Virus record (IMG/VR): IMGVR_UViG_3300009184_000050
Span: 1 to 59,329 of that record
DNA: 59,329 nt
Strand: one strand, 5' to 3'
Source: a virus
Below are positions 1-59,329 of this stretch, in pieces. A model generated the notes under the pieces. It saw nothing but the letters and a program-made list of their open reading frames with translations. It was not told the origin of the DNA and did no database searches. Within the stretch, counting starts at the first letter, position 1. The number at the start of each line of letters is the position of its first letter. A program made the translations under genes and the position numbers.

Positions 1-323
1 GCTACACCTTGCTTGCCGTACATATCAAGCATTTGTCTAATATAGAAAGCATAAAATTGTGGACGTTCATTATATTCCATTTCACCAAGGACTGTTTTTA
101 ATGCTGCTATAGCATCAGCCGGTGTCCCCCCAAGCATTATTCTTAATGCTCTAGTAACAAGTCGGTCAACTCTTTGTGAACTTTCCGCTACCTCTTGTTC
201 GGGTTCAGGTTCTTCACCTTGAGCGGATTTAGCAATAAACTGCTGAGGGGTCATTATTTGAATGCCTTCGGCAGCACCGGGTAATTTTGGAACAGCCCCT
301 TCGTATAACTCTTTGAGGTTCAT
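1..323 (-). CDS. Unknown phage protein, 3' part cut by window edge
   Basis: An open frame reads leftwards from ATG at 323 to the window edge without a stop, giving at least 107 residues. It begins MNLKELYEGAVPKLPG and has an acidic Gln/Glu stretch around residues 35-45. The rest looks helical, with a run rich in Leu, Ala and Arg. I do not recognise the family. The first eight residues fit the [L/I/F]-x-E leader (LYE then G) shared by several proteins in this window. It lies 6 bases downstream of the next minus-strand gene, so the two are probably co-transcribed. Confidence 0.75.
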   Translation of the reverse strand, partial: MNLKELYEGAVPKLPGAAEGIQIMTPQQFIAKSAQGEEPEPEQEVAESSQRVDRLVTRALRIMLGGTPADAIAALKTVLGEMEYNERPQFYAFYIRQMLDMYGKQGV

Positions 324-329
324 GATTCT

Positions 330-776
330 TTATTTCCTATTTCTCTGTATAAATTGTTCAGCCAACATAACCAATTCGTGTAGTTCTTCTATGCTCTCAC
401 AATGCCATCTACGCAAACTTTTATTTATATTGCTATTTGGGTCACGGGCTGTTTTGGCACTGGTACGATGTTTCTTCATGCCCTTCATTCTTGCACAGAA
501 ACTCTTTCTGCGCTTGGCATCTTTACTGCCTTTTTTGAGTTTGCTTGGTTTGGTAGTTACCGCTGTTTGAATCTTGCTGCCAGGATGTTCCCTACGATAT
601 ACACTGACGCTTTTCTTACTCATTCCACCAACACGCTTGTGGTTGTGTTTGGCCCAAGTCTCCCCTTCCGCTACACTTTCACTTTTTGGCTTCTTTCCAG
701 CTTTTTTCATGGCAATAGCTATGGCAGCTTGTTGTGCAGGACTACTAGCTTCAGATATGATTTCGGCTAATCTCAT
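330..776 (-). CDS. Conserved basic phage protein of unknown function
   Basis: 148 residues, very rich in Lys/Arg. The N-terminus MRLAEIISEASS fits the leader motif (ISE then A, cleavage-like Glu at residue 9). Residues about 85-125 carry a Cys/His-containing basic block (SFCARMKGMKKHRTSAKTA, later RRWHC) that I recall as common in phage proteins of DUF6321 type; that assignment is from memory. The strong positive charge and leader would suit an internal, DNA-associated virion protein, but this is inference. It is divergent from uvsE, whose promoter overlaps its upstream region. Confidence 0.8.
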   Translation of the reverse strand: MRLAEIISEASSPAQQAAIAIAMKKAGKKPKSESVAEGETWAKHNHKRVGGMSKKSVSVYRREHPGSKIQTAVTTKPSKLKKGSKDAKRRKSFCARMKGMKKHRTSAKTARDPNSNINKSLRRWHCESIEELHELVMLAEQFIQRNRK

Positions 777-794
777 GATGTTTCCATAAAATAG

Positions 795-823
795 TTGACT
801 TTATTGTGTAAACGTGATACACT
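795..823 (+). promoter_or_regulatory. sigma70-like promoter for uvsE
   Basis: -35 TTGACT (795-800), 17-bp spacer, -10 TACACT (818-823). The ATG of uvsE follows only 4 bases after the -10 box, so the transcript would be leaderless or nearly so. Confidence 0.6.
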
Positions 824-827
824 AATT

Positions 828-1889
828 ATGTATTTATCACTTTGGACTTTTAAATTGACAAATCAATCTATCAAACGTATCGGCTTTGCCTGCAAATTTT
901 CAGAAATCAACAAGAAAGGGGAAATCTCTAGCGTTGAAGGGCTTAACACAGGTGGTACTACACTTACCTTTCTCAAAAAAGTAAAGCGTGAGGTAGCCGA
1001 ACAAAAGATGTGGGATGTAATGGAAAAGAACATTACCAATACCCACAATCTTGTTAAGCGTGTTGCCACACTAGATCCTGCTCTAAAAATGGTCAGGCTA
1101 ACTAGTGATATGATGACTGGGTATACACACGGTGATTGGGAATACTTTTACAAACAAGGTGATGTTCGTAGGCGTATGGAACAACTTTTTGCGCCAATTG
1201 GTGAAACGGCAAGAGCAAATGATGTAAGACTTTCTTTTCATCCAGGACAATTTACAGTTCTCGCAAGTGCTAGTGAAGAAATCATAAATAACTCTATAAA
1301 GGAATTTGAATATCATGTTGACATGGCTAGGTGTATGGGATACGGCAAGGAATTCCAAAACATTAAAATCAACGTACACATCTCGGGTAAACGCGGTCCC
1401 CAAGGTATCAAAGACGTGGTTGGACGTTTATCCCCCGAAGCAAGAAACTCAATTACCATCGAGAATGACGAAATCTCATGGGGTATCGAGGCTAGCCTAG
1501 AGTTGGTAGATACCTGTGCTTTGGTCTTAGACATACATCATCATTGGGTAAAAACAGGCGAGTATATTAACGCAAATGATCCACGTATTCAAAAAATTAT
1601 TGATAGCTGGCGTGGTGTTAGGCCTACTCTTCACTACTCTGTTAGCCGTGAAGACTATCTTATTAATCATGCCCGAGACACCCTACCCAATTATAATGCA
1701 CTAATTGAATCGGGTAGTAATAAACAAAAACTTAGGGCTCATTCCGAATATTATTGGAATGATGCGGTCAATGATTGGGCACTCAGCCACTGGGAATGGG
1801 CGGATGTTCTTTGTGAGGCAAAAGCAAAAAATCTTGCCTCATTTAAGTTATTTGACTATGCTAAAGAAACGATGGGTTCCATTTCTTAA
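828..1889 (+). CDS. uvsE: UV damage endonuclease, UvdE/UvsE family
   Basis: 353 residues. UvdE enzymes are metal-dependent TIM-barrel endonucleases that nick 5' of UV photoproducts. Signature segments are present: IGFACKFSEIN near residue 18, LSFHPGQF near 136 (metal-binding His), ITIENDE near 216, LDIHHHW near 237 and the basic RAHSEYYWN near 307. The ATG at 828 is preferred over an in-frame ATG at 795, because 795 lies inside the -35 box of the apparent promoter. No ribosome-binding site is visible. The 3' end overlaps a convergent homing-endonuclease gene by 42 bases. It probably repairs phage DNA in sunlit water. Confidence 0.9.
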   Translation: MYLSLWTFKLTNQSIKRIGFACKFSEINKKGEISSVEGLNTGGTTLTFLKKVKREVAEQKMWDVMEKNITNTHNLVKRVATLDPALKMVRLTSDMMTGYTHGDWEYFYKQGDVRRRMEQLFAPIGETARANDVRLSFHPGQFTVLASASEEIINNSIKEFEYHVDMARCMGYGKEFQNIKINVHISGKRGPQGIKDVVGRLSPEARNSITIENDEISWGIEASLELVDTCALVLDIHHHWVKTGEYINANDPRIQKIIDSWRGVRPTLHYSVSREDYLINHARDTLPNYNALIESGSNKQKLRAHSEYYWNDAVNDWALSHWEWADVLCEAKAKNLASFKLFDYAKETMGSIS

Positions 1890-2561
1890 TTTTCGTATAG
1901 TGGCATAATCTATTTTTATTTTAGATTGAATTTCAGTATTGGTAAGACCTTCTCTTATCAATTTGTTTACGCTATCCAATCGTGCATAGTCTGTCAGTAC
2001 ACGAGAATCCCACATTTTATTAGCCTTTTTTCTTGCTCTATCCGGGTCAGATTGATACCATTTTTTTATTGAGTTGGATTGTTTCTTTATGATACTTGAT
2101 CTATCTGGCTTAGAATCAAAATATTTTCTTAGGCCAGCGGCAGTTTTTGGATTAGGTTTTCCTCTTGCTTGTGATGCTATTTTCTCAGTATGCTCAGGCT
2201 TTCTAGGTGGTTTAGGTTTCCCTAACTGTCCATTACGCAATTTTTCTCGGGTTGCCTCAGTTGGCGGTCCTCCTCCCCCAGTTTCAGGAATTATATTTGC
2301 CCATATTCTATTTCCATAATTATCAACAGCAGTTGTTATTTTATAATAAGTAGAATAATATCTACCTTGTTCATTCAATTCTTTTTTTGTCTGACATTTT
2401 GCAAGAATTTCAGTAGTTATATGATACCCAAAATTATTTAAGTGGGCTTTCCAATCTATTCCTGAACCACAGTAGTTATATGGATCTTGTTTTGATGTTT
2501 GGCAAAGATATTTTAACCCTGTAATTTTGTGGGTATTAACCATTAAGTAATAAATAGTCAT
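1848..2561 (-). CDS. GIY-YIG-like homing endonuclease with NUMOD3 repeats
   Basis: 237 residues. The N-terminus (YYLMVNTHKITGLKYLCQT, then YNYCGSG around 29-34) resembles the degenerate GIY-YIG domain of phage Seg-like endonucleases. Residues about 105-150 carry NUMOD3-type DNA-binding segments (KLRNGQLGKPKPPRKPEHTEKIA, split across two similar blocks each with GKP). The C-terminus (residues 200-232) looks like a helix-turn-helix (LIREGLTNTEIQSKI). A TAAATA late-type box and an AAGGAG site precede ATG 2561. It is convergent with, and overlaps, the end of uvsE, as expected of an insertion beside a conserved gene. Confidence 0.75.
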   Translation of the reverse strand: MTIYYLMVNTHKITGLKYLCQTSKQDPYNYCGSGIDWKAHLNNFGYHITTEILAKCQTKKELNEQGRYYSTYYKITTAVDNYGNRIWANIIPETGGGGPPTEATREKLRNGQLGKPKPPRKPEHTEKIASQARGKPNPKTAAGLRKYFDSKPDRSSIIKKQSNSIKKWYQSDPDRARKKANKMWDSRVLTDYARLDSVNKLIREGLTNTEIQSKIKIDYATIRKLRNGTHRFFSIVK

Positions 2562-2623
2562 GCTGATTGCTCCTTGTAAGCATTAGAGAGGGTGGGTATT
2601 TCCAGTACCGCGATCCTCACTTT

Positions 2624-2629
2624 TATTTA
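2624..2629 (-). promoter_or_regulatory. Late-type TAAATA box upstream of homing endonuclease
   Basis: On the minus strand the box reads GATAAATAAAAG about 63 bases before the ATG at 2561. It resembles the T4 late promoter core TATAAATA. The shortness of the motif limits confidence. Confidence 0.35.
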
Positions 2630-2638
2630 TCATTTTAG

Positions 2639-2667
2639 TTGACATTGTTAGGTAAACATGATAGTAT
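2639..2667 (+). promoter_or_regulatory. sigma70-like promoter for genes at 2688 and 3120
   Basis: -35 TTGACA (2639-2644), 17-bp spacer, -10 TAGTAT (2662-2667). The start codon at 2688 is preceded by AAGGTAAG. Confidence 0.65.
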
Positions 2668-2687
2668 TGAAAAACAAAAGGTAAGTT

Positions 2688-3119
2688 ATGTTTGATAAAT
2701 TAAAGAAACTGTTTCAGAAAAAACCCGAACCACAAGTCCAAGAACCCCCCAAGAAAGAACCCAAGCCTCGTGCACCTAAGGAAGAAGTTAAACTTAGTCC
2801 CAAAGAGTTAGCAACTAAAAATGGTGAACCATATATTCATGTTGTCAGTATGGACCTTGATCCAAACAATGTGAACAACGGGGCGTTTGAATTGGATTGG
2901 AATGACAAGTTCATTTTGAACCTTATCCGAGCCGGGTATAAGAAAAAGGATGAGGATACCGAAGATGTTATTGTGGATCGGTGGTTTCAAACAGTGTGTA
3001 GGAACATTGCTTTAGAAGTCTATGAACAGCAGCAGGCCGATCCCGACATGAGGGGTATGTCAGACATGCGTAACATTAGAACCAAAGATTTGGGTAACGG
3101 TCGTACTGAGGTAAGTTAA
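2688..3119 (+). CDS. Conserved phage protein of unknown function
   Basis: 143 residues. A basic, Pro-rich N-terminus (MFDKLKKLFQKKPEPQV, to about residue 45) is followed by an acidic globular part with VVSMDLDPNN and GAFELDWNDKF. I recall similar proteins in T4-like phages of aquatic bacteria, without known function. It is the first gene after a sigma70-like promoter and its stop directly abuts the next ATG, so the two form an early operon. Confidence 0.8.
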   Translation: MFDKLKKLFQKKPEPQVQEPPKKEPKPRAPKEEVKLSPKELATKNGEPYIHVVSMDLDPNNVNNGAFELDWNDKFILNLIRAGYKKKDEDTEDVIVDRWFQTVCRNIALEVYEQQQADPDMRGMSDMRNIRTKDLGNGRTEVS

Positions 3120-3707
3120 ATGTTTAATAGTATTCAATTATATAACCCTGATTTTATCATTGATTGTTCTAAGCTAAAGTACTGTAGAGATATTTACTCC
3201 TCAATGAGGTCTCATGGCATTGTAAAAGCCTATGTATATGGAATGTGTTTTAAACCTGGACCATTGGTATATGATTTTTCAAAAGTTGGGAAAAGCTGCC
3301 CTAGTCTAGAAGAAAAAAGAGAACATCAGGTGGGTGAGCGTATTACTAGACAATTGAGTTGGGTTCCTGGTTGGGAGGGCGAGCATGTCCGTAGTTCTCA
3401 TGGTGCGGATTTTTGGTTAGGCATTGAGGATTTTTTAATCCCAAAAGGCTTATTGCCAGCATCATTTAATAAAAATGATGTTACCATTGCTGTTTGGGAT
3501 ATTTCTAAGAGAATGCTTACCGCAGATATTCGTGAAGAAGATGAGGAAAAAGCTTGCTCTTGGGCTGAGGGTGAGTTAGCACGACAATACAAGTCATCAT
3601 TTGGGAGACTACCTCATCTTAATATTCAGGACCCTACACGTACCAAGCACTATAAAGGTGGATATACGCCAAAATCAGTTTGGAATAATTTGTTTGAACT
3701 TAGTTGA
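3120..3707 (+). CDS. Possible GIY-YIG-like or related nuclease-fold protein, unassigned
   Basis: 195 residues. The middle segment AYVYGMCFKPG...YDFSKVGKSC...GERITRQ resembles the spacing of a GIY-YIG core (Tyr-Gly near a strand, KVGKS, then Arg and Glu), but the match is weak. Residues 95-105 (SSHGADFWLGIEDFLIPKG) and a Trp-rich C-terminus are not informative. The ATG directly follows the TAA of the preceding gene. Treat as unknown; the nuclease idea is a guess from local patterns. Confidence 0.75.
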   Translation: MFNSIQLYNPDFIIDCSKLKYCRDIYSSMRSHGIVKAYVYGMCFKPGPLVYDFSKVGKSCPSLEEKREHQVGERITRQLSWVPGWEGEHVRSSHGADFWLGIEDFLIPKGLLPASFNKNDVTIAVWDISKRMLTADIREEDEEKACSWAEGELARQYKSSFGRLPHLNIQDPTRTKHYKGGYTPKSVWNNLFELS

Positions 3708-3734
3708 TGTTGTAAAAATACGACAAGATAATAA

Positions 3735-3763
3735 TTGACAGTAATACCAAATTAGTCTATTAT
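3735..3763 (+). promoter_or_regulatory. sigma70-like promoter for helicase-HNH gene
   Basis: -35 TTGACA (3735-3740), 17-bp spacer, -10 TATTAT (3758-3763), about 26 bases of leader before ATG 3796. The leader has TTGGAG as ribosome-binding site. Confidence 0.75.
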
Positions 3764-3795
3764 AGAAGCTTATCAACACTCTTTGGAGTTTTTTC

Positions 3796-5649
3796 ATGGC
3801 CAATATCTTTCAAACTACATATAATCCATTCGTTTCTGATATTGTACTGTCAGTGAACCAACACAAGCATTTGGTTCAACAGGTTGTCAACCAACTTGAC
3901 AAGTTTTATAAACGAACTGATGTTAGGAAAATGGTGCTTAACGCATTTACTGGTTCAGGTAAAACAACAGTTTCAATCAAAGCGTTGATCCCGGAATTCA
4001 TTCGTACATTTTACCCACAAAAACGGGTAATTGGTTTCATGGCACCTCGCAAAGAAGTTGTCAAAGGAGCATACCGAAACGCATATAATGCACTTAACAA
4101 TAAAACAGTTAACGGTGCAAAAATTCGGGTTTATTATCAAAAAGACCTCGATGATGTGCAAGAAAAAATTGCAGAAGGTAAGAATGCTGCTTTGGATGGT
4201 GATGTTATTGTCATCTTTATGACCGCACAATACTTTAACAGTAATCATGCTTTCTTGGCTACAAGCGGTGTAGTAGACTTAATGATTGTAGATGAAGCAC
4301 ATATTATGTTCGGCACAATTAATGAGGAAGATACAAAAGCTGACAAAGGACAGCGTATTAAAGATTTTGTAGCAAAAACTTTAGACAAACTATCATCAAT
4401 GACTAATACCGGAGTATTGTTCTTAACTGCTACTCCCACTAATAGTCAACAAATGAATACTTATTTGGGCGAGACAAATAACATTTATCTTGACCCGATG
4501 CCCCGCGATGTATTGACTACTCCCTTTTATGATATTGTTTCATATTTGGATAATGAAGATACATTGTTCAAGGGTCTTGAGTATTTTAATTTGCAATGTC
4601 AACGAATTGGAGAATTGATTAAGCTAATTACTCCCGATACTTGGAAAGAGGCTAAAGAAAATTTTATCCCAATGTATCCAGCAGTATTAGCACGTATTGG
4701 ACGACGCGGTGCAACCAATGGGCTTGACTTTGACGTTTATATCGACCAAATTCGCACAGTTTGCAAAAACTATGGATTCAAATTGTTTATCTCTACAAGT
4801 GATGGTAAAGAATTTGATGGCGATACTATTAGCGATATGGATGAAGGAGTTCAGCGTGGATCTAAGGAACATGATAAACCCATTGTAATGGTGGTAATTG
4901 ATAGTGGTTACGCAGGGGTTGATTTTGTCAAAATCAATAATATTATCATTGGGCGTGATCCTTCAGGTACTATTCATAATAATTACTCACAAACCGCAGG
5001 ACGTGCGGCACGTATGAAGTTTAATTTTGTTAACCATGGAATCGCAGCAGATACTATTAAGGGTTATTCTTGTTCTAACGAACAAAAGCGTTTTATTGCC
5101 CAATATTATATTGAACATAGCGCCTCTATTGTCCATGTTCCAGTAGATAGCAAACTATTAAATGGTGACGTAAAACAATTTATTGAAACTGATACCTTTC
5201 GCAAAGAAGAAGGTGCTGCATTCATTTTGAAAAAAGTGTTCAATGGAGGACCAGTGCCTGATTTGTATCTTTCACATAGCACCACTGTTCAAAATGACGG
5301 CTACAAGCAATTCAAGAAAGATCACTGTGAAGTTTGCAAAACAGGCAAAGATGGACATACAAATTGTTTTCATTCAGCATGGGAAGGATTTCAGAAAATT
5401 ATGGGATGCAAAATCAGTGAAGCTGAAATGAAAATGCTTTGGCCAATGTGTTTAGATGTTCATCACCGCGACGGTGATCATTTCAACAATGACCCATTGA
5501 ACTTGGTGACGATTTGTCCGAACGTGCATAGGCTTGTAACAATGAAAAATCAGGATTATAATAATCGGTATCCTGAATTGCATGCGGCGTTGAAAAAAAT
5601 TGCAAATAAAAAGGGCGGTCGAGTACCCAATGCTATTGCATTTGTTTAA
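3796..5649 (+). CDS. Superfamily 2 DNA/RNA helicase with C-terminal HNH domain
   Basis: 617 residues. Helicase motifs appear in order: Walker A TGSGKTT (52-58), DEAH (166-169), TATPT (211-215) and motif VI QTAGRAAR (399-406). From about residue 505 a zinc-type CEVC (511-514) leads to an HNH-like core: HH at 556-557, a following Asn pair, NL at 569-570 and H578. T4 UvsW is a related phage helicase class but lacks such a C-terminus. The fusion suggests a protein that remodels branched DNA or RNA and also cuts it. HNH activity is inferred from motif residues only. It is transcribed from its own early promoter, with RNase H directly downstream. Confidence 0.88.
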   Translation: MANIFQTTYNPFVSDIVLSVNQHKHLVQQVVNQLDKFYKRTDVRKMVLNAFTGSGKTTVSIKALIPEFIRTFYPQKRVIGFMAPRKEVVKGAYRNAYNALNNKTVNGAKIRVYYQKDLDDVQEKIAEGKNAALDGDVIVIFMTAQYFNSNHAFLATSGVVDLMIVDEAHIMFGTINEEDTKADKGQRIKDFVAKTLDKLSSMTNTGVLFLTATPTNSQQMNTYLGETNNIYLDPMPRDVLTTPFYDIVSYLDNEDTLFKGLEYFNLQCQRIGELIKLITPDTWKEAKENFIPMYPAVLARIGRRGATNGLDFDVYIDQIRTVCKNYGFKLFISTSDGKEFDGDTISDMDEGVQRGSKEHDKPIVMVVIDSGYAGVDFVKINNIIIGRDPSGTIHNNYSQTAGRAARMKFNFVNHGIAADTIKGYSCSNEQKRFIAQYYIEHSASIVHVPVDSKLLNGDVKQFIETDTFRKEEGAAFILKKVFNGGPVPDLYLSHSTTVQNDGYKQFKKDHCEVCKTGKDGHTNCFHSAWEGFQKIMGCKISEAEMKMLWPMCLDVHHRDGDHFNNDPLNLVTICPNVHRLVTMKNQDYNNRYPELHAALKKIANKKGGRVPNAIAFV

Positions 5650-5664
5650 ATAGCAGTATATAAT
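5636..5664 (+). promoter_or_regulatory. sigma70-like promoter for RNase H gene
   Basis: -35 TTGCAT (5636-5641), 17-bp spacer, -10 TATAAT (5659-5664). The ATG at 5671 is 7 bases past the -10 box, exactly where transcription should start, which predicts a leaderless mRNA. The -35 lies inside the end of the helicase gene. Confidence 0.65.
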
Positions 5665-5670
5665 ACACCC

Positions 5671-6675
5671 ATGAAATACGCACTTATTGATACCGCAAAT
5701 ACCTTCTTTCGTGCTCGGCATATTGCTAGCCGCAACAGTGATGCATGGGAGAAAGTGGGGATGGCCCTTCATCTTACACTTTCAAGCGTAAATCAAGTTG
5801 TACGCAAATTTGGTATTGATCACATTGTATTTTGCTTAGAAGGTAAATCATGGAGAAAAGACTACTATAAACCATATAAAGCAAATCGTAAGTTAGATGA
5901 ATCTGTAATGACCGAAGCGGACATTGAAGAAAACAGGATGTTTTGGGAAACATATGATATGTTTACCAAATTCTTGCGTGAAAAAACTAATGTCAGTGTA
6001 CTCAGGCATGAACGGGCTGAGGCTGATGATTTGATTGCCCGCTTTATTCATTTGCATCCCGATGACACACATTACATTATCTCTTCTGATACTGATTACA
6101 TTCAGCTTATTAGTGAAAATGTCCATCAATACAATGGAATCAGCAACCAGCTTATTACTACAGAGGGTTACCATGATGAAAAGGGTAGATTGGTAATTGA
6201 TAAGAAAACAAAAGAACCTAAATTGTTAGGTGACCCACAATTTCATCTGTTTGAAAAATGTATGCGAGGTGATTCAACTGACAATGTATTCTCTGCTTAT
6301 CCAGGTGTTCGCACTAAAGGCAGTAAGAATAAAATTGGATTGATTGAAGCTTATGCGGATCGTACTAAGCAAGGATTCAATTGGAATAATATCATGCTTC
6401 AACGGTGGGTTGATCATGAGGGTGTAGAACATCGTGTTCGGGATTGTTACGAACGTAATCGTACTCTAATTGACTTGACAGCACAACCCGAAGATATTAA
6501 AACAGAAGTAGACCTTCGTATTAAATCTGAAGTACGCACGGCAACTACTCCACAAGTTGGTGTACATTTTTTACGTTTTTGCTCTAAATATGAATTAACC
6601 AAAATTAGTGAGCAGGCTGAAACATATGCCAAATGGCTCAACAATCCTTATAAAGGAAATATAAATGGAGTTTAA
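5671..6675 (+). CDS. rnh: T4-type RNase H, 5'-3' exonuclease (FEN-1 family)
   Basis: 334 residues, close to T4 RNase H (305). These enzymes remove RNA primers and 5' flaps during lagging-strand synthesis. The two-metal acidic residues are in family order: D7, E57 in FCLEGKSWRK, EADD (117-120), SSDTDY (D140, D142) and RGDSTDN (D201, D204). The basic GVRTKGSKNKIG (212-223) fits the helix-hairpin DNA-binding loop. No Shine-Dalgarno sequence lies before the ATG, and the promoter -10 box is only 6 bases away. The next gene starts immediately after the stop. Confidence 0.92.
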   Translation: MKYALIDTANTFFRARHIASRNSDAWEKVGMALHLTLSSVNQVVRKFGIDHIVFCLEGKSWRKDYYKPYKANRKLDESVMTEADIEENRMFWETYDMFTKFLREKTNVSVLRHERAEADDLIARFIHLHPDDTHYIISSDTDYIQLISENVHQYNGISNQLITTEGYHDEKGRLVIDKKTKEPKLLGDPQFHLFEKCMRGDSTDNVFSAYPGVRTKGSKNKIGLIEAYADRTKQGFNWNNIMLQRWVDHEGVEHRVRDCYERNRTLIDLTAQPEDIKTEVDLRIKSEVRTATTPQVGVHFLRFCSKYELTKISEQAETYAKWLNNPYKGNINGV

Positions 6676-7134
6676 ATGAATAAAACACTAATCGCTAAGA
6701 CAGTGATTAAAAATCAATATTGGGTAATCACTGATGGTGAAAAGAAAGTTGGTAATGTAACGGCTGAAGATTCAGGGTTCAATTTAAAATTAAATGGTAA
6801 CAATCATTTTTTTAAAACTACCAACGATATTAAAAAATATACCCTAATTGAATTTGAATCACTAAAAACTAATGTCAAGTCTGACTTACCTTTTTATAAC
6901 TTTCCAACTCCAGCTAAGTTTTATAATTCTATCTTAGATATTAAACGTAAATTACATTTGTTTACCAAAACTAAAAAAAGCAAATGTTACTATGCGGCTG
7001 GCTGGTTCGTTATCAATCAACTTCAAGAAAACGAAGTAGTATTTTGTCCTAAATACATTTTTGTCCAACGGTATAAATATATAGGACCTTTTTTTACTAA
7101 AGATGAAGCAGAAAACTTGATAAATACCTTATGA
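6676..7134 (+). CDS. Conserved phage protein of unknown function
   Basis: 152 residues. Beta-rich N-terminus (KTVIKNQYWVITDGEKKVGNV, split by charged turns), then a central helix and a C-terminus ending GPFFTKDEAENLINTL, which resembles the closing repeat-like motif seen in several small aquatic-phage proteins. No function recognised. ATG directly follows the RNase H stop, and the stop overlaps the next start (ATGA). Confidence 0.8.
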   Translation: MNKTLIAKTVIKNQYWVITDGEKKVGNVTAEDSGFNLKLNGNNHFFKTTNDIKKYTLIEFESLKTNVKSDLPFYNFPTPAKFYNSILDIKRKLHLFTKTKKSKCYYAAGWFVINQLQENEVVFCPKYIFVQRYKYIGPFFTKDEAENLINTL

Positions 7135-7334
7135 TTCAAATTAAAAGATTTATTGAAAAAGTTTCATTAGTTGAAAGTAAACAGAGCAGAGATGTTGTGA
7201 TTCCTATCGGGGAAGCTAGGATTCTACGTGATGAACTAGCCAGCATTCTTGTTGATTTGTATAATAAAAACAATGAGAGAAAAGATTCAACAGAAGAAAT
7301 TAAAATAGAGATTAAGGGCGGCAAGTTTAAATGA
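7131..7334 (+). CDS. Small unknown protein with leader-like N-terminus
   Basis: 67 residues. MIQIKRFIEKVSL fits the shared leader pattern (FIE then K). The body VIPIGEARILRDELASILVDLY is a probable amphipathic helix, followed by a charged tail. Starts inside the upstream stop (ATGA) and its stop overlaps the next start the same way, so it belongs to the RNase H operon. Confidence 0.7.
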   Translation: MIQIKRFIEKVSLVESKQSRDVVIPIGEARILRDELASILVDLYNKNNERKDSTEEIKIEIKGGKFK

Positions 7335-7630
7335 GTAGGACTAAACCCAAAGTATTAATGGAGATAGTAGATAAAACTACATATAAGTGTGATCAAATTG
7401 TAGAAGCATTTGGTATTTGGGCCGTATTTTACGATAATCAACCTATTAATTTTAAATCACAACATTACTTAGATAATGAAGCCACGCCTAAATACAAAAA
7501 AACAAGTTTCTCTAATCCAGGTCATGCTAGAAATTTATGTCGTAGATTAAATTCACAGTTTAAAACAAATTTGTTTACTGTAGTGTTTATGAATTCAGGG
7601 ACATGTGTTTACCCAGATGACTCCACGTAA
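7331..7630 (+). CDS. Small unknown phage protein
   Basis: 99 residues, no recognised domain. Features seen are GIWAVFYDNQPINF (beta-strand-like) and a basic segment HARNLCRRLNSQF. Both ends overlap neighbouring genes, typical of translational coupling. Confidence 0.7.
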   Translation: MSRTKPKVLMEIVDKTTYKCDQIVEAFGIWAVFYDNQPINFKSQHYLDNEATPKYKKTSFSNPGHARNLCRRLNSQFKTNLFTVVFMNSGTCVYPDDST

Positions 7631-8033
7631 ATCTATTAAACAGTATATTACAGAGGCTGTTCTAGCAGAAATACCTAAACACTTGTTTAATGATAGTGAG
7701 TTGCCAATAGACCAACTTATATTTAAATGGTGGTTAACAGGAAGACAAGAAGGTCTTAGACTAAAAGAAGAGGGTTTAGCCGCATTTTTATTAGCAGAAA
7801 TAGAATATTATGAATATGACTTGCTAGCACCTGCAGGTCGATGGCATGAGTATTTGTTAGAATTAAATAAAAAAATCAAATGTCCGTACTATATTGATGC
7901 AAATAGAAAACATCCAACTAGTGGGCTTAACGATAAACCACGCATTAAATTGTTTGATAGTAAAATTGCAATGATGGTTGGTTTATACGGTAGCATTCCA
8001 AATTACTTAGAATCTATAAAGGTGAAAAGATGA
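7617..8033 (+). CDS. Conserved phage protein of unknown function
   Basis: 138 residues from ATG 7617; an in-frame ATG at 7605 is possible but 7617 gives the leader-like N-terminus MTPRKSIKQYITEAV (ITE then A). The body is helical and acidic/aromatic (KWWLTGRQEGLRL, EIEYYEYDLL). I recall homologues in T4-like aquatic phages without a function. Overlaps the preceding gene by 14 bases and the next by ATGA. Confidence 0.72.
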   Translation: MTPRKSIKQYITEAVLAEIPKHLFNDSELPIDQLIFKWWLTGRQEGLRLKEEGLAAFLLAEIEYYEYDLLAPAGRWHEYLLELNKKIKCPYYIDANRKHPTSGLNDKPRIKLFDSKIAMMVGLYGSIPNYLESIKVKR

Positions 8034-8176
8034 CAGAAGAAGATAAAACCAAAAAACCAAAAATTACTATGCCTCCTAAAAAGAATCAGGCATACAATCA
8101 ACCTAAAGTTCCTAAGCCAAATACAAAGGGTTTCGGTGGTGCTAGTGTTGTGCGTAGAACAGGTAGAGGTCGTTAA
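8030..8176 (+). CDS. 48-residue basic peptide
   Basis: A short frame starting in the ATGA overlap with the preceding stop. It is Lys/Pro-rich and ends KGFGGASVVRRTGRGR. The RG-rich end is suggestive of RNA or DNA binding, but no family is recognised. Support comes from tight coupling and a stop just before the convergent gene. Confidence 0.6.
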   Translation: MTEEDKTKKPKITMPPKKNQAYNQPKVPKPNTKGFGGASVVRRTGRGR

Positions 8177-8661
8177 TAATAAACACCTTCATTACGCATT
8201 CTTTTAATAAATGACAAGTATGAGCTACATATACCATAACACCTAACATGTACTGTACTGAATAGTCCTCTATCATTTATTTCAGGAAGGAAAAGAATAC
8301 TAGAAGTACTTATAGGAATAGTTCCTGGAGTAATGATTTGACCACCGCTAGCAGTAGTTGGATTGTTTTCATTGACATTATTAAACCAAAAATAATTTGG
8401 ATATAGTTTGGCTGGTTGAGTAACAATCCATTCTTGCATTTCAGTATTGATAGCATTAATCCAAAATCTTTTACCTTGTAGATATTTTGGAGTTACTTCA
8501 ATTACAGGTTGTCTAGTTCCAATATAGAGTATACCATTGACACGCCATACGTCAACCATGCAAGAATAACCGGCGTTGAATGCATTTGTAATTTGCTGAG
8601 GAGTGTTAGCCTTGTCAAAATTTTGACCATCGAAAACACCTTGATAGGATATGTATAACAT
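8173..8661 (-). CDS. Glycerophosphodiesterase-like (PLC-type barrel) protein, divergent
   Basis: 162 residues. The pattern GVFDGQN, then NTPQQITNAFNAGYSCMVDV, RVNGILYIGTRQPVIEV, and FWINAINTEMQEWI follows the order seen in phage GDPD-like proteins (SHRG start, GYDVEIDVW, GHDEP, WCHAKN). Here the usual His and Glu residues are mostly replaced, so activity is doubtful. A TAAATA box ends 4 bases before its ATG, so it should be late and leaderless. It may be virion-associated. The family call is a pattern judgement. Confidence 0.6.
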   Translation of the reverse strand: MLYISYQGVFDGQNFDKANTPQQITNAFNAGYSCMVDVWRVNGILYIGTRQPVIEVTPKYLQGKRFWINAINTEMQEWIVTQPAKLYPNYFWFNNVNENNPTTASGGQIITPGTIPISTSSILFLPEINDRGLFSTVHVRCYGICSSYLSFIKRMRNEGVYY

Positions 8662-8665
8662 CTAG

Positions 8666-8671
8666 TATTTA
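8666..8671 (-). promoter_or_regulatory. Late-type TAAATA box abutting ATG 8661
   Basis: Minus strand reads ATAAATACTAGATG: the box is followed by four bases and then the start codon. With T4-like spacing the RNA would start at or next to the ATG. Confidence 0.5.
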
Positions 8672-8781
8672 TGATTATGGGCAAAGAGTTTTTACAAACT
8701 GTCAACGGAATCTGTATCTCGCACGTTAATATATATGTAGATGCAAAAATCTACGTTTCATTTTTTATAAAGGAAAACCAA

Positions 8782-9054
8782 ATGAAAACAATCGCTACTT
8801 TAATCGCTGGTCTTTTTGCTGTTACCGCTTTTGCTTCTGAGCCTGTTAAGGCACCTGCCGCTGCTCCTGCTGCTGCTCCTGCTGCTGCTCCTACTGAGCT
8901 TAAGCTTCCTGCTAAGGCCCCTACTGCTGCACCTGCTAAAGTAGATGCAGTTACCAAGCAAGACGTTGCCAAGCCTGCCAAAAGTGAAGACAAGGCTCCT
9001 GCCAAAGCAGACGCAAAGGCTGTTGCGCCAGCTACCTCGACCACAGCTAAGTAA
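8782..9054 (+). CDS. Secreted Ala/Pro/Lys-rich protein with signal peptide
   Basis: 90 residues from ATG 8782, chosen for its AAAGGA site and because the signal peptide begins there (MKTIATLIAGLFAVTAFAS, cleavage after AFA). The mature part is low-complexity: repeated APAA units, then Lys-rich APAK segments, no Cys or aromatic residue. Such periplasmic or surface Ala/Pro/Lys proteins are common in beta-proteobacteria, so this could be a captured host gene. Function unknown; it could alter the envelope during infection. Its codon choice (GCT, CCT) is very uniform compared with its neighbours. Confidence 0.75.
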   Translation: MKTIATLIAGLFAVTAFASEPVKAPAAAPAAAPAAAPTELKLPAKAPTAAPAKVDAVTKQDVAKPAKSEDKAPAKADAKAVAPATSTTAK

Positions 9055-9055
9055 T

Positions 9056-9238
9056 CTTTGTTTTGATGATGACGGTGACGGTACCACTGTTGAAGACTTA
9101 GACTTACATGCAGGTTACCGTCGTGACATTATTTCACCAAAAAAGATAGTACAACCTGAGTTTAATGATTATATTAAATCTAGGTTAGTATTATCTAGGT
9201 ACTTAGCACTTAGAAAGTACGACGAAAAATGGGGATAA
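9056..9238 (+). pseudogene. Orphan reading frame without its own start codon
   Basis: After the stop of the secreted protein a different frame reads DDDGDGTTVEDLDLHAGYRR and ends LRKYDEKWG before TAA 9238. It has natural-protein composition, but no ATG, GTG or TTG in frame after 9054. The only in-frame ATG (8945) lies inside the secreted gene and would give an artificial basic N-terminus. It is either the 3' remnant of a gene whose start was replaced by the secreted gene, or it is made by frameshifting. Its stop lies inside the terminator stem. Confidence 0.5.
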
Positions 9239-9254
9239 TTATCCCCATTTTTTA
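9225..9254 (+). terminator. Rho-independent terminator, perfect palindrome
   Basis: AAAATGGGGATAA is followed directly by its reverse complement and more T residues (TTTTTT at 9248-9253). It could work in both directions. Confidence 0.8.
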
Positions 9255-9288
9255 GCACACAAAATGCTGCATTGCAAAAAATTAGGAC

Positions 9289-9294
9289 TAAATA
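9289..9294 (+). promoter_or_regulatory. Late-type TAAATA box for micro-ORF chain
   Basis: GACTAAATACATC lies about 48 bases before ATG 9342, directly after the terminator. Confidence 0.4.
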
Positions 9295-9341
9295 CATCAG
9301 TAATAATCATAAGTTATTACTAAACAAAAGGAGAACATACA

Positions 9342-9500
9342 ATGTTTATATTATTTGAGAAATTCATGAACTTGCTAAATCGGTTCACTACACATAAAAC
9401 AGACCTAGAAAGATTTATTGCTGCCCACAATCCACAACACGGTGGAGATGTAGATAATCTTATTCGCCAATATACATATGGTAAAAGAGGATTTGTATAA
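9342..9500 (+). CDS. 52-residue unknown phage protein
   Basis: Strong AAGGAG site at 9328-9333. The N-terminus MFILFEKFMNLLNRF is amphipathic, then DLERFIAAHNPQHGGDVDNLIRQY, a pattern I recall from very small DUF3563-like phage proteins. The stop overlaps the next start. Confidence 0.7.
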   Translation: MFILFEKFMNLLNRFTTHKTDLERFIAAHNPQHGGDVDNLIRQYTYGKRGFV

Positions 9501-9595
9501 TGAAATATATCCGTAAATTTTATGAATGGCTAGCTGTTTGGAGCGAAGTTGTCTATGAATATCGTAAGCGCAATAATATTCATCATTACTATTAA
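9500..9595 (+). CDS. 31-residue basic aromatic micropeptide
   Basis: Begins MKYIRKFYEWLAVW, starting on the last base of the previous stop (TAATG). Coupling and aromatic-basic composition support translation; function unknown. Confidence 0.5.
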   Translation: MKYIRKFYEWLAVWSEVVYEYRKRNNIHHYY

Positions 9596-9596
9596 A

Positions 9597-9674
9597 ATGG
9601 ACATGTTAAACTTCATCATGGCATTGTGTTATTTTTTAAAGTTTGACCCTAAAAACTTTGAGGTCCATCCGTAA
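9597..9674 (+). CDS. 25-residue hydrophobic micropeptide
   Basis: MDMLNFIMALCYFLKFD could be a short membrane-active helix. It starts one base after the previous stop and its stop overlaps the next ATG. Evidence is positional only. Confidence 0.4.
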   Translation: MDMLNFIMALCYFLKFDPKNFEVHP

Positions 9675-9733
9675 TGTGGCCCGTTACAGATGAAGAATGG
9701 GAAGAATTAAATTTCCCTGAGAAATTTAAATAA
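9674..9733 (+). CDS. 19-residue acidic micropeptide
   Basis: MWPVTDEEWEELNFPEKFK, coupled by TAATG to the previous micro-ORF. Weak support by itself; the continuous chain of overlaps from 9342 is the main evidence. Confidence 0.35.
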   Translation: MWPVTDEEWEELNFPEKFK

Positions 9734-9735
9734 GA

Positions 9736-9741
9736 TAAATA
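9736..9741 (+). promoter_or_regulatory. Late-type TAAATA box just before ATG 9749
   Basis: GATAAATATTATAATATG: the box ends 7 bases before the start codon and no Shine-Dalgarno sequence fits between them. TATAAT overlaps, so a sigma70 -10 reading is also possible. Confidence 0.45.
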
Positions 9742-9748
9742 TTATAAT

Positions 9749-9994
9749 ATGATTAATCCACTACTTCCATGGTTCAAGCCCACAATGAATGCAGCATTTT
9801 TTATTGATGCATTTCAAGGTGTCAAGCGTGATTTAACTGACAAGATAATTACAGATCCCACACTAAATCGTGCTGCTCATAATTATATCAATAGTCAAAC
9901 AGAATTTGCCAAGATGCTGACTGATAATGCAGTTGATCTTGCCCACTATTCTATGGATTGTATTTCAGAGAGGTACTTTCCAAAGAAAGACTAA
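9749..9994 (+). CDS. Small unknown phage protein
   Basis: 81 residues (MINPLLPWFKPTMNAAFF...). Mostly helical; no domain recognised. The probable late box abuts the ATG, so a late, leaderless transcript is likely. Confidence 0.65.
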   Translation: MINPLLPWFKPTMNAAFFIDAFQGVKRDLTDKIITDPTLNRAAHNYINSQTEFAKMLTDNAVDLAHYSMDCISERYFPKKD

Positions 9995-10037
9995 TCCACT
10001 TTACGGATTGACATTACACACACATAGGAGAAATAAA

Positions 10038-10304
10038 ATGTCAGACTACACACCAAAACTTCCCGAAGTTAAATTCAACAAGAACGGATATGAAATCCGC
10101 ACAGAAATCCTCGATATGGCTAAAAGCCTTATGATGGAAGAATACCACGCTAAATTCCATGGTTGGGAAATCTCGGCACAGCGTGATGAAAAATCAGGAC
10201 AGGTTGTTACTACAATTGGTATGCCACAGTTTCCTGGACTTGAGCAAGTACTATCTACAGCAGAAAAAATGTACAGCTTTGTTAACGCAGGTATCAAGAA
10301 GTAA
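10038..10304 (+). CDS. Conserved phage protein of unknown function
   Basis: 88 residues from ATG 10038, chosen for the AGGAG site 8 bases upstream; a longer in-frame ATG at 9927 lies inside the preceding gene. KFNKNGYEIRTEILDMAKSL, then WEISAQRDEKSGQVVTTIGMP, resembles a small protein widespread in T4-like cyanophages and pelagic phages. Followed by a strong terminator. Confidence 0.8.
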   Translation: MSDYTPKLPEVKFNKNGYEIRTEILDMAKSLMMEEYHAKFHGWEISAQRDEKSGQVVTTIGMPQFPGLEQVLSTAEKMYSFVNAGIKK

Positions 10305-10318
10305 GAGTTCACTGCCCA

Positions 10319-10344
10319 ACGCCCCCGAAAGGGGGTATTTTTTT
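10319..10344 (+). terminator. Rho-independent terminator
   Basis: CCCCC-GAAA-GGGGG (10322-10335) with flanking A/T pairs and seven T residues (10338-10344). It separates the late-type genes from the early block. Confidence 0.9.
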
Positions 10345-10347
10345 GGC

Positions 10348-10401
10348 TTGACAATAATTGAATTTGGGCGTAAAATAGATTCATACACTGAGAAAACGGA
10401 G
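10348..10401 (+). promoter_or_regulatory. Early promoter-leader cassette A
   Basis: -35 TTGACA (10348-10353), 17-bp spacer, -10 TAAAAT (10371-10376), then the leader CATACACTGAGAAAACGGAG, which supplies the ribosome-binding site. Near copies lie at 11119, 11824 and 12853. Confidence 0.85.
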
Positions 10402-10406
10402 TTGTC

Positions 10407-10736
10407 ATGAAGATGCTAGAAAAGGAAACCGAGTTCAAAAGCGCGGGTTACTATGCATGGTGTGCTTCTAGGGACGCAAGTATGCGTAGCGCAGTCAACG
10501 CTAGCCGGTTCAATAGTGCTCAAAAACTCAGGGCTGACCGAGTAAAATTAGCCCTAGAGTTGGTCTATACGGCTAAGGAAGTGTCAATTACTAACTGCCA
10601 AAAATGGATCCGAGTTAAGGTGCATGGTGGGACGGTCCGTGACAAAAAAGCCCTCCAACTGTTGGAAAGTGATTGGGCTATGCAAGGAATCCAAAAAAAC
10701 ATCACCCCTCAGGGCGTGATTTATCGTGTTGCTTAA
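10407..10736 (+). CDS. Small basic early phage protein, unknown
   Basis: 109 residues. N-terminal half Arg/Lys/Ala-rich (YYAWCASRDASMRSAVNA), then VTITNCQ-like KEVSITNCQKWIRVKVHGG and a winged-helix-like end (ALQLLESDWAMQGIQKNI). DNA binding is possible but not shown. Transcribed from early cassette A. Confidence 0.75.
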   Translation: MKMLEKETEFKSAGYYAWCASRDASMRSAVNASRFNSAQKLRADRVKLALELVYTAKEVSITNCQKWIRVKVHGGTVRDKKALQLLESDWAMQGIQKNITPQGVIYRVA

Positions 10737-10754
10737 AAACAACAGGCCCAAAAT

Positions 10755-10783
10755 TTGACAATAATTAGTCTTGGCTATACAAT
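10755..10783 (+). promoter_or_regulatory. sigma70-like early promoter
   Basis: -35 TTGACA (10755-10760), 17-bp spacer, -10 TACAAT (10778-10783). The first part of the spacer (ATAATTA) matches the neighbouring cassettes but the leader differs. Confidence 0.8.
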
Positions 10784-10817
10784 AGAATCTTAAACAGTTA
10801 AACAACGGAGAGCAGAA

Positions 10818-11102
10818 ATGGTAACAATTCAGGACATCAATTCTACTATTATCGCCGGTTCTTTCACAAACGAACAACTGGATTCCATTGCAATGGCAAT
10901 CAAGTTTGCCCGCAATCAACTAGCCGCAAAGGCAAAGTTTACCTTGGTTAAGGGTACTAATGTCAAGTTTACATCTAGCCGTACCGGTCAAACTGTGCTT
11001 GGTACAGTTGAAAAGGTAAATCGAAAGTTCATAATTGTGCGTGAAAACGGTAAGGCATATGGTACTTGGCGTGTCCCCGCCAATATGCTGGAAGCCGCTT
11101 GA
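10818..11102 (+). CDS. Conserved small phage protein with probable SH3/KOW-like barrel
   Basis: 94 residues. The N-terminal helices (TIIAGSFTNEQLDSIAMAI) precede KGTNVKFTSSRTGQTVLGT, KVNRKFIIVREN and WRVPANMLEA, a beta-strand pattern like a small KOW/SH3 barrel. This family is frequent in large phages; I know no established function. Early promoter and ACGGAG site upstream. Confidence 0.8.
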   Translation: MVTIQDINSTIIAGSFTNEQLDSIAMAIKFARNQLAAKAKFTLVKGTNVKFTSSRTGQTVLGTVEKVNRKFIIVRENGKAYGTWRVPANMLEAA

Positions 11103-11118
11103 TTGTTCAGCCCAAAAT

Positions 11119-11172
11119 TTGACAATAAATCGGTTTATCTGTATAATAGATTCATACACTGAGAAAACGGAG
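11119..11172 (+). promoter_or_regulatory. Early promoter-leader cassette B (consensus)
   Basis: TTGACA (11119-11124), 17 bp, TATAAT (11142-11147): full consensus in both boxes. Followed by the shared leader ending ACGGAG. Confidence 0.9.
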
Positions 11173-11178
11173 AAACAA

Positions 11179-11592
11179 ATGGCTTATATCAATCAAGACC
11201 GTAAAGCGAAAATGGCCCCCACAATCAAGGCAATCTTGACCAAGTATGGTGTCAAGGGCTCGCTAAGTATTCGTAATCACAGTACACTGGTTCTCACCCT
11301 GAAGTCAGGAAAAATTGATTTCATCGGCAACAGCAACCAAGTTTGTGGTAATGATTTTTACCAAGTTTCTCGTGGTTTTAAACCGAATACTTCGGGCTAC
11401 TGTGATGTTAACCCCTACTGGTACAAGGATCACTATGACGGTCTTGCACTGTCCTTTCTCAAGGAAGTAATCGTGGCAATGAATGATGGCAACCACGACA
11501 ATTCGGATATTCAATCCGACTATTTTGATGTGGGTTGGTACATTGATGTTAACGTAGGTAAGTGGGATAAGCCTTACATTGTTGAAGCCTAA
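11179..11592 (+). CDS. LPD29-like protein of unknown function
   Basis: 137 residues from ATG 11179, placed 6 bases after ACGGAG; the open frame continues upstream but would run through the promoter. KAILTKYGVKGSLSIRNHST, then LTLKSGKIDFI and the closing YIDVNVGKWDKPYIVEA match what I remember of the LPD29 family (large polyvalent protein-associated domain), found in phages and mobile elements. No activity is known to me. Early cassette B drives it; GC content is higher than in flanking regions. Confidence 0.8.
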   Translation: MAYINQDRKAKMAPTIKAILTKYGVKGSLSIRNHSTLVLTLKSGKIDFIGNSNQVCGNDFYQVSRGFKPNTSGYCDVNPYWYKDHYDGLALSFLKEVIVAMNDGNHDNSDIQSDYFDVGWYIDVNVGKWDKPYIVEA

Positions 11593-11614
11593 TCAGGCAT
11601 ACAAGGAGATCACC

Positions 11615-11827
11615 GTGGGTTACAAAGTTTTGGCGGATAAGCACCAAATGGACATGATGCGTGAGAAATATAGCCCACGCAAGGGCCTTGAAGGTCCGTT
11701 CAACTTCTCGGGTCGGGTGTTGTATTATGACAACAAAGAGGGTCAGTATTACGATCCCAAGACCGACTTCTACGTGGAACAGGCAGAGATGGATCAGATC
11801 CACAATCAGTTGATTGCCAAACTTTGA
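11615..11827 (+). CDS. Small conserved early protein with GTG start
   Basis: 70 residues from GTG 11615, 6 bases after AAGGAG (11603-11608); this is a better start than the ATG at 11579, which lies within the upstream gene. Motifs KHQMDMMREKYSPRKGLEGP and YYDPKTDFYVEQAEMDQ are conserved-looking but unassigned. The stop codon TGA is inside the -35 box of the next promoter. Confidence 0.75.
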   Translation: MGYKVLADKHQMDMMREKYSPRKGLEGPFNFSGRVLYYDNKEGQYYDPKTDFYVEQAEMDQIHNQLIAKL

Positions 11828-11878
11828 CAATAAATGGATTTGGGCGTATACTGTATTCATACGCTGAGAAAACAGGAG
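11824..11878 (+). promoter_or_regulatory. Early promoter-leader cassette C
   Basis: TTGACA (11824-11829), 17 bp, TATACT (11847-11852). The leader is a variant with CATACGCTGAGAAAACAGGAG read in two parts, one base longer than in the other copies. Confidence 0.85.
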
Positions 11879-11883
11879 CAGAT

Positions 11884-12345
11884 ATGAAAATCGTCATCAA
11901 CACTCAAATCCGTGAAAACTACGGTTCGGCTCTTACCCCTTACTGGAAGTTCAAGGGCGGGGACGTTTATGTTGTCCCTAACCTCACCCCCGCGCAGGTC
12001 CTCAAGGTCAAGGAATCGGGTATCCCTACTCTCACGGCCCTGATTGAAACCCGTAACGCAAGTTTCGAGGAGTACGTGGTTGATTGGTACATCGCCGATG
12101 ACGGTGACAAGGCCTGTCAAGAGTGGGAGGTTCCATTTGAACTTCGTTACACTGGTGGCAAGTGGGTCGCTAGCCGTGTCATTGTCAATGACGGATATAT
12201 GCGCCGTGAGGTTGTTAGCAAAACCGAACAGTATGATATGTTTCCGGGTGGTGAGCGTGAGAACTACACTACAGTGTTTATGATGCGTAACGGTGACATT
12301 GTGCCTGGTAAAATGGTTGACGCTTACTTGACAAAGGCCGCTTAA
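11884..12345 (+). CDS. Conserved early phage protein, unknown
   Basis: 153 residues from ATG 11884 after AGGAG. Begins MKIVINTQIRENYG and has WKFKGGDVYVVPNLT, EEYVVDWYIADDGD and a C-terminal GERENYTTVFMMRNGD. This looks like a family spread across phages of proteobacteria; no function known to me. About 55 percent GC in places, far above the fibre or RNase H regions. Confidence 0.8.
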   Translation: MKIVINTQIRENYGSALTPYWKFKGGDVYVVPNLTPAQVLKVKESGIPTLTALIETRNASFEEYVVDWYIADDGDKACQEWEVPFELRYTGGKWVASRVIVNDGYMRREVVSKTEQYDMFPGGERENYTTVFMMRNGDIVPGKMVDAYLTKAA

Positions 12346-12362
12346 GTCTACGGAAGTTAAAA

Positions 12363-12554
12363 ATGAACGAACTGATTAAACAATTAGCGCACGAAGCTGG
12401 ACTAACCCTTTCTGTAGACCAACAAATTGCATTTCAACGTGCGGCCGAACTCATTGTAAAAGAATGTATGTTGCAGGTAAAGGAAGTGGTAATTCCTATT
12501 ACGGCAGATGCTATTGAAGATAAAATTAAAGAACATTTTGGAGTTAGCAAATGA
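12363..12554 (+). CDS. Small conserved phage protein
   Basis: 63 residues, helical: MNELIKQLAHEAGLTLSV ... AELIVKECMLQV ... IKEHFGVSK. A common pattern of small T4-like phage proteins with unknown role. Stop overlaps the next start. Confidence 0.75.
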   Translation: MNELIKQLAHEAGLTLSVDQQIAFQRAAELIVKECMLQVKEVVIPITADAIEDKIKEHFGVSK

Positions 12555-12715
12555 GAAATACTTTTTATGTCCATTGCGCCGAATGTCAGGATCGACATTA
12601 TGTAGATAAGGTTGAATTCCTCGATGTTGAGGAAGATTATATGGGCCGAGACATTATGCATTTTGTCTGCCCTAAAACATTGAATGAATCTAAATCTTTA
12701 GTGTATAAAGAATGA
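12551..12715 (+). CDS. 54-residue zinc-ribbon-like protein
   Basis: Starts in the ATGA overlap. The first knuckle is CAEC (residues 9-12); the second half has a single Cys in FVCPKT, so a complete four-Cys site is not seen. His residues nearby could complete it. The line VEFLDVEEDYMGRDIMHF is conserved-looking. Function unknown. Confidence 0.65.
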   Translation: MRNTFYVHCAECQDRHYVDKVEFLDVEEDYMGRDIMHFVCPKTLNESKSLVYKE

Positions 12716-12739
12716 CTAAATTAAATTTGGAGTTGAACA

Positions 12740-12856
12740 ATGAGGTTTAGCCTTACTGAACTTTTCTCTTGGATGCCGATTCTGATCGCCGGCTTCTTGG
12801 TATTTTTTGTAGTCTGTGCAGGTGTTGCGAAAATCATACAACTATTCACAGGTTGA
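12740..12856 (+). CDS. 38-residue single-span membrane peptide
   Basis: MRFSLTELFSWM then a hydrophobic span of about 20 residues (ILIAGFLVFFVVCAGV) and a short polar end. TTTGGAG precedes the ATG by 6 bases. Its stop overlaps the -35 of the next promoter. Such early membrane peptides can act on host envelope proteins, but nothing here shows the target. Confidence 0.6.
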   Translation: MRFSLTELFSWMPILIAGFLVFFVVCAGVAKIIQLFTG

Positions 12857-12906
12857 CAATAATTGGCTTCCCCTGTATAATGTATTCATACACTGAGAAA
12901 ACGGAG
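12853..12906 (+). promoter_or_regulatory. Early promoter-leader cassette D (consensus)
   Basis: TTGACA (12853-12858), 17 bp, TATAAT (12876-12881), then the shared leader ending ACGGAG at 12906. Confidence 0.9.
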
Positions 12907-12912
12907 AAACAA

Positions 12913-13599
12913 ATGGCTCGCTATCAACGCCCAGTTCTGAATCTTGACGCTGACACTGTTTGGTCGGCTGCTTGTGCGGCTCAACGCATCAACGGTGAGT
13001 ATGTTAAAATAGTGACCTCATACGCTACCAATGATGAGATTCTGCCCAATTCGTTGGAGCAGGCTGCATCGGCCGAAACTAAGCGTACCAACCGTCAAAT
13101 CATTGACCTGCTCCTCGCTGATACTAGCATGATCACCGACGCCGACCGCGTTCAGGCTGAGGCTGTTCGCAAGTATTACAAAGGGTTCACTTTCAAAATC
13201 CTTCAAGGCAAGATGTTGTCAGAGTTTGACAACAACGCAATGGTTATCGCTAACCGCGATGTTATCGAAGCCACTTATGATGTTGCGGTGATCGCAAGTC
13301 TTCCTGCTTCGTATGAGCGGGCAGTTAAGCGTGACACACTTAACCGTAAGATTGAAAGCGTATCTGGTGGATTTGTCGGTAGCGTTGGTGATAAGGTCAA
13401 ACTCACGGTTGAGGTTGTTCGTAGTGTGTTTAGCCAACAGTGGAATGTGTTCTTTATCACTGGTATTACTAGTGACGATCAGGCAGTGTTCTTCAGCTAC
13501 CGCGAAGCGATCCCAGCTGGTAAGGTGATTGTCGCTCAGGGTACTGTCAAGGCTCACCGTGATAATACTACTCAACTCAACCGTGTGAAGGTGTCATAA
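12913..13599 (+). CDS. Conserved phage protein with C-terminal OB-fold-like domain
   Basis: 228 residues from ATG 12913 after ACGGAG. The N-terminal half is helical and polar. The last 75 residues (GSVGDKVKLTVEVVRS, WNVFFITGITSDDQAVFF, GKVIVAQGTVKAH, TQLNRVKV) match a strand-rich segment that occurs at the C-terminus of many large-phage proteins and looks OB-like, so single-strand nucleic-acid binding is possible. Not proven. Early promoter; TAATG coupling to the next gene. Confidence 0.75.
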   Translation: MARYQRPVLNLDADTVWSAACAAQRINGEYVKIVTSYATNDEILPNSLEQAASAETKRTNRQIIDLLLADTSMITDADRVQAEAVRKYYKGFTFKILQGKMLSEFDNNAMVIANRDVIEATYDVAVIASLPASYERAVKRDTLNRKIESVSGGFVGSVGDKVKLTVEVVRSVFSQQWNVFFITGITSDDQAVFFSYREAIPAGKVIVAQGTVKAHRDNTTQLNRVKVS

Positions 13600-13727
13600 T
13601 GACTAACTTTATTGCAGGAACTATTTTTGGTATTGTGATTGCTACTGTTGGATTTAGCGGTATCAGCAAAATTCTCGACGGTGGAGTAAATAAGGTAAAA
13701 GAGGTTGTGCAAGAAAAGGCGCAATGA
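13599..13727 (+). CDS. 42-residue membrane peptide, T4-like phage type
   Basis: Begins MTNFIAGTIFGIVIATVGF, one transmembrane span, then an amphipathic Lys/Glu/Gln helix. Small proteins of this exact layout are frequent in T4-like phages. Starts on the last base of the upstream stop. Confidence 0.65.
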   Translation: MTNFIAGTIFGIVIATVGFSGISKILDGGVNKVKEVVQEKAQ

Positions 13728-13756
13728 ATTTTAAACACAGACAACTAGAGAATAAA

Positions 13757-14152
13757 ATGGGTCTTGATATGTATGCTTATGTTGGTAATGAGGGCCAATA
13801 CCGAGATCATTACTATAATTCTGAGGTCGAAGTTCCTAAGCCGCGTGAAATTGCATATTGGCGAAAGCACCCTTCGCTCCATGGTTGGATGGAACAACTT
13901 TGGATTAGTAAAGGTATGCTAGGTAAAGGTCTTACAAATGCCAGTTTCAACGGTATTGAACTTGAACTGACTTGGGAAGATGTTGACAACCTTGAACGAG
14001 CGGTTAGGTACAGTATGCTTCCTTCTACTCAGGGATTTTTCTTTGGAAACCCTGCAGACGAGGTATATTTTGAACAGGATTTGGAATTCTGTGTCAATGC
14101 CAAAGCAGAACTGTTCCTCGGATTGAAAGTTTTTTATAATTCAAGTTGGTAA
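13757..14152 (+). CDS. MGLDMY-type conserved protein, unknown
   Basis: 131 residues from ATG 13757, where the family-typical start MGLDMYAYV lies; an in-frame ATG at 13724 overlaps the previous stop and cannot be excluded. EIAYWRKHPSLHGWMEQL and STQGFFFGNPAD are hallmarks of a family common in phages and bacteria with no function known to me. Early block. Confidence 0.8.
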   Translation: MGLDMYAYVGNEGQYRDHYYNSEVEVPKPREIAYWRKHPSLHGWMEQLWISKGMLGKGLTNASFNGIELELTWEDVDNLERAVRYSMLPSTQGFFFGNPADEVYFEQDLEFCVNAKAELFLGLKVFYNSSW

Positions 14153-14154
14153 TC

Positions 14155-14499
14155 ATGGCAGGATACAATGCAATACTAGAACTTCGTAGACTAGAATCGG
14201 AATTGGATAAGATCGGTCTTATGCTTTCCCCACCTAAACATGGTTGGGGCAGTGATATAGGTGATCGGGCAGGTGTTAAGCCCAAAGATGCTGATAGTGT
14301 TCCAATTTACAGCCGTGATGCTGAAGTTATGTGTGGTACTCTAACTGAAATTCGTATTTGGTTAACTGGAGTACAATGGGCACGAAAGTATGATCAAATG
14401 TTGTTTGGTCAGAAACATGATAAGAATCGTGAGCGTAAAGAACAAGATGAACGCAATCGCCAATTGGTGAGCATTATCACTAAAGGAGAAAAAGAATGA
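14155..14499 (+). CDS. Conserved phage protein of unknown function
   Basis: 115 residues from ATG 14155. AILELRRLESELDKIGLML, LKPKDADSVP-like VKPKDADSVPIYSRDAEV and a basic coiled-coil C-terminus (KNRERKEQDERNRQL). Sits two bases after the previous stop; the next start overlaps its stop (ATGA), placing it with DNA ligase. Confidence 0.75.
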   Translation: MAGYNAILELRRLESELDKIGLMLSPPKHGWGSDIGDRAGVKPKDADSVPIYSRDAEVMCGTLTEIRIWLTGVQWARKYDQMLFGQKHDKNRERKEQDERNRQLVSIITKGEKE

Positions 14500-15824
14500 G
14501 TGCAAGTTGGATTAACAAACTGAATGAGAGTGATAGCCGACTGTACAAGGAAGATGTCATTCAGCAAGCCCTCGAGGCAAGTGTCCTTGGTAGTACTAAT
14601 GCTGTTAATTTTTTGACATTGACTAAGGTCTGCTACAATCCTTATGTAACATTTGGTGTTCGTCAAATCCCAAGTACAGAAGGTATTACTGGTGCTGAAA
14701 ATCCTTGGGAAGAGTTTAATGACCTTCTACATAATCTTGGTCAACGAGGTCTAACTGGTAATGCTGCTAGGGACGCTATTGAAGATATGAGCCTTAGGTT
14801 TGATAGCGAAGAATGGAATACATTCTGTGCTCCTGTACTTAGGCGAGACCTTCGTGCAGGTGTATCAGAAAAAACGATTAACAAAATCTGTAAGAAAACA
14901 GATTACGAAATCCCTGTTTTTGCTTGCCAATTGGCTGCTAATAGCGAAGGTCGCCCTGAAATGAAGGGTGTCAAACGCCTTGAGCCTAAGTTGGATGGTG
15001 TCAGGGTACTAATGATGGTTATGGTATCTGATACGGGAAATGCAGTATTTTCGTATAGTCGTAATGGTAAACTGTTTGAAAACTTCACCCATATTGAAAA
15101 TCAGATTGGTGAGTACTTACCAAAATTGATTAGGCATAACCGTTCATTGATGAAGGGTTTTGTACTTGACGGTGAGGTTATTGGAAATTCTTTCCAAGAA
15201 TTGATGCGTCAGGCTCGCCGTAAAGAAAATGTACAAGCTACTGATTCAGTATTCAACATTTTTGATATCATTCCGATTGACGATTTTCGTCGAGGATATT
15301 GGAACGCTCAACTTGAAAAGCGTATTGAGATGCTAGAATACATGCGTCCTGTAATTGATGTATTGCCCAACGTAGAGTTGCTTCCGCACATTATGGTAGA
15401 CCTTGATACTGCTGAAGGTAAAGACCAACTTATGCGTTATGCTAAGGATCAAGTTAATGCAGGGTTCGAGGGTATTATGATTAAGGATGTTGGTGCTCCT
15501 TACGAATGCAAGCGTAATACATTTTGGATGAAGTGGAAGCCAACTATTACAGTTGATTTAGAGGTGATCGGTGTTGAAGAGGGTACTGGAAGAAATGCAG
15601 GACGCCTTGGAGCACTGGTTTGCTCAGGCGTGGATGATGGGAAATTTATCACAGTCAATGTGGGTAGTGGTTTTAGCGACGGTGATAGAGATGATTATTG
15701 GACTAATCGCAATTTTATCATTGGTCGAACTTGTGAAATCTTGTGTGATGTAATTACACAAAACCAAGATGGTACATATAGTTTGCGTTTCCCACGCTTT
15801 ATTCGTTTTAGGGATGACAAATGA
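14496..15824 (+). CDS. lig: ATP-dependent DNA ligase
   Basis: 442 residues, similar to phage ATP-dependent ligases. It seals nicks in the DNA backbone through an enzyme-AMP intermediate. The nucleotidyltransferase motifs are KLDGVR (165-170, K165 takes the AMP), LDGEV (224-228), EGIMIK (324-329) and WMKWKP (343-348). The C-terminal 90 residues form the expected OB domain (VNVGSGFSDGDRDDYW). An AAAGGAG site precedes the ATG. It acts with RNase H (5671) on lagging-strand DNA. Stop overlaps the next start. Confidence 0.95.
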   Translation: MSASWINKLNESDSRLYKEDVIQQALEASVLGSTNAVNFLTLTKVCYNPYVTFGVRQIPSTEGITGAENPWEEFNDLLHNLGQRGLTGNAARDAIEDMSLRFDSEEWNTFCAPVLRRDLRAGVSEKTINKICKKTDYEIPVFACQLAANSEGRPEMKGVKRLEPKLDGVRVLMMVMVSDTGNAVFSYSRNGKLFENFTHIENQIGEYLPKLIRHNRSLMKGFVLDGEVIGNSFQELMRQARRKENVQATDSVFNIFDIIPIDDFRRGYWNAQLEKRIEMLEYMRPVIDVLPNVELLPHIMVDLDTAEGKDQLMRYAKDQVNAGFEGIMIKDVGAPYECKRNTFWMKWKPTITVDLEVIGVEEGTGRNAGRLGALVCSGVDDGKFITVNVGSGFSDGDRDDYWTNRNFIIGRTCEILCDVITQNQDGTYSLRFPRFIRFRDDK

Positions 15825-16060
15825 GTTACATTGTTGATTTTGACGACCATACTAGACCAGAATTATGGAAAGCGTGGTTGAACACAGTTCGTGATTATGA
15901 ACAAAATGTCCTAAAGGGAAAAAGATATCCAAGAAATGAAGTTAAAATAACTAAACAGAAAAAAGAAGCATATAATTTTATATGCCATAAGGTAGGTGTT
16001 AGAACTCTTGAGTTTGAATCAGAAAAAGATTTTGTATTCTTTATGTTAAAATGGGGATGA
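15821..16060 (+). CDS. Small unknown protein downstream of ligase
   Basis: 79 residues, begins MSYIVDFDDHTRPELWKAW. No domain recognised; basic middle, ends KDFVFFMLKWG. ATGA-coupled to the ligase stop. Confidence 0.65.
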   Translation: MSYIVDFDDHTRPELWKAWLNTVRDYEQNVLKGKRYPRNEVKITKQKKEAYNFICHKVGVRTLEFESEKDFVFFMLKWG

Positions 16061-16063
16061 TAA

Positions 16064-16282
16064 ATGAGTAAAGAAGCCATGCGTGAGGCTCTAGAGGCAT
16101 TAGAGTGGATGCGTGTGGCTTTCAAGCAGAACAGTCAAGGGCGCCAAGTTGCTGATTCGGCAATAGAAGCATTAAAAGAAGCACTTGGTCCTGAGATTAT
16201 GGAATTCGAAATACTTGACAAGTATGATGAAGTGATTTACAATACGGGAAACAATAAAGGAAATTTTACAAATGAAAATTAA
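16064..16282 (+). CDS. Small helical unknown protein
   Basis: 72 residues; AMREALEALEWMRVAF and DSAIEALKEAL give a two-helix hairpin look. Overlaps the next gene by 11 bases. Confidence 0.65.
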   Translation: MSKEAMREALEALEWMRVAFKQNSQGRQVADSAIEALKEALGPEIMEFEILDKYDEVIYNTGNNKGNFTNEN

Positions 16283-16667
16283 AGAACTTAATGAATCAAT
16301 TGACATTAATCAATTGGCCACCATTAGTGATAAAGCACTACATGATAGGTATGGTTATCCACTTAGTACTCCAAGTAAAAGCTTTGGATGGCTCGCTAAC
16401 TTAGAATCAGCAAAGGCAGCCCTTAATATTATTAAACGAGGTGCTACTAATATTGAAATTATCGCTGACGCAATTCATGATGGATGGAATATTACTGCCA
16501 TGGCAGATTATAATGGTGAATTGGATTTAGATACTCCTACACCTGATGAAAAGAAATTGAAACGATATAAGTTGGCACAACAAACTTATGCACAACTTCC
16601 TGAAGAGGAAAAAGAGAAAGACCGAGTAGTTGCTCGGGCATTGTTAAAAGCATTAAAGGAGATTTGA
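16272..16667 (+). CDS. Unknown protein with leader-like N-terminus
   Basis: 131 residues. MKIKELNESIDIN fits the shared leader (LNE then S). Residues 20-45 contain DRYGYPLSTPSKSFGW; the end KDRVVARALLKALKEI is a pattern seen in other small phage proteins. An AAAGGA site is upstream. Function unknown; packaging in the head is inferred only from the leader. Confidence 0.7.
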   Translation: MKIKELNESIDINQLATISDKALHDRYGYPLSTPSKSFGWLANLESAKAALNIIKRGATNIEIIADAIHDGWNITAMADYNGELDLDTPTPDEKKLKRYKLAQQTYAQLPEEEKEKDRVVARALLKALKEI

Positions 16668-16668
16668 A

Positions 16669-17961
16669 ATGGTAACACTAGTTAAACACGAATGGCATCA
16701 AGTTGATTCACAATTCGCATTTGATTTGGACTGTGATAAACTAAGCGAAATTTATCCTGAGTTGGAGGAGGAAGAAATTGATGCGATGATGGAACAAATT
16801 AAAGCCGGCGAAGTTGATGTTAATGACATCATCAATGAAGCATGGGACAATGACGTAGAGATTGAATGGGAACGCCAATATGATGATTGGTGGACTGACC
16901 GCAAAGGTGGTTATGAGGTTACCTATGAACTAGGTAATGAAAAAAGTTGGCATACTCCTCCCGAAGAAGCGCCTGATACAACCAAATGTACCAAGTGTCG
17001 TTGGACTGGTAAAAATTATGAAACAGGTACTCAACACTGTCGTGCTGATGGTACGGTAATTGAAAATTATTTAAATAGTGAAGAAAAGTCAGACCATAGT
17101 GTTGATATTTGTCCAATGTGCGACAGTCTAGTTGAGTTGACCGAAGCGGGTGTAGTAGAAGCAGAAAAACGTAAAGCACAAAAAGAAAAATGGGCTAAGG
17201 CTAGGGAAGAGAATCAAGAGGTTGATATTGACGAAGGGCTAAGTGCAGTTAACGAACAGGAAGAAACTGCCGAAGAGGAAGAAGAATTAGTAGCGCCAGC
17301 TTGGCCGTTCCCTGAAGTTGAAGTACTTCCTAACTATCCTGCAGGTGAATATACAATTCGTATTTGGGGCCGTACTCGTGAAATTGGTGTAGGTACTATC
17401 TCCAAAGAACAATATGAACACTGGAGTGATTCAGAGCATGAAGATGACCTTAGTGATGCACTAAATGAAAGTTATGACTATGATGAAAACGAAACTCCTG
17501 AAAATGCTAGGTTTAATCACGCTTACCATGAATACCAAGATGTAAAATCTTTTTGGGGATTTGATGAAGATGATACTCATATGACTATCACCAATGATAA
17601 CGGTGAAGAAATTTATGAGGGTACTCTAGAAGATTTTATTTATGAAGCACACGGTGATCGTGCTTCACGTTGGGAAGCTACCGAAGAAGAGGAAGAATTA
17701 TACCCTGAACATATGGGAACAGGTTACTTAGTAATGTGGACTCAAGGTGGTAAGGGCAGTTGTATTCAAACTACGATTGATACCGAAGGTCAAGAATTTG
17801 ATCCACGTAAGCTAAGTTATAAAACTTGGGATGTTCAAGGAAGCTCGGTAGTACATCGTATGTCGTATGACGGTTATGAACTTGATGATGAGGGTATGGA
17901 CTCAGGCAAAGATAACTGGCGTGGTCAATGGAGTGAATTCTCAATTCATCACAATGAATAA
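16669..17961 (+). CDS. Large acidic protein with zinc ribbon
   Basis: 430 residues, strikingly rich in Glu and Asp with many Trp. A probable zinc site is formed by CTKC (about 105-108) and CPMC (about 145-148), between which lies TQHCRADG. Residues 155-205 are a charged helix/linker (EAEKRKAQKEKWAKAREENQ). The C-terminal half contains repeated acidic-aromatic stretches. Could mimic nucleic acid or act as a scaffold, but no family is recognised. One base separates it from the preceding gene. Confidence 0.75.
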   Translation: MVTLVKHEWHQVDSQFAFDLDCDKLSEIYPELEEEEIDAMMEQIKAGEVDVNDIINEAWDNDVEIEWERQYDDWWTDRKGGYEVTYELGNEKSWHTPPEEAPDTTKCTKCRWTGKNYETGTQHCRADGTVIENYLNSEEKSDHSVDICPMCDSLVELTEAGVVEAEKRKAQKEKWAKAREENQEVDIDEGLSAVNEQEETAEEEEELVAPAWPFPEVEVLPNYPAGEYTIRIWGRTREIGVGTISKEQYEHWSDSEHEDDLSDALNESYDYDENETPENARFNHAYHEYQDVKSFWGFDEDDTHMTITNDNGEEIYEGTLEDFIYEAHGDRASRWEATEEEEELYPEHMGTGYLVMWTQGGKGSCIQTTIDTEGQEFDPRKLSYKTWDVQGSSVVHRMSYDGYELDDEGMDSGKDNWRGQWSEFSIHHNE

Positions 17962-18187
17962 CTTGGACAACCTGGTAGGTAAGTCATACATATTTGAAGA
18001 TGGCAATAGCATTACCATAGCGCAAATTAAAAAGCGAGATGGTAATCGCTATTGGGTTACTTATCAAGTACAACAGGGACCAGGAATACCACAACGATTG
18101 GTTATGACAATAGATGAATTCATTGACACATATGGATATCTGTTTGATTTAGATAGTAGTGATATTCCTCCTCCACCGGACGACTAA
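17954..18187 (+). CDS. Small conserved phage protein
   Basis: 77 residues from ATG 17954, overlapping the previous stop by 8 bases. NNLVGKSYIFEDGNSITIAQIKKRD is split by a turn and resembles beta-rich small proteins of aquatic T4-like phages; ends in a Pro/Asp tail IPPPPDD. Confidence 0.7.
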   Translation: MNNLDNLVGKSYIFEDGNSITIAQIKKRDGNRYWVTYQVQQGPGIPQRLVMTIDEFIDTYGYLFDLDSSDIPPPPDD

Positions 18188-18190
18188 ATA
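18185..18190 (+). promoter_or_regulatory. Late-type TAAATA box abutting ATG 18196
   Basis: GACTAAATATATCTATGG: five bases between box and start codon, no Shine-Dalgarno sequence; predicts a leaderless late mRNA. Confidence 0.5.
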
Positions 18191-18195
18191 TATCT

Positions 18196-19773
18196 ATGGC
18201 TATAATAAAGTTCTTCACTCTTACCAATTTCACACTATTAACAGCACTAACATTAAGTACAATAGCAGCGTGGTATAGTATTCTAGGATTAACAGCAATC
18301 TTTGCGGCTGCTGTTAATCCCGTTATTATCATGGGCGGTGCATTAGAAATATCCAAAGTTGTTACTACTGTTTGGTTGCACAAATATTGGGCTAAAGTGA
18401 AATGGGCTATGCGAGTTTATCTTGTAGCCGCAGTAGCAGCACTGGCTTTCTTGACCAGTATGGGAATCTTTGGGTTCTTAAGTAAGGCGCACAGTGACCA
18501 AAGCTTAGTTTCAGGTGACGTATCGGCTAAGATTGCAATTTATGATGAGAAAATTAAAACAGCAAGGGAAAACATAGATGTCAACCGCAAGGCGCTTAAA
18601 CAGCTTGATGAGTCAGTGGACCAAGTTATGGGTCGAAGTACGGATGAGAAAGGTGCCGATAAAGCCGTGGCTCTACGTAGGGGTCAACAAAAGGAGCGTG
18701 GGCGTCTCCTTGCTGAAATTGAAGCCGAACAGAAAAAGATTACTAGTCTTAATGAAGAGAGGGCACCCATTGCTGCCGAAGTACGTAAAGTAGAAGCCGA
18801 AGTTGGGCCAATCAAATACATAGCCGCTCTTATATACGGTGATAACCCTGATGCTAATTTACTTGAACGTGCGGTACGTTGGGTGATTATACTTATTGTA
18901 AGTGTGTTTGATCCATTGGCGTTGACTCTTGTATTAGCCGCAAATGGTAGTAGAATGTGGGATAGGGAAGAACCTAAAGTAGAAGATAAGCCCAAAGAAG
19001 AAGAACCTCAGTATGAGCCTGACCATGGTCCGTTAACTGAAGAACAAATAGAACAAATTGAAGAAACAGTAGAGAAACCCAAAATAGATGAATATGCTTA
19101 TTTGAAAAAGCCATGGACGTGGTTCACATCTGGTTCTACAGTAGGACTAGTTTCTAAGCCTGAAGAAAAACCTAAGGAAAAGCCCGAAGATATTCCATGT
19201 TTTAAATGCGGCACAACTTTATTAAATGCTCCTGGTATTGGGTTGTTCTGTCCAAATTTGAAGTGTGACGTTAGAGATGGTCCTTTTGAAGAAGAACCTC
19301 TTGAAATAGAAAAACCAAAAGAAATTAAAGAACTTGTCACTAATTCCCCATACGAAATTATTACAGACAATGTGACTTCATCTCCACCATATACCGATAT
19401 TGGCGGAGGATATGTTTCTTACGAAGGTAAATCTGTGCAAATAGATGCACTTAAACAATTGAATCCAAAATTGTTTATGATCGGAGCGGATGGTCAAAGT
19501 TCAGATAAAAAAGGATTTGGTACAGAATTTCCCAAGATAGCTAAAAAAGGAGAGGTCTTTGTGCGAGTAGATGTTCTACCAAACCGAGTCTATAAGTTTG
19601 ATGGTTCTAGATGGATTGAAATCAGCAAAACACAATCCAATACATATCTGTATGATGAGCAATATATCCAATATCTTATCTCTAAGGTTGACACGGGTGA
19701 GTACGATATTGACCTTCTTTCCGAAAACGAGAAAAGTCAGATAGAAATTTACCTACAAAAACAGCAAGGTTGA
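18196..19773 (+). CDS. Four-helix membrane protein with coiled coil and zinc knuckle
   Basis: 525 residues. Transmembrane segments lie near 12-29, 35-55, 74-96 and 227-249. Between the third and fourth is a coiled coil (115-210) rich in Lys, Glu and Arg. The soluble C-terminus has an acidic Pro/Glu/Lys linker, a CFKC...CPNLKC zinc knuckle (about 336-359) and a globular domain with VYKFDGSRWIEI. Similar proteins occur in T4-like aquatic phages without known role. A late box abuts the ATG. Possible roles (virion or lysis-related membrane scaffold) are speculation. Confidence 0.75.
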   Translation: MAIIKFFTLTNFTLLTALTLSTIAAWYSILGLTAIFAAAVNPVIIMGGALEISKVVTTVWLHKYWAKVKWAMRVYLVAAVAALAFLTSMGIFGFLSKAHSDQSLVSGDVSAKIAIYDEKIKTARENIDVNRKALKQLDESVDQVMGRSTDEKGADKAVALRRGQQKERGRLLAEIEAEQKKITSLNEERAPIAAEVRKVEAEVGPIKYIAALIYGDNPDANLLERAVRWVIILIVSVFDPLALTLVLAANGSRMWDREEPKVEDKPKEEEPQYEPDHGPLTEEQIEQIEETVEKPKIDEYAYLKKPWTWFTSGSTVGLVSKPEEKPKEKPEDIPCFKCGTTLLNAPGIGLFCPNLKCDVRDGPFEEEPLEIEKPKEIKELVTNSPYEIITDNVTSSPPYTDIGGGYVSYEGKSVQIDALKQLNPKLFMIGADGQSSDKKGFGTEFPKIAKKGEVFVRVDVLPNRVYKFDGSRWIEISKTQSNTYLYDEQYIQYLISKVDTGEYDIDLLSENEKSQIEIYLQKQQG

Positions 19774-19798
19774 CAAATAATCAGGGCTGTGTTATTAT
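19770..19798 (+). promoter_or_regulatory. sigma70-like promoter for lipoprotein-clpX-rpsU operon
   Basis: -35 TTGACA (19770-19775), 17-bp spacer, -10 TATTAT (19793-19798). Confidence 0.75.
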
Positions 19799-19830
19799 AT
19801 ACACATAGTCTTCACTATTTAGGAACTTAA

Positions 19831-20484
19831 ATGAACCAAAAATTTATCGCAGTTGCAATCGCTATGGCATTGTCAGGATGTTCATCATTGGGTGCAGGTA
19901 TCGATGCTGAACCAATTCAAGCTATTTCTTCGCAAAAGCTCAGTTCTTCATTCAAACGCCAAGGTATTAAGATTGAATGGGGTTGCATTTGGGGCACTGG
20001 GATCACACAATATACTTGTATCAAGACCGATGTTAAGGCAATTGAGGTGACTGGATATGCCCCTTCTTTTGGCAACACTGAGGTGATGCGTGAGCAAGCC
20101 TTTAAAGTTGCCCATGATGCTGCACTAGACAAGTTTATTAGGTTCGTAAAACAAGATATTACATCCAATCGTGTTACGGAAACAATGTCTAGGAACGTTG
20201 AAAAGGCAATCGACCAGCGTAAGGCCAAGATTAGTTCACAAGAGGAAGTCACTGCTAGTGATGATGAATTTAAAGATTCAAATCTTGCTTCTAGGTCTAA
20301 TACCAATGAAACAGTACGCACTGTAGTTGATACAGTACGCACTAATGCACAAGGTATTATCCGTGGTGCAAGGGCTGTTGATGAACGCATTGTTGACCGT
20401 CAAACTGTAGCAGTGGTTATTCGTTGGGATACCGACTCGGACCGAGCATCTAAATTTTTCCAAAAACGCTTTTCTACTAATTAA
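19831..20484 (+). CDS. Lipoprotein, LPP20/CsgG-like fold suspected
   Basis: 217 residues with a lipoprotein signal (MNQKFIAVAIAMALSGCSS; lipobox LSGC, acylated Cys 17). The mature part has AIEVTGYAPSFGN and MREQAFKVAHDAALDKFIRFV, the strand-plus-long-helix pattern of LPP20-type domains, then a charged middle region (130-165) and a strand-rich end. Predicted to be anchored in the host outer or inner membrane facing the periplasm. First gene of an early operon, two bases before a second lipoprotein. Superinfection exclusion or envelope change is a reasonable but unproven role. Confidence 0.78.
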   Translation: MNQKFIAVAIAMALSGCSSLGAGIDAEPIQAISSQKLSSSFKRQGIKIEWGCIWGTGITQYTCIKTDVKAIEVTGYAPSFGNTEVMREQAFKVAHDAALDKFIRFVKQDITSNRVTETMSRNVEKAIDQRKAKISSQEEVTASDDEFKDSNLASRSNTNETVRTVVDTVRTNAQGIIRGARAVDERIVDRQTVAVVIRWDTDSDRASKFFQKRFSTN

Positions 20485-20486
20485 TC

Positions 20487-21545
20487 ATGATTAGGTTTCT
20501 TGTGGTAGTGGCATGTTTAATGCTAACCGCTTGTGCCAGTGTACCAAATGGTAGTGATAAGTATATCAGGACTACTGGCACAGGTAATTCTTTTGACGAA
20601 GCAAAACAAAAGGCATTTCAACAAGCAATTGAAATTAAAGTAGGGTCATTCATTGACAGTGAGAGACAGTCCTTTAATCAAAAACTAGTCCGCGATGATA
20701 TCTTGGTATACAGTGCAGGCTATGTAGATGATTTCAAGGTTGTCTCTCAAAATACACTGGGCAATAAAGTTGTTGTGACAGTAGATGTTCTAGTTGCATC
20801 AAGCAAACTGTCCAATCGCATTATCTCGCAAGGGAAAAGTGCTGGGGTATTTGAAAATAGGCAGCACGTTACACAGTACCAAACTTATTTGCAAAATAGA
20901 CAAAACGGAGACAAACTATTAGACGCCGTCCTTAATGATTATCCGCAACGGGCATACGATATTGCACAACACTCGTATTACCTTAAAGTTGATGCAGACA
21001 GAAGGCCTTACTTATACATTCCCTATACTATCAAATGGAATTTTAATTACATAGAATCTTTTAGGGCTATGCTTGATGTATTGGCAGATGGTGATACAAG
21101 TTTTCTTGCAAAATCACCAGGCAATGTTTGGATTATGGCAAAAGACCCTAAAGATTTTATTTTAGGAAAAACCACGCATCATAGATTTAACGACATTATT
21201 AAAATGGACAAAATGACAGAAACAATTAGTCATTTAAGGAGAGTAACAATTAGATTAAAAATTTATAATCTACGTGGCGCCGTAGAGGTAGATAAATGCT
21301 ATATTCCAAGGTTTGATGATTCAAAAAGTAAAGCTGGCAATGCTTTCTATTATGCTGACAATGCCAATTACAAATTACCTACGATTGGTATTGAGTTTCA
21401 GGGCAATAGAACGGAAACTTCTAATATTGTGTTGCCCCTTAATCCTCAAATAGGAACAAGGGCAGTTGAGATTATCAAGAACATTGAAGTGTCGGTAGTG
21501 CCTATTGGCGACTGTAAAAATGAACCAGAGAGTTTACTAAGATAA
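20487..21545 (+). CDS. Second lipoprotein of the pair
   Basis: 352 residues. Lipoprotein signal MIRFLVVVACLMLTACAS with lipobox LTAC (Cys 16). The next segment YIRTTGTGNSFDEAKQKAF...GSFIDSERQSFNQKL...SAGYVDDFKVV resembles flagellar-assembly T/LPP20-like domains that bind partner proteins in the periplasm. The C-terminal 200 residues are unassigned and contain two Cys that could form a disulphide. It follows the first lipoprotein by two bases and precedes clpX by eight, so both are made early with the protease unfoldase. Confidence 0.78.
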   Translation: MIRFLVVVACLMLTACASVPNGSDKYIRTTGTGNSFDEAKQKAFQQAIEIKVGSFIDSERQSFNQKLVRDDILVYSAGYVDDFKVVSQNTLGNKVVVTVDVLVASSKLSNRIISQGKSAGVFENRQHVTQYQTYLQNRQNGDKLLDAVLNDYPQRAYDIAQHSYYLKVDADRRPYLYIPYTIKWNFNYIESFRAMLDVLADGDTSFLAKSPGNVWIMAKDPKDFILGKTTHHRFNDIIKMDKMTETISHLRRVTIRLKIYNLRGAVEVDKCYIPRFDDSKSKAGNAFYYADNANYKLPTIGIEFQGNRTETSNIVLPLNPQIGTRAVEIIKNIEVSVVPIGDCKNEPESLLR

Positions 21546-21553
21546 GTAAAAAT

Positions 21554-22753
21554 ATGTCAATAGAAAATAAACTAAACCATTGCTCATTTTGTGGTAATCA
21601 CAAAGATGTTGTTAAAAAATTAATTGTAGGAGATTCTTCTGCAATATGTAGCGATTGCATTGAACTATGCAATGAATTAATTATTGGTGAGAATGAAGAG
21701 TCTATCATAGAGTCTGATCCTTCTCGTTACGATGCCCTTTCTATTAAAGATTATGTTGATCAATATGTTATTGGTCAGGATAATGCTAAAATGGTATTGA
21801 GTGTGGCAATCGCTAATCATTTTAAGCGAATTACATATCCACCTAAAAACTTAGAAATACAAAAAGGTAATATTCTCCTTATAGGACCAACTGGTTCAGG
21901 TAAAACACTTTTAGCAAAAACAGTTGCAAAATACTTAAATGTACCTTTTGTAGTTGCTGACGCTACTAGTCTAACAGAAGCCGGTTACGTAGGCGATGAC
22001 GTAGAAAGTATGATTACTATGTTATTGAATGCTGCCGGTGGTGATGTAAAATTAGCAGAACGCGGGATCATCTTTATTGATGAGATTGATAAAATTGCTA
22101 GAAAAAGCGAAAGCACTAGTATTACTAGGGACGTATCAGGTGAGGGTGTACAACAGGCTCTACTTAAATTAGTAGAAGGAACTGTATGCCGAGTCCCTGC
22201 AGGAGGTGGTAGAAAACACCCCGGTGGTGATATGATAGAAGTTAATACCAAAAATATTTTATTCATTGCAGGCGGCGCATATGTTGGGCTAACTGATATT
22301 ATAAAAACCAGACTAAAAGGTACTACTATTGGGTTTGGAGCAGAGATTACTAATAATGATTTTACGGCTGATTTAAATCTAGTAACCCCAGATGATCTTA
22401 CTAAATTTGGAATGATCCCTGAATTTATTGGTAGATTTACTACTTCAGTAAGCTTAACTGATTTGAATAAAGAGCAATTACTACATGTACTGACCGATGT
22501 AAAAAATAATTACATTGACCAGTATAAATACCTGTTCTCAATTGATGAAGTTGAATTGAGTTTTGATAGTTTGGCATTAGAAAAAATTGTTGACAATTGC
22601 TTGAAACTCAAAACAGGTGCTCGTGGTCTACACACTGAAATTGAGCGGGCATTGATTCCTCATATGTTTCAAATTAGTAACTATAAGAAAAATGGCATTA
22701 ATAAGATAAATATTAGTCAGGAGTTAATTGATCGCCCTAAATCTATTCTATGA
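21554..22753 (+). CDS. clpX: ClpX, ATPase/unfoldase of the ClpXP protease
   Basis: 399 residues, full length compared with bacterial ClpX (about 424). The N-terminal zinc domain has C10, C13, C32, C35. AAA+ motifs: Walker A GPTGSGKT (111-118), pore loop GYVG (144-147), Walker B IIFIDEID (172-179), RKH loop (220-222), Arg finger in FIGRFT (294) and sensor-2 GARGL (355-359). The IGF loop (259-261) that docks onto ClpP is kept, so it should still form ClpXP. It sits in an early operon after two lipoproteins and overlaps the bS21 gene (ATGA). Partner ClpP is at 26752. Confidence 0.96.
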   Translation: MSIENKLNHCSFCGNHKDVVKKLIVGDSSAICSDCIELCNELIIGENEESIIESDPSRYDALSIKDYVDQYVIGQDNAKMVLSVAIANHFKRITYPPKNLEIQKGNILLIGPTGSGKTLLAKTVAKYLNVPFVVADATSLTEAGYVGDDVESMITMLLNAAGGDVKLAERGIIFIDEIDKIARKSESTSITRDVSGEGVQQALLKLVEGTVCRVPAGGGRKHPGGDMIEVNTKNILFIAGGAYVGLTDIIKTRLKGTTIGFGAEITNNDFTADLNLVTPDDLTKFGMIPEFIGRFTTSVSLTDLNKEQLLHVLTDVKNNYIDQYKYLFSIDEVELSFDSLALEKIVDNCLKLKTGARGLHTEIERALIPHMFQISNYKKNGINKINISQELIDRPKSIL

Positions 22754-22971
22754 GTCAAAAAGGTAATAAAGTTATTGTTCAAGATGACAATGTGGAAAAA
22801 GCACTGCGTAAATTGAAAAAGAAAGTGAGTGATGCCAATTTATTACTAGACCTGCAAAATAAACAATTTTTTACTAAACCTAATATAAAAAGAAAGCTAG
22901 CCAAAAAACAAGCCGTCAAAAGATGGAAAAAATTCTTATCTAGTCAAGAACTTCCCAAACAATATTATTGA
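22750..22971 (+). CDS. rpsU: Ribosomal protein bS21 homologue
   Basis: 73 residues, the length of bacterial bS21 (about 70). The family pattern is clear: VIVQDDNVEKALRKLKKKV, then a short acidic-helix NLLLDLQNKQFFTKP and a basic RKLAKKQAVKRWKK. bS21 sits on the 30S platform near the anti-Shine-Dalgarno end of 16S rRNA and supports initiation. Phage copies are known in aquatic phages and may exchange into host ribosomes. It starts within the clpX stop (ATGA), so it is made with ClpX. Confidence 0.88.
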   Translation: MSQKGNKVIVQDDNVEKALRKLKKKVSDANLLLDLQNKQFFTKPNIKRKLAKKQAVKRWKKFLSSQELPKQYY

Positions 22972-23004
22972 CCCTAAATAGTATATTTTTTTACGAAATT
23001 TGTG

Positions 23005-23015
23005 TATACTAAATA
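23005..23015 (+). promoter_or_regulatory. Promoter region of hsp20: TATACT overlapping a TAAATA box
   Basis: TATACTAAATA combines a sigma70-like -10 hexamer (no convincing -35 at 17 bp) with a late-type TAAATA box (23010-23015). Either could start RNA just before the structured leader. Confidence 0.4.
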
Positions 23016-23017
23016 CA

Positions 23018-23082
23018 AGTGTAGATGCCGATAATCGGGTTTACACTAGTCATCTTGCTTATTTAAAAGGAGAAAACAAATG
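23018..23082 (+). promoter_or_regulatory. Structured hsp20 leader, candidate ROSE-like RNA thermometer
   Basis: Outer stem AGTGTA (23018-23023) with TACACT (23042-23047), containing a CCG/CGG inner hairpin. Nearer the gene, CTTGCTT (23054-23060) can pair with the ribosome-binding site AAGGAG (23067-23072), leaving one bulged G (23057) and a six-base loop. ROSE elements of bacterial small heat-shock genes use the same UUGCU-versus-AGGA pairing with an unusual G. Thermometer function is inferred. Confidence 0.5.
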
Positions 23083-23529
23083 ACAAATACATTATCACTT
23101 CGTTCCCTCGACATCCCTTCAATTCATAAGTTTGGTATCGGTTTCGATACAATGTTTGATGAACTTATGCGAGCAACTGCTCAACAATCTCAAACTAATT
23201 ATCCGCCTTACAATATTGTAAAGCACAGTGATGATCATTTTAGTATTGAATTGGCAGTAGCTGGATTCAAAGAAGGGGACATTGATGTTCAAGTTGAAAA
23301 AAATCAACTTACCGTTCAAGGTTCAAAATCAATTTCTATTGATAAACCAAACACTGAATATCTACATCGTGGAATTAGTGCTAGGAACTTTGTTCGCAAT
23401 TGGACTTTAGCAGATTATGTAGAGATCACCGGTGCAACTGTTGCCGATGGTATTCTAACAATTGATTTGGAGCGTAAAGTTCCTGAAGAAGAAAAGCCTA
23501 AGAAGATTGCTATTATATATACTAAATAA
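23080..23529 (+). CDS. IbpA-like small heat-shock protein (Hsp20)
   Basis: 149 residues. The alpha-crystallin domain spans about 42-135: YPPYNIVKHSDDHFSIELAV, AGFKEGDIDVQVEKNQLTV, YLHRGISARNFVRNWTL and VADGILTIDLERKVPEEEKP are all IbpA-type segments. The C-terminal IAI (143-145) is the I-x-I motif used in oligomer assembly. It holds unfolding proteins for refolding or degradation. AAGGAG lies 7 bases before ATG. Its leader may be a thermometer, and a strong terminator follows. Neighbouring clpX, clpS and clpP suggest a joint protein-quality role. Confidence 0.93.
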   Translation: MTNTLSLRSLDIPSIHKFGIGFDTMFDELMRATAQQSQTNYPPYNIVKHSDDHFSIELAVAGFKEGDIDVQVEKNQLTVQGSKSISIDKPNTEYLHRGISARNFVRNWTLADYVEITGATVADGILTIDLERKVPEEEKPKKIAIIYTK

Positions 23530-23544
23530 TATAATATAGCAACG

Positions 23545-23574
23545 TTGTGCGATACCTAAGTATCGCACAATTTT
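23545..23574 (+). terminator. Rho-independent terminator after hsp20
   Basis: 11-bp stem TTGTGCGATAC / GTATCGCACAA with loop CTAA, followed by TTTT. Confidence 0.88.
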
Positions 23575-23597
23575 ATAAACCTTTTAAAAATTTAATT

Positions 23598-23906
23598 ATG
23601 TCAAAAACCGATACCAAAGTTAAGATTAAACCTAATCTATCACTAGCAGAACCTCCACTTTTTAAAATCATTTATATCAATGATAATGTCACTTCAATGG
23701 AATTTGTAGTAACATCATTAGTAGACTATTTTGATTATACCGCTGAAACCGCACATAATATCACACTGGATATTCACGAATCGGGTAGTGCAACCGTAGC
23801 TGTTCTTCCATATGAAATTGCCGAGCAACGCGGTATTGAAGTTACTTTAGACGCTAGGGCACAAGGATTTCCATTACAGGTTAAGATTGAGGCTGATAAG
23901 AATTAA
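23598..23906 (+). CDS. clpS: ClpS adaptor, N-degron recognition protein
   Basis: 102 residues, as in bacterial ClpS (about 106). LFKIIYINDNVTSMEFVVTSL (21-41, read as two parts) and ITLDIHESGSA match the core. ClpS delivers proteins with N-degron residues (Leu, Phe, Tyr, Trp) to ClpAP. Pocket positions kept: Asn28, Asp29, Thr32, Met34, Val37 and His60. The second Asp of the E. coli NDD pocket motif is Asn30 here. Start chosen at ATG 23598, though no ribosome-binding site is evident; upstream the frame enters the hsp20 terminator. No ClpA is seen in the window, so the likely partner is host ClpA. Confidence 0.9.
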   Translation: MSKTDTKVKIKPNLSLAEPPLFKIIYINDNVTSMEFVVTSLVDYFDYTAETAHNITLDIHESGSATVAVLPYEIAEQRGIEVTLDARAQGFPLQVKIEADKN

Positions 23907-24598
23907 ACTTCTACATCAATCCTTTTAGCCCAATAAGGATTTAATTTTAAATATGGGTTATTAACGTAGTTGATGCTATCAATGGTGGTATCAACTATTT
24001 TTTTATATGTACCAAATACCCAATGAGTTACTTTTAACTCAACATCAACTGATAAAACCATACTAGGTGATATTTCATCTATGTATTCTGGTTCTTCCCC
24101 AAAATAAAACTTTTTGTTTGGGACAGAATTAGTTACTATCATAATTTTTTTTACGTCTAAATGTCTTTGCAGTTTTTCTATACCTTTTTTAAGATACATT
24201 AAATCGTTATACTTTTCAGTAATTAATTCTGTTTCTAAATCAGATTCGTCAGAAATGACATTACCATACCAACCATTACAACCTAATATAGCCACACCGT
24301 CAAGTATTACTATTCGGTTTTGTAAAACTGCTACATTTTTTATTTTATTACAAATATTAACTATTTCTCTAGTCTTTGATTGGATATCCAAAGTGTCTTC
24401 GTATTCAAGGTATCCGGGAATATAAAATATACCCTGATAAAACTGAGATAAATGTGCCAAAGTCTGTACTATAGTTCTTACATCGGAACTAACATTCCCT
24501 GCTATCACACAATATAAACTAGTTGCTTTATTTTCCCAATTAAATGAATCTTCGGGTGATAAGTGTAAGTCACTTATAAGATCAAACCCTATCTTCAT
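23903..24598 (-). CDS. Metallophosphoesterase-like protein with lost metal ligands
   Basis: 231 residues in calcineurin-like order, beginning MKIGFDLISDLHL. Only the first metal motif DLH (10-12) is intact. The usual GD is GN (34-35), GNH is GYL (62-64), the THH-type pair is TNS (156-158), and the GHxH end is FGTYK. It is therefore probably a non-catalytic relative of the intact enzyme at 28235. Binding or structural use is possible. TAATG coupling to the upstream minus gene; the 3' end overlaps clpS by 4 bases, convergent. Confidence 0.75.
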   Translation of the reverse strand: MKIGFDLISDLHLSPEDSFNWENKATSLYCVIAGNVSSDVRTIVQTLAHLSQFYQGIFYIPGYLEYEDTLDIQSKTREIVNICNKIKNVAVLQNRIVILDGVAILGCNGWYGNVISDESDLETELITEKYNDLMYLKKGIEKLQRHLDVKKIMIVTNSVPNKKFYFGEEPEYIDEISPSMVLSVDVELKVTHWVFGTYKKIVDTTIDSINYVNNPYLKLNPYWAKRIDVEV

Positions 24599-25017
24599 TA
24601 TGCTTTGGATTTTCTAGTTCTTTTTGGTTTAGGCGGTGCTTTTGGCTTTTTAGGTGGGGCAACTCCACCTTCCCATGCTTCGTTCTCGGGCGTAGCAGGA
24701 TCATCTTTAACGAATTTACCATTGACTTTAGCACGTTTTGGTTTTGCTTTTGGTTTTGCCACTTCAGGGACAACTTCAGGGACAACTTCAGGAATAACTT
24801 CAGGGACAACAGAAGTTTCTTCTATTGTAAAAGAGATTTCTTCTACCTTTGCCTGCACTGGTTCTTCCTTTACTACAACAGTGGGAACGATCTCTGGTTC
24901 TATAAAGGATTTTGGTTCTATAACGGCTTCTTCTACTTTTGTATTTTTATTATACTTGTACCATACTAATGCAACTAAGCCAGCTAATACAATGCCTATT
25001 AATATAAAAATTTCCAT
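24598..25017 (-). CDS. Membrane-anchored Pro/Glu/Val repeat protein with basic tail
   Basis: 139 residues from ATG 25017, chosen because TATAAATA and an AGGA site lie just upstream. One N-terminal span (MEIFILIGIVLAGLVALVWY), an acidic stretch, a (P-E-V) repeat near 72-85, and a Lys/Pro/Arg-rich C-terminus. Topology suggests the long tail faces the cytoplasm or periplasm as an extended arm. I considered a spanin, but it lacks coiled coil and lipobox evidence. Function unknown. Probably late. Confidence 0.72.
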   Translation of the reverse strand: MEIFILIGIVLAGLVALVWYKYNKNTKVEEAVIEPKSFIEPEIVPTVVVKEEPVQAKVEEISFTIEETSVVPEVIPEVVPEVVPEVAKPKAKPKRAKVNGKFVKDDPATPENEAWEGGVAPPKKPKAPPKPKRTRKSKA

Positions 25018-25037
25018 TTTGATGTTTCCTAAATAAG

Positions 25038-25045
25038 TATTTATA
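25038..25045 (-). promoter_or_regulatory. T4-like late promoter TATAAATA
   Basis: Exact TATAAATA on the minus strand, 20 bases before ATG 25017. Confidence 0.65.
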
Positions 25046-25082
25046 ATGTTTGCCAAATCTAATTTTATTTAACTAAAAAGAC

Positions 25083-25088
25083 TAAATA
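25083..25088 (+). promoter_or_regulatory. Late-type TAAATA box before ATG 25096
   Basis: GACTAAATACTGAACTATGCG: seven bases separate box and start codon; no ribosome-binding site fits. Confidence 0.5.
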
Positions 25089-25095
25089 CTGAACT

Positions 25096-26682
25096 ATGCG
25101 TGATTTACTAAACCTAATACAAACCCTATCAGAAGATAGTACCCTTAATCCTTCAATAATTCTAAAGCGAGGCGGTAGATTTGAAAAATTCATATACATG
25201 ATTGCCAATCAACAGCCGTTTTATACTATTGATCAAGAACCTGTTATTGCTGATCCTTCCGAAGCAGCTCGGTTTCAACAATTACATGATGATGGTAAAT
25301 TTTCAGGTACTCTTAAAATTAAATTAGAAGATGGTAGGCAAATTCCATTAAGTCACTTGTTAAAAACTTCTGATTTAGGAGGAGAGGCTAAAACAGGTGA
25401 AGAGGGTGAGACTACAGGTAAAGAATCAGCTTTATTAAAACCTTCTCAAATTAAAATCACTGATAAAGACATTCCTGCTAGTCAATTAGGAGAAACAATT
25501 ATTAATAATAGTGTGCTGCAATCTACTGATTATGGCAGATTAGTCATTGAAATGGCTGAAACTATAATGAATGGAGGCAATCCTGTTATTCCCAAAGATG
25601 TTCCTACTAAGATCAAAGAGAGTATTATTGATTACGCAGGTGAGTATTTAGGTGTACTTGCATTAGTTTCAGGCACCTCACGTTTCCCCAGAAAGAAGGG
25701 TTTTACTGAATGGTTAGGAAGTGATGTATCTGAGTTAACTATTAATTTCCCAGGTAAAGCTAATACTAACATTGCCGATAGCTACGCCAGTATTTCCAAT
25801 GACAAGACAAATCACAAAATTAATATTTCAAGCAAAGGCCAAGGTGGCGGAGCTCCTCCAAGTGTGAGTGGATTAAAAGTTCCTGACGAAATTAGAAATA
25901 ATCCCGATTATCTAGGTGCAGTAGGTTTCATTGATTTATGTGATAATGGTACTAAAAAGGTTGCCGCTAAAATATCTTTGCCTTCACCTAGGACCATTAG
26001 CTCAGTCTTTGCTGCTATGAATTTATTAAATGAAGTAGCACCCGAATCTATACCACAGAAATTTAAATCAATATTGCCTTGGGATGTTAATAAAATTACA
26101 AACGATGTTAAAGAAAGTATAGAGAACTTTAAAAAAAATGTGCAGTCATCTGGACCTAATTCATACCCAGGTAAGATGCCAGGGTATGATATATTTTTTA
26201 ATGACATTAAATTTAAAAAACCAAGTAGCGACGGTGGCAAATTAACCCATGCTGTAAAATTAGCGGTGATGAATGCAGTAAACGAAGGTCAAGCTATTCC
26301 TGAATTCCAAGAAGTGGTATTATCTATTTTAGATATGAACTTCATTCAGCAATATGCAGACTTTGACCCCAAGAGTAGAATTATGAGTTTTGCAACACAA
26401 TGGCCTGCGAAACTTGAAGGTCAAATTACACTTGAATCTAAATCAGGCGGAACTGATCCAACTAAAGGTGGATTTAGTTTTAAACTAGCAAACACCTCAC
26501 CCAAGACCGATTTAGAAGAACCAGACGAGTTAGGTACAGAAGTAGTTCCAAAGGGTGATGTTGTAGGCACTGTATCCGATTTAGCAACCTCATCAATTAA
26601 CATTGTCAATCCAACAAGAAAAGAACCAGAAGAAAAACCTAGACAAGTAGGTGATGTTGGCCGACAAAAACGCAAATCATAA
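25096..26682 (+). CDS. Large unknown protein with capsid-targeting-like leader
   Basis: 528 residues. The first 13 residues MRDLLNLIQTLSE end in the LSE motif and are almost the same as the SOD leader at 41783 (MRDIINLLE). The rest has no recognised domain. Visible parts are a Gly-rich turn SKGQGGGAPPSVSGLKVP near 245-262, mixed helical segments, and a disordered charged C-terminus (470-528). The late box abuts the ATG. Best guess is an internal head protein or a protein injected with DNA, based only on leader and promoter class. Confidence 0.75.
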   Translation: MRDLLNLIQTLSEDSTLNPSIILKRGGRFEKFIYMIANQQPFYTIDQEPVIADPSEAARFQQLHDDGKFSGTLKIKLEDGRQIPLSHLLKTSDLGGEAKTGEEGETTGKESALLKPSQIKITDKDIPASQLGETIINNSVLQSTDYGRLVIEMAETIMNGGNPVIPKDVPTKIKESIIDYAGEYLGVLALVSGTSRFPRKKGFTEWLGSDVSELTINFPGKANTNIADSYASISNDKTNHKINISSKGQGGGAPPSVSGLKVPDEIRNNPDYLGAVGFIDLCDNGTKKVAAKISLPSPRTISSVFAAMNLLNEVAPESIPQKFKSILPWDVNKITNDVKESIENFKKNVQSSGPNSYPGKMPGYDIFFNDIKFKKPSSDGGKLTHAVKLAVMNAVNEGQAIPEFQEVVLSILDMNFIQQYADFDPKSRIMSFATQWPAKLEGQITLESKSGGTDPTKGGFSFKLANTSPKTDLEEPDELGTEVVPKGDVVGTVSDLATSSINIVNPTRKEPEEKPRQVGDVGRQKRKS

Positions 26683-26695
26683 TTTCCAATAATAC

Positions 26696-26724
26696 TTGAC
26701 TTCATATAATTATAATTGTATAAT
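26696..26724 (+). promoter_or_regulatory. sigma70-like promoter for clpP
   Basis: -35 TTGACT (26696-26701), 17-bp spacer, -10 TATAAT (26719-26724); AAAGGAAA precedes the ATG at 26752. Confidence 0.8.
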
Positions 26725-26751
26725 TGTATTTGTTTTTATTAAAGGAAATTT

Positions 26752-27342
26752 ATGAATCTTGTACCAATGGTGTTAGAGCTATCTTCCAAAGGTGAACGAG
26801 CAATGGATATTTATAGCCGACTATTACGTGATCGTGTTATCCTCTTGGAAGGTGAGGTACACGATCAAATGGCTAACCTAATCGTTGCCCAATTGCTTTA
26901 CCTAGAAAGTGAAAGTGACAAGGATATCAGCGTTTACATTAATTCTCCCGGTGGTTCAGTTACCGCTGGTATGGCTATCTATGATACTCTACAGTTTGTA
27001 ACTCCCGATATTGTTACTATTGTTATGGGGCAGGCATGCAGTATGGGTAGCTTGTTAGCACAAGCAGGAACTCCTGAAAAGCGATTCATTCTTCCAAATG
27101 GTCGCCATATGGTTCATCAACCTAGCGGAGGTGCCCGTGGTCAGGCTACTGATATGGAAATTCAAGTCAAGGAAATTCTTGAAATGAAGCGAAACCTTAC
27201 CAATATCTATGTCAAGCATAATTCAAAAGGTAAGACTTTTGATGAGTTGACTAAAGATATGGAACGTGACTACTTCATGTCCGCTGAGGAAGCTGTGGAA
27301 TATGGCCTAGCCGACAAAGTGTTGCATAAACGCAACAGTTGA
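26752..27342 (+). CDS. clpP: ClpP protease subunit
   Basis: 196 residues, the size of processed bacterial ClpP plus a few residues. The serine protease triad is intact: Ser97 in GQACSMGS, His122 in MVHQPSGG and Asp173 in ERDYFMS. The oxyanion segment INSPGGSV (63-70) is also present. ClpP forms a double-heptamer chamber that degrades proteins fed by ClpX or ClpA. The phage ClpX at 21554 keeps its IGF docking loop, so an all-phage ClpXP is plausible. Own early promoter, AAGGAA site 6-7 bases before ATG. Confidence 0.96.
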
Positions 27343-27367
27343 CAAATATTCGTTCCTGTGCTATAAT
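27339..27367 (+). promoter_or_regulatory. sigma70-like promoter
   Basis: -35 TTGACA (27339-27344, overlapping the clpP stop), 17-bp spacer, -10 TATAAT (27362-27367). Full consensus. Confidence 0.88.
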
Positions 27368-27398
27368 AGTTCTTTAAGTCAGACTCTAGGATAGAAAA

Positions 27399-27656
27399 AT
27401 GACTGAAGTTCTGTGCAAAGACTGCAAACACTCTAAGGCCAACTTACTAGATCGATTACTACAATCTAGTTACGCCTTTAAATGCACCATTGAAGAATCT
27501 TGGCATGCCCCAAAACCTGATAGGGTTACGGGTAAGCTTGGTACAGGATATTATGAATCATGTTCTGTAATGCGAGTTGGTAACGAATGTGGGCCTGATG
27601 CTAAGCGTTGGGTACCTAAAGATTCCAAAATGGTTTTCATGTATCTTCAGCGGTAA
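27399..27656 (+). CDS. Small Cys-rich phage protein
   Basis: 85 residues with CKDCKH (6-11), further Cys near 29, 55 and 64, and ending CGPDAKRW. The spacing suggests zinc binding. Similar Cys-rich small proteins are common in phages; role unknown. First gene after a consensus early promoter. Confidence 0.75.
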   Translation: MTEVLCKDCKHSKANLLDRLLQSSYAFKCTIEESWHAPKPDRVTGKLGTGYYESCSVMRVGNECGPDAKRWVPKDSKMVFMYLQR

Positions 27657-27661
27657 TCAAA

Positions 27662-28042
27662 ATGAAAGTTCCAGTGATTGGCAGTGTTGTTAAAATCAAT
27701 GTTCGTAATGAACAAGGATCAGCAATGATTCCCCCTCAACCCACTTCACTGGCATATGAGGGTAAAATTTTACCCTCATACTCTTGGTTAACTGATAGAC
27801 AATTTTGTTTGTCTGGTAATAAAGATTGGCCTATTCGTGTTCTCAATATAGATTGTATTGAAAACATTGAATTATTGTCAGGTTCATTTAAAGAAGTAAA
27901 TACTGATACAAAAGTATATGAGATTGCAAGTAGCAAGGGTGGAAAATACATTGTTACTAGTAATACAAAAGGGTGGACATGTACATGTCCTGGCTTTCAA
28001 TTTAGAAAGCAATGTAGACATGTATCAGAATTAAGTAAATGA
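27662..28042 (+). CDS. SWIM zinc-finger protein
   Basis: 126 residues. The C-terminus GWTCTCPGFQFRKQCRHV gives the SWIM pattern C-x-C-x(n)-C-x-H. SWIM fingers bind nucleic acid or proteins. The N-terminal 80 residues are strand-rich (VIGSVVKINVRNEQGS) and unassigned. ATGA overlap with the next gene. Confidence 0.8.
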   Translation: MKVPVIGSVVKINVRNEQGSAMIPPQPTSLAYEGKILPSYSWLTDRQFCLSGNKDWPIRVLNIDCIENIELLSGSFKEVNTDTKVYEIASSKGGKYIVTSNTKGWTCTCPGFQFRKQCRHVSELSK

Positions 28043-28257
28043 ATAATAAACTTTTAGAGTTAGCCAAAAAAGTCAATATTAATTGGGATGATAACGATTC
28101 ATGTCATATTAGTAAACTAGACCTTGAAAAGTTTGGTGAACAAATTATAACAGAATGTATTAATATTGCAAATACAAAAATAACAGGTCGCGGTACGGCT
28201 ATGCAAATAGAAGCAGACTTTTACAAAGATACCAATGAAAATAGAACTAGCAAGTGA
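28039..28257 (+). CDS. Small unknown phage protein
   Basis: 72 residues: MNNKLLELAKKVNINWDDND..., with EKFGEQIITECINIAN, the pattern of small T4-like phage proteins such as the one at 12363. Overlaps the next gene by 23 bases. Confidence 0.7.
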   Translation: MNNKLLELAKKVNINWDDNDSCHISKLDLEKFGEQIITECINIANTKITGRGTAMQIEADFYKDTNENRTSK

Positions 28258-29011
28258 TCTACATTTAGAATTTGGTCCATTAGAATTACCAGGTGGTGAA
28301 GTACTAATCTTGGCCGGTGATATTTGCGAATACCGAACATTTAAAAAAAGAAAACCAAATGCTACTGAATTCTTTGAAAATCAGTGTGCTAAATATGACC
28401 GTGTGTTTATGGTAAGTGGTAACCATGAATCTTATCATCATAGACTAGATAAAACCCACGAAGATTTTAAAGCAATATTGCCCAACAATGTTACAATATT
28501 AGAAAATGAAACAGTAGACTATAATGGTATAGTATTTATGGGCGCTACTATGTGGACTGACCTTAATCAGAATGATCCTGTTACTGAGATGACAGTTAAG
28601 GACGGAATGAATGATTATAGGGCCATACAAAACTATTATGCTGACAAAGACCTATACTACAAACTAACACCTGACCATACCTATAGTTTACATAAAAATA
28701 CACTAGATTATTTTAAAACTAGTTTGGCTGAATATCCGGATCGTGAAGTAGTAGTTATTACTCATCATGCTCCATCATATCAAAGTATCCATGAAAGATA
28801 TAGGAATAATCATCATATGAGCGGTGCTTATGCAAGTGACCTAAGTGAATTTATATTAGATCATCCGCAGATTAAGGTTTGGTGTCATGGGCATGTCCAT
28901 GACTTTTTTGAATATCGTATTGGTTCTACTAGAGTGGTTTGCAATCCTCGTGGTTATGTTGGATATGAAAATGGCCCACATGATTTTCAATTATATGATT
29001 TGGATATCTGA
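28235..29011 (+). CDS. Calcineurin-like metallophosphoesterase, intact
   Basis: 258 residues with all five metal motifs: DLH (8-10), GD (28-29), GNHE (62-65), THH (176-178) and CHGHVH (217-222). This family hydrolyses phosphoesters; here the substrate is unknown (nucleotides, polynucleotide ends and phosphoproteins are all possible). It is the active counterpart of the degenerate protein at 23903. Start chosen at ATG 28235, giving the standard MKIELASDLHLEF. It belongs to the operon from 27399. Confidence 0.9.
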   Translation: MKIELASDLHLEFGPLELPGGEVLILAGDICEYRTFKKRKPNATEFFENQCAKYDRVFMVSGNHESYHHRLDKTHEDFKAILPNNVTILENETVDYNGIVFMGATMWTDLNQNDPVTEMTVKDGMNDYRAIQNYYADKDLYYKLTPDHTYSLHKNTLDYFKTSLAEYPDREVVVITHHAPSYQSIHERYRNNHHMSGAYASDLSEFILDHPQIKVWCHGHVHDFFEYRIGSTRVVCNPRGYVGYENGPHDFQLYDLDI

Positions 29012-29034
29012 GTAATCAATTTATCCAAAACATA

Positions 29035-29063
29035 TTGCATTATTATACACAGTATTGTATAAT
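29035..29063 (+). promoter_or_regulatory. sigma70-like promoter for HTH gene
   Basis: -35 TTGCAT (29035-29040), 17-bp spacer, -10 TATAAT (29058-29063). Confidence 0.65.
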
Positions 29064-29069
29064 ATCTTC

Positions 29070-29091
29070 AAGTTGTGAAAAACAACTTTTT
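29070..29091 (+). promoter_or_regulatory. Leader hairpin, possible attenuator
   Basis: AAGTTGT-GAAAA-ACAACTT followed by TTT, between promoter and gene. It could terminate some transcripts or protect the 5' end. Confidence 0.4.
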
Positions 29092-29108
29092 ACTAAAGGA
29101 AATTTAAA

Positions 29109-29372
29109 ATGAATGTAACTAAACAAGAACAATTGCTTGAAGCACTTCAGGCTGGTGAACAACTTACCACAAAGCAAATTGCTGATCGTTTTGGTATTGC
29201 TAACCCAACTGCTACAGTAAGCAATCTTCGTTTGAATGAAGGTTTTGCTATCTACGCAAACAAGCGTACCGATACTAATGGCAAAACCTTTACTAAATAT
29301 CGTTTGGGTCGCCCAAGTCGTGCAGTAGTTGCCGCAGGCTATCGTGCAATTGCAGCCGGATTTGTTTCTTAA
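29109..29372 (+). CDS. Helix-turn-helix DNA-binding protein
   Basis: 87 residues. TTKQIADRFGIANPTATVSNLR is a winged helix-turn-helix (residues about 19-40), followed by a wing (NGKTFTKYRLG) and a basic C-terminus with repeated RAVVAAGYRAIAAG. Likely a small regulator. AAAGGAAA lies before the ATG. Single-gene unit between an early promoter and a downstream hairpin. Confidence 0.82.
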   Translation: MNVTKQEQLLEALQAGEQLTTKQIADRFGIANPTATVSNLRLNEGFAIYANKRTDTNGKTFTKYRLGRPSRAVVAAGYRAIAAGFVS

Positions 29373-29390
29373 TTTTTTAGGAAACTAAAC

Positions 29391-29426
29391 AGAAAGGTAA
29401 AGGGAATAAAAACCCTTTACCTTTCC
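29391..29426 (+). terminator. Long hairpin after HTH gene
   Basis: GAAAGGTAAAGGG / CCCTTTACCTTTC (13 bp) with an 8-base A-rich loop. No good T-run follows (CTTAC), so it may be a weak terminator or an RNA-end stabiliser. Confidence 0.55.
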
Positions 29427-29445
29427 TTACGTTCTAAGGTGTAAA

Positions 29446-29724
29446 ATGGATGATAATGTTAAAGAAATTCTTTTGATTATGCAAGAAGAATGTGCTGAAG
29501 TAACTCAGGCTATTAGCAAATGTTTTAGGTTTGGTCTAGACAATCACAAACCGAGTAAGCCCAAAACTAATAAAGAACACCTAGAAGAAGAGTTAGGCGA
29601 TTTAGTAGCAATGATTACTCTATTAGAGATACATGGAGTTGTCAGTCAATATAATATAGAAAAAGCTAAACTAGCTAAATTTGAAAAGCTAAAGACTTGG
29701 TCTAACATTACAATTAATAAATAA
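29446..29724 (+). CDS. mazG: MazG-like nucleotide pyrophosphohydrolase
   Basis: 92 residues. The MazG metal-binding pattern is EECAEVTQ (14-21) and EEELGDLVA (47-55). Such enzymes remove pyrophosphate from (d)NTPs; in phages they have been proposed to affect nucleotide pools or ppGpp. AAGGTG serves as ribosome-binding site. First gene of a run of small phage genes to 31166. Confidence 0.85.
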   Translation: MDDNVKEILLIMQEECAEVTQAISKCFRFGLDNHKPSKPKTNKEHLEEELGDLVAMITLLEIHGVVSQYNIEKAKLAKFEKLKTWSNITINK

Positions 29725-29728
29725 GATT

Positions 29729-30079
29729 ATGGATAATATTTGGGATTTCATATTGATTTTTTTATTGGGCTGGACTGTTGGAGTAAAGTTCTATATGTAT
29801 AGATTAGAAAAAGGCCTAAAAGAGTATGCAAAAGATAATGGTATTAAAATAGAAGAGGTAGATGGTAAACCATCTATTGTCCCTACACTAATAGTAGAAA
29901 TTCAAGAAGGTGTTTTATATCTTTATGACAAAAAAAGTAAAAATTTTGTATGCCAAGGTAAAACCTTAGATGAAGTTGCAAACCTATTAGAAAATTATAA
30001 TAAAATTCCTCAAGCAAGAATAGAGTATCTTAACCGCATTCTTTTGATTGAAAAAGGCAAAGTATATTATGAAAGTTAA
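29729..30079 (+). CDS. Membrane-anchored small conserved phage protein
   Basis: 116 residues. One N-terminal span (FILIFLLGWTVGVKFYMY), then VPTLIVEIQEGVLYLYDKKS and FVCQGKTLDEVANLL, a domain I recall in several T4-like aquatic phage proteins. Overlaps the next gene by 11 bases. Confidence 0.75.
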   Translation: MDNIWDFILIFLLGWTVGVKFYMYRLEKGLKEYAKDNGIKIEEVDGKPSIVPTLIVEIQEGVLYLYDKKSKNFVCQGKTLDEVANLLENYNKIPQARIEYLNRILLIEKGKVYYES

Positions 30080-30485
30080 TATTGGGCCTTTTAACCCAAA
30101 TCATAATCGTAGAAAAATTAAAGTTCATGTTGATTATTTTGACACTTTAAGTTTAGACCACACCCTATCACTTATAATCTTACCTTGTTTGATTCAGTTA
30201 AAGAATTCTCAACCGGGTAGTCCTATGATTATTACATCAGACTCGGATCCAAATCAGATTACATTTGATTACTTTGAAGATGATTTGGAAAGCTTATACT
30301 TTGAAAAAAACGACGAAGCGTGGGATGAAATATTAGATAAAATGATTTGGTCTTTTCAACAGCTAGCGTTTGACCGTGAAAATAATATTTTCAAACTTGA
30401 TGCAGGTGCCCGAGTATTATACGACGACCGTATACAAGAAGGGTTAAATTTGTTTAGTAAATATTACAAGGCCTTGTGGGATTAA
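30069..30485 (+). CDS. Conserved phage protein of MKVxIGP type
   Basis: 138 residues from ATG 30069. KIKVHVDYFDTLSLDHTLSL, then LIILPCLIQLKNSQPGSPM, EILDKMIWSFQQL and GLNLFSKYYKALWD correspond to a family widespread in large phages. This copy seems shorter than those I recall, lacking a segment after MKVNIGPF. Function unknown. Confidence 0.8.
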   Translation: MKVNIGPFNPNHNRRKIKVHVDYFDTLSLDHTLSLIILPCLIQLKNSQPGSPMIITSDSDPNQITFDYFEDDLESLYFEKNDEAWDEILDKMIWSFQQLAFDRENNIFKLDAGARVLYDDRIQEGLNLFSKYYKALWD

Positions 30486-30486
30486 A

Positions 30487-30720
30487 ATGAATTTTATTAA
30501 TATATTATCAGGTCTAGAACAATTAACTGGCAACAGTAGTAAACACATAAGTAAAAAGCAATATGAATTGTTTTGCAAAGAGTTTGTTTTTGAAAAACTT
30601 AAGGGTACCAGTTTTGCAGAATCTTTTTGCAAAAAGTTTAAGTTCAATGATACCTTCTTAAAAAATTTAAGTGACGAAACAGCCAAATATCATATTGAAA
30701 TGTTGGGATATATCAAATGA
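30487..30720 (+). CDS. Small unknown protein
   Basis: 77 residues, helical and Lys/Phe-rich (ELFCKEFVFEKLKGTSFAES). One base after the previous stop. Not recognised. Confidence 0.65.
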   Translation: MNFINILSGLEQLTGNSSKHISKKQYELFCKEFVFEKLKGTSFAESFCKKFKFNDTFLKNLSDETAKYHIEMLGYIK

Positions 30721-30726
30721 CTCAGA

Positions 30727-30933
30727 ATGTTAACCGTTACTGAATACAGTTACAGAACCGACATTAGTGTTCCATATGGTTCATTGAACTCTCTATTAGA
30801 ATGGTGCAAAACAAATTGTAAGGACAATTGGGGATGGCATATGATATCACCGTCTGGTGAAAAACCCGGATTATATAAATTTCATTTTATGAGCGAAGCT
30901 GACCAAATAAACTTTATTCTGTGGCAAAAATGA
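30727..30933 (+). CDS. Small conserved phage protein
   Basis: 68 residues; the pattern LLEWCKTNCKDNWGWHM...YKFHFMSEADQINFILWQ is typical of small phage proteins with W/F-rich ends. Overlaps the next gene by 13 bases. Confidence 0.7.
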   Translation: MLTVTEYSYRTDISVPYGSLNSLLEWCKTNCKDNWGWHMISPSGEKPGLYKFHFMSEADQINFILWQK

Positions 30934-31166
30934 TTCATTACACTTTTAAACGTGAGTCAAATGACTTTACCGATATCCTAAAAGATTCTTCTCTTAAAAA
31001 AGAAATTGATTTCCAATTATCATGGAATAAACATATTCTATTGGGCTTTAGAGATGATGTACCCCAAAAAATATTAGGGTACATTGTAATTAAATATGGT
31101 GAAGAAATTGTGAATCCATTTGAATTTGATTATATTCCAAACGGTATCCACATCCAAACACCTTGA
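30921..31166 (+). CDS. Small unknown protein
   Basis: 81 residues (78 if the ATG at 30930 is used). No domain recognised. Its 3' end overlaps the convergent DUF4337 gene by 37 bases. Confidence 0.6.
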   Translation: MAKMIHYTFKRESNDFTDILKDSSLKKEIDFQLSWNKHILLGFRDDVPQKILGYIVIKYGEEIVNPFEFDYIPNGIHIQTP

Positions 31167-31675
31167 CTCATCAATAGACCTGCTATTGATCCTACAACAA
31201 GACTAGCCCAAAACAATGACATACTAACTGCTAGTATACTTGCGGTTAGTAATACTATAGCTATTTGAAACGCAGAACCAGCAAAAGTCAACCAAGGACT
31301 TCTTTTGCGAATTTCATCACGCTCGGCTTCTAAAGCACGGGCTTTAGCCATTAGTTCCTTTTTACCTTCTCCCTTTTCAGGATCGCTTTCATAACGATCT
31401 ATTTTGGCTTGTAATTTCGCAGCCTTTTCAGGTTGTTTTTTATATTCTGCGTCATCTTTGGCCATTTCGGCTAGAGTTTGTTTTATGCTTTTTGCTTGAT
31501 AAAATGCCCAAGTGTCATTAGCCTTTATAGTATTGTTTAATACCTTACTAGAATTATTACCTGCAATATAAGTGTTTATAGCAAGTAGTGCAGCTAGTAC
31601 TGTGATTACCCAACCTGCTTTATCTTTTATGTGTGCTTCACGTTCCGAACGTGATTCTTTTTTAATCTCAGTCAT
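31130..31675 (-). CDS. DUF4337-family membrane protein
   Basis: 181 residues. N-terminal span near 23-38, then TWAFYQAKSIKQTLAEM, a charged coiled coil (65-120), and two spans near 130-150 and 153-172. This matches DUF4337 proteins of bacteria and cyanophages, whose function is unknown. It follows the papain-like protease gene on the minus strand by 11 bases. Confidence 0.8.
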   Translation of the reverse strand: MTEIKKESRSEREAHIKDKAGWVITVLAALLAINTYIAGNNSSKVLNNTIKANDTWAFYQAKSIKQTLAEMAKDDAEYKKQPEKAAKLQAKIDRYESDPEKGEGKKELMAKARALEAERDEIRKRSPWLTFAGSAFQIAIVLLTASILAVSMSLFWASLVVGSIAGLLMSQGVWMWIPFGI

Positions 31676-31686
31676 TATTATTTCTT

Positions 31687-32595
31687 TTACTGGTTAATTG
31701 TGGTTGGGGCCGCGTTTCCTCTTGTTGTGGTTGAGGTTGAGGTTGAGGTTGAGGTTGATGGTCCTCTTGTTGTGGTTGTGGTTGATGGTCCTCTTGTTGT
31801 GGTTGTGATGGTTGGAGTAGGAGGTATTGGACCTACAGGCTGGTTAATTTGAGTTTTGCTGATAACCCAATAGTCAGCAGAGATTGCAGGGTTTTCTATA
31901 ACTTGATAGGGCATGTAGAAATAGCCATAGTCTCCCCAACCCGGACCCCATGAATTTCTAACTATAAACCTAGAATCTATATCACGGTAACCAACAATAC
32001 ACACTGCATGTGCACCTAATAATCTTTCTCTCCCCAAATCGGGATAAGGCATCAGCCCCGTGCTATTAATATTAAAAAAACTACCATATACATTGAATCC
32101 AACTATTACCGGATTACCTGCTGCTACAGCAGCTTTTACGGAGTTAAAGTCTACACATCTTTGATATCCTGTTACTTTACGTCTTGCAGCATCTGCATAG
32201 GCTCCTAAATTAGGTTTAATTTTAAATTTACTAATATCATGTGGCCAATAATATTCAAGTGGAGCGCCCTTTTTATTTACTACTTTTAGTCCATCACGTA
32301 TCCAAGCACCTGAATCACGATTAACTGTACCTAGTAATACACGTTCTTCATAATATATAAACAGTCTGCTTATTTCAAAATTCTTATTATAAAGTTTACG
32401 ATCAATTAATTCTATAGCACCTGCTATAGCCTGACCAGTACATGATCCTAAACTACCTTGATCTTCAATAGAACTAGCCCATCTACGTAAATCAACTAGT
32501 GGGGGTTGATTTGATATAGTTATAGAAGGGGTGTATATGTAGTCTCTAGCATCATATTTGTCACGCATTAAATGTAAACTTTGATATTTGAACAT
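31687..32595 (-). CDS. Papain-like (C1) cysteine protease with Thr/Ser-rich tail
   Basis: 302 residues. Catalytic residues of papain-type enzymes are in place: Gln46 and Cys52 in DQGSLGSCTG, His196 in GAHAVCIVGY and Asn214 in VRNSWGPGWGDYGYF. There is no obvious propeptide or signal peptide. Residues 262-292 are low-complexity TTTTRGPST repeats, like a mucin segment, and resemble the Thr-rich linker of the fibre at 47268. A late-type box and GGAG site precede ATG 32595, so it is probably late and may be carried on the virion. The substrate is unknown. Confidence 0.88.
   Translation of the reverse strand: MFKYQSLHLMRDKYDARDYIYTPSITISNQPPLVDLRRWASSIEDQGSLGSCTGQAIAGAIELIDRKLYNKNFEISRLFIYYEERVLLGTVNRDSGAWIRDGLKVVNKKGAPLEYYWPHDISKFKIKPNLGAYADAARRKVTGYQRCVDFNSVKAAVAAGNPVIVGFNVYGSFFNINSTGLMPYPDLGRERLLGAHAVCIVGYRDIDSRFIVRNSWGPGWGDYGYFYMPYQVIENPAISADYWVISKTQINQPVGPIPPTPTITTTTRGPSTTTTTRGPSTSTSTSTSTTTRGNAAPTTINQ
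31718..31812. repeat. Short tandem repeats coding the Thr/Ser tail
   Basis: Repeats of GGTTGA and TGGTCCTCTTGTTGTGG on the plus strand, coding Ser/Thr and TTTTRGPS units on the minus strand. Confidence 0.8.
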
Positions 32596-32616
32596 TATTG
32601 TGGGCTCCTATATCAT

Positions 32617-32622
32617 TATTTA
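32617..32622 (-). promoter_or_regulatory. Late-type TAAATA box for protease gene
   Basis: Minus strand reads CATAAATAATGATATAGGAGCC, split as box then GGAG, with the ATG at 32595. Confidence 0.5.
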
Positions 32623-32662
32623 TGAAAAAATTTTCAAATAGATAGTGTTACGATTAAATATT
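32622..32662. repeat. 41-bp direct repeat, copy 1
   Basis: 37 of 41 bases match copy 2 at 35029-35069 (starts ATGAAAAAATTTTCAAAT, ends GATTAAATATT). It sits just before a methyltransferase fragment. Confidence 0.85.
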
Positions 32663-32684
32663 ATAAAATTAGTAAGGCGATTAA

Positions 32685-32858
32685 ATGATATATGATTTTA
32701 TTGAAATAGGTACTAGTAATATAGAAACTCTCATTGAACACGCTGATGATAATACCATTGGTTTGATTATGAAGAGTTCAAGGCACTGGCTCGCAGCCAA
32801 AGATTCTCCTTACCGATTAGAATTGAGCCTGATAATTAAATATATAAATAAAAGATGA
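32685..32858 (+). pseudogene. Fragment of FkbM-type methyltransferase N-terminus
   Basis: 57 residues beginning MIYDFIEIGTSNIETLIEHAD, clearly related to the start of the gene at 35680 (MHYDFIEIGTSKFSTLIEDAD). Similarity stops after about residue 27 and the frame ends at 32858. It is probably a truncated duplicate. It could still be translated, since the next gene overlaps by ATGA. Confidence 0.7.
32843..32850 (+). promoter_or_regulatory. T4-like late promoter TATAAATA before ATG 32855
   Basis: Exact TATAAATA with only four bases before the ATG; predicts a leaderless late transcript. Confidence 0.55.
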
Positions 32859-33451
32859 GCACTCTAAGAGAACAGTTTACCCTAGAAGAAATGCTTGAAA
32901 AGACTTTTTCGAGTCACCGCAATCGCAGAGATTCATTTGCAAAAATGATTGCACATCTCAAAACTATTAACAATCCGTTAATCATAGAAACAGGATGTAG
33001 TCGGGAAACAAATAATTGGGCAGGTGACGGAATGAGCACAATTATTTTTGACAAATATATCAATGATTACAATGGTGTGCTACACTCTGTTGATATAGAT
33101 GAAAACAATGTTAGAACAGCCGCTGCACTAGTTAGTGATAAAACAACTGTGCATTGTTCCGACAGTGTGGCATGGTTATGGAATTTTAATCAACGTAATA
33201 CAAAAATTGATCTGCTGTATCTTGACAGTTTTGATTATCATGATGATAGTAGACTTAGTAGTATGCAGCATCATATGTATGAATTAGCTGCTATATTACC
33301 TAGTCTTAAAAATGGCACTATGATTGCAGTAGATGACCACTTTGGTGATCACGGTAAGGGCGAATTAGTAAAACAATTTATGGAACAGATTGGTGTTCCT
33401 ATGATACATAACGATTACCAACTAATTTGGCAATGGACTAAAGATGTTTAA
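32855..33451 (+). CDS. Class I SAM-dependent methyltransferase-like protein
   Basis: 198 residues. IIETGCSRETNNWAGDG (about 44-60) is a motif I-like glycine loop, LHSVDIDENN (motif II) and IDLLYLDSFDYHDD follow, with MIAVDDHFGDHG near the end. This is the methyltransferase-24 type fold. Substrate unknown; placement among glycosyltransferases suggests sugar or surface modification. Confidence 0.8.
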   Translation: MSTLREQFTLEEMLEKTFSSHRNRRDSFAKMIAHLKTINNPLIIETGCSRETNNWAGDGMSTIIFDKYINDYNGVLHSVDIDENNVRTAAALVSDKTTVHCSDSVAWLWNFNQRNTKIDLLYLDSFDYHDDSRLSSMQHHMYELAAILPSLKNGTMIAVDDHFGDHGKGELVKQFMEQIGVPMIHNDYQLIWQWTKDV

Positions 33452-33459
33452 CTAATCAC

Positions 33460-34221
33460 ATGACTAATTATTTAAACAAACCTATAAAAATTCTAAATCT
33501 CAATCATACTCATGTCGGTAATTTGAGAATGGGTGATTTAGTGTATGTGCTATATCGTTTAGAAGATGAGAGAAGGAAACACCCAACGCATTATTTAAAA
33601 TTTTACCTACCAGACGAAATCTTAGCTCTTCGGGAATCTTGGGGTACGGTAACGTCAGATTTTCGTTTGCATTTTAAATGGTGGTTGGAAGAGAGAACGG
33701 ATTATTTTAGCAAAACACCGGGCGAAGAAGACTTCCCCGGTATGGCATTAGCTGTGTGGGGTATGCAGCCAATACTAAACGATTTAGTTAAAATACACAA
33801 TCCTGAGCCCATGAAAAAGAAAATAGCCATATTTCCTTTGATTGATGCTACTTATGATATAGAGCGCAATTGGCCTCGTAGGGTACTAGATGATATATTA
33901 AGAGAATATAGTCAGTACGAAGATTATGAACGTGTTATCTGTTGTGCTAACAAAATTGATTCAATTGATCCTTACAATTTTACCTTCAGTACTGATTTTC
34001 ATGCTAATTTACAGCATTTATTAGAATGTGAAATTTTTGTAGGTGGATCAACGGGTTTTACTGCATTAGCCGGAGCTTTATATAAACCCGAGCGTAAAAT
34101 GGAATATTATTATGCAGAAGGGAAGCACGGTTGGTGGGACTCTACTGTAGCATTACCGTTTACCAAACAGGGTACGCCAATATTTTACCAAAGACTTCCA
34201 ACAGATAGTTGGGATTACTAA
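33460..34221 (+). CDS. Probable GT-B (family 9-like) glycosyltransferase
   Basis: 253 residues. IAIFPLIDATYDIERNWP (about 120-138) and CEIFVGGSTGFTALAGALY (about 190-208) match the donor-binding half of heptosyltransferase-like GT-B enzymes. The N-terminal acceptor domain is shortened and has NLRMGDLVYVLYRL. The call is by pattern, not close similarity. Confidence 0.6.
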   Translation: MTNYLNKPIKILNLNHTHVGNLRMGDLVYVLYRLEDERRKHPTHYLKFYLPDEILALRESWGTVTSDFRLHFKWWLEERTDYFSKTPGEEDFPGMALAVWGMQPILNDLVKIHNPEPMKKKIAIFPLIDATYDIERNWPRRVLDDILREYSQYEDYERVICCANKIDSIDPYNFTFSTDFHANLQHLLECEIFVGGSTGFTALAGALYKPERKMEYYYAEGKHGWWDSTVALPFTKQGTPIFYQRLPTDSWDY

Positions 34222-34266
34222 TTTGAATCTGATCGATACCTTCTTGTTATTGTTAGGCAAACCCCT

Positions 34267-34758
34267 ATGGATTTAATAGAATATAAAAATAAAAAATATC
34301 CACATTTCCAAACAATAGGTAACGCAAGTCAATTTGCTATCCCTTATGCAAAATATTTTTGTAATGGTGACGGGTTTGATATCGGCTGCAATAGAATTGA
34401 ATGGGCCTTTCCAAGTGCACAACCTATTGACTTGAACCTTGATGACGAATGGCACGCCTTGCATTTGCCTAATAGACAAGTAGACTATATATTCTCCAGC
34501 CATTGTCTTGAACACTTACCAAATTGGGTAGATGCCTTAGATTATTGGGGAACTAAACTTAAAACAAATGGCGTTTTGTTTTTATATCTCCCGGACTATA
34601 GTCAAGAATATTGGCGACCTTGGAACAATAGAAAACACATCCATATATTAAATGTTAATATAATCCAGGATTATTTAGAAGATAAAAAATACATCAATGT
34701 CTTTTATACTGGCACGGATCTGAATAATAGTTTCATGATCGTAGCTGAAAAAGTTTGA
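34267..34758 (+). CDS. SAM-dependent methyltransferase (type 11)
   Basis: 163 residues. GFDIGCNRIEWAFP near 37-50, PIDLNLDDEWH, and YIFSSHCLEHLPNWVDAL near 79-96 are the standard type-11 pattern with the Cys-Leu-Glu-His motif. Ends with a strand FMIVAEKV. Likely acts on glycans or small molecules in the local cluster. Confidence 0.82.
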   Translation: MDLIEYKNKKYPHFQTIGNASQFAIPYAKYFCNGDGFDIGCNRIEWAFPSAQPIDLNLDDEWHALHLPNRQVDYIFSSHCLEHLPNWVDALDYWGTKLKTNGVLFLYLPDYSQEYWRPWNNRKHIHILNVNIIQDYLEDKKYINVFYTGTDLNNSFMIVAEKV

Positions 34759-34774
34759 CTGATGAGATTGAGCG

Positions 34775-34800
34775 TAAATACTTGTAAATAATATTTACAA
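34775..34800. promoter_or_regulatory. TAAATA boxes with a perfect palindrome
   Basis: TAAATA at 34775-34780 and again inside TTGTAAATA-A-TATTTACAA (34782-34800). The palindrome places a late-type box on both strands. Confidence 0.4.
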
Positions 34801-34819
34801 TTTAATTAGGAATCTAAAA

Positions 34820-35032
34820 ATGTTTTTCCCACCGTATAAAGGTTTAGAATGTCAGCAACAGGAGCACTTCCTTACAGTCTTTGAAAAATTTTTTAAAGAA
34901 GTTAATCCAACAACAATCGTGGAAATTGGCACTGGATCTGGCGGAACCAGTCTAGCATTAGTTGATTTATTGCACAACTTAGGGCAGTCACCCACTTTCA
35001 TAAGTTATGAAACACATCCTAGAAATTCATGA
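34820..35032 (+). pseudogene. Truncated methyltransferase-like gene
   Basis: 70 residues. It ends soon after a motif I, VEIGTGSGGTSLALVDLLH, and a second strand FISYETHP. A whole enzyme would need over 100 more residues, so this is a 5' fragment. It stops exactly where the 41-bp repeat (35029) begins, which points to recombination at the repeat. Confidence 0.75.
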
Positions 35033-35069
35033 AAAAATTTTCAAATGGATGGTGTTGTGATTAAATATT
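35029..35069. repeat. 41-bp direct repeat, copy 2
   Basis: Matches copy 1 at 32622-32662 at 37 of 41 positions; all four differences are purine or pyrimidine transitions. Confidence 0.85.
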
Positions 35070-35086
35070 GTATACTTAGAGATATT

Positions 35087-35680
35087 ATGATTGACGAACT
35101 TTTTAAAAACAAACCCAATTCTATTCACGATGTAATACCCAGTACCTTCTTTACAAAATACGACTCTTACGACTATATATGGAGTGGAACCTGTTATGAA
35201 TGGTATTGGGCAGTAGCGAAAACCATTAAGCCAAAAACCTTTATGGAAATTGGAGTAAAACTCGGTTTCAGTTTTTTATCAACTTTAGCAGCAACCGATA
35301 CTATAGAATATGCACTTGGTTGGGATTTACAGACATATGGCAGCGATCATAATGAAATTTCTAGGGCTAACATTACTGAATATTATAAAGGTACTAGCCG
35401 TTGGGAAATTCTACACATGGACAGCCAAGCTCAATCCGAATTACCTCAATTTTTTGATCTTGTTTCAATTGACGGATGCCATGACTATAACTGTAAAATC
35501 CACGATTTAAACATTGCTGCTAAAAACTGTAGATATATCATATTAGATGATTATGATTATCTGCCAAATGTTAGGAATAGTGTTAGTCAATGGATGCGAG
35601 ATAACGTAAAAATAATTGATTGGGCTTTATACATTCCTACCTTTAGAGGCAGTCAATTAATTAAAATTAAGGAACATTGA
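35087..35680 (+). CDS. Class I methyltransferase-like protein
   Basis: 197 residues from ATG 35087 (MIDELFKNKPN). The open frame extends to 35045 but that part is the 41-bp repeat. TFMEIGVKLGFSFLSTLA (about 58-75) is motif I-like, YALGWDLQTYG motif II-like, and FFDLVSIDGCHDY the acidic motif IV. Substrate unknown. Stop overlaps the next start (TGATG). Confidence 0.78.
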   Translation: MIDELFKNKPNSIHDVIPSTFFTKYDSYDYIWSGTCYEWYWAVAKTIKPKTFMEIGVKLGFSFLSTLAATDTIEYALGWDLQTYGSDHNEISRANITEYYKGTSRWEILHMDSQAQSELPQFFDLVSIDGCHDYNCKIHDLNIAAKNCRYIILDDYDYLPNVRNSVSQWMRDNVKIIDWALYIPTFRGSQLIKIKEH

Positions 35681-36930
35681 TGCATTATGATTTTATAGAA
35701 ATTGGAACTAGTAAGTTTTCAACTCTGATCGAGGATGCCGATGACTCTATAGTGGGACTGTCGGTAGAACCTCTAAGTCACTATCTTGACAAACTACCTA
35801 GTCCTAAAAATGTAAAAAAACTTGCTATTGGTATAAGTTTCAACAATATAGAAGAAGATATTGAAATCTATCATTTACCTGATCAATATGACGATGGTAA
35901 AACCTATGCATTTTGGATGTTTGGTTGCAATAGTACGAACGAATATCATCCCGAGCACATAAAGCATAACATCACACATCTTATAGAACGCACCAAAGTA
36001 CGAGCCATACCAATAGGCAAACTATTTGAAGATTATGATGTTACAAGTCTAACCCATCTTAAAATCGATACCGAAGGTGGTGATTCATCTATCATGATAC
36101 ATTTAGCGCAGTGGTTTGCGGACAATCCTGGGCGCTGTCATTGGCCAGAAAAAATACAATACGAAACTAATCATACTACACCCGGCAACATAATAGAACA
36201 ATCTAGAGTTATTTGGCAACAGCTGGGTTACAAGATGATGTGGGAAGGAGCAGATACTTGGATGTATAGAGATGAACTACCACCAGATCCAGTGATTCAA
36301 AGGATAAAAAGTTGGGATCCCAACAATCTAGATGCTTGGGCTCAAGAATTTAGGGATTTTAATCATTACTGGCATCATTGGCATTGCCATCACTATGCAG
36401 GGAAAAATATCTCAGACAAAGGCTGCGCTCACGATTATCTAGATGGTTACTATGGCAAAGAATTCGCCAATCGTGACCGTGATATTACCTTAGTTGAAAT
36501 TGGCATAGGTGATGGTTATAGCTTGGTACTATGGCGAGAATGGTTTAGGCGAGCTAAAATATATGCTATTGAATTGAATCCTCATGGTTATTTTCACAAA
36601 GAACCTTGGACTATTCCTGGAGCCACAAGTATTTTTGCCGATGCTTATCTACCTGAAACAGCTAACTTGTTTGAAAACAATAGTATAGACTATCTGATTG
36701 ATGATGGCAATCACACCATTGAAAATCAGACCCTATGTATTCAACTGTATTTTAGCAAAATTAAACCCGGCGGTAAGATCATCATAGAAGACGTTCGGCA
36801 ACTTGAGTATTGTTATGAATTTGAAAATTATTTACGTTCAAATAATTTTGCTGCCCATACTCAAATACTAGATTTGAGAGATAGAAAAGGACGAGATGAT
36901 GACATTATATTTGAAATAACAAAACTATGA
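35680..36930 (+). CDS. Two-domain methyltransferase: FkbM-like plus class I
   Basis: 416 residues from ATG 35680 with an AAGGA site. Residues 1-200 are FkbM-like (DFIEIGTSKFSTL, VGLSVEPLSHYL, LTHLKIDTEGGDSS). Residues 215-416 form a second class I domain (TLVEIGIGDGYSLVLW, IYAIELNPHGYF, DYLIDDGNHTIENQ, GGKIIIEDV). The join has a His/Trp-rich linker (HYWHHWHCHHYAG). The second domain resembles methyltransferases of macrolide or glycan decoration. Two activities in one chain suggest sequential methylations of one product. Confidence 0.85.
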   Translation: MHYDFIEIGTSKFSTLIEDADDSIVGLSVEPLSHYLDKLPSPKNVKKLAIGISFNNIEEDIEIYHLPDQYDDGKTYAFWMFGCNSTNEYHPEHIKHNITHLIERTKVRAIPIGKLFEDYDVTSLTHLKIDTEGGDSSIMIHLAQWFADNPGRCHWPEKIQYETNHTTPGNIIEQSRVIWQQLGYKMMWEGADTWMYRDELPPDPVIQRIKSWDPNNLDAWAQEFRDFNHYWHHWHCHHYAGKNISDKGCAHDYLDGYYGKEFANRDRDITLVEIGIGDGYSLVLWREWFRRAKIYAIELNPHGYFHKEPWTIPGATSIFADAYLPETANLFENNSIDYLIDDGNHTIENQTLCIQLYFSKIKPGGKIIIEDVRQLEYCYEFENYLRSNNFAAHTQILDLRDRKGRDDDIIFEITKL

Positions 36931-37610
36931 TAGATAAAAAAATACACCAAATTTGGGTTGGTCACTATGATATACCAGCTAGGGAAAAGCGTATAGCAGA
37001 AGAAGTTGCTAATCAACATCCAAACTATGAATATAAGTTATGGACAGACAATAACTTACCAGTGATACCTGCACATTTGCAGCCCGTGTATGATAAAATG
37101 TATTCTCAACGTGATTATGTTTATTGTGCTGATATGCTGCGTTGGTTAGTAGTTTATCAATATGGTGGATGGTATCTTGATATTGATTGGGAATACATAT
37201 CAAATTTAGATGATATGAACATTGATCATAGATCAGGAATTGTGTTTGGACATTGGGGAGTAGGATGGCAACATTGCGACTATACTTTTACTAATAATGT
37301 TTTTGGATTTGAAAAAAATCACCCAATGGTACAAACGGTTATTAATAACATGGCACCAGATTTAAGTTACTGTTCTACACCATATGGTCCAGGTTGGACT
37401 GGTATTGCAGTTAAAAATCATTTAGGTCTAGAAAACGAATTTAGTAATGAAATATGGGAATACCATCGTATAGTTCGTGAACATCTTGAACAACATAATA
37501 TTGAATATGGCGATTATAATACTTTTCAAAATACAGTATTAAAACATCATGCACTTTATAGTTGGTGTGCAGAGAACAAATTAAAATTTGAGCAAGGTTT
37601 AATAAAGTGA
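36927..37610 (+). CDS. GT32-type (OCH1-like) glycosyltransferase
   Basis: 227 residues. KIHQIWVG (5-12), YVYCADMLRWLVVYQYGG (65-81) and WYLDID (82-87) with the metal-binding D-x-D at 85-87 are hallmarks of the Gly_transf_sug family. These add a sugar from a nucleotide-sugar donor, often mannose or galactose. ATGA overlap upstream and GTGA overlap downstream tie it to its neighbours. Confidence 0.9.
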   Translation: MIDKKIHQIWVGHYDIPAREKRIAEEVANQHPNYEYKLWTDNNLPVIPAHLQPVYDKMYSQRDYVYCADMLRWLVVYQYGGWYLDIDWEYISNLDDMNIDHRSGIVFGHWGVGWQHCDYTFTNNVFGFEKNHPMVQTVINNMAPDLSYCSTPYGPGWTGIAVKNHLGLENEFSNEIWEYHRIVREHLEQHNIEYGDYNTFQNTVLKHHALYSWCAENKLKFEQGLIK

Positions 37611-38404
37611 ATATATTAGTAATGACCAGTTGTAATAGAATCAAACAAGTACTATTAAGCCTGTCGTTAAACGCACAACTAATTCGTGAACCATTTAGTG
37701 TGGTTATAGTAGATAGCTCAACTCCTGAGATGCTAGCAGATAATCAATGTGTGCAGCATCAAAACGAAGATCCCTACAATGTAGTAAAACCCCATAATTA
37801 TTGCAGTGACGTAAACTTATTATATAGTGCCCATCATTATTTTCCAAATATTGAAGAATTTAAAGTTATACATACTAGACCAAGACTAGTGAAACAACGC
37901 GGAGATTCTACCTCTCTAGCATTGGGTTTTATGCAAGCGGCACTTATGGGTAATAGACATTCGCCCAAACAAAATTATGCACTAAAATTAACAGGTACAA
38001 GTATTCTCAAATATGATGTATTGGGAGAACTACCCACTCTATTAGCCAATCATGATGTAGTGACATGGCATAGAGCTAATATAGGGGGTGAAGAAAGATC
38101 TACTAGAATTATAGGATGTAAACCTGAAATCTTAGTTGGTATATTTGCTCGTGAGGGATGGCTTGAATATGTAGATGATAGTACTGGGATATTAGAACAA
38201 AGATATGCTAGAATAATAAATCGTAATATACCTGACAGAATTAATTATACGGGAAATGATGAAAATAGCTTGCTACTAGAAGGAGGCATGGCTATGCAAC
38301 AAGAATATGGTAGATCAAGGATTACACAATTTATCCAAGAACATAATATAGATACTAGTAAAACACCTTGGTTACAAGAATTCGTTAATGGGGGCATTTG
38401 GTGA
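37607..38404 (+). CDS. Probable GT-A-fold glycosyltransferase, GTG start
   Basis: 265 residues. NILVMTSCNRIKQVLLSL is a typical GT-A first strand and VVIVDSST the second; a Lys/Leu-Thr-Gly segment ALKLTGTSIL sits where some GT-A enzymes hold their donor. A clear D-x-D is not visible, so the family is uncertain. Starts at GTG overlapping the previous stop. Confidence 0.62.
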   Translation: MNILVMTSCNRIKQVLLSLSLNAQLIREPFSVVIVDSSTPEMLADNQCVQHQNEDPYNVVKPHNYCSDVNLLYSAHHYFPNIEEFKVIHTRPRLVKQRGDSTSLALGFMQAALMGNRHSPKQNYALKLTGTSILKYDVLGELPTLLANHDVVTWHRANIGGEERSTRIIGCKPEILVGIFAREGWLEYVDDSTGILEQRYARIINRNIPDRINYTGNDENSLLLEGGMAMQQEYGRSRITQFIQEHNIDTSKTPWLQEFVNGGIW

Positions 38405-39207
38405 GCGACAAGATAAGTTTTGTATGTACTTCTTTTAGAAGATTTACTTGTGTAGAAAGAATAGTAGCACAATACCATGCTCAAACACATGACAATAAAG
38501 AATTAATAATTTTTAACACAGATGAAGAACATCCATATTCACTGGGATTTGAGGATCCTTCTATTCATATTATTAATAATGGAATAGACTATCAAACAAA
38601 TCTTCCCTACGAAAATAGAGGACAAATTTGTCGGGATGCAGTCACTCATACCACCGGCGACTATTTTATGTTAGCAGATGATGATGACATATATCTACCT
38701 TGGCACATGCAACAAGCTTATGAAGGTATAATTGAAAATGGTAAGGATGCTTGGAAACCTGAACAAAGTTTCTTTTCTATGCCTGACCGTGTAGAATTAT
38801 GCATGAATACACTAGAAGCTAGTGTAATAGTTAAAATGCCTAGGATTAGAGAAATAGGGTTTAGAGTTGATATTACAGGCTATGAAGGATTGAGTTGGTA
38901 TACCAAGTTACGTGATGAAGGTCAATTAAACGAACATAATATAAATTATGTACCATCCTATTGTTTTAATTGGAGCGATCCACACGAAGTTGCAGGACAT
39001 AAACAAAGTGGTAATATAGGTCATCCAAATAATTTTGAAGACCATAAACAAGCCAGCAGAGATTATGCGTCTAGACCTCTTGAAAAGTTGTCAAAAGATC
39101 AATTAGATGAAGTATATAAAAAATACTATGATTGGTTTAAGAACAATAAAGACAAAGTTAATATTGAATACTATGATAGATACGCTAAAAACTTTGTAGA
39201 ATTATAA
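38401..39207 (+). CDS. GT2-family glycosyltransferase, GTG start
   Basis: 268 residues from GTG 38401 in a GTGA overlap. ISFVCTSFRRFTCVERIV begins the GT-A fold and FMLADDDDIYLPWHM (89-103) carries the acidic metal-binding run DDDD. The C-terminal 60 residues are charged. Last gene of the glycosylation/methylation cluster; likely transfers a sugar to the same product. Confidence 0.88.
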   Translation: MSDKISFVCTSFRRFTCVERIVAQYHAQTHDNKELIIFNTDEEHPYSLGFEDPSIHIINNGIDYQTNLPYENRGQICRDAVTHTTGDYFMLADDDDIYLPWHMQQAYEGIIENGKDAWKPEQSFFSMPDRVELCMNTLEASVIVKMPRIREIGFRVDITGYEGLSWYTKLRDEGQLNEHNINYVPSYCFNWSDPHEVAGHKQSGNIGHPNNFEDHKQASRDYASRPLEKLSKDQLDEVYKKYYDWFKNNKDKVNIEYYDRYAKNFVEL

Positions 39208-39210
39208 TTC

Positions 39211-39489
39211 TCAAGGATTATTTATTTTACGTTCTGCTTCAATTCTTTCTGTTTCAAGAACTTTCCCACGTAGTTGAAGCACAGTATCTATCTTTTCATT
39301 TAATCTGATTAAATCATTATCTAACATTCTAATTCTGTCAATTAACTCTATTAGAGTCTGATTGGCTTGCGATATAACTGGTTTTACTTCTAGCGTCACC
39401 CATTTCCATGTATAATGTACAAAATATCCTAAGCCAAATGCAGCTATGATGGGAAAACCGTATTTGTTGATTAATTCTACTGCGTACAT
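39211..39489 (-). CDS. Small membrane protein, tandem paralogue 2 (YvrJ/holin-like)
   Basis: 92 residues. The N-terminus ELINKYGFPIIAAFGLGYFV is one span, followed by a coiled coil (LIDRIRMLDNDLIRLNEKID). It is a relative of the gene just upstream (39491). The GFPI start resembles YvrJ-like proteins; a holin or lysis role is possible but unproven. Confidence 0.7.
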   Translation of the reverse strand: MYAVELINKYGFPIIAAFGLGYFVHYTWKWVTLEVKPVISQANQTLIELIDRIRMLDNDLIRLNEKIDTVLQLRGKVLETERIEAERKINNP

Positions 39490-39490
39490 A

Positions 39491-39772
39491 TTAGTCTTTT
39501 CTGATATCGCTAAAATCCGCTCTAGAGATTCTGTTAAAATTAGGTTGTAAACCTAATGCGTGTGATATTTTGATATCAATTCTTTCAACTTCGCTATTCA
39601 TTATATCTATACGCTTATCTAAACTTTTTATAATAGATTCCATAGATTTAACTGACGAGGTTACACCAGCTAGTATGAATTTAAGTGCAAGAAAAACAAA
39701 ATAGCCGGCTGATATCGCGGCTGCAATCGGAAATCCAACATCTGATACTAGTTGTATAAAATCTATTTCCAT
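39491..39772 (-). CDS. Small membrane protein, tandem paralogue 1
   Basis: 93 residues with LVSDVGFPIAAAISAGYFV and a second hydrophobic stretch to residue 40, then a coiled coil (IIKSLDKRIDIMNSEVERID). Same design as 39211 but different sequence, so an old duplication. A late-type box lies upstream. Confidence 0.7.
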   Translation of the reverse strand: MEIDFIQLVSDVGFPIAAAISAGYFVFLALKFILAGVTSSVKSMESIIKSLDKRIDIMNSEVERIDIKISHALGLQPNFNRISRADFSDIRKD

Positions 39773-39785
39773 AATTAGATTCCCC

Positions 39786-39802
39786 CATAAATATTATTTA
39801 TG
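39786..39802. promoter_or_regulatory. Divergent late-type promoter palindrome
   Basis: CATAAATA-T-TATTTATG places TAAATA on both strands between divergent genes at 39772 (minus) and 39840 (plus). Confidence 0.5.
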
Positions 39803-39810
39803 AAAACAAC

Positions 39811-39816
39811 TAAATA
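39811..39816 (+). promoter_or_regulatory. Second TAAATA box before HAD gene
   Basis: ACTAAATAATAAAG lies 24 bases before ATG 39840. Confidence 0.35.
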
Positions 39817-39839
39817 ATAAAGTAACAACATATATCAAA

Positions 39840-40460
39840 ATGAAAGTCACTGAAATTCTAAAAGAATACCGAGACGATTTGTCAAAATTAGTTATTTTTG
39901 ACATTGACGATACCCTCGTGCATACCCAAACAAAGGTGCATGTAATTAAAGACGGTCAAGTAGTTCGTAGTTTAAACAGCCATGAGTTTACACATTATAA
40001 ATTAAAAGATGGTGAACAGTTTGATTTTGGTGATTTCACTAATGCCAAAGAATTCTTTGAAAATGCTAAGCCAATCATACCTATGATGAATCAACTTAAA
40101 AGAGATATTTCTACGGGTAATAAAGTTGTCATGGTAACTGCTAGATCCGACTTTGATGACAAAGAATTGTTTTTAGATACATTTAGAAAATATGGGGTAG
40201 ACATGAGTAAAGTTCATGTTTATCGTGCAGGAAATATCAAAGACAATATTAAGATTGACGAAAAGAAAAAATTAATTATTAGAAAGTTATTAGATCAGGG
40301 AAATTATCGTAAAGCCATAATGTATGACGATTCTATTCCAAATTTAGATAGTTTTGTTACTCTTAAAAAAGAATATCCAAATACTAAGTTTTATGCTTGG
40401 AGTGTAAGCCTAGACGGTAAAGCAGGTGAGTACCAAAGAACCAACGAGCAGGTAAATTAA
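39840..40460 (+). CDS. HAD-superfamily phosphatase with leader-like N-terminus
   Basis: 206 residues. HAD motif I is FDIDDTLVHT (D21, D23), motif II VTARSD, a Lys later, and motif IV MYDDSIPN. These enzymes remove phosphate from nucleotides, sugars or nucleic-acid ends. The first residues MKVTEILKEYRDD fit the shared leader (LKE then Y). Late-type boxes lie upstream. The leader and promoter class suggest virion packaging; that is inference. Confidence 0.87.
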   Translation: MKVTEILKEYRDDLSKLVIFDIDDTLVHTQTKVHVIKDGQVVRSLNSHEFTHYKLKDGEQFDFGDFTNAKEFFENAKPIIPMMNQLKRDISTGNKVVMVTARSDFDDKELFLDTFRKYGVDMSKVHVYRAGNIKDNIKIDEKKKLIIRKLLDQGNYRKAIMYDDSIPNLDSFVTLKKEYPNTKFYAWSVSLDGKAGEYQRTNEQVN

Positions 40461-40491
40461 TTATTTTGGGCATCTTTGTTCTTAATAAATA

Positions 40492-40520
40492 TTGACATAC
40501 TAAATTCATTGTGCTAACAT
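40492..40520 (+). promoter_or_regulatory. sigma70-like promoter for AbrB-like gene
   Basis: -35 TTGACA (40492-40497), 17-bp spacer, -10 TAACAT (40515-40520). ATG 40526 is six bases beyond the -10 box: a leaderless mRNA is predicted. Confidence 0.65.
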
Positions 40521-40525
40521 AACGT

Positions 40526-40717
40526 ATGTCAAAAAAATTACCATCTGATATTTTAACTCGGTACGAAGTTATCACTCAAGAAGACCCTGAAACCGGGGAT
40601 ATTATACTACCTATTCCACAACCAGTGCTAGATTCTTTGGGTTGGAAAGAAGGGGATGAAGTAGAGTTTGGTGTTAATGACGATGGCACGGTTTTTATCA
40701 AAAAGTCCTTTAAATGA
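40526..40717 (+). CDS. AbrB/SpoVT-like swapped-hairpin DNA-binding protein
   Basis: 63 residues. GDIILPIPQPVLDSLGWKEGDEVEF and DDGTVFIKKS follow the AbrB/MazE pattern of a strand, helix LGWKEGD and closing strand. Such proteins bind DNA as dimers. There is no toxin gene next to it. Overlaps the next gene by ATGA. Confidence 0.8.
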   Translation: MSKKLPSDILTRYEVITQEDPETGDIILPIPQPVLDSLGWKEGDEVEFGVNDDGTVFIKKSFK

Positions 40718-41079
40718 TAGTAACTAATAATTCTACCTCAATACCAAATATTGTTACCATTACCTCTCCAAACACCGTACCAAATTACGGGTATTATACA
40801 GTCCCCTCAACTACTACACCTACTTGGACTATTAATCCAAACACTACTAATAACCAGTTAACAGTTAAAGGTGATGCTGAATTTGAAGGTGATATCAAAA
40901 TCAAGGGCAAAAGTTTAAATGATGTACTAGAGAAAATTGAAGAACGATTGGCTATCCTTCGCCTAAATGAAGAACTAGAAAAAAGATGGGAAGAGTTACG
41001 AACCTTAGGTAACGCTTACAAGGAACTAGAAGCCGAAATTATAGAAAAAGAAAAAGCATGGGATATTCTCAAACGATAA
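40714..41079 (+). CDS. Conserved phage protein with coiled-coil C-terminus
   Basis: 121 residues. A Thr/Pro/Asn-rich N-terminus is followed by LTVKGDAEFEGDIKIKGKSL and LEKIEERLAILRLNEELEKR, a domain common in T4-like aquatic phages, sometimes near structural genes. Function unknown. ATGA-coupled to the AbrB-like gene. Confidence 0.82.
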   Translation: MIVTNNSTSIPNIVTITSPNTVPNYGYYTVPSTTTPTWTINPNTTNNQLTVKGDAEFEGDIKIKGKSLNDVLEKIEERLAILRLNEELEKRWEELRTLGNAYKELEAEIIEKEKAWDILKR

Positions 41080-41082
41080 TGG

Positions 41083-41111
41083 TTGACAGATATTCTTCGG
41101 CATGCTATAAT
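41083..41111 (+). promoter_or_regulatory. sigma70-like promoter for genes 41141 and infA
   Basis: -35 TTGACA (41083-41088), 17-bp spacer, -10 TATAAT (41106-41111). Full consensus. Confidence 0.88.
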
Positions 41112-41140
41112 ACTAGAATCGTAACTTGCATTTAATCAAC

Positions 41141-41530
41141 ATGTCCATGCATTTGCATCATCCCTCTCTTACCCTCAATGGTAAACGTAAGGGTAAACAA
41201 AAATTTGCCAGTTCAGAAGCTAAACAAAAGCAATTAGCACTACAAAATGAATGGGAAGCTAACCAACAAAAATGGGCTTCAATGTCTAAGCCTATAGCTA
41301 AAAGAATTGCCAATAAGGGATTACAACTGTCTCCTGCTATCCCAACAAATAGGGTTGCAAATAATCGTATTCCTAGTTTAGATACTAAAATCACAGGGCC
41401 AGTTACAGTAAAACAAAATCAAAAATATACAGGAGATCAAGTATTGGGTATAACGATTGTCCATAAAAGTTGTCTGCAACCTGTATTCAATCAACAAGCG
41501 GCTGTTGATGCAGCTAATATGCGTAGATAA
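41141..41530 (+). CDS. Conserved phage protein of unknown function
   Basis: 129 residues from ATG 41141. [41 protein letters not shown] and [22 protein letters not shown], in that order, match a widespread phage family. Basic and probably largely extended. No function known to me. It precedes infA by one base. Confidence 0.8.
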
Positions 41531-41531
41531 T

Positions 41532-41747
41532 ATGGCAAAAGACGATACAATTAAAGTAGAAGGAGAAGTAGTAGACGTACTTCCAAATGCAATGTTTAGA
41601 GTACAGTTAACTACAGGTAATAAAATACTCGGATATATTTCAGGCCGAATGCGACAAAATGAAATTCGTATTTTGTTAGGTGATGAAGTTGAATTAGAGC
41701 TATCACCCTATGATCTAACCAAAGGTCGTATAACAAGACGTAAGTAG
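41532..41747 (+). CDS. infA: Translation initiation factor IF-1
   Basis: 71 residues against 72 in E. coli. The S1/OB fold is clear: [56 protein letters not shown] and [16 protein letters not shown]-1 binds the 30S A site and helps IF-2 and IF-3 select the initiator tRNA. Start ATG 41532 is the family start; no strong ribosome-binding site, but coupling to the gene one base upstream is likely. Transcribed from a consensus early promoter. A phage IF-1 together with phage bS21 (22750) suggests control of initiation. Confidence 0.92.
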
Positions 41748-41758
41748 AAACTTACCAA

Positions 41759-41790
41759 TCACGCATTAAGAATAAATACTTAATGCGTGA
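41759..41790 (+). promoter_or_regulatory. Hairpin over sodB start with late box in its loop
   Basis: A perfect 12-bp inverted repeat (41759-41770 with 41779-41790) encloses the loop AATAAATA. The right arm contains the sodB ATG (41783-41785). The TAAATA late-type box (41773-41778) occupies the loop, so RNA begun there lacks the left arm, while read-through RNA from infA would hide the start codon. Confidence 0.75.
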
Positions 41791-42337
41791 CATAATAAAT
41801 CTACTTGAGGCAAAAGCTAAACCTCAAGATATAGGAATAATTCCCCTCAACTTCACTCCCAGTGAAGTTGCACCCGTTATGAGTAAAGAAACCATTGATT
41901 TACACTTTGGTAAACTTGCCCACGGCTATGCCGAGCGTTATAATAAAGGCGAAGGTGATCCTGAATTCAATTATGCAGGGGCTTTTCTTCACAATACATA
42001 CTTTCCTCAATTTAGAGAAGTAAGAAATAATAACGAGCCCAACGGGCCTATTGCAGGATTTATCAAAAAGCATTTTGGAAACTATGAAGCTTTCCAAAAA
42101 GAATTACAAACCGAAGCAATGAAGATTCAAGGTTCAGGTTGGATTTATTTGGCATATGATGGTAAACTAAAAACTATACCAAATCATCAAGTAAGAGATG
42201 ACATACTATTACTAATAGACTGGTGGGAACATGCATTTTTATTAGATTATGGTGCAGACAAAAAAAAGTATTTAGAAAACACTTGGAAAATTATTAATTG
42301 GAACGTTATTAACACTAGATGGGGCCACTCATTATGA
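41783..42337 (+). CDS. sodB: Fe/Mn superoxide dismutase with N-terminal leader
   Basis: 184 residues. The fold starts near residue 19; residues 1-18 ([18 protein letters not shown]) are an extra leader matching the gene at 25096 and fitting LLE then A. Metal ligands are H41 (LHFGK), H70 (FLHNTYF), D146 and H150 (DWWEHA); Y49 corresponds to the gateway Tyr. Two differences from E. coli FeSOD are the His30-equivalent position (Leu) and the shifted HN order at H70. It converts superoxide to peroxide and oxygen. No ribosome-binding site; start lies in a hairpin. Confidence 0.92.
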
Positions 42338-42657
42338 TTACAGTTACAAAAGAAGCAACTGCAAAGATATCCGACATAATACTAGAAGAAAATAATTCAA
42401 ACTTAAAACTACGATTATATGTTCAGGGCGGTGGTTGCTCTGGTTTTCAATATGGTTTTATATTAGAGGAAGAGGTTAATGAAGACGATCTGGAATTTAA
42501 ATCAGATTCTATTAAATTAATAGTAGATCACATGAGTTATCAATACTTAGAAGGGTCTACAGTAGATTACAAAGACGAATTATATGGCTCTAGCTTTACA
42601 ATAAAAAATCCCAATGCCGAAACTACATGTGGATGTGGGAGTTCTTTTAGTGCTTAG
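42334..42657 (+). CDS. erpA: A-type Fe-S carrier (ErpA/IscA/HesB)
   Basis: 107 residues from ATG 42334, overlapping the sodB stop by ATGA. The three ligand cysteines are C35 ([11 protein letters not shown]) and C99, C101 (TTCGCGSSF). These proteins hand Fe-S clusters to target enzymes. Coupling to sodB places oxidative-stress protection and cluster repair in one late unit. Confidence 0.92.
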
Positions 42658-42681
42658 GGCCGTATTTATTTAATTTATTGA

Positions 42682-42687
42682 TAAATA
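42682..42687 (+). promoter_or_regulatory. Late-type TAAATA box for first fibre gene
   Basis: GATAAATAACGATATAAAGAG, in two parts, precedes ATG 42710; AAAGAGAG may be the ribosome-binding site. Confidence 0.5.
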
Positions 42688-42709
42688 ACGATATAAAGAG
42701 AGAAATAAT

Positions 42710-45646
42710 ATGGCATTTAAACCTAAACAACCTAAAATTGGACTTTCTGACCCCGGCGTTGTACGTTCTGTTCAAAATACTTTAAATACACAAAGGCTTA
42801 TAGCAGCCGGAAACCCTACTATTGAAGAAGGTAATAAAGTAGTATTGCCGAATTCAACTCTGAGAACAACTGCTACGACCGTAGGGGTACTTACTAGTGC
42901 TAATAATCAAGCAGGAGATACTGTCACAATTTATACGGGTGCAAATAGTATATATGTAAGTGCTATTGATCAAACTGTAAAAAGCTTTATTATTAATGGG
43001 GTAACACAAATTATTCCCGGGGACAATATATACATTGACCCGGCTGAAGGGACTGGTGTTGTCACAATAAGTGCTTCTTCTTCTATAGCTCCTACCAAAA
43101 TTCAAAATGGTGAGAGTTATGCTAATATAGAAGAGGCTGATGGCAATTTAGTTATTAGTGCAAATGGTAAATTATGGACATTTGGAACCGATGGAAATAT
43201 AACATTACCCGCTGGTAATGACATTTCAATCAACTATTCAAACGGAACACCATATGGTGGTAGTGGATCAGGAAATGGCTTCAGCAATGGTACTAGTAAT
43301 GGCTCCATACCAGAAGCAAATGGCAATATTAATTTTAGTGTTAATGACAATCCTAATGTAGTGGTTATAACCGAATTCGGTGTAAATGTCGCAGGTACAG
43401 CAAATATCACAGGTCTAGCTAATGTTGGTGGTAATTTAACAGTAACAGGTACTAGTAATTTAGGTGTTGCGAGTAATGTTATTATCACTGGTGGAAGTAA
43501 TGGTCAAGTGTTAACTACCAATGGTAATGGTAATTTAAGTTGGACATCGGTCAATGTATCTGGTTTTAGCAATGGTACTAGTAGTGGATCTATTCCAGCA
43601 GCAAATGGCAATATTAACTTTAGTGTAGGTGGCAATGCCAATGTAGTGGTTGTAACAGGTACTGGTGCTAATATTACAGGTACTTTAGCAGTAACAGGTA
43701 CAAGTAATTTAAATGCAGTTGGTAATGTTATTATCACTGGTGGAAGTAATGGTCAAGTGTTAACTACTAATGGTGCTGGTAATTTAAGTTGGACTACTGT
43801 AATTGGTTCTGGAAATAGTTTCAGCAATGGCACTAGCAACGGCTCTATTCCAACAGCAAATGGCAATATTAATTTTAGTGTAGGTGGCAATGCTAATATA
43901 TTAGTTGTAACCGGTACTGGTGCAAATATTACAGGTACTTTAGCAGTAACAGGTACAAGTAATTTAAATGCAGTTGGTAATGTAACTATCACTGGTGGAA
44001 GTAATGGTCAAGTGTTAACTACTAATGGCAATGGTAATTTAAGTTGGTCTTCGGTAGTTGCTTCTGCTACAGGTAACGGTACTAGTGGAATAACTATTCC
44101 AACAGCAAATGGCAACGTTCTAATAGGTTCAGGCGGCAATACGGTAGTAGTAATTACTCCTACTGGCGCTAATGTTACTGGTAATTTAGGCGTTTCAGGA
44201 AATGGTAACATTGGGGGAAATCTAGGAGTCGGCGGTAGTATTACTGCAAACGGTAATATTACCGGTAATTATATATTAGGTAATGGTGCGTTCTTAACGG
44301 GAATAGCAACTCTTTCTAATGGCAATTCAAATGTCAGAATAGCAGAAAATGGTAATATAGCTCTTAGTGTGTCTGGTAATGCAAATATCTTTACATTCAC
44401 TGGAAATAGTGCAAACTTTAGTAAACCTGTAGGACTAGATAGTACTCTAACAGTAGCAGGTAATACACTATTCAATAGTAATGTTAACATGGGCGGGCGT
44501 AACATCAATAATCTTGCTGAGCCTAACGTAGGCACTGACGCTGCTACCAAATTCTATGTTGATACATTTGCGTCGGGTCTTTCAGTTAAGCAGTCTGCAA
44601 ATGCGGCTACCACCGCAAACCTAGATGTTATAACAGGGGGCACAGCGGCATATAATAACGGCACAAGTGGTGTAGGTGCAAATCTAACAATTACAGGTGG
44701 AACATTAACTGCGATAGATGGTGTTTCACTGACTGCTAATATGCGTTTGCTTATTAAAAACGAAGCAAATCAAGCTTGGAATGGTATCTATGTTTACAAC
44801 AATAATACGGTAATAACAAGATCCACCGATTTTGATGTTAATGCCGAAGTACTGAGCGGTTCTTTCTTATTCGTTACAACAGGCTCAACACTAGCAGACA
44901 CCGCTTGGGTACAAACAACGGATAGTGTAGTTGTAGGAACTAGCAATGTTGTCTTCAGTCAGTTCTCAGGTGCAGGTTCATTCCAAGCAGCTAATGGTAT
45001 TAACTTAGTAGGTTCAACATTCTCAGCTAATACAGATGGCGTTACTACAGCAATTTCTGGTGGTAATATTGTAGTTAAAGCGAGTGCTAATTTAACTACA
45101 CCAAACATCGGTAATGCAACAGGCAATAGTCTAACACTTACTGGAAATGGTTTAGTAAGTGCAGCTAATGTTAATGTTTCTGCAAATATCACTGCTGTTA
45201 ATTTAGCAATAACAGGTGTGACTAATTTAAATGCAGTTGGTAATGTTAAAATTACAGGCGGTACTTCAGGTCAATTTATTAAAACAGATGGTAACGGTAA
45301 CTTATCTTTTGGTGATCCAGGAGCAACAGGTGGATCTCTTACAAGATTCATAACAGCAAACTCTATTTTGGTAGCCCCCACTACTCTTGATACATTCTCT
45401 TCAGATGCCTATAGGTCTGTTACATATCAAATTCAAATTAGTAGCGGAACTGATTATGAAGCTACAATGATAAGTTTGTTACAAAATAACACCAATGTGT
45501 ACATTTCACAATACTCTGATGTTACTTCAAATGTTCCTTTAGCAACCTTTGATGCATCACTAGCAGCCAATGTAGTTACAGTTACATTTACCCCGGTTAA
45601 TGCAGTAACAACAGTTACAGGAATAGCCACATTGCTAGCAGTGTAA
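42710..45646 (+). CDS. Tail fibre protein with 83-85-residue beta repeats
   Basis: 978 residues, rich in Gly, Asn, Thr and Ser. The N-terminal 60 residues are non-repetitive. Residues about 190-450 hold three near-identical units (SNGTSNGSIP, NGNINFSVGGNA, TGTSNLNAVGN, GGSNGQVLTTNGNGNLSW). A segment with AATKFYVDTFASGLSVK (about 620) matches the standard phage-fibre adaptor, followed by WNGIYVYNNN and TVITRSTDF. The C-terminus (about 880-978) is a separate strand-rich domain, YQIQISSGTDYEATMISLL. No S74 domain. It is a trimeric receptor-binding fibre by inference. No cysteine-rich or enzymatic part seen. Confidence 0.88.
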   Translation: MAFKPKQPKIGLSDPGVVRSVQNTLNTQRLIAAGNPTIEEGNKVVLPNSTLRTTATTVGVLTSANNQAGDTVTIYTGANSIYVSAIDQTVKSFIINGVTQIIPGDNIYIDPAEGTGVVTISASSSIAPTKIQNGESYANIEEADGNLVISANGKLWTFGTDGNITLPAGNDISINYSNGTPYGGSGSGNGFSNGTSNGSIPEANGNINFSVNDNPNVVVITEFGVNVAGTANITGLANVGGNLTVTGTSNLGVASNVIITGGSNGQVLTTNGNGNLSWTSVNVSGFSNGTSSGSIPAANGNINFSVGGNANVVVVTGTGANITGTLAVTGTSNLNAVGNVIITGGSNGQVLTTNGAGNLSWTTVIGSGNSFSNGTSNGSIPTANGNINFSVGGNANILVVTGTGANITGTLAVTGTSNLNAVGNVTITGGSNGQVLTTNGNGNLSWSSVVASATGNGTSGITIPTANGNVLIGSGGNTVVVITPTGANVTGNLGVSGNGNIGGNLGVGGSITANGNITGNYILGNGAFLTGIATLSNGNSNVRIAENGNIALSVSGNANIFTFTGNSANFSKPVGLDSTLTVAGNTLFNSNVNMGGRNINNLAEPNVGTDAATKFYVDTFASGLSVKQSANAATTANLDVITGGTAAYNNGTSGVGANLTITGGTLTAIDGVSLTANMRLLIKNEANQAWNGIYVYNNNTVITRSTDFDVNAEVLSGSFLFVTTGSTLADTAWVQTTDSVVVGTSNVVFSQFSGAGSFQAANGINLVGSTFSANTDGVTTAISGGNIVVKASANLTTPNIGNATGNSLTLTGNGLVSAANVNVSANITAVNLAITGVTNLNAVGNVKITGGTSGQFIKTDGNGNLSFGDPGATGGSLTRFITANSILVAPTTLDTFSSDAYRSVTYQIQISSGTDYEATMISLLQNNTNVYISQYSDVTSNVPLATFDASLAANVVTVTFTPVNAVTTVTGIATLLAV
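43280..44060. repeat. Tandem repeats of 249-255 bp in fibre gene
   Basis: The marker TGGTCAAGTGTTAACTAC begins at 43501, 43750 and 44005. Copies 2 and 3 are nearly identical over 110 bases before that point, so duplication is recent or maintained. Confidence 0.9.
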
Positions 45647-45676
45647 TGTTTAAAAAATTAACGAGGATAGTGAATC

Positions 45677-46474
45677 GTGGCAATAATTAAACCTTTTATA
45701 ATTAATAATGGTCTTTCAATTGGTACCCCAACAGGGGCGACTGCACTGATTGACTCTTCAGGAAACTGGATTGGACCTAGTACTAATTTAGTTGGACCAC
45801 AAGGACCACAGGGGCCTCAAGGACCACAGGGGCCTCAAGGACCGCAAGGATCTAGTGGCCCTCAAGGACCCACCGGTCCTCAAGGAACACCGGGCGCATC
45901 AGGACCACAAGGCCCACAAGGCGCATCAGGACCACAAGGACCACAAGGCCCACAAGGCGCATCAGGACCAACTGGTCCACAAGGGCCTCAAGGATCGGTG
46001 GGACCTCAAGGACCTCAAGGACCACAAGGACCACAGGGCGTTGCAGGAACTGGTGATGTAACATTAAGCGCATTAGGCGTAGGCACACCAGCTGGCCCCG
46101 CAGGTTATATATTAGCTACAAATAATATTACATCTCTGTACTCAGATAAAAGACTAAAAGAAAATATCAAAAATATTGATAATTGTATAGAAAAAATACA
46201 AAGTATGACTGGGGTATACTTTACACAAAATAAGTTAGCTGAAAAATTTGGTTACAATGATTATAAAAAACAAATAGGACTTATCGCTCAGCAGATAAGT
46301 GCTGTTTTCCCTGAAGCGGTATCTACAGCTCCATTTGATGCAGATGACACTGGAAATAGCAAGTCCGGTGAAAATTATCTTACTATCAACTATGATAAGT
46401 TAGTACCTTTATTGGTAGAAGCTGTTAAAGAACAGCAAAAAGAGATAAAACAATTGTTGCAAAAAATAGGATAA
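45677..46474 (+). CDS. Collagen-like tail fibre with S74 chaperone, copy 1
   Basis: 265 residues, GTG start with AGGA upstream. An N-terminal motif [12 protein letters not shown]...SSGNWIGP (5-34) is shared with the next two fibres. Residues 40-124 are Gly-Pro-Gln triplets. The C-terminal S74 intramolecular chaperone starts around [10 protein letters not shown] (155-164), with Ser156 as the expected cleavage residue, and includes [19 protein letters not shown]74 domains trimerise the fibre and then cut themselves off. Confidence 0.9.
45795..46045. repeat. Short GGACCACAAG repeats coding Gly-Pro-Gln
   Basis: Nine-base units GGACCACAA or GGGCCTCAA repeat with few changes over 250 bases; a likely site of slippage or recombination between fibre genes. 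Confidence 0.9.
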
Positions 46475-46479
46475 AAATT

Positions 46480-47271
46480 GTGGCTACAAATAAAAATTTT
46501 GTAATAAAAAATGGGTTGACAGTAGGAACTACTGCTGATATTAATTCATCGGGCGTGTGGATTGGGCCTACAACAGGTTTGATAGGCCCGCAAGGTGCTG
46601 TTGGTTCTGCGGGAGCTGCAGGTCCACAAGGCCCACAAGGTCCAGCTGCACCAGGAGGGTCGGGAACAGCAGGTCCACAAGGTCCTAGAGGTCCGCAAGG
46701 CGCAACCGGTGCGCCGGGATCATCAGCGCCGGGGCCCAATGGTCCTCAAGGAGCTCAGGGACCAGCAGGAGCGATCGGTCCTACCGGGCCACAAGGCCCC
46801 GGAGGATCAACGGGGGGAACAGGTCCACAAGGGCCTACTTCACAATTACAAACATCAGTTACTTCATTAGGAGTAGGGACTGCTGCCAGCGGTACTACAG
46901 GTGAGATAAGAGCCAGTGGTAATATAACAGGTTTTTATTCAGATGTAAGATTAAAAGATAATATATCCAATATAACCGAGTCTCAACAAATTTTACAAAA
47001 ATTGCGAGGTGTATATTTTAATCAAAATGAATTTGCTGAAAAATTTGGATATCATGACCATAGTAAACAAATTGGCGTAATAGCACAAGAAGTACAAGAG
47101 GTTGTACCTGAAGCAGTTACTATAGCACCATTTGATTTAATATCTGATGTAAGTAGATCAGGTGAAAATTACCTAACAGTAAATTATTTTAAATTGATAC
47201 CTGTGATAATAGAAAGCATCAAGCTACACCAACGTGAAATAAATATGATCAAAGGACAGGTAAAATCATGA
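46480..47271 (+). CDS. Collagen-like tail fibre with S74 chaperone, copy 2
   Basis: 263 residues, GTG start. Same layout: [12 protein letters not shown]...SSGVWIGP adaptor (5-30), less regular collagen triplets (36-118) with Gly-Ala and Gly-Ser insertions, then [21 protein letters not shown] and S74 start [11 protein letters not shown] (152-162). Stop overlaps the next gene's ATG. Probably alternative or parallel fibre to copy 1. Confidence 0.9.
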
Positions 47272-49166
47272 CTACTAAAGCTATATTTGGATTTGGATAT
47301 ATTACAGGCGGCAGTCCAGTATCAATAACTAATCTAGTGTCTAGTTTTGGTGTGGTTGCTGCTGATCAAACCGAATTAACTGGTACGGCAAGATTTTGGC
47401 TTGCAGCAGCTAGCTTTGGTGGCGATCAAGCTATATTTGGATTTGGGAATGATGGCATTTCTCCAGTAGCAATTACCAATCTAGTATCTAATCTTGGGGT
47501 TGTTGCTGCTAATCAAGGCGCATTAACTGGTACGGCAAGGCAACGTCTAGCAGCAGCAGGATATGGAGGTGATAAAGCTATATTTGGATATGGTAGTAAT
47601 GATAGTAGTACTTATTATACAACAACCAATAGAGTGTCTAATCTCGGTGTTGTTGTTGCTAATGGCCAGACCGCGGGTACTGCAAGATATGGACTAGCCG
47701 CAACAGGATACGGCACTGATAAAGCTATATTTGGATTTGGGGCTACCAGCAGCTATTTCAACGTGACCAATCTAGTATCTAATCTTGGTGTTGTTGCTGC
47801 TAATCAATCCGCATTAACTGGTACTGCAAGAAGTGGTCTTGCAGCAGCAGGATACGGCACCGATACAGCTATATTTGGATTTGGGACTACCGGTAGTGTT
47901 ACCAACGTAACCAATCTAGTATCTAATCTCGGTGTAGTTGCTGCCGATACTCCAGGGGTTGGTACTGCAAGGTCATTTTTAGCAGCAGCAGGATATGGTA
48001 GTGATAAAGCTATATTTGGATATGGCCAAATAGCTAGTCTTCAGACAATAACTACTTTAGTATCTAATACTGGTGTTGTTGTTTCTGAATCTTCTGGTGT
48101 TGGTACTGCAAGGACTGGACTAGCGGCATCCGGGTATAGCACCGAAACATCAGTAACTACCACAACTACAACTACAGCAGGACCAGAAACTACCACAACC
48201 ACAACAACAGAAGCACCAACTACTACTACAACAACTACATCAGGACCAACTACTACCACAACAACTACATCAGGACCAACTACTACAACTACAACAGAAT
48301 CACCCACAACAACTACAACTACATCAGGACCAACTACTACCACTACAACAACAGCAGCACCAGGTACTACTACAACTACAACAGCAGCACCAGTACCTGC
48401 AATATTTACTCCATTTACAGTTAAAAGCGGTCTTACTGTAGGAACCATTCCAGTGATCAATTCTTCAGGAATATGGATTGGACCACGTTCAAATTTTGCA
48501 GGACCACGGGGACCACAAGGGATTCAAGGTCCACCAGGAGTAACTGGACCACAAGGTACAGGAGGGACAGGGCCTCAAGGACCACAGGGCGCTCAAGGAC
48601 CACAAGGACCACAAGGTTCAACACAGCCTTCCCCACCGGGGTCTACTGGCCCGCAAGGACCACAGGGATCACAGGGTCCACAAGGCTCTACAGGTCCGCA
48701 AGGACCACAGGGTCCAGCAGGGCAGCCTGGTCCCACTGGACCGCTAGTTAATCAAGTAAATAGTTTGGGTGTAGGGACTCCTGCTAGTGGCACTACCGGT
48801 GAAATTAGAGCTACCGGTGACGTAACTGCTTATTATTCAGATAAAAGATTAAAAGAAAATATAGTAACTATAGAAAATGCACTAGAAAAACTTAATAGAC
48901 TAAACGGTGCGTACTACTATTCAAATAAATTAGCCGAACAGTTCGGGTACATAAATAAAAAAAGACAAGTAGGATTAATAGCGCAAGAAGTTGAAGAAGT
49001 AGTACCCGAAGCTATAGCAATTGCACCGTTTGATGCTAATTTACACGGGCATAGTAAATCAGGTGATAGATATTTAACTGTAAGATACGAAAAAATAGTC
49101 CCACTTTTAATTCAAGCTTTGAAAGAGCAAGAACAACAGATTGAATATCTTAAATCTAAACTATAA
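47268..49166 (+). CDS. Modular fibre: kelch-like repeats, Thr-rich linker, collagen, S74
   Basis: 632 residues. Six units of 47-51 residues (KAIFGFG..., [12 protein letters not shown], GTARxxLAAAGYG) fill 1-294 and look like blades of a kelch-type beta propeller. Residues 294-377 are a Thr-rich linker with repeated TTTTSGP. The adaptor [12 protein letters not shown]...SSGIWIGP follows, then collagen triplets (about 408-494) and an S74 domain from [11 protein letters not shown] (about 520). The propeller is a plausible receptor- or glycan-binding head; the linker is a plausible O-glycosylation target. Confidence 0.88.
47271..48150. repeat. Six ~147-bp repeats coding propeller blades
   Basis: Units begin AAAGCTATATTTGGATTTGG or close variants at about 47277, 47424, 47574, 47718, 47868 and 48006. 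Confidence 0.85.
48160..48390. repeat. ACT/ACA repeats coding the Thr-rich linker
   Basis: Nearly all Thr codons with interruptions coding SGP, AGPE, EAP, ESP and AAPG. Low complexity in both DNA and protein. Confidence 0.9.
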
Positions 49167-49175
49167 AGGGAAACG

Positions 49176-49748
49176 ATGAACGGTGAATGGTGTTTTTTTA
49201 AATCATATTTAAGTAAAGAAAAGTGTAAGAAAATTATTGAACTATCCAAAGATATACCTGAACAAGAAGCCAGAGTTGGAATAAATGATTCGTCTAGATT
49301 AAGTGATACTAGACGTAGTAAAATAAAGTTTATTGAAACATATAACTATGATTATGAATTTTTGTTTGACTTGCTTTGGAAAACTGCTAGGCAAGCCAAT
49401 AACGATTTTTTTAATTTTCATATCTCTAGATTAAATTATATACAATTAGCTGAATACCATTCTAACTATAAGGGTGAATATAAAGATCACCATGATGTTT
49501 TTTGGATGAATGGCGATCCAATGTATCATAGAAAACTTTCATGTATTATTCAACTAACAGATCCTAATGAATATGAAGGTGGAGAATTTGAATTAATTGA
49601 CACAGATAATAAACCTGCTCAAAGTGATATAAAGCAGCAAGGCACTATTATATTTTTCCCTTCTTTTTATCTTCATAGAGCTAAACCAGTTACAGCAGGG
49701 GTTAGACATAGCATAGCTGCATGGTTTGATGGCCCTAAATGGAGGTAA
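49176..49748 (+). CDS. 2OG-Fe(II) oxygenase, prolyl-hydroxylase type
   Basis: 190 residues. Iron ligands fit H105-x-D107 (DHHDVFW) and H167 (FYLHRAKPV), with R177 (GVRHSIAAWF) for 2-oxoglutarate. YEGGEFEL (133-140) is the typical loop. The family hydroxylates proline, lysine or other side chains. It lies 9 bases after the collagen-like fibre gene with a GGGAAA site, so fibre hydroxylation is possible. The Gly-Pro-Gln triplets have Pro in the X position, which is not the usual prolyl-4-hydroxylase site, so the substrate is open. Confidence 0.85.
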   Translation: MNGEWCFFKSYLSKEKCKKIIELSKDIPEQEARVGINDSSRLSDTRRSKIKFIETYNYDYEFLFDLLWKTARQANNDFFNFHISRLNYIQLAEYHSNYKGEYKDHHDVFWMNGDPMYHRKLSCIIQLTDPNEYEGGEFELIDTDNKPAQSDIKQQGTIIFFPSFYLHRAKPVTAGVRHSIAAWFDGPKWR

Positions 49749-49749
49749 C

Positions 49750-50304
49750 GTGAGAACCAATGTAGTTATAACAGAAGATTTTTATCTCAATCCTGATGAA
49801 GTTAGAAATTTTGCACTATCTCAAGAATTCAGTCAGAAAGGAAATTATCCTGGATTACGCACAAACAGTTTTTTAAATGATAGTATAAAAGAAATTATTC
49901 AAAATATGTTAAGGCCATTTAGTGGCAATGTTACAAATTGGAATGACCGAGCTGGTTTAACAGGCTCTTTTGAACTTGCAACAGCTACAAATAGAAGTTG
50001 GATGCACACCGATGAATACAATTCTTGGGCAGGAGTGTGTTACCTTACCCCTGATGCTCCTTTATCAGGTGGTACAGGATTGTTTATGTATAAGAAAACC
50101 AGAAGTATTTATGAAGACGGCACTGACTATTCTTGTGATACCCAAGACATGACTAAATGGGAGTTGGTAGATAGAATAGCCAATAGATATAATAGATTGG
50201 TATTATATAGAAGCAATATGTATCATACTTCACTAGATTATTTTGGAAAAAATTTACAGGATGGAAGGCTATTTCAGTTATTTTTTATAAACACCGAGTA
50301 CTAA
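49750..50304 (+). CDS. DUF6445-like protein, second 2OG oxygenase-type fold
   Basis: 184 residues from GTG 49750 right after GGAGG; an ATG at 49729 is an alternative. VVITEDFYLNPDEVRNFAL with GNYPGLRT is what I recall of DUF6445. An H-x-D (WMHTDEY), distal His (MYHTSLDYF) and Arg (DGRLFQLFF) fit a 2OG-Fe(II) dioxygenase. It overlaps no gene but follows the other oxygenase by one base. Confidence 0.75.
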   Translation: MRTNVVITEDFYLNPDEVRNFALSQEFSQKGNYPGLRTNSFLNDSIKEIIQNMLRPFSGNVTNWNDRAGLTGSFELATATNRSWMHTDEYNSWAGVCYLTPDAPLSGGTGLFMYKKTRSIYEDGTDYSCDTQDMTKWELVDRIANRYNRLVLYRSNMYHTSLDYFGKNLQDGRLFQLFFINTEY

Positions 50305-50305
50305 A

Positions 50306-51061
50306 ATGAAAATTTGTAGAGTTATTTTTTCTGCTAATCGGTTTGAATTTTTAATTCCAACTTTACAATCTCATGAACAGTTTGTTAATTTCGGCGATCA
50401 TGAAGTTCACAGTATTTTCATAGATGATTATCCTATGAGAAGATATGATAATGCTATAATAGATACAGCTAAAAAATATGGATTTAACGAAGTGGTATTA
50501 CATCCTAATAATAAGGGTATAACTCTAACTTGGTCAGAACTATGGGAATACTTGAGTACCCAAGATTTTGATTTTATTTGGCATCATGAAGATGATGTGG
50601 TTTTTACTCAGCCAATAAATATACAATTATTAATTGATTTTTTACAAAATAATCCAAAAGTATGTCAGATATGTTTACAAAGAAATCCGTGGTATGATTA
50701 TGAATTAAATCAGCCTTTAATTGAAGAAAGTGATATTATATTAAATGACAACTTTAGATACAATCTTAAAGACGAACATTTTTGGACTCTAGCATCTCTA
50801 TATCCACATTGGCTAACTAAAGAACCTATTAAAGAAACATTAGGTTGTAATTTAGGCGAGTATCCCGTAATGAAATATTTTAGAGACAGATACAATATGA
50901 AAATGGCTATTTTAAAAAATCATGACGGGACACCAATAGTGGAGCATATTGGTGTATGGTCACAAGGAACACGAGTTTTAGAAAACGAACCAGGATGGGA
51001 CAAATTTAAATATTTTGATTCTATGAAAAGATATGATTCTAAAACTGGTAATCTTTATTGA
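50306..51061 (+). CDS. GT-A-type glycosyltransferase
   Basis: 251 residues. Opening ICRVIFSANRFEFLIPTL and VHSIFIDDYP are the first strands of a GT-A fold; FIWHHEDDVVF (about 90-100) supplies the acidic metal-binding motif. It follows the two oxygenases immediately, so it may add sugar to hydroxylated fibre residues; the acceptor is not shown. Confidence 0.8.
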   Translation: MKICRVIFSANRFEFLIPTLQSHEQFVNFGDHEVHSIFIDDYPMRRYDNAIIDTAKKYGFNEVVLHPNNKGITLTWSELWEYLSTQDFDFIWHHEDDVVFTQPINIQLLIDFLQNNPKVCQICLQRNPWYDYELNQPLIEESDIILNDNFRYNLKDEHFWTLASLYPHWLTKEPIKETLGCNLGEYPVMKYFRDRYNMKMAILKNHDGTPIVEHIGVWSQGTRVLENEPGWDKFKYFDSMKRYDSKTGNLY

Positions 51062-51071
51062 AGAGTTTTAA

Positions 51072-52124
51072 GTGATCACTTATACATGGGAAGTTTTATC
51101 TTTATACACTAAACCGTCACTAAACGGATTAGACAATGTGGTAAGAAGAGTCACTTGGAGATTTCAAGTTACCGACGGCGGTAACTACGGAGAGATATAT
51201 CAGGATACGCATTTACCTGACCCAATTGACAGTAATACTTATATTGCATATCCTAATTTATCTGAAGAAATCATCTTAGGTTGGGTACAAAATATAGAAA
51301 ATGTGCCTGCATTAGAAGCTGAACTACAATCAAGATTAGAAAAATCAAAAAATCCAGACATCGTTGAGAATAAATTACCTTGGAGGTTAGAACATAGATA
51401 TAACCCTAGAGAAGATTTGTATGTAGTTGTTTTTAATGATGAACCTGTATATGGCCCGATTCATTGGAATTCAGATGAAATGAATGCATCTTTGGAAGCA
51501 TGCGGTCATCCTAGATCTATACCTGAAAATATTTTAGCATTTAGAAAGGGTATCGTGCCATATGATAAGCCTCTAATAGTAAGTAATACTCTTAGAATTT
51601 ATAAAGCTAATTTATTGAATAATCAGCCACTAAAAAACCCATTCTTTGATAACGGACATATAGAATGGGACTTTTCAGGAGACATTGCAGTTGGAACTTA
51701 TCAATCTGTAGAAAAAGATGTCAGTTTCGGTCAAAATCACCTTAGAGATTTAATTAGAAATTGGTGTACACAAATGGCTGATACATTTATAAAAATAAAT
51801 ATAAACAATGAAGATCATTATTTCCATAGTCAGTTGCTGTATAGACTAGAATTAGGTCATAAAATTAACACAATGGATGACACTAGCACATGTTTTTGGA
51901 AAAGCTGTGAGATGCCTTTTGGAAACTGGTTCTCAGCATCTAAAGCTAATTTAATAGAAATTTTAACAATATTAGAAGATAGAAATACTTTTATAATAAA
52001 TTGGGAAAGAGAGAAAAACATGTTACTTACACAGTGTACTAGTATAACTGAAGTAATAAATTTGTCTGAAACCTTACATGGTGAAATGAATGCTTGGTTA
52101 AATGCTAACACTATAATTCTATAA
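51072..52124 (+). CDS. Fibre-associated protein with DUF7936-like N-terminus
   Basis: 350 residues, GTG start. ITYTWEVLSLYTKPSLNG...VVRRVTWRFQVTDGG (2-37) and EEIILGWVQNI (about 64-74) resemble the N-terminal domain I recall as DUF7936, found beside phage tail fibres. The C-terminal 250 residues are unassigned (VVVFNDEPVYGPIHWNS, GNWFSASKANLIEIL). Likely virion-related. Confidence 0.68.
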   Translation: MITYTWEVLSLYTKPSLNGLDNVVRRVTWRFQVTDGGNYGEIYQDTHLPDPIDSNTYIAYPNLSEEIILGWVQNIENVPALEAELQSRLEKSKNPDIVENKLPWRLEHRYNPREDLYVVVFNDEPVYGPIHWNSDEMNASLEACGHPRSIPENILAFRKGIVPYDKPLIVSNTLRIYKANLLNNQPLKNPFFDNGHIEWDFSGDIAVGTYQSVEKDVSFGQNHLRDLIRNWCTQMADTFIKININNEDHYFHSQLLYRLELGHKINTMDDTSTCFWKSCEMPFGNWFSASKANLIEILTILEDRNTFIINWEREKNMLLTQCTSITEVINLSETLHGEMNAWLNANTIIL

Positions 52125-52130
52125 ACAAGA

Positions 52131-52136
52131 TAAATA
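52131..52136 (+). promoter_or_regulatory. Late-type TAAATA box for Gly-rich fibre gene
   Basis: GATAAATAACAAAATAAAGGTG, in two parts, gives the box and an AAAGGTG site before ATG 52159. Confidence 0.5.
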
Positions 52137-52158
52137 ACAAAATAAAGGTGTACATATT

Positions 52159-53091
52159 ATGACTCTCCCAACATCAGGTCCAATTTCATTTAATGATATT
52201 AGTTTTGAAATATATCAAAATATTGCAACCTATAACTTAAATAATCCAGATGGTAGAACCTTGGCTGGCGTGCCAACTCCTAATTCTCAAATTTCATTAA
52301 GCGATTTTTATGGTAAAACTTATCCTCGGGTAGTAACTGGAATACGTGTTACATTAATAGGAGGTGGTGGAGGAGGTGGTGGTGGACCTCGAGGTGGTGG
52401 CGGTGCAAGTGGTCAACTTTCAACAAATACGCCGGTAACACTTGATAAGAATAATTCATATACATATAGCATAGGATCTGCTGGAGTAGGTGGAAGTGCC
52501 AACAGTACAGGCGGTTCTGGCGGAAGTACATCACTGACTGGTATAGCAACTGTTGGCGGTGGTGGCGGTGGCACAGTTGGTATATCAGGTGGCAGAGGTG
52601 GTAATGGTGGCAATAATACTAATTATTTTGGTGGTACTGGTTGGCCGACTGCTGGTTCTAGTGGTGCAGGAGGTGGTGGTGCTGGTCAAGGTAGCAATGG
52701 TAACAATGCATCGAGCACTAACGTTGGCGGTAATGGTGCAGCTGGAACTACTATATCTGGCATACTCTTAGGATATGGTGGAGGCGGGGGAACTGCGACT
52801 GGTAGTACTAGCGGAACAGGTAGTCCAGGAGGCGGAGGAAAGGGTGGTGCAGGTACCCCGGCGACTGGAAATGCGGCAACTGTACTAGGAAGTGGCGGTG
52901 GTGGTGGTGGCGGTGGCAGTAGTATAGGTGGTGCTGGGCGCGTCGGCACAATAATTTTAGATTTCACCGCAGCCACTGGATCAGGAACATTAACTGTTTA
53001 TAACGGCCCAACTGTAGTTGGTTCTCCTCAATCAATAGCCGGATCTATTATTAGTTTACCCACCAATGGTGCGTACTTTATTATATCATAA
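52159..53091 (+). CDS. Gly-rich tail fibre tip or adhesin
   Basis: 310 residues. N-terminus LPTSGPISFNDISFEIY with ISLSDFYGKT (1-55) is a common phage-fibre start. Residues 66-270 are extremely Gly-rich with GGGGG runs broken by Ser, Thr and Asn loops, as in glycine-rich T4-like adhesins (S16 gp38 type) that pack polyglycine helices. A short strand-rich C-terminus follows. A receptor-binding role is inferred. Confidence 0.8.
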   Translation: MTLPTSGPISFNDISFEIYQNIATYNLNNPDGRTLAGVPTPNSQISLSDFYGKTYPRVVTGIRVTLIGGGGGGGGGPRGGGGASGQLSTNTPVTLDKNNSYTYSIGSAGVGGSANSTGGSGGSTSLTGIATVGGGGGGTVGISGGRGGNGGNNTNYFGGTGWPTAGSSGAGGGGAGQGSNGNNASSTNVGGNGAAGTTISGILLGYGGGGGTATGSTSGTGSPGGGGKGGAGTPATGNAATVLGSGGGGGGGGSSIGGAGRVGTIILDFTAATGSGTLTVYNGPTVVGSPQSIAGSIISLPTNGAYFIIS

Positions 53092-53115
53092 CCAACAAAA
53101 ACACCATAGTAGAAT

Positions 53116-53209
53116 TTAACTGTTAGTTATGAGAAATTAGTACCATTAAATGGTCGAAGCTATCAAAGAACTTATAGCAGAGGTTGAGGAACTTAAGAAA
53201 TCTCTATAG
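53116..53209 (+). pseudogene. Frameshifted remnant of an S74 chaperone C-terminus
   Basis: Translation gives LTVSYEKLVPL, then after one extra A (53150 region) MVEAIKELIAEVEELKKSL and a stop. This matches the ends of the S74 fibres ([20 protein letters not shown]). It lies in the gap after the Gly-rich fibre. Confidence 0.75.
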
Positions 53210-53230
53210 GAACAAATTAATTGATTATCA

Positions 53231-53236
53231 TAAATA
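53231..53236 (+). promoter_or_regulatory. Late-type TAAATA box for giant fibre gene
   Basis: CATAAATATATATGAC precedes ATG 53261; a short ATAGGGAA between them may serve as ribosome-binding site. Confidence 0.45.
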
Positions 53237-53260
53237 TATATGACATAGGGAATATATAAT

Positions 53261-56200
53261 ATGGTTCAAGCAGTTAAAATCACCTCGCTTAATGATATCG
53301 GTACTAGTATCATGTATACTACATTGGTGCCTGTAGTAAACATGACCGGTACCCCTACTACTGAAAAAGCTAACCTACAAATCGTAGGAAATTTAATATT
53401 ATCAGGAGCAGGAGGTTCTTATTTTCCTCCTGCTGCTCAAGCAACTATATCGCAGTTTGTAGCATATGCTGCTCAACCCAATATTACATCAGTTGGTACA
53501 CTAACATCTTTAGCAGTATTAGGCAATATAACTAGTGGCAATGCTAATTTAGGCAATCTAGCAATAGCAAATGTATTTTCAGGTACATTAAATGGTAGTG
53601 CTGCTAGCGCAAATACTGCAAATACTGCCAACACTGTTACATTAAATGCTCAACCAAACATTACTTCTCTTGGTACACTAACATCTTTAAATGTTACAGG
53701 TTTAGCTAATCTAGGTGCTGTAACTAATATAACTATAACCGGTGGTAGTCCAAACTACGTACTACAAACAGATGGTAATGGTACGTTAAGTTGGGCAGCA
53801 CAAACTGGTGGCGGTGGTAATATCGGTAATTGGACTTTTGACAATGTTACAGCAACCACTCCAGAAAATATTATCGTACAAGCTGGACCTGCAACTAATT
53901 CTTGGGCAAGTTTACTAAGTAATGACGGCAACAATAGTTTATGGGTTGACAATTACGGAGCACATGTTACCACCGATTTTGCCGGAGCACAAAATTATTG
54001 GACTTTTGGCACAGACGGTAATCTAACGATACCGGGTAATCAAGGAAGTATTGGAACTGTATATGCAGATGGTATTGACATTATAGCTCCAATTGGTGGT
54101 TATGCTGAACTAGCTTCTGGTAACTTAAACAACTTCATATATGTACAGGATGAAGGTGCATATGTGAATACAGATAGAAACGGTGTTGACCATCAATGGT
54201 TGTTTGATACAAGTGGTAGACTAACATTCCCTGATACTACTCTTGCAGGACGTGACCTAGAAGGTACAGGTGATTTTGGATTTGAAATGCCGGCTAATGT
54301 TGGTTTCACTATTTTAGCTGATCTTGGAAATAGTCAATGGACATTTGGCGCAGATGGTAACTTAACCACACCGGGTAATATTATCTTAGATAATATCGGT
54401 GATGCTAATATCAGTTCTGATGCAAATATTAATATTAATGCAGCAGGTAATATTTGGCAATTTGGCGCAGATGGTAACTTAACCACACCGGGTAATATTA
54501 TTCTTGATGTTGCAGGTGATGCTAATATCAGTTCTGATGCAAATATTAATATTAATGCAGCAGGTAATATTTGGCAATTTGGCGCAGATGGCTCCTTACA
54601 AGTGCCAGCAAATTTTGCTGATCCTATCCCAGGCACTATTGCCGCAGCAAACGGTTATCCAACATTGCTGGCATACGGCAGCGGAAGCGGAGGAGGCTTT
54701 GGAGTCCACGGCGGTCCTGAACTGGATTGGATGAACGCCGACGACCCTGCTAATAATTTTGGTAATAGTAGTGTATTACGCCACACCGCGTTTCTAAATG
54801 CCACTGGTTTTTACATCGGAATGAATGAAAACCACGTGGTAGGAAATACAACCGCAAATTGGCTTTTCACCCCTAGTGGCAATTTAAGATTACCTTATTC
54901 TAGTACTACAGCAAATTTATCTTTCACAATGACCAATATAGGCAGTGTTGCCTATAATAGTGCCTCTCCATTAAGTAGTGGTGGTAGTTTAGAATTTGTA
55001 GGTGACGAGTCAAATCATTTCTTAGTAGTACCTAATGAAGCAAGATTTGCTCCTGGCACGGGTGACTTTACTATTGAATGGTATCAATATGTAACTAGCG
55101 ATGGTCATGCATGGCCAAGACCATTCAGTCTTGGTGTTTGCTGTAGTAACATCAACAGTTTGTTAGTGGGGTTATTTGAAGGTGGCTCTAACATTATGGC
55201 AATACAGACACAATCTGGTTATAATCCCTTCTCTGGTTGGAATAATACATTAAATGTTTGGCAACATATTGCTGTGGTGCGCTCGTCAGGTACAGTAACT
55301 ATCTATCAAAACGGTGTAGCATTTAATTCTGTTTCCATACCAGATGATATTGCTTACAATCCTACAAACGGTTATTTCCTAAGCATCGGTAGCCCAACAG
55401 CAGATGGTACAACAGGTAATGAAAGTATTAATTCGCAGTACGTTGGTTTAATAACAAATATGCGTTATGTTGTTGGTACAGCAGTTTACACCGGCAACTT
55501 TACACCAAGTACTGATCCACTAACTTTAATTTCGGGCACAGAGTTGTTGCTACAAGTTGCAAATTCAGGTACACTTGCTGAAGCACTTTATATCGGAACC
55601 ATAGTAAACAATTCATCTATTATTTCAAACGGCAATGCTTGGACATTTGGCGGTGACGGCAATCTAACATTACCAGGTAATACATCAGGTATCAACTCTA
55701 CTGGTAACGTTCAAATCAATTCTAATGCTCAGTCCTGGAACTTTGGTGCAGATGGTTCTACAATATTCCCTACATTAACTACACAGCGTGGTGACAATCC
55801 TAGTGGCACAATCACCGGTCAAACATTGTTGTTTGGTGATGTTAATCAAGAAGCAATCATTTCAACACCTAACGGTATTGATAGTATTCCTGACAGTCAA
55901 CGTTTAGTAATCAATCCTGGTCAAGGGTACGACGACGGAGAAGGCGGAGACATTTATCTATGGGCTGGTCGCGGTGGTAATGGTTCAGGATCAGGCGGTG
56001 ACATTAAGATTCGCGGTGGTCAAGGTGGTGCTAACACTAGTGGTGGCACAGGTGGCGCGGGTGGTTACATTCGTATCGAAGCCGGTGATGCAGCCAGTGC
56101 AGGATTCCCCGGATATGTTGATATTAACGGTGGTAATAGTTCTATCGCACAAGGCGGATATGTTGAAATCTTAGGTGGACAAGGTGCAACAATTGGTGGC

Positions 56201-59200
56201 GATGCAAATCTTAAAGGTGGTTATGGTACTGCAACAGGCGGTAATGTTAATATTTGGGGAGGCGCATCAGGTAACGGTCAGGTCAATGAAGGGGATGTAA
56301 ATATTCAAACCGGTGGTAACACTTGGACATTTGATCCTTCAGGTAACTTACAATTACCAGACACCACAAGCGTTATTGCTAACGTAAGCATAACACTTGA
56401 AGCAAACGACACAGGGAATATCACGGGATTAAGTCTAACCGGCGATGCCCACGCAAATCTATATGCTCATGGTAATGTGAATATAGTTAGCGATAGTAGT
56501 AACACTACTGCGACTTGGACATTTGGCACAGATGGTACTACAACATTCCCTAATCCACTACCAAATGCCCGCAGTCAAATCTATACTACAAACGGTGGAT
56601 ACCAAACAGTATTTGAAGCATTTAGTGTCAAAGGCAACGGACAGAAACTTACATTAGACTATGATGCCGCTGAAGTAAAAATACAAACACAGGTTGGCAC
56701 AGAATGGACATTTGGACAATATGGTAACACAATATTTCCTAATGGTACTACTATCAGCAATAAAGAAACTAATTTAACTAAGGGTCCAGCATTAAATTCA
56801 TTTGGCAGCGATAGTTATACAGGAATCTTCACTACTTTGAACTATACTGGGCTTGATACAACTTGGATTGTCAACGGTCCTAACGTTGCCAATGGTGTGA
56901 TACAGAGCATTGATGCGGCTGGTCAAACTATAATTTTAGATAGAAACTCAGGCGGTCCACAATTCCAAAATGGTCAAAGCTACACATTTACCGGCCCATT
57001 AGTCAGTATTGGCACTGACATCACAGTTAATAGCAATAGCTGGACCTTTGGTGCGGATGGTAACTTAACACTACCTGCGAATGCGTTTGCTATCAATTAC
57101 GCTAATGGTACCCAAGTGTCCTTAGGTGGCGGCAACATTACTTGGGCACAGTTAGACGATAAAAATGGTAACAGTGGACCTACTACAATAGCCCTAGGTC
57201 AGAATGCCGGACTTGACGGTCAAGGCAATGCCGCAATAGCAATTGGTAAAAATGCTGGACAAGGCGGTCAAGGTGCGTCATCAATAACAATCGGAGAAGA
57301 TGCCGGTGGTAACACTACTCAAGGCGCCAATTCAGTAGCAATTGGTAGATCGGCTGGTTTTGATGCACAAGGTATAGGTGCTGTTGCTATTGGATCTGGT
57401 GCAGGGTCAAATAGTCAAGGTAATCAAAGTGTTGCAATCGGAGAAAATGCAGGTGTAATCCAAGGATCAACCGCAGTAGCAATTGGAAAAAATTCCGGTG
57501 GCAGTGAGGCTTTACAAGGTGATGACGCAGTGGCTATTGGTCACAGTGCAGGTGAAAGTACTCAAGGCACACAATCAGTTGCTATTGGCTTATATGCTGG
57601 ACAGACCACTCAAGGCGTTAACGCAGTAGCGATTGGTGCTAATGCAGGTATTACAAGTCAAGGTAACAACTCAATCATATTGAATGCTACTGGTGCTAAC
57701 TTAAATCAAACCACAGCAAATACATTCACAGTGAAACCAGTAAGACAAGCCAATACAGCAAATGCCATGTATTATGATGCATCTACTGGTGAGATCACAT
57801 ATGACACTGCCGGCGGTGGTAACGCTAATACAGGCAATGTTACATTTAATAATATCAATGTCATTGGTACAGGAAACTTAAAACTACAACCCGATTCTGC
57901 TAACGCTAATGCTTATTTGGATGTCTATTTAACTGGAGGTCCAGACATTCATATTGCTGGCAACGGTGAAACTGTTATTCTCGGGACTGATAACTTTGCT
58001 AATGTCGCTGTCAATGTTAATGGTAATGTGTCTATACAAGCCGGTGATGCCAATGGCACACATACTTGGAACTTTGATACTGCTGGTAACTTAACACTAC
58101 CCGAAGGTGGTATCATCTATGAAACTAACATTCCAGGTGGGGTATTAACTGGCAATACCATTGTTCTAAAGCCACAGGGCGGAACCAATGCTGACCAACA
58201 GTTACTTGTTTATCCAACAGCAATTGGTGCTGACTTCAATCACCTGCACATGACCTCAGGTAATTTATACAATACTGAATTATTCTTAGGTAATGATGAC
58301 TTCTATGTAAAATTAGCCAACACTGGTAACGTTATTATCAACAGCAATGATGACAATGGTAATACTGCTATGTGGACATTTGGCACAGATGGTAATTTAA
58401 CATTACCGCAACTTACTACAATCAATGATGTAAGCGACAATGGTACTAGATTAACAGTGGGTGTTCCACCGACTGTAATAGCTATCAGTGGTGCAGATTT
58501 TAGTCCAGTGAATACTACTTACAATAGAGACTTTGGTCAAGCAACTCCAACTTGGTACCCAGCTGGTTATACGCCAGGTGTTGATCCTTATATAATGTTT
58601 ACAGGTGGTCAATATGGGATTTATAATCCTGGATTTGTCCCACCGCTTTATGTCAACACTGGTACATTGAATACACCATTAATACAATGGAATACTAATC
58701 CTCCATTAGGCAGCGTTCCCCCTACAGCAGTATATACATATGGTGTTACTGGGCCTGCTTGGAACTTTGGTACAGATGGTAATCTAACATTGCCGGGCAA
58801 TCTAGTAATCAATGGTCTTGCAAATGTATTTGGATCAAATGTTGCATTATTACAATCAAATCCTGATCTACCATTACTATCAGTATCAAGTGGTAGCAAT
58901 GGTGCTGTATCAAGTCTTTGGGTAGAAGACATTGGCAACGTCGGCACTAGTAATATAGCGGCAGTATATGCTAATCCTACTTCAGGATCAAAGATTGTTA
59001 GAATAGCAGTAGGACAAAATGGTGGTAACGCTGGTCCTAATCTATGGGACTTTAATGCTAATGGTACTACAACATTCCCGGGTAACTTGATTAGTAGTGG
59101 TGCAAGCCCTGCCCCAAGTATTAGTGGTTTCTCTAGTGTAAGCGCATCAACATTTACTAACGGTAACTCAAATGTAACTATCAATTCTAACTCAAAGTCA

Positions 59201-59329
59201 TGGTTATTTGATAGTACCGGCAACGCAACATTCCCGGCAAACGGAACAACAGCTTTACATAATATCACAGGCAACGGTTTAGCATTGTTTGGTCAAGTTC
59301 ATATTGGTGGTAACTTAAATTATGCAGAA
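53261..59329 (+). CDS. Giant modular tail fibre, 3' end outside window
   Basis: Open from ATG 53261 to the window end: at least 2023 residues. Repeated WTFGADGNLTLPG-type units occur throughout. Residues about 573-767 form a LamG/concanavalin-like domain (FTIEWYQYVTSD, VWQHIAVVRSSGTVTIY, FLSIGSPTADG). Around 885-980 is a Gly-rich part (GQGGANTSGGTGGAG). Residues about 1306-1470 contain about ten AIGxxAG repeats, the YadA/trimeric-autotransporter head pattern, followed by NSIILNATG. This suggests a very long trimeric fibre with several binding heads. No stop or S74 domain reached. Confidence 0.9.
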   Translation, partial: MVQAVKITSLNDIGTSIMYTTLVPVVNMTGTPTTEKANLQIVGNLILSGAGGSYFPPAAQATISQFVAYAAQPNITSVGTLTSLAVLGNITSGNANLGNLAIANVFSGTLNGSAASANTANTANTVTLNAQPNITSLGTLTSLNVTGLANLGAVTNITITGGSPNYVLQTDGNGTLSWAAQTGGGGNIGNWTFDNVTATTPENIIVQAGPATNSWASLLSNDGNNSLWVDNYGAHVTTDFAGAQNYWTFGTDGNLTIPGNQGSIGTVYADGIDIIAPIGGYAELASGNLNNFIYVQDEGAYVNTDRNGVDHQWLFDTSGRLTFPDTTLAGRDLEGTGDFGFEMPANVGFTILADLGNSQWTFGADGNLTTPGNIILDNIGDANISSDANININAAGNIWQFGADGNLTTPGNIILDVAGDANISSDANININAAGNIWQFGADGSLQVPANFADPIPGTIAAANGYPTLLAYGSGSGGGFGVHGGPELDWMNADDPANNFGNSSVLRHTAFLNATGFYIGMNENHVVGNTTANWLFTPSGNLRLPYSSTTANLSFTMTNIGSVAYNSASPLSSGGSLEFVGDESNHFLVVPNEARFAPGTGDFTIEWYQYVTSDGHAWPRPFSLGVCCSNINSLLVGLFEGGSNIMAIQTQSGYNPFSGWNNTLNVWQHIAVVRSSGTVTIYQNGVAFNSVSIPDDIAYNPTNGYFLSIGSPTADGTTGNESINSQYVGLITNMRYVVGTAVYTGNFTPSTDPLTLISGTELLLQVANSGTLAEALYIGTIVNNSSIISNGNAWTFGGDGNLTLPGNTSGINSTGNVQINSNAQSWNFGADGSTIFPTLTTQRGDNPSGTITGQTLLFGDVNQEAIISTPNGIDSIPDSQRLVINPGQGYDDGEGGDIYLWAGRGGNGSGSGGDIKIRGGQGGANTSGGTGGAGGYIRIEAGDAASAGFPGYVDINGGNSSIAQGGYVEILGGQGATIGGDANLKGGYGTATGGNVNIWGGASGNGQVNEGDVNIQTGGNTWTFDPSGNLQLPDTTSVIANVSITLEANDTGNITGLSLTGDAHANLYAHGNVNIVSDSSNTTATWTFGTDGTTTFPNPLPNARSQIYTTNGGYQTVFEAFSVKGNGQKLTLDYDAAEVKIQTQVGTEWTFGQYGNTIFPNGTTISNKETNLTKGPALNSFGSDSYTGIFTTLNYTGLDTTWIVNGPNVANGVIQSIDAAGQTIILDRNSGGPQFQNGQSYTFTGPLVSIGTDITVNSNSWTFGADGNLTLPANAFAINYANGTQVSLGGGNITWAQLDDKNGNSGPTTIALGQNAGLDGQGNAAIAIGKNAGQGGQGASSITIGEDAGGNTTQGANSVAIGRSAGFDAQGIGAVAIGSGAGSNSQGNQSVAIGENAGVIQGSTAVAIGKNSGGSEALQGDDAVAIGHSAGESTQGTQSVAIGLYAGQTTQGVNAVAIGANAGITSQGNNSIILNATGANLNQTTANTFTVKPVRQANTANAMYYDASTGEITYDTAGGGNANTGNVTFNNINVIGTGNLKLQPDSANANAYLDVYLTGGPDIHIAGNGETVILGTDNFANVAVNVNGNVSIQAGDANGTHTWNFDTAGNLTLPEGGIIYETNIPGGVLTGNTIVLKPQGGTNADQQLLVYPTAIGADFNHLHMTSGNLYNTELFLGNDDFYVKLANTGNVIINSNDDNGNTAMWTFGTDGNLTLPQLTTINDVSDNGTRLTVGVPPTVIAISGADFSPVNTTYNRDFGQATPTWYPAGYTPGVDPYIMFTGGQYGIYNPGFVPPLYVNTGTLNTPLIQWNTNPPLGSVPPTAVYTYGVTGPAWNFGTDGNLTLPGNLVINGLANVFGSNVALLQSNPDLPLLSVSSGSNGAVSSLWVEDIGNVGTSNIAAVYANPTSGSKIVRIAVGQNGGNAGPNLWDFNANGTTTFPGNLISSGASPAPSISGFSSVSASTFTNGNSNVTINSNSKSWLFDSTGNATFPANGTTALHNITGNGLALFGQVHIGGNLNYAE
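57180..57670. repeat. YadA-like AIGxxAG repeats in giant fibre gene
   Basis: Units of about 14-17 residues such as VAIGRSAGFDAQGIGA repeat roughly ten times; DNA unit about 45-51 bp. Confidence 0.85.

Follow-up and report, generated by a model that had tools for sequence, protein, structure and literature searches.

Does the protein encoded at 25096-26682 (+) start with a capsid-targeting propeptide of the kind found in phage T4, and do unrelated proteins of the same phage carry the same kind of signal? The gene lies on a 59-kb contig of a giant T4-like water phage, whose full 59,329 nucleotides were analyzed and are called the window here. In T4, internal proteins enter the head via leaders of 10-19 residues, gp21 cuts after L/I-x-E, and the residues for targeting and for processing are separable (PMC9026906). 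An earlier note on this DNA had proposed that eight unrelated proteins of the window begin with such a leader, and all eight N-termini are present as it described (↓ marks the predicted cut):

300-323, minus strand: MNLKELYE↓G, leader of a GP88-domain protein truncated by the window end; retained on the basis of homologs
750-776, minus strand: MRLAEIISE↓A, leader of a DUF6321 protein (gene 330-776); retained
7131 onward, plus strand: MIQIKRFIE↓K, the leader as first read
7617-7655, plus strand: MTPRKSIKQYITE↓A; rejected as a leader
16272-16295, plus strand: MKIKELNE↓S; a single homolog, with MKISELSE↓S
25096-25134, plus strand: MRDLLNLIQTLSE↓D, leader of a 528-aa protein (gene 25096-26682); retained as a propeptide
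39840-39866, plus strand: MKVTEILKE↓Y, start of a HAD-fold protein; closest homolog MKIIEILKE
41783-41809, plus strand: MRDIINLLE↓, leader of an Fe/Mn superoxide dismutase (SOD; gene 41783-42337); retained

The near-identity of the leaders of 25096 (MRDLLNLI) and 41783 (MRDIINLL), which sit on unrelated bodies, was likewise confirmed.

The bare [L/I/F]-x-E rule is enriched. Using gene calls that reproduce 94% of the annotated PA5oct starts, and taking the expectation from internal positions, we count 14 instances in the window of [LIF]xE whose Glu falls at residues 8-13, against 8.3 expected (p=0.04), and six against 1.8 when A/G/S follows (p=0.012). The corresponding counts in the relative G001 (335 kb) are 49 against 29.8 (p=7e-4) and 15 against 5.3. 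The anticipated enrichment is there, weakly above background, but since 8.3 matches were expected in the window against the 14 seen, more than half of the raw matches are attributable to chance and single members cannot be picked out by the motif. Raw enrichment was dropped as the sole test because its signal is too weak.

Conservation among homologs is more discriminating for single genes. A short N-terminal extension of about 7-20 residues ending in hydrophobic-x-Glu and conserved among homologs is found in 25096, 41783, 776(-) and 323(-), for which the capsid-targeting reading is well supported; for 7131 it is possible. In the 25096 family the hydrophobic-x-E is kept at 17 homologous loci, down to about 46% identity, while the leader sequence varies, and among 12 aligned sequences E13 is the sole invariant residue within the first 16. 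Residues 1-13 of the 25096 protein are predicted with a pLDDT below 50, and structure starts after them. Its fold had no match in the PDB, only uncharacterised phage proteins being matched, and the protein had no match among phage isolates. The gene has its own late promoter element:

25081-25088, plus strand: late promoter element ACTAAATA ahead of 25096, recognized by sequence and kept in homologs

Separately, noncoding sequence of four relatives (L001, L013, L126 and L148) holds a long inverted repeat, ATAGTTGACACTA...TAGTGTCAACTAT, which lies about 1 kb upstream of the 25096 homolog in L001 and L013 and is possibly an operator or terminator.

The 41783 product is, by family match (Sod_Fe_C, 1.3e-24) and ligand motif, predicted to be an Fe/Mn superoxide dismutase: the metal-ligand motif D-x-W-E-H-A is present, as DWWEHAF against DVWEHAY in solved SODs, with WEHA aligned to 1ues. 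Solved SODs start at about residue 20 of the window protein, so its leader is an extension beyond the SOD fold. Such a leader with hydrophobic-x-E occurs at 78 of 79 phage SOD loci, differing in sequence and length, and all 38 of 38 distinct leaders have the site, against 10.4 in shuffles (maximum 20). Glu and a hydrophobic P3 persist across them. P1' is frequently D, E or Q in the SOD and 25096 leaders, as against A/S at scaffold sites. TAAATA lies within 40 nt of the start at 61 of the 79 loci. The features of the gene are:

41771-41778, plus strand: T4-type late promoter element AATAAATA, recognized by sequence, 4 nt ahead of the SOD start
41810-42337, plus strand: mature part of the SOD, predicted head cargo (Sod_Fe_C 1.3e-24; alignment to solved SODs)

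Elsewhere in the window (21554-23906), genes of ClpX-like, small heat-shock-like and ClpS-like type keep the gene order of PA5oct; there the SOD gene comes directly after them.

The DUF6321 protein 776(-) may carry two sites, the second one internal:

666-674, minus strand: second predicted site VAE↓G, residues 35-37, just ahead of the DUF6321 domain, placed by junction conservation
831-838, minus strand: late promoter element GATAAATA ahead of 776(-), recognized by sequence; promoter and 5' UTR conserved in homologs

Leaders of its homologs include MRIKEFINE↓A, MKATEFINE↓D, MKTYQFITE↓T, MKTFSQFITE↓A and MRAEEFITE↓S, among others, followed by inserts that range from none to about 200 residues; some homologs are leaderless. 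Just before the domain, [LIVMF]-x-E is present in 44 of 51 distinct homologs although their upstream sequence is unrelated, giving a logo with L/V/I/M at P3, any residue at P2, Glu at P1 and G/A/S/T at P1'. Where leader and domain are directly fused, the leader Glu is the junction Glu (MKIQEVITE↓GENW, MRAEEFITE↓SAAW). Among the exceptions are short proteins beginning at the domain itself. In the complete genome record of Pelagibacter phage HTVC027P, the short DUF6321 protein lacks the junction, and S77 had no match. From its sequence pattern we read the junction as a probable protease junction; it may instead simply be a conserved part of the domain. Comparing S77 occurrence between leader and leaderless contigs was uninformative because the contigs are fragments, and S77 is present on some contigs whose DUF6321 protein has no leader.

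Separately, DUF6321 leader genes are preceded by about 70 nt of conserved sequence (GATAAATA ... CAATAAAGTCAACTATTTACGG ... ATG; window 777-838, minus strand), seen at loci L038, L042, L125, L221, L222, L226, L227, L237 and L295. At L125, in G001, this stretch sits immediately upstream of the GP88 gene, which would fit a clean loss of the DUF6321 gene.

For 323(-), a full-length homolog matches Pfam GP88, and homolog leaders read MN[LIF]xEL[YFM]E↓G; in the relative G005 the same body follows MDFRKLLDIINE↓A, an unrelated, longer leader ending in INE↓A. The site first assigned to 7131, FIE at residue 9, is not kept, its homologs having FID or FMD there. What they do keep is Glu 15, followed by S/T and with L, V or A at P3, and this moves the candidate site to LVE↓S:

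7131-7175, plus strand: possible leader MIQIKRFIEKVSLVE↓, site LVE↓S at residue 15, from homolog conservation
7119-7126, plus strand: late promoter element GATAAATA ahead of 7131, recognized by sequence and kept in homologs

The ITE of 7617 is not kept in four other homologs, and the gene was ruled out as carrying a targeting leader. Most homologs of 39840 read MRAxE[FI]QPKKLVIF, without the Glu.

The machinery that would read such leaders is seen in relatives; in the window a search for an S77 prohead protease gave no match, and no head gene was found. Peptidase_S77 and a T4-type gp23 occur together in six of eight large relatives, among them the nearest, G001. The gp23 proteins of G001, G003 and G005 bear LAE↓S at residue 43, and their scaffolds contain 9-10 [LI]xE[AS] sites (10 in G001) against 1.0-1.3 in shuffles. 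Proteins that fit a T4-like leader pattern number 5, 5 and 8, respectively, in the same three relatives, where about 0.2 would be expected in each; these counts are descriptive, since examples had been seen before the pattern was settled. The bodies behind their MRAxEF[IL]xE leaders form about 10 unrelated families; recognizable among them are an amidoligase and a LysM/GH19 chitinase-like protein, and a DnaJ zinc-finger-like protein carries a related leader.

A leader profile trained solely on environmental leaders, with T4 left out, ranked IPIII first, IPII second and the scaffold gp22 fourth among 256 T4 proteins; it missed IPI and Alt, whose site is placed differently or whose sequence is unlike the others. 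When their families were held out, the SOD and GP88 leaders were not recovered by the profile. In the T4 genome itself (NC_000866), gene 61.1 (18966-19130, minus strand; MKTFKEFIKE) and gene 2 (76061-76885, minus strand; MAIFQIINES) start with what look like capsid-targeting leaders.

Two homologs have been recorded in virions. The PA5oct SOD homolog EST35_0261 (QCG76142.1) is 44.7% identical to the window SOD, has a leader ending in SIAE↓A and is annotated ESI-MS/MS, that is, virion-detected; it is otherwise annotated as a hypothetical protein, and the papers searched gave no link between it and capsid targeting. The DUF6321 homolog SSCSM1_29 of S-SCSM1, a phage for which MS found 45 virion proteins (PMC9602691), is annotated as a virion protein. 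Contamination could account for both records. Across PA5oct, leaders are not significantly enriched among MS-detected over undetected proteins, by raw motif or by profile; the sole variant with a signal was [LIF]xE followed by A/G/S/T/D/N (p=0.005 against all other genes, 0.08 against central genes).

The SOD might be a late enzyme that simply works in the infected cell, in which case its detection in PA5oct virions is carry-over and its leader incidental. The PA5oct ESI-MS/MS flags also fall on ribonucleotide reductase, thymidylate synthase and FtsH, which may be contaminants, and Vibrio phage 2.275.O, in which S77 is present, has an SOD without a leader. An ordinary enzyme nevertheless leaves unexplained why an N-terminal extension past the SOD fold should have a fixed hydrophobic-x-E at nearly all of the loci, and we regard this account as unlikely. 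The best reading of the SOD is that it would be head cargo, carried by a T4-style capsid-targeting propeptide.

Somewhat less likely again is that the N-termini dock on the scaffold or another assembly partner and stay uncut, the conserved Glu being part of a docking helix. Docking would suit the HAD homologs, which keep MRAxE[FI] without the Glu, the D or E at P1' in several leaders, and the separability of targeting and processing residues in T4 (PMC9026906). It fits poorly with a DUF6321 junction logo that is protease-like even far from the N-terminus, and with the fact that the same phages encode S77 together with a gp23 and a scaffold bearing such sites. Least likely is a chance origin, in which [L/I/F]-x-E is simply common in short Lys/Glu/Leu-rich N-termini and the examples were picked by eye: it draws on the modest excess in the window, the loss of the site in 7617 and in 39840 homologs and the FID for FIE in those of 7131, and likely holds for 7617 and perhaps for 16272 and 39840, but it leaves unexplained the fixed Glu in the SOD, 25096, GP88 and DUF6321 families and the many unrelated proteins with MRAxEF leaders, and for the retained genes homolog conservation already refutes it.

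It is likely that 25096, 41783, 776(-), 323(-) and probably 7131 carry capsid-targeting propeptides of the T4 kind. The T4 interpretation of the earlier note accordingly holds for four or five of its eight genes, fails for 7617, had the wrong site in 7131 and is unproven for 16272 and 39840. What upholds it is the hydrophobic-x-E kept while leaders drift, the S77 protease, capsid protein and multi-site scaffold of relatives, the blind recovery of T4 IPII and IPIII, and the virion-detected SOD homolog. Targeting, packaging, cleavage and ejection in this phage are what we infer from leaders, conserved sites and predicted late promoters, along with the protease, capsid and scaffold genes of relatives. 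In the mechanism proposed, leader proteins would be made late; the N-terminal leader would attach to the scaffold core as the prohead grows and bring the protein inside, where the S77 prohead protease would cut after hydrophobic-x-Glu and the leader would leave. The mature protein would stay beside the packaged DNA, and its ejection together with that DNA may follow. In DUF6321 proteins a second, like site would free the basic domain, and the SOD would arrive as a finished enzyme.

Taken together, the leader genes show no significant enrichment of late promoters. The spacing between the late-promoter element NNTAAATA and the start codon has a sharp peak at 4-5 nt and a second hump at about 16-25 nt. 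The peak contains 29 genes in G001, 34 in G003, 16 in G005 and 6 in the window, where examples are 41771-41783, 7119-7131, 8661-8673 (minus strand) and 32843-32855; PA5oct has no such peak. Given T4-like late starts, this class would by analogy have leaderless mRNAs. Two other features of the window may be recorded. Encoded at 31687-32595 (minus strand) is a papain-like peptidase (PHROG 16701); its tail is Thr-rich, and it has its own late promoter on that strand. Three consecutive fibre-like proteins at 45677-49166 resemble one another in the C-terminal region and contain long GPQ repeats of collagen-like type, and one of them also has a Thr-rich stretch.

Among known systems, the closest are the gp21-cut leaders of T4 IPI, IPII, IPIII and Alt, which are likewise short, N-terminal, cut after hydrophobic-x-Glu and shared by unrelated cargo. 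MRAxEFIxE and MKTFSQFITE are close to the T4 MKTYQEFIAE, and relatives of the window encode S77 and gp23. Unlike in T4, the leaders here can be far more divergent (the MRDIINLLE type), targeting is predicted, and the cargo set is different and larger, with SOD, DUF6321, GP88 and chitinase-like proteins. In the giant phage SPN3US the gp245 prohead protease removes N-terminal propeptides of inner head proteins after x-x-Glu, and a targeting role has been proposed for them (PMC5694885, PMC10052503); those propeptides, however, are mostly longer than 100 residues, only two being of 20-24, and belong to another phage lineage with other cargo. T4-like cyanophages have the same C-terminal DUF6321 domain (T4-GC 119 in P-SSM2; SSCSM1_29), preceded by VNE↓G or VSE↓G, but the proteins examined are without an MRAxEF-type N-terminal leader. 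The window is a case of a known kind of signal with new cargo.

The DUF6321 junction offers a putative natural cleavage logo for these S77 proteases; the leaders themselves might serve as tags to bring foreign proteins into the heads of giant phages. If the reading is true, the N-terminus alone would suffice to place many unannotated proteins from environmental T4-like phages inside the virion, and the infecting particle would include an antioxidant enzyme borne by the phage. We see about an even chance of the broader picture, in which a widespread group of aquatic T4-like giant phages uses interchangeable head-targeting tags to load enzymes and inject them with the DNA, including an active SOD that possibly acts before phage gene expression.
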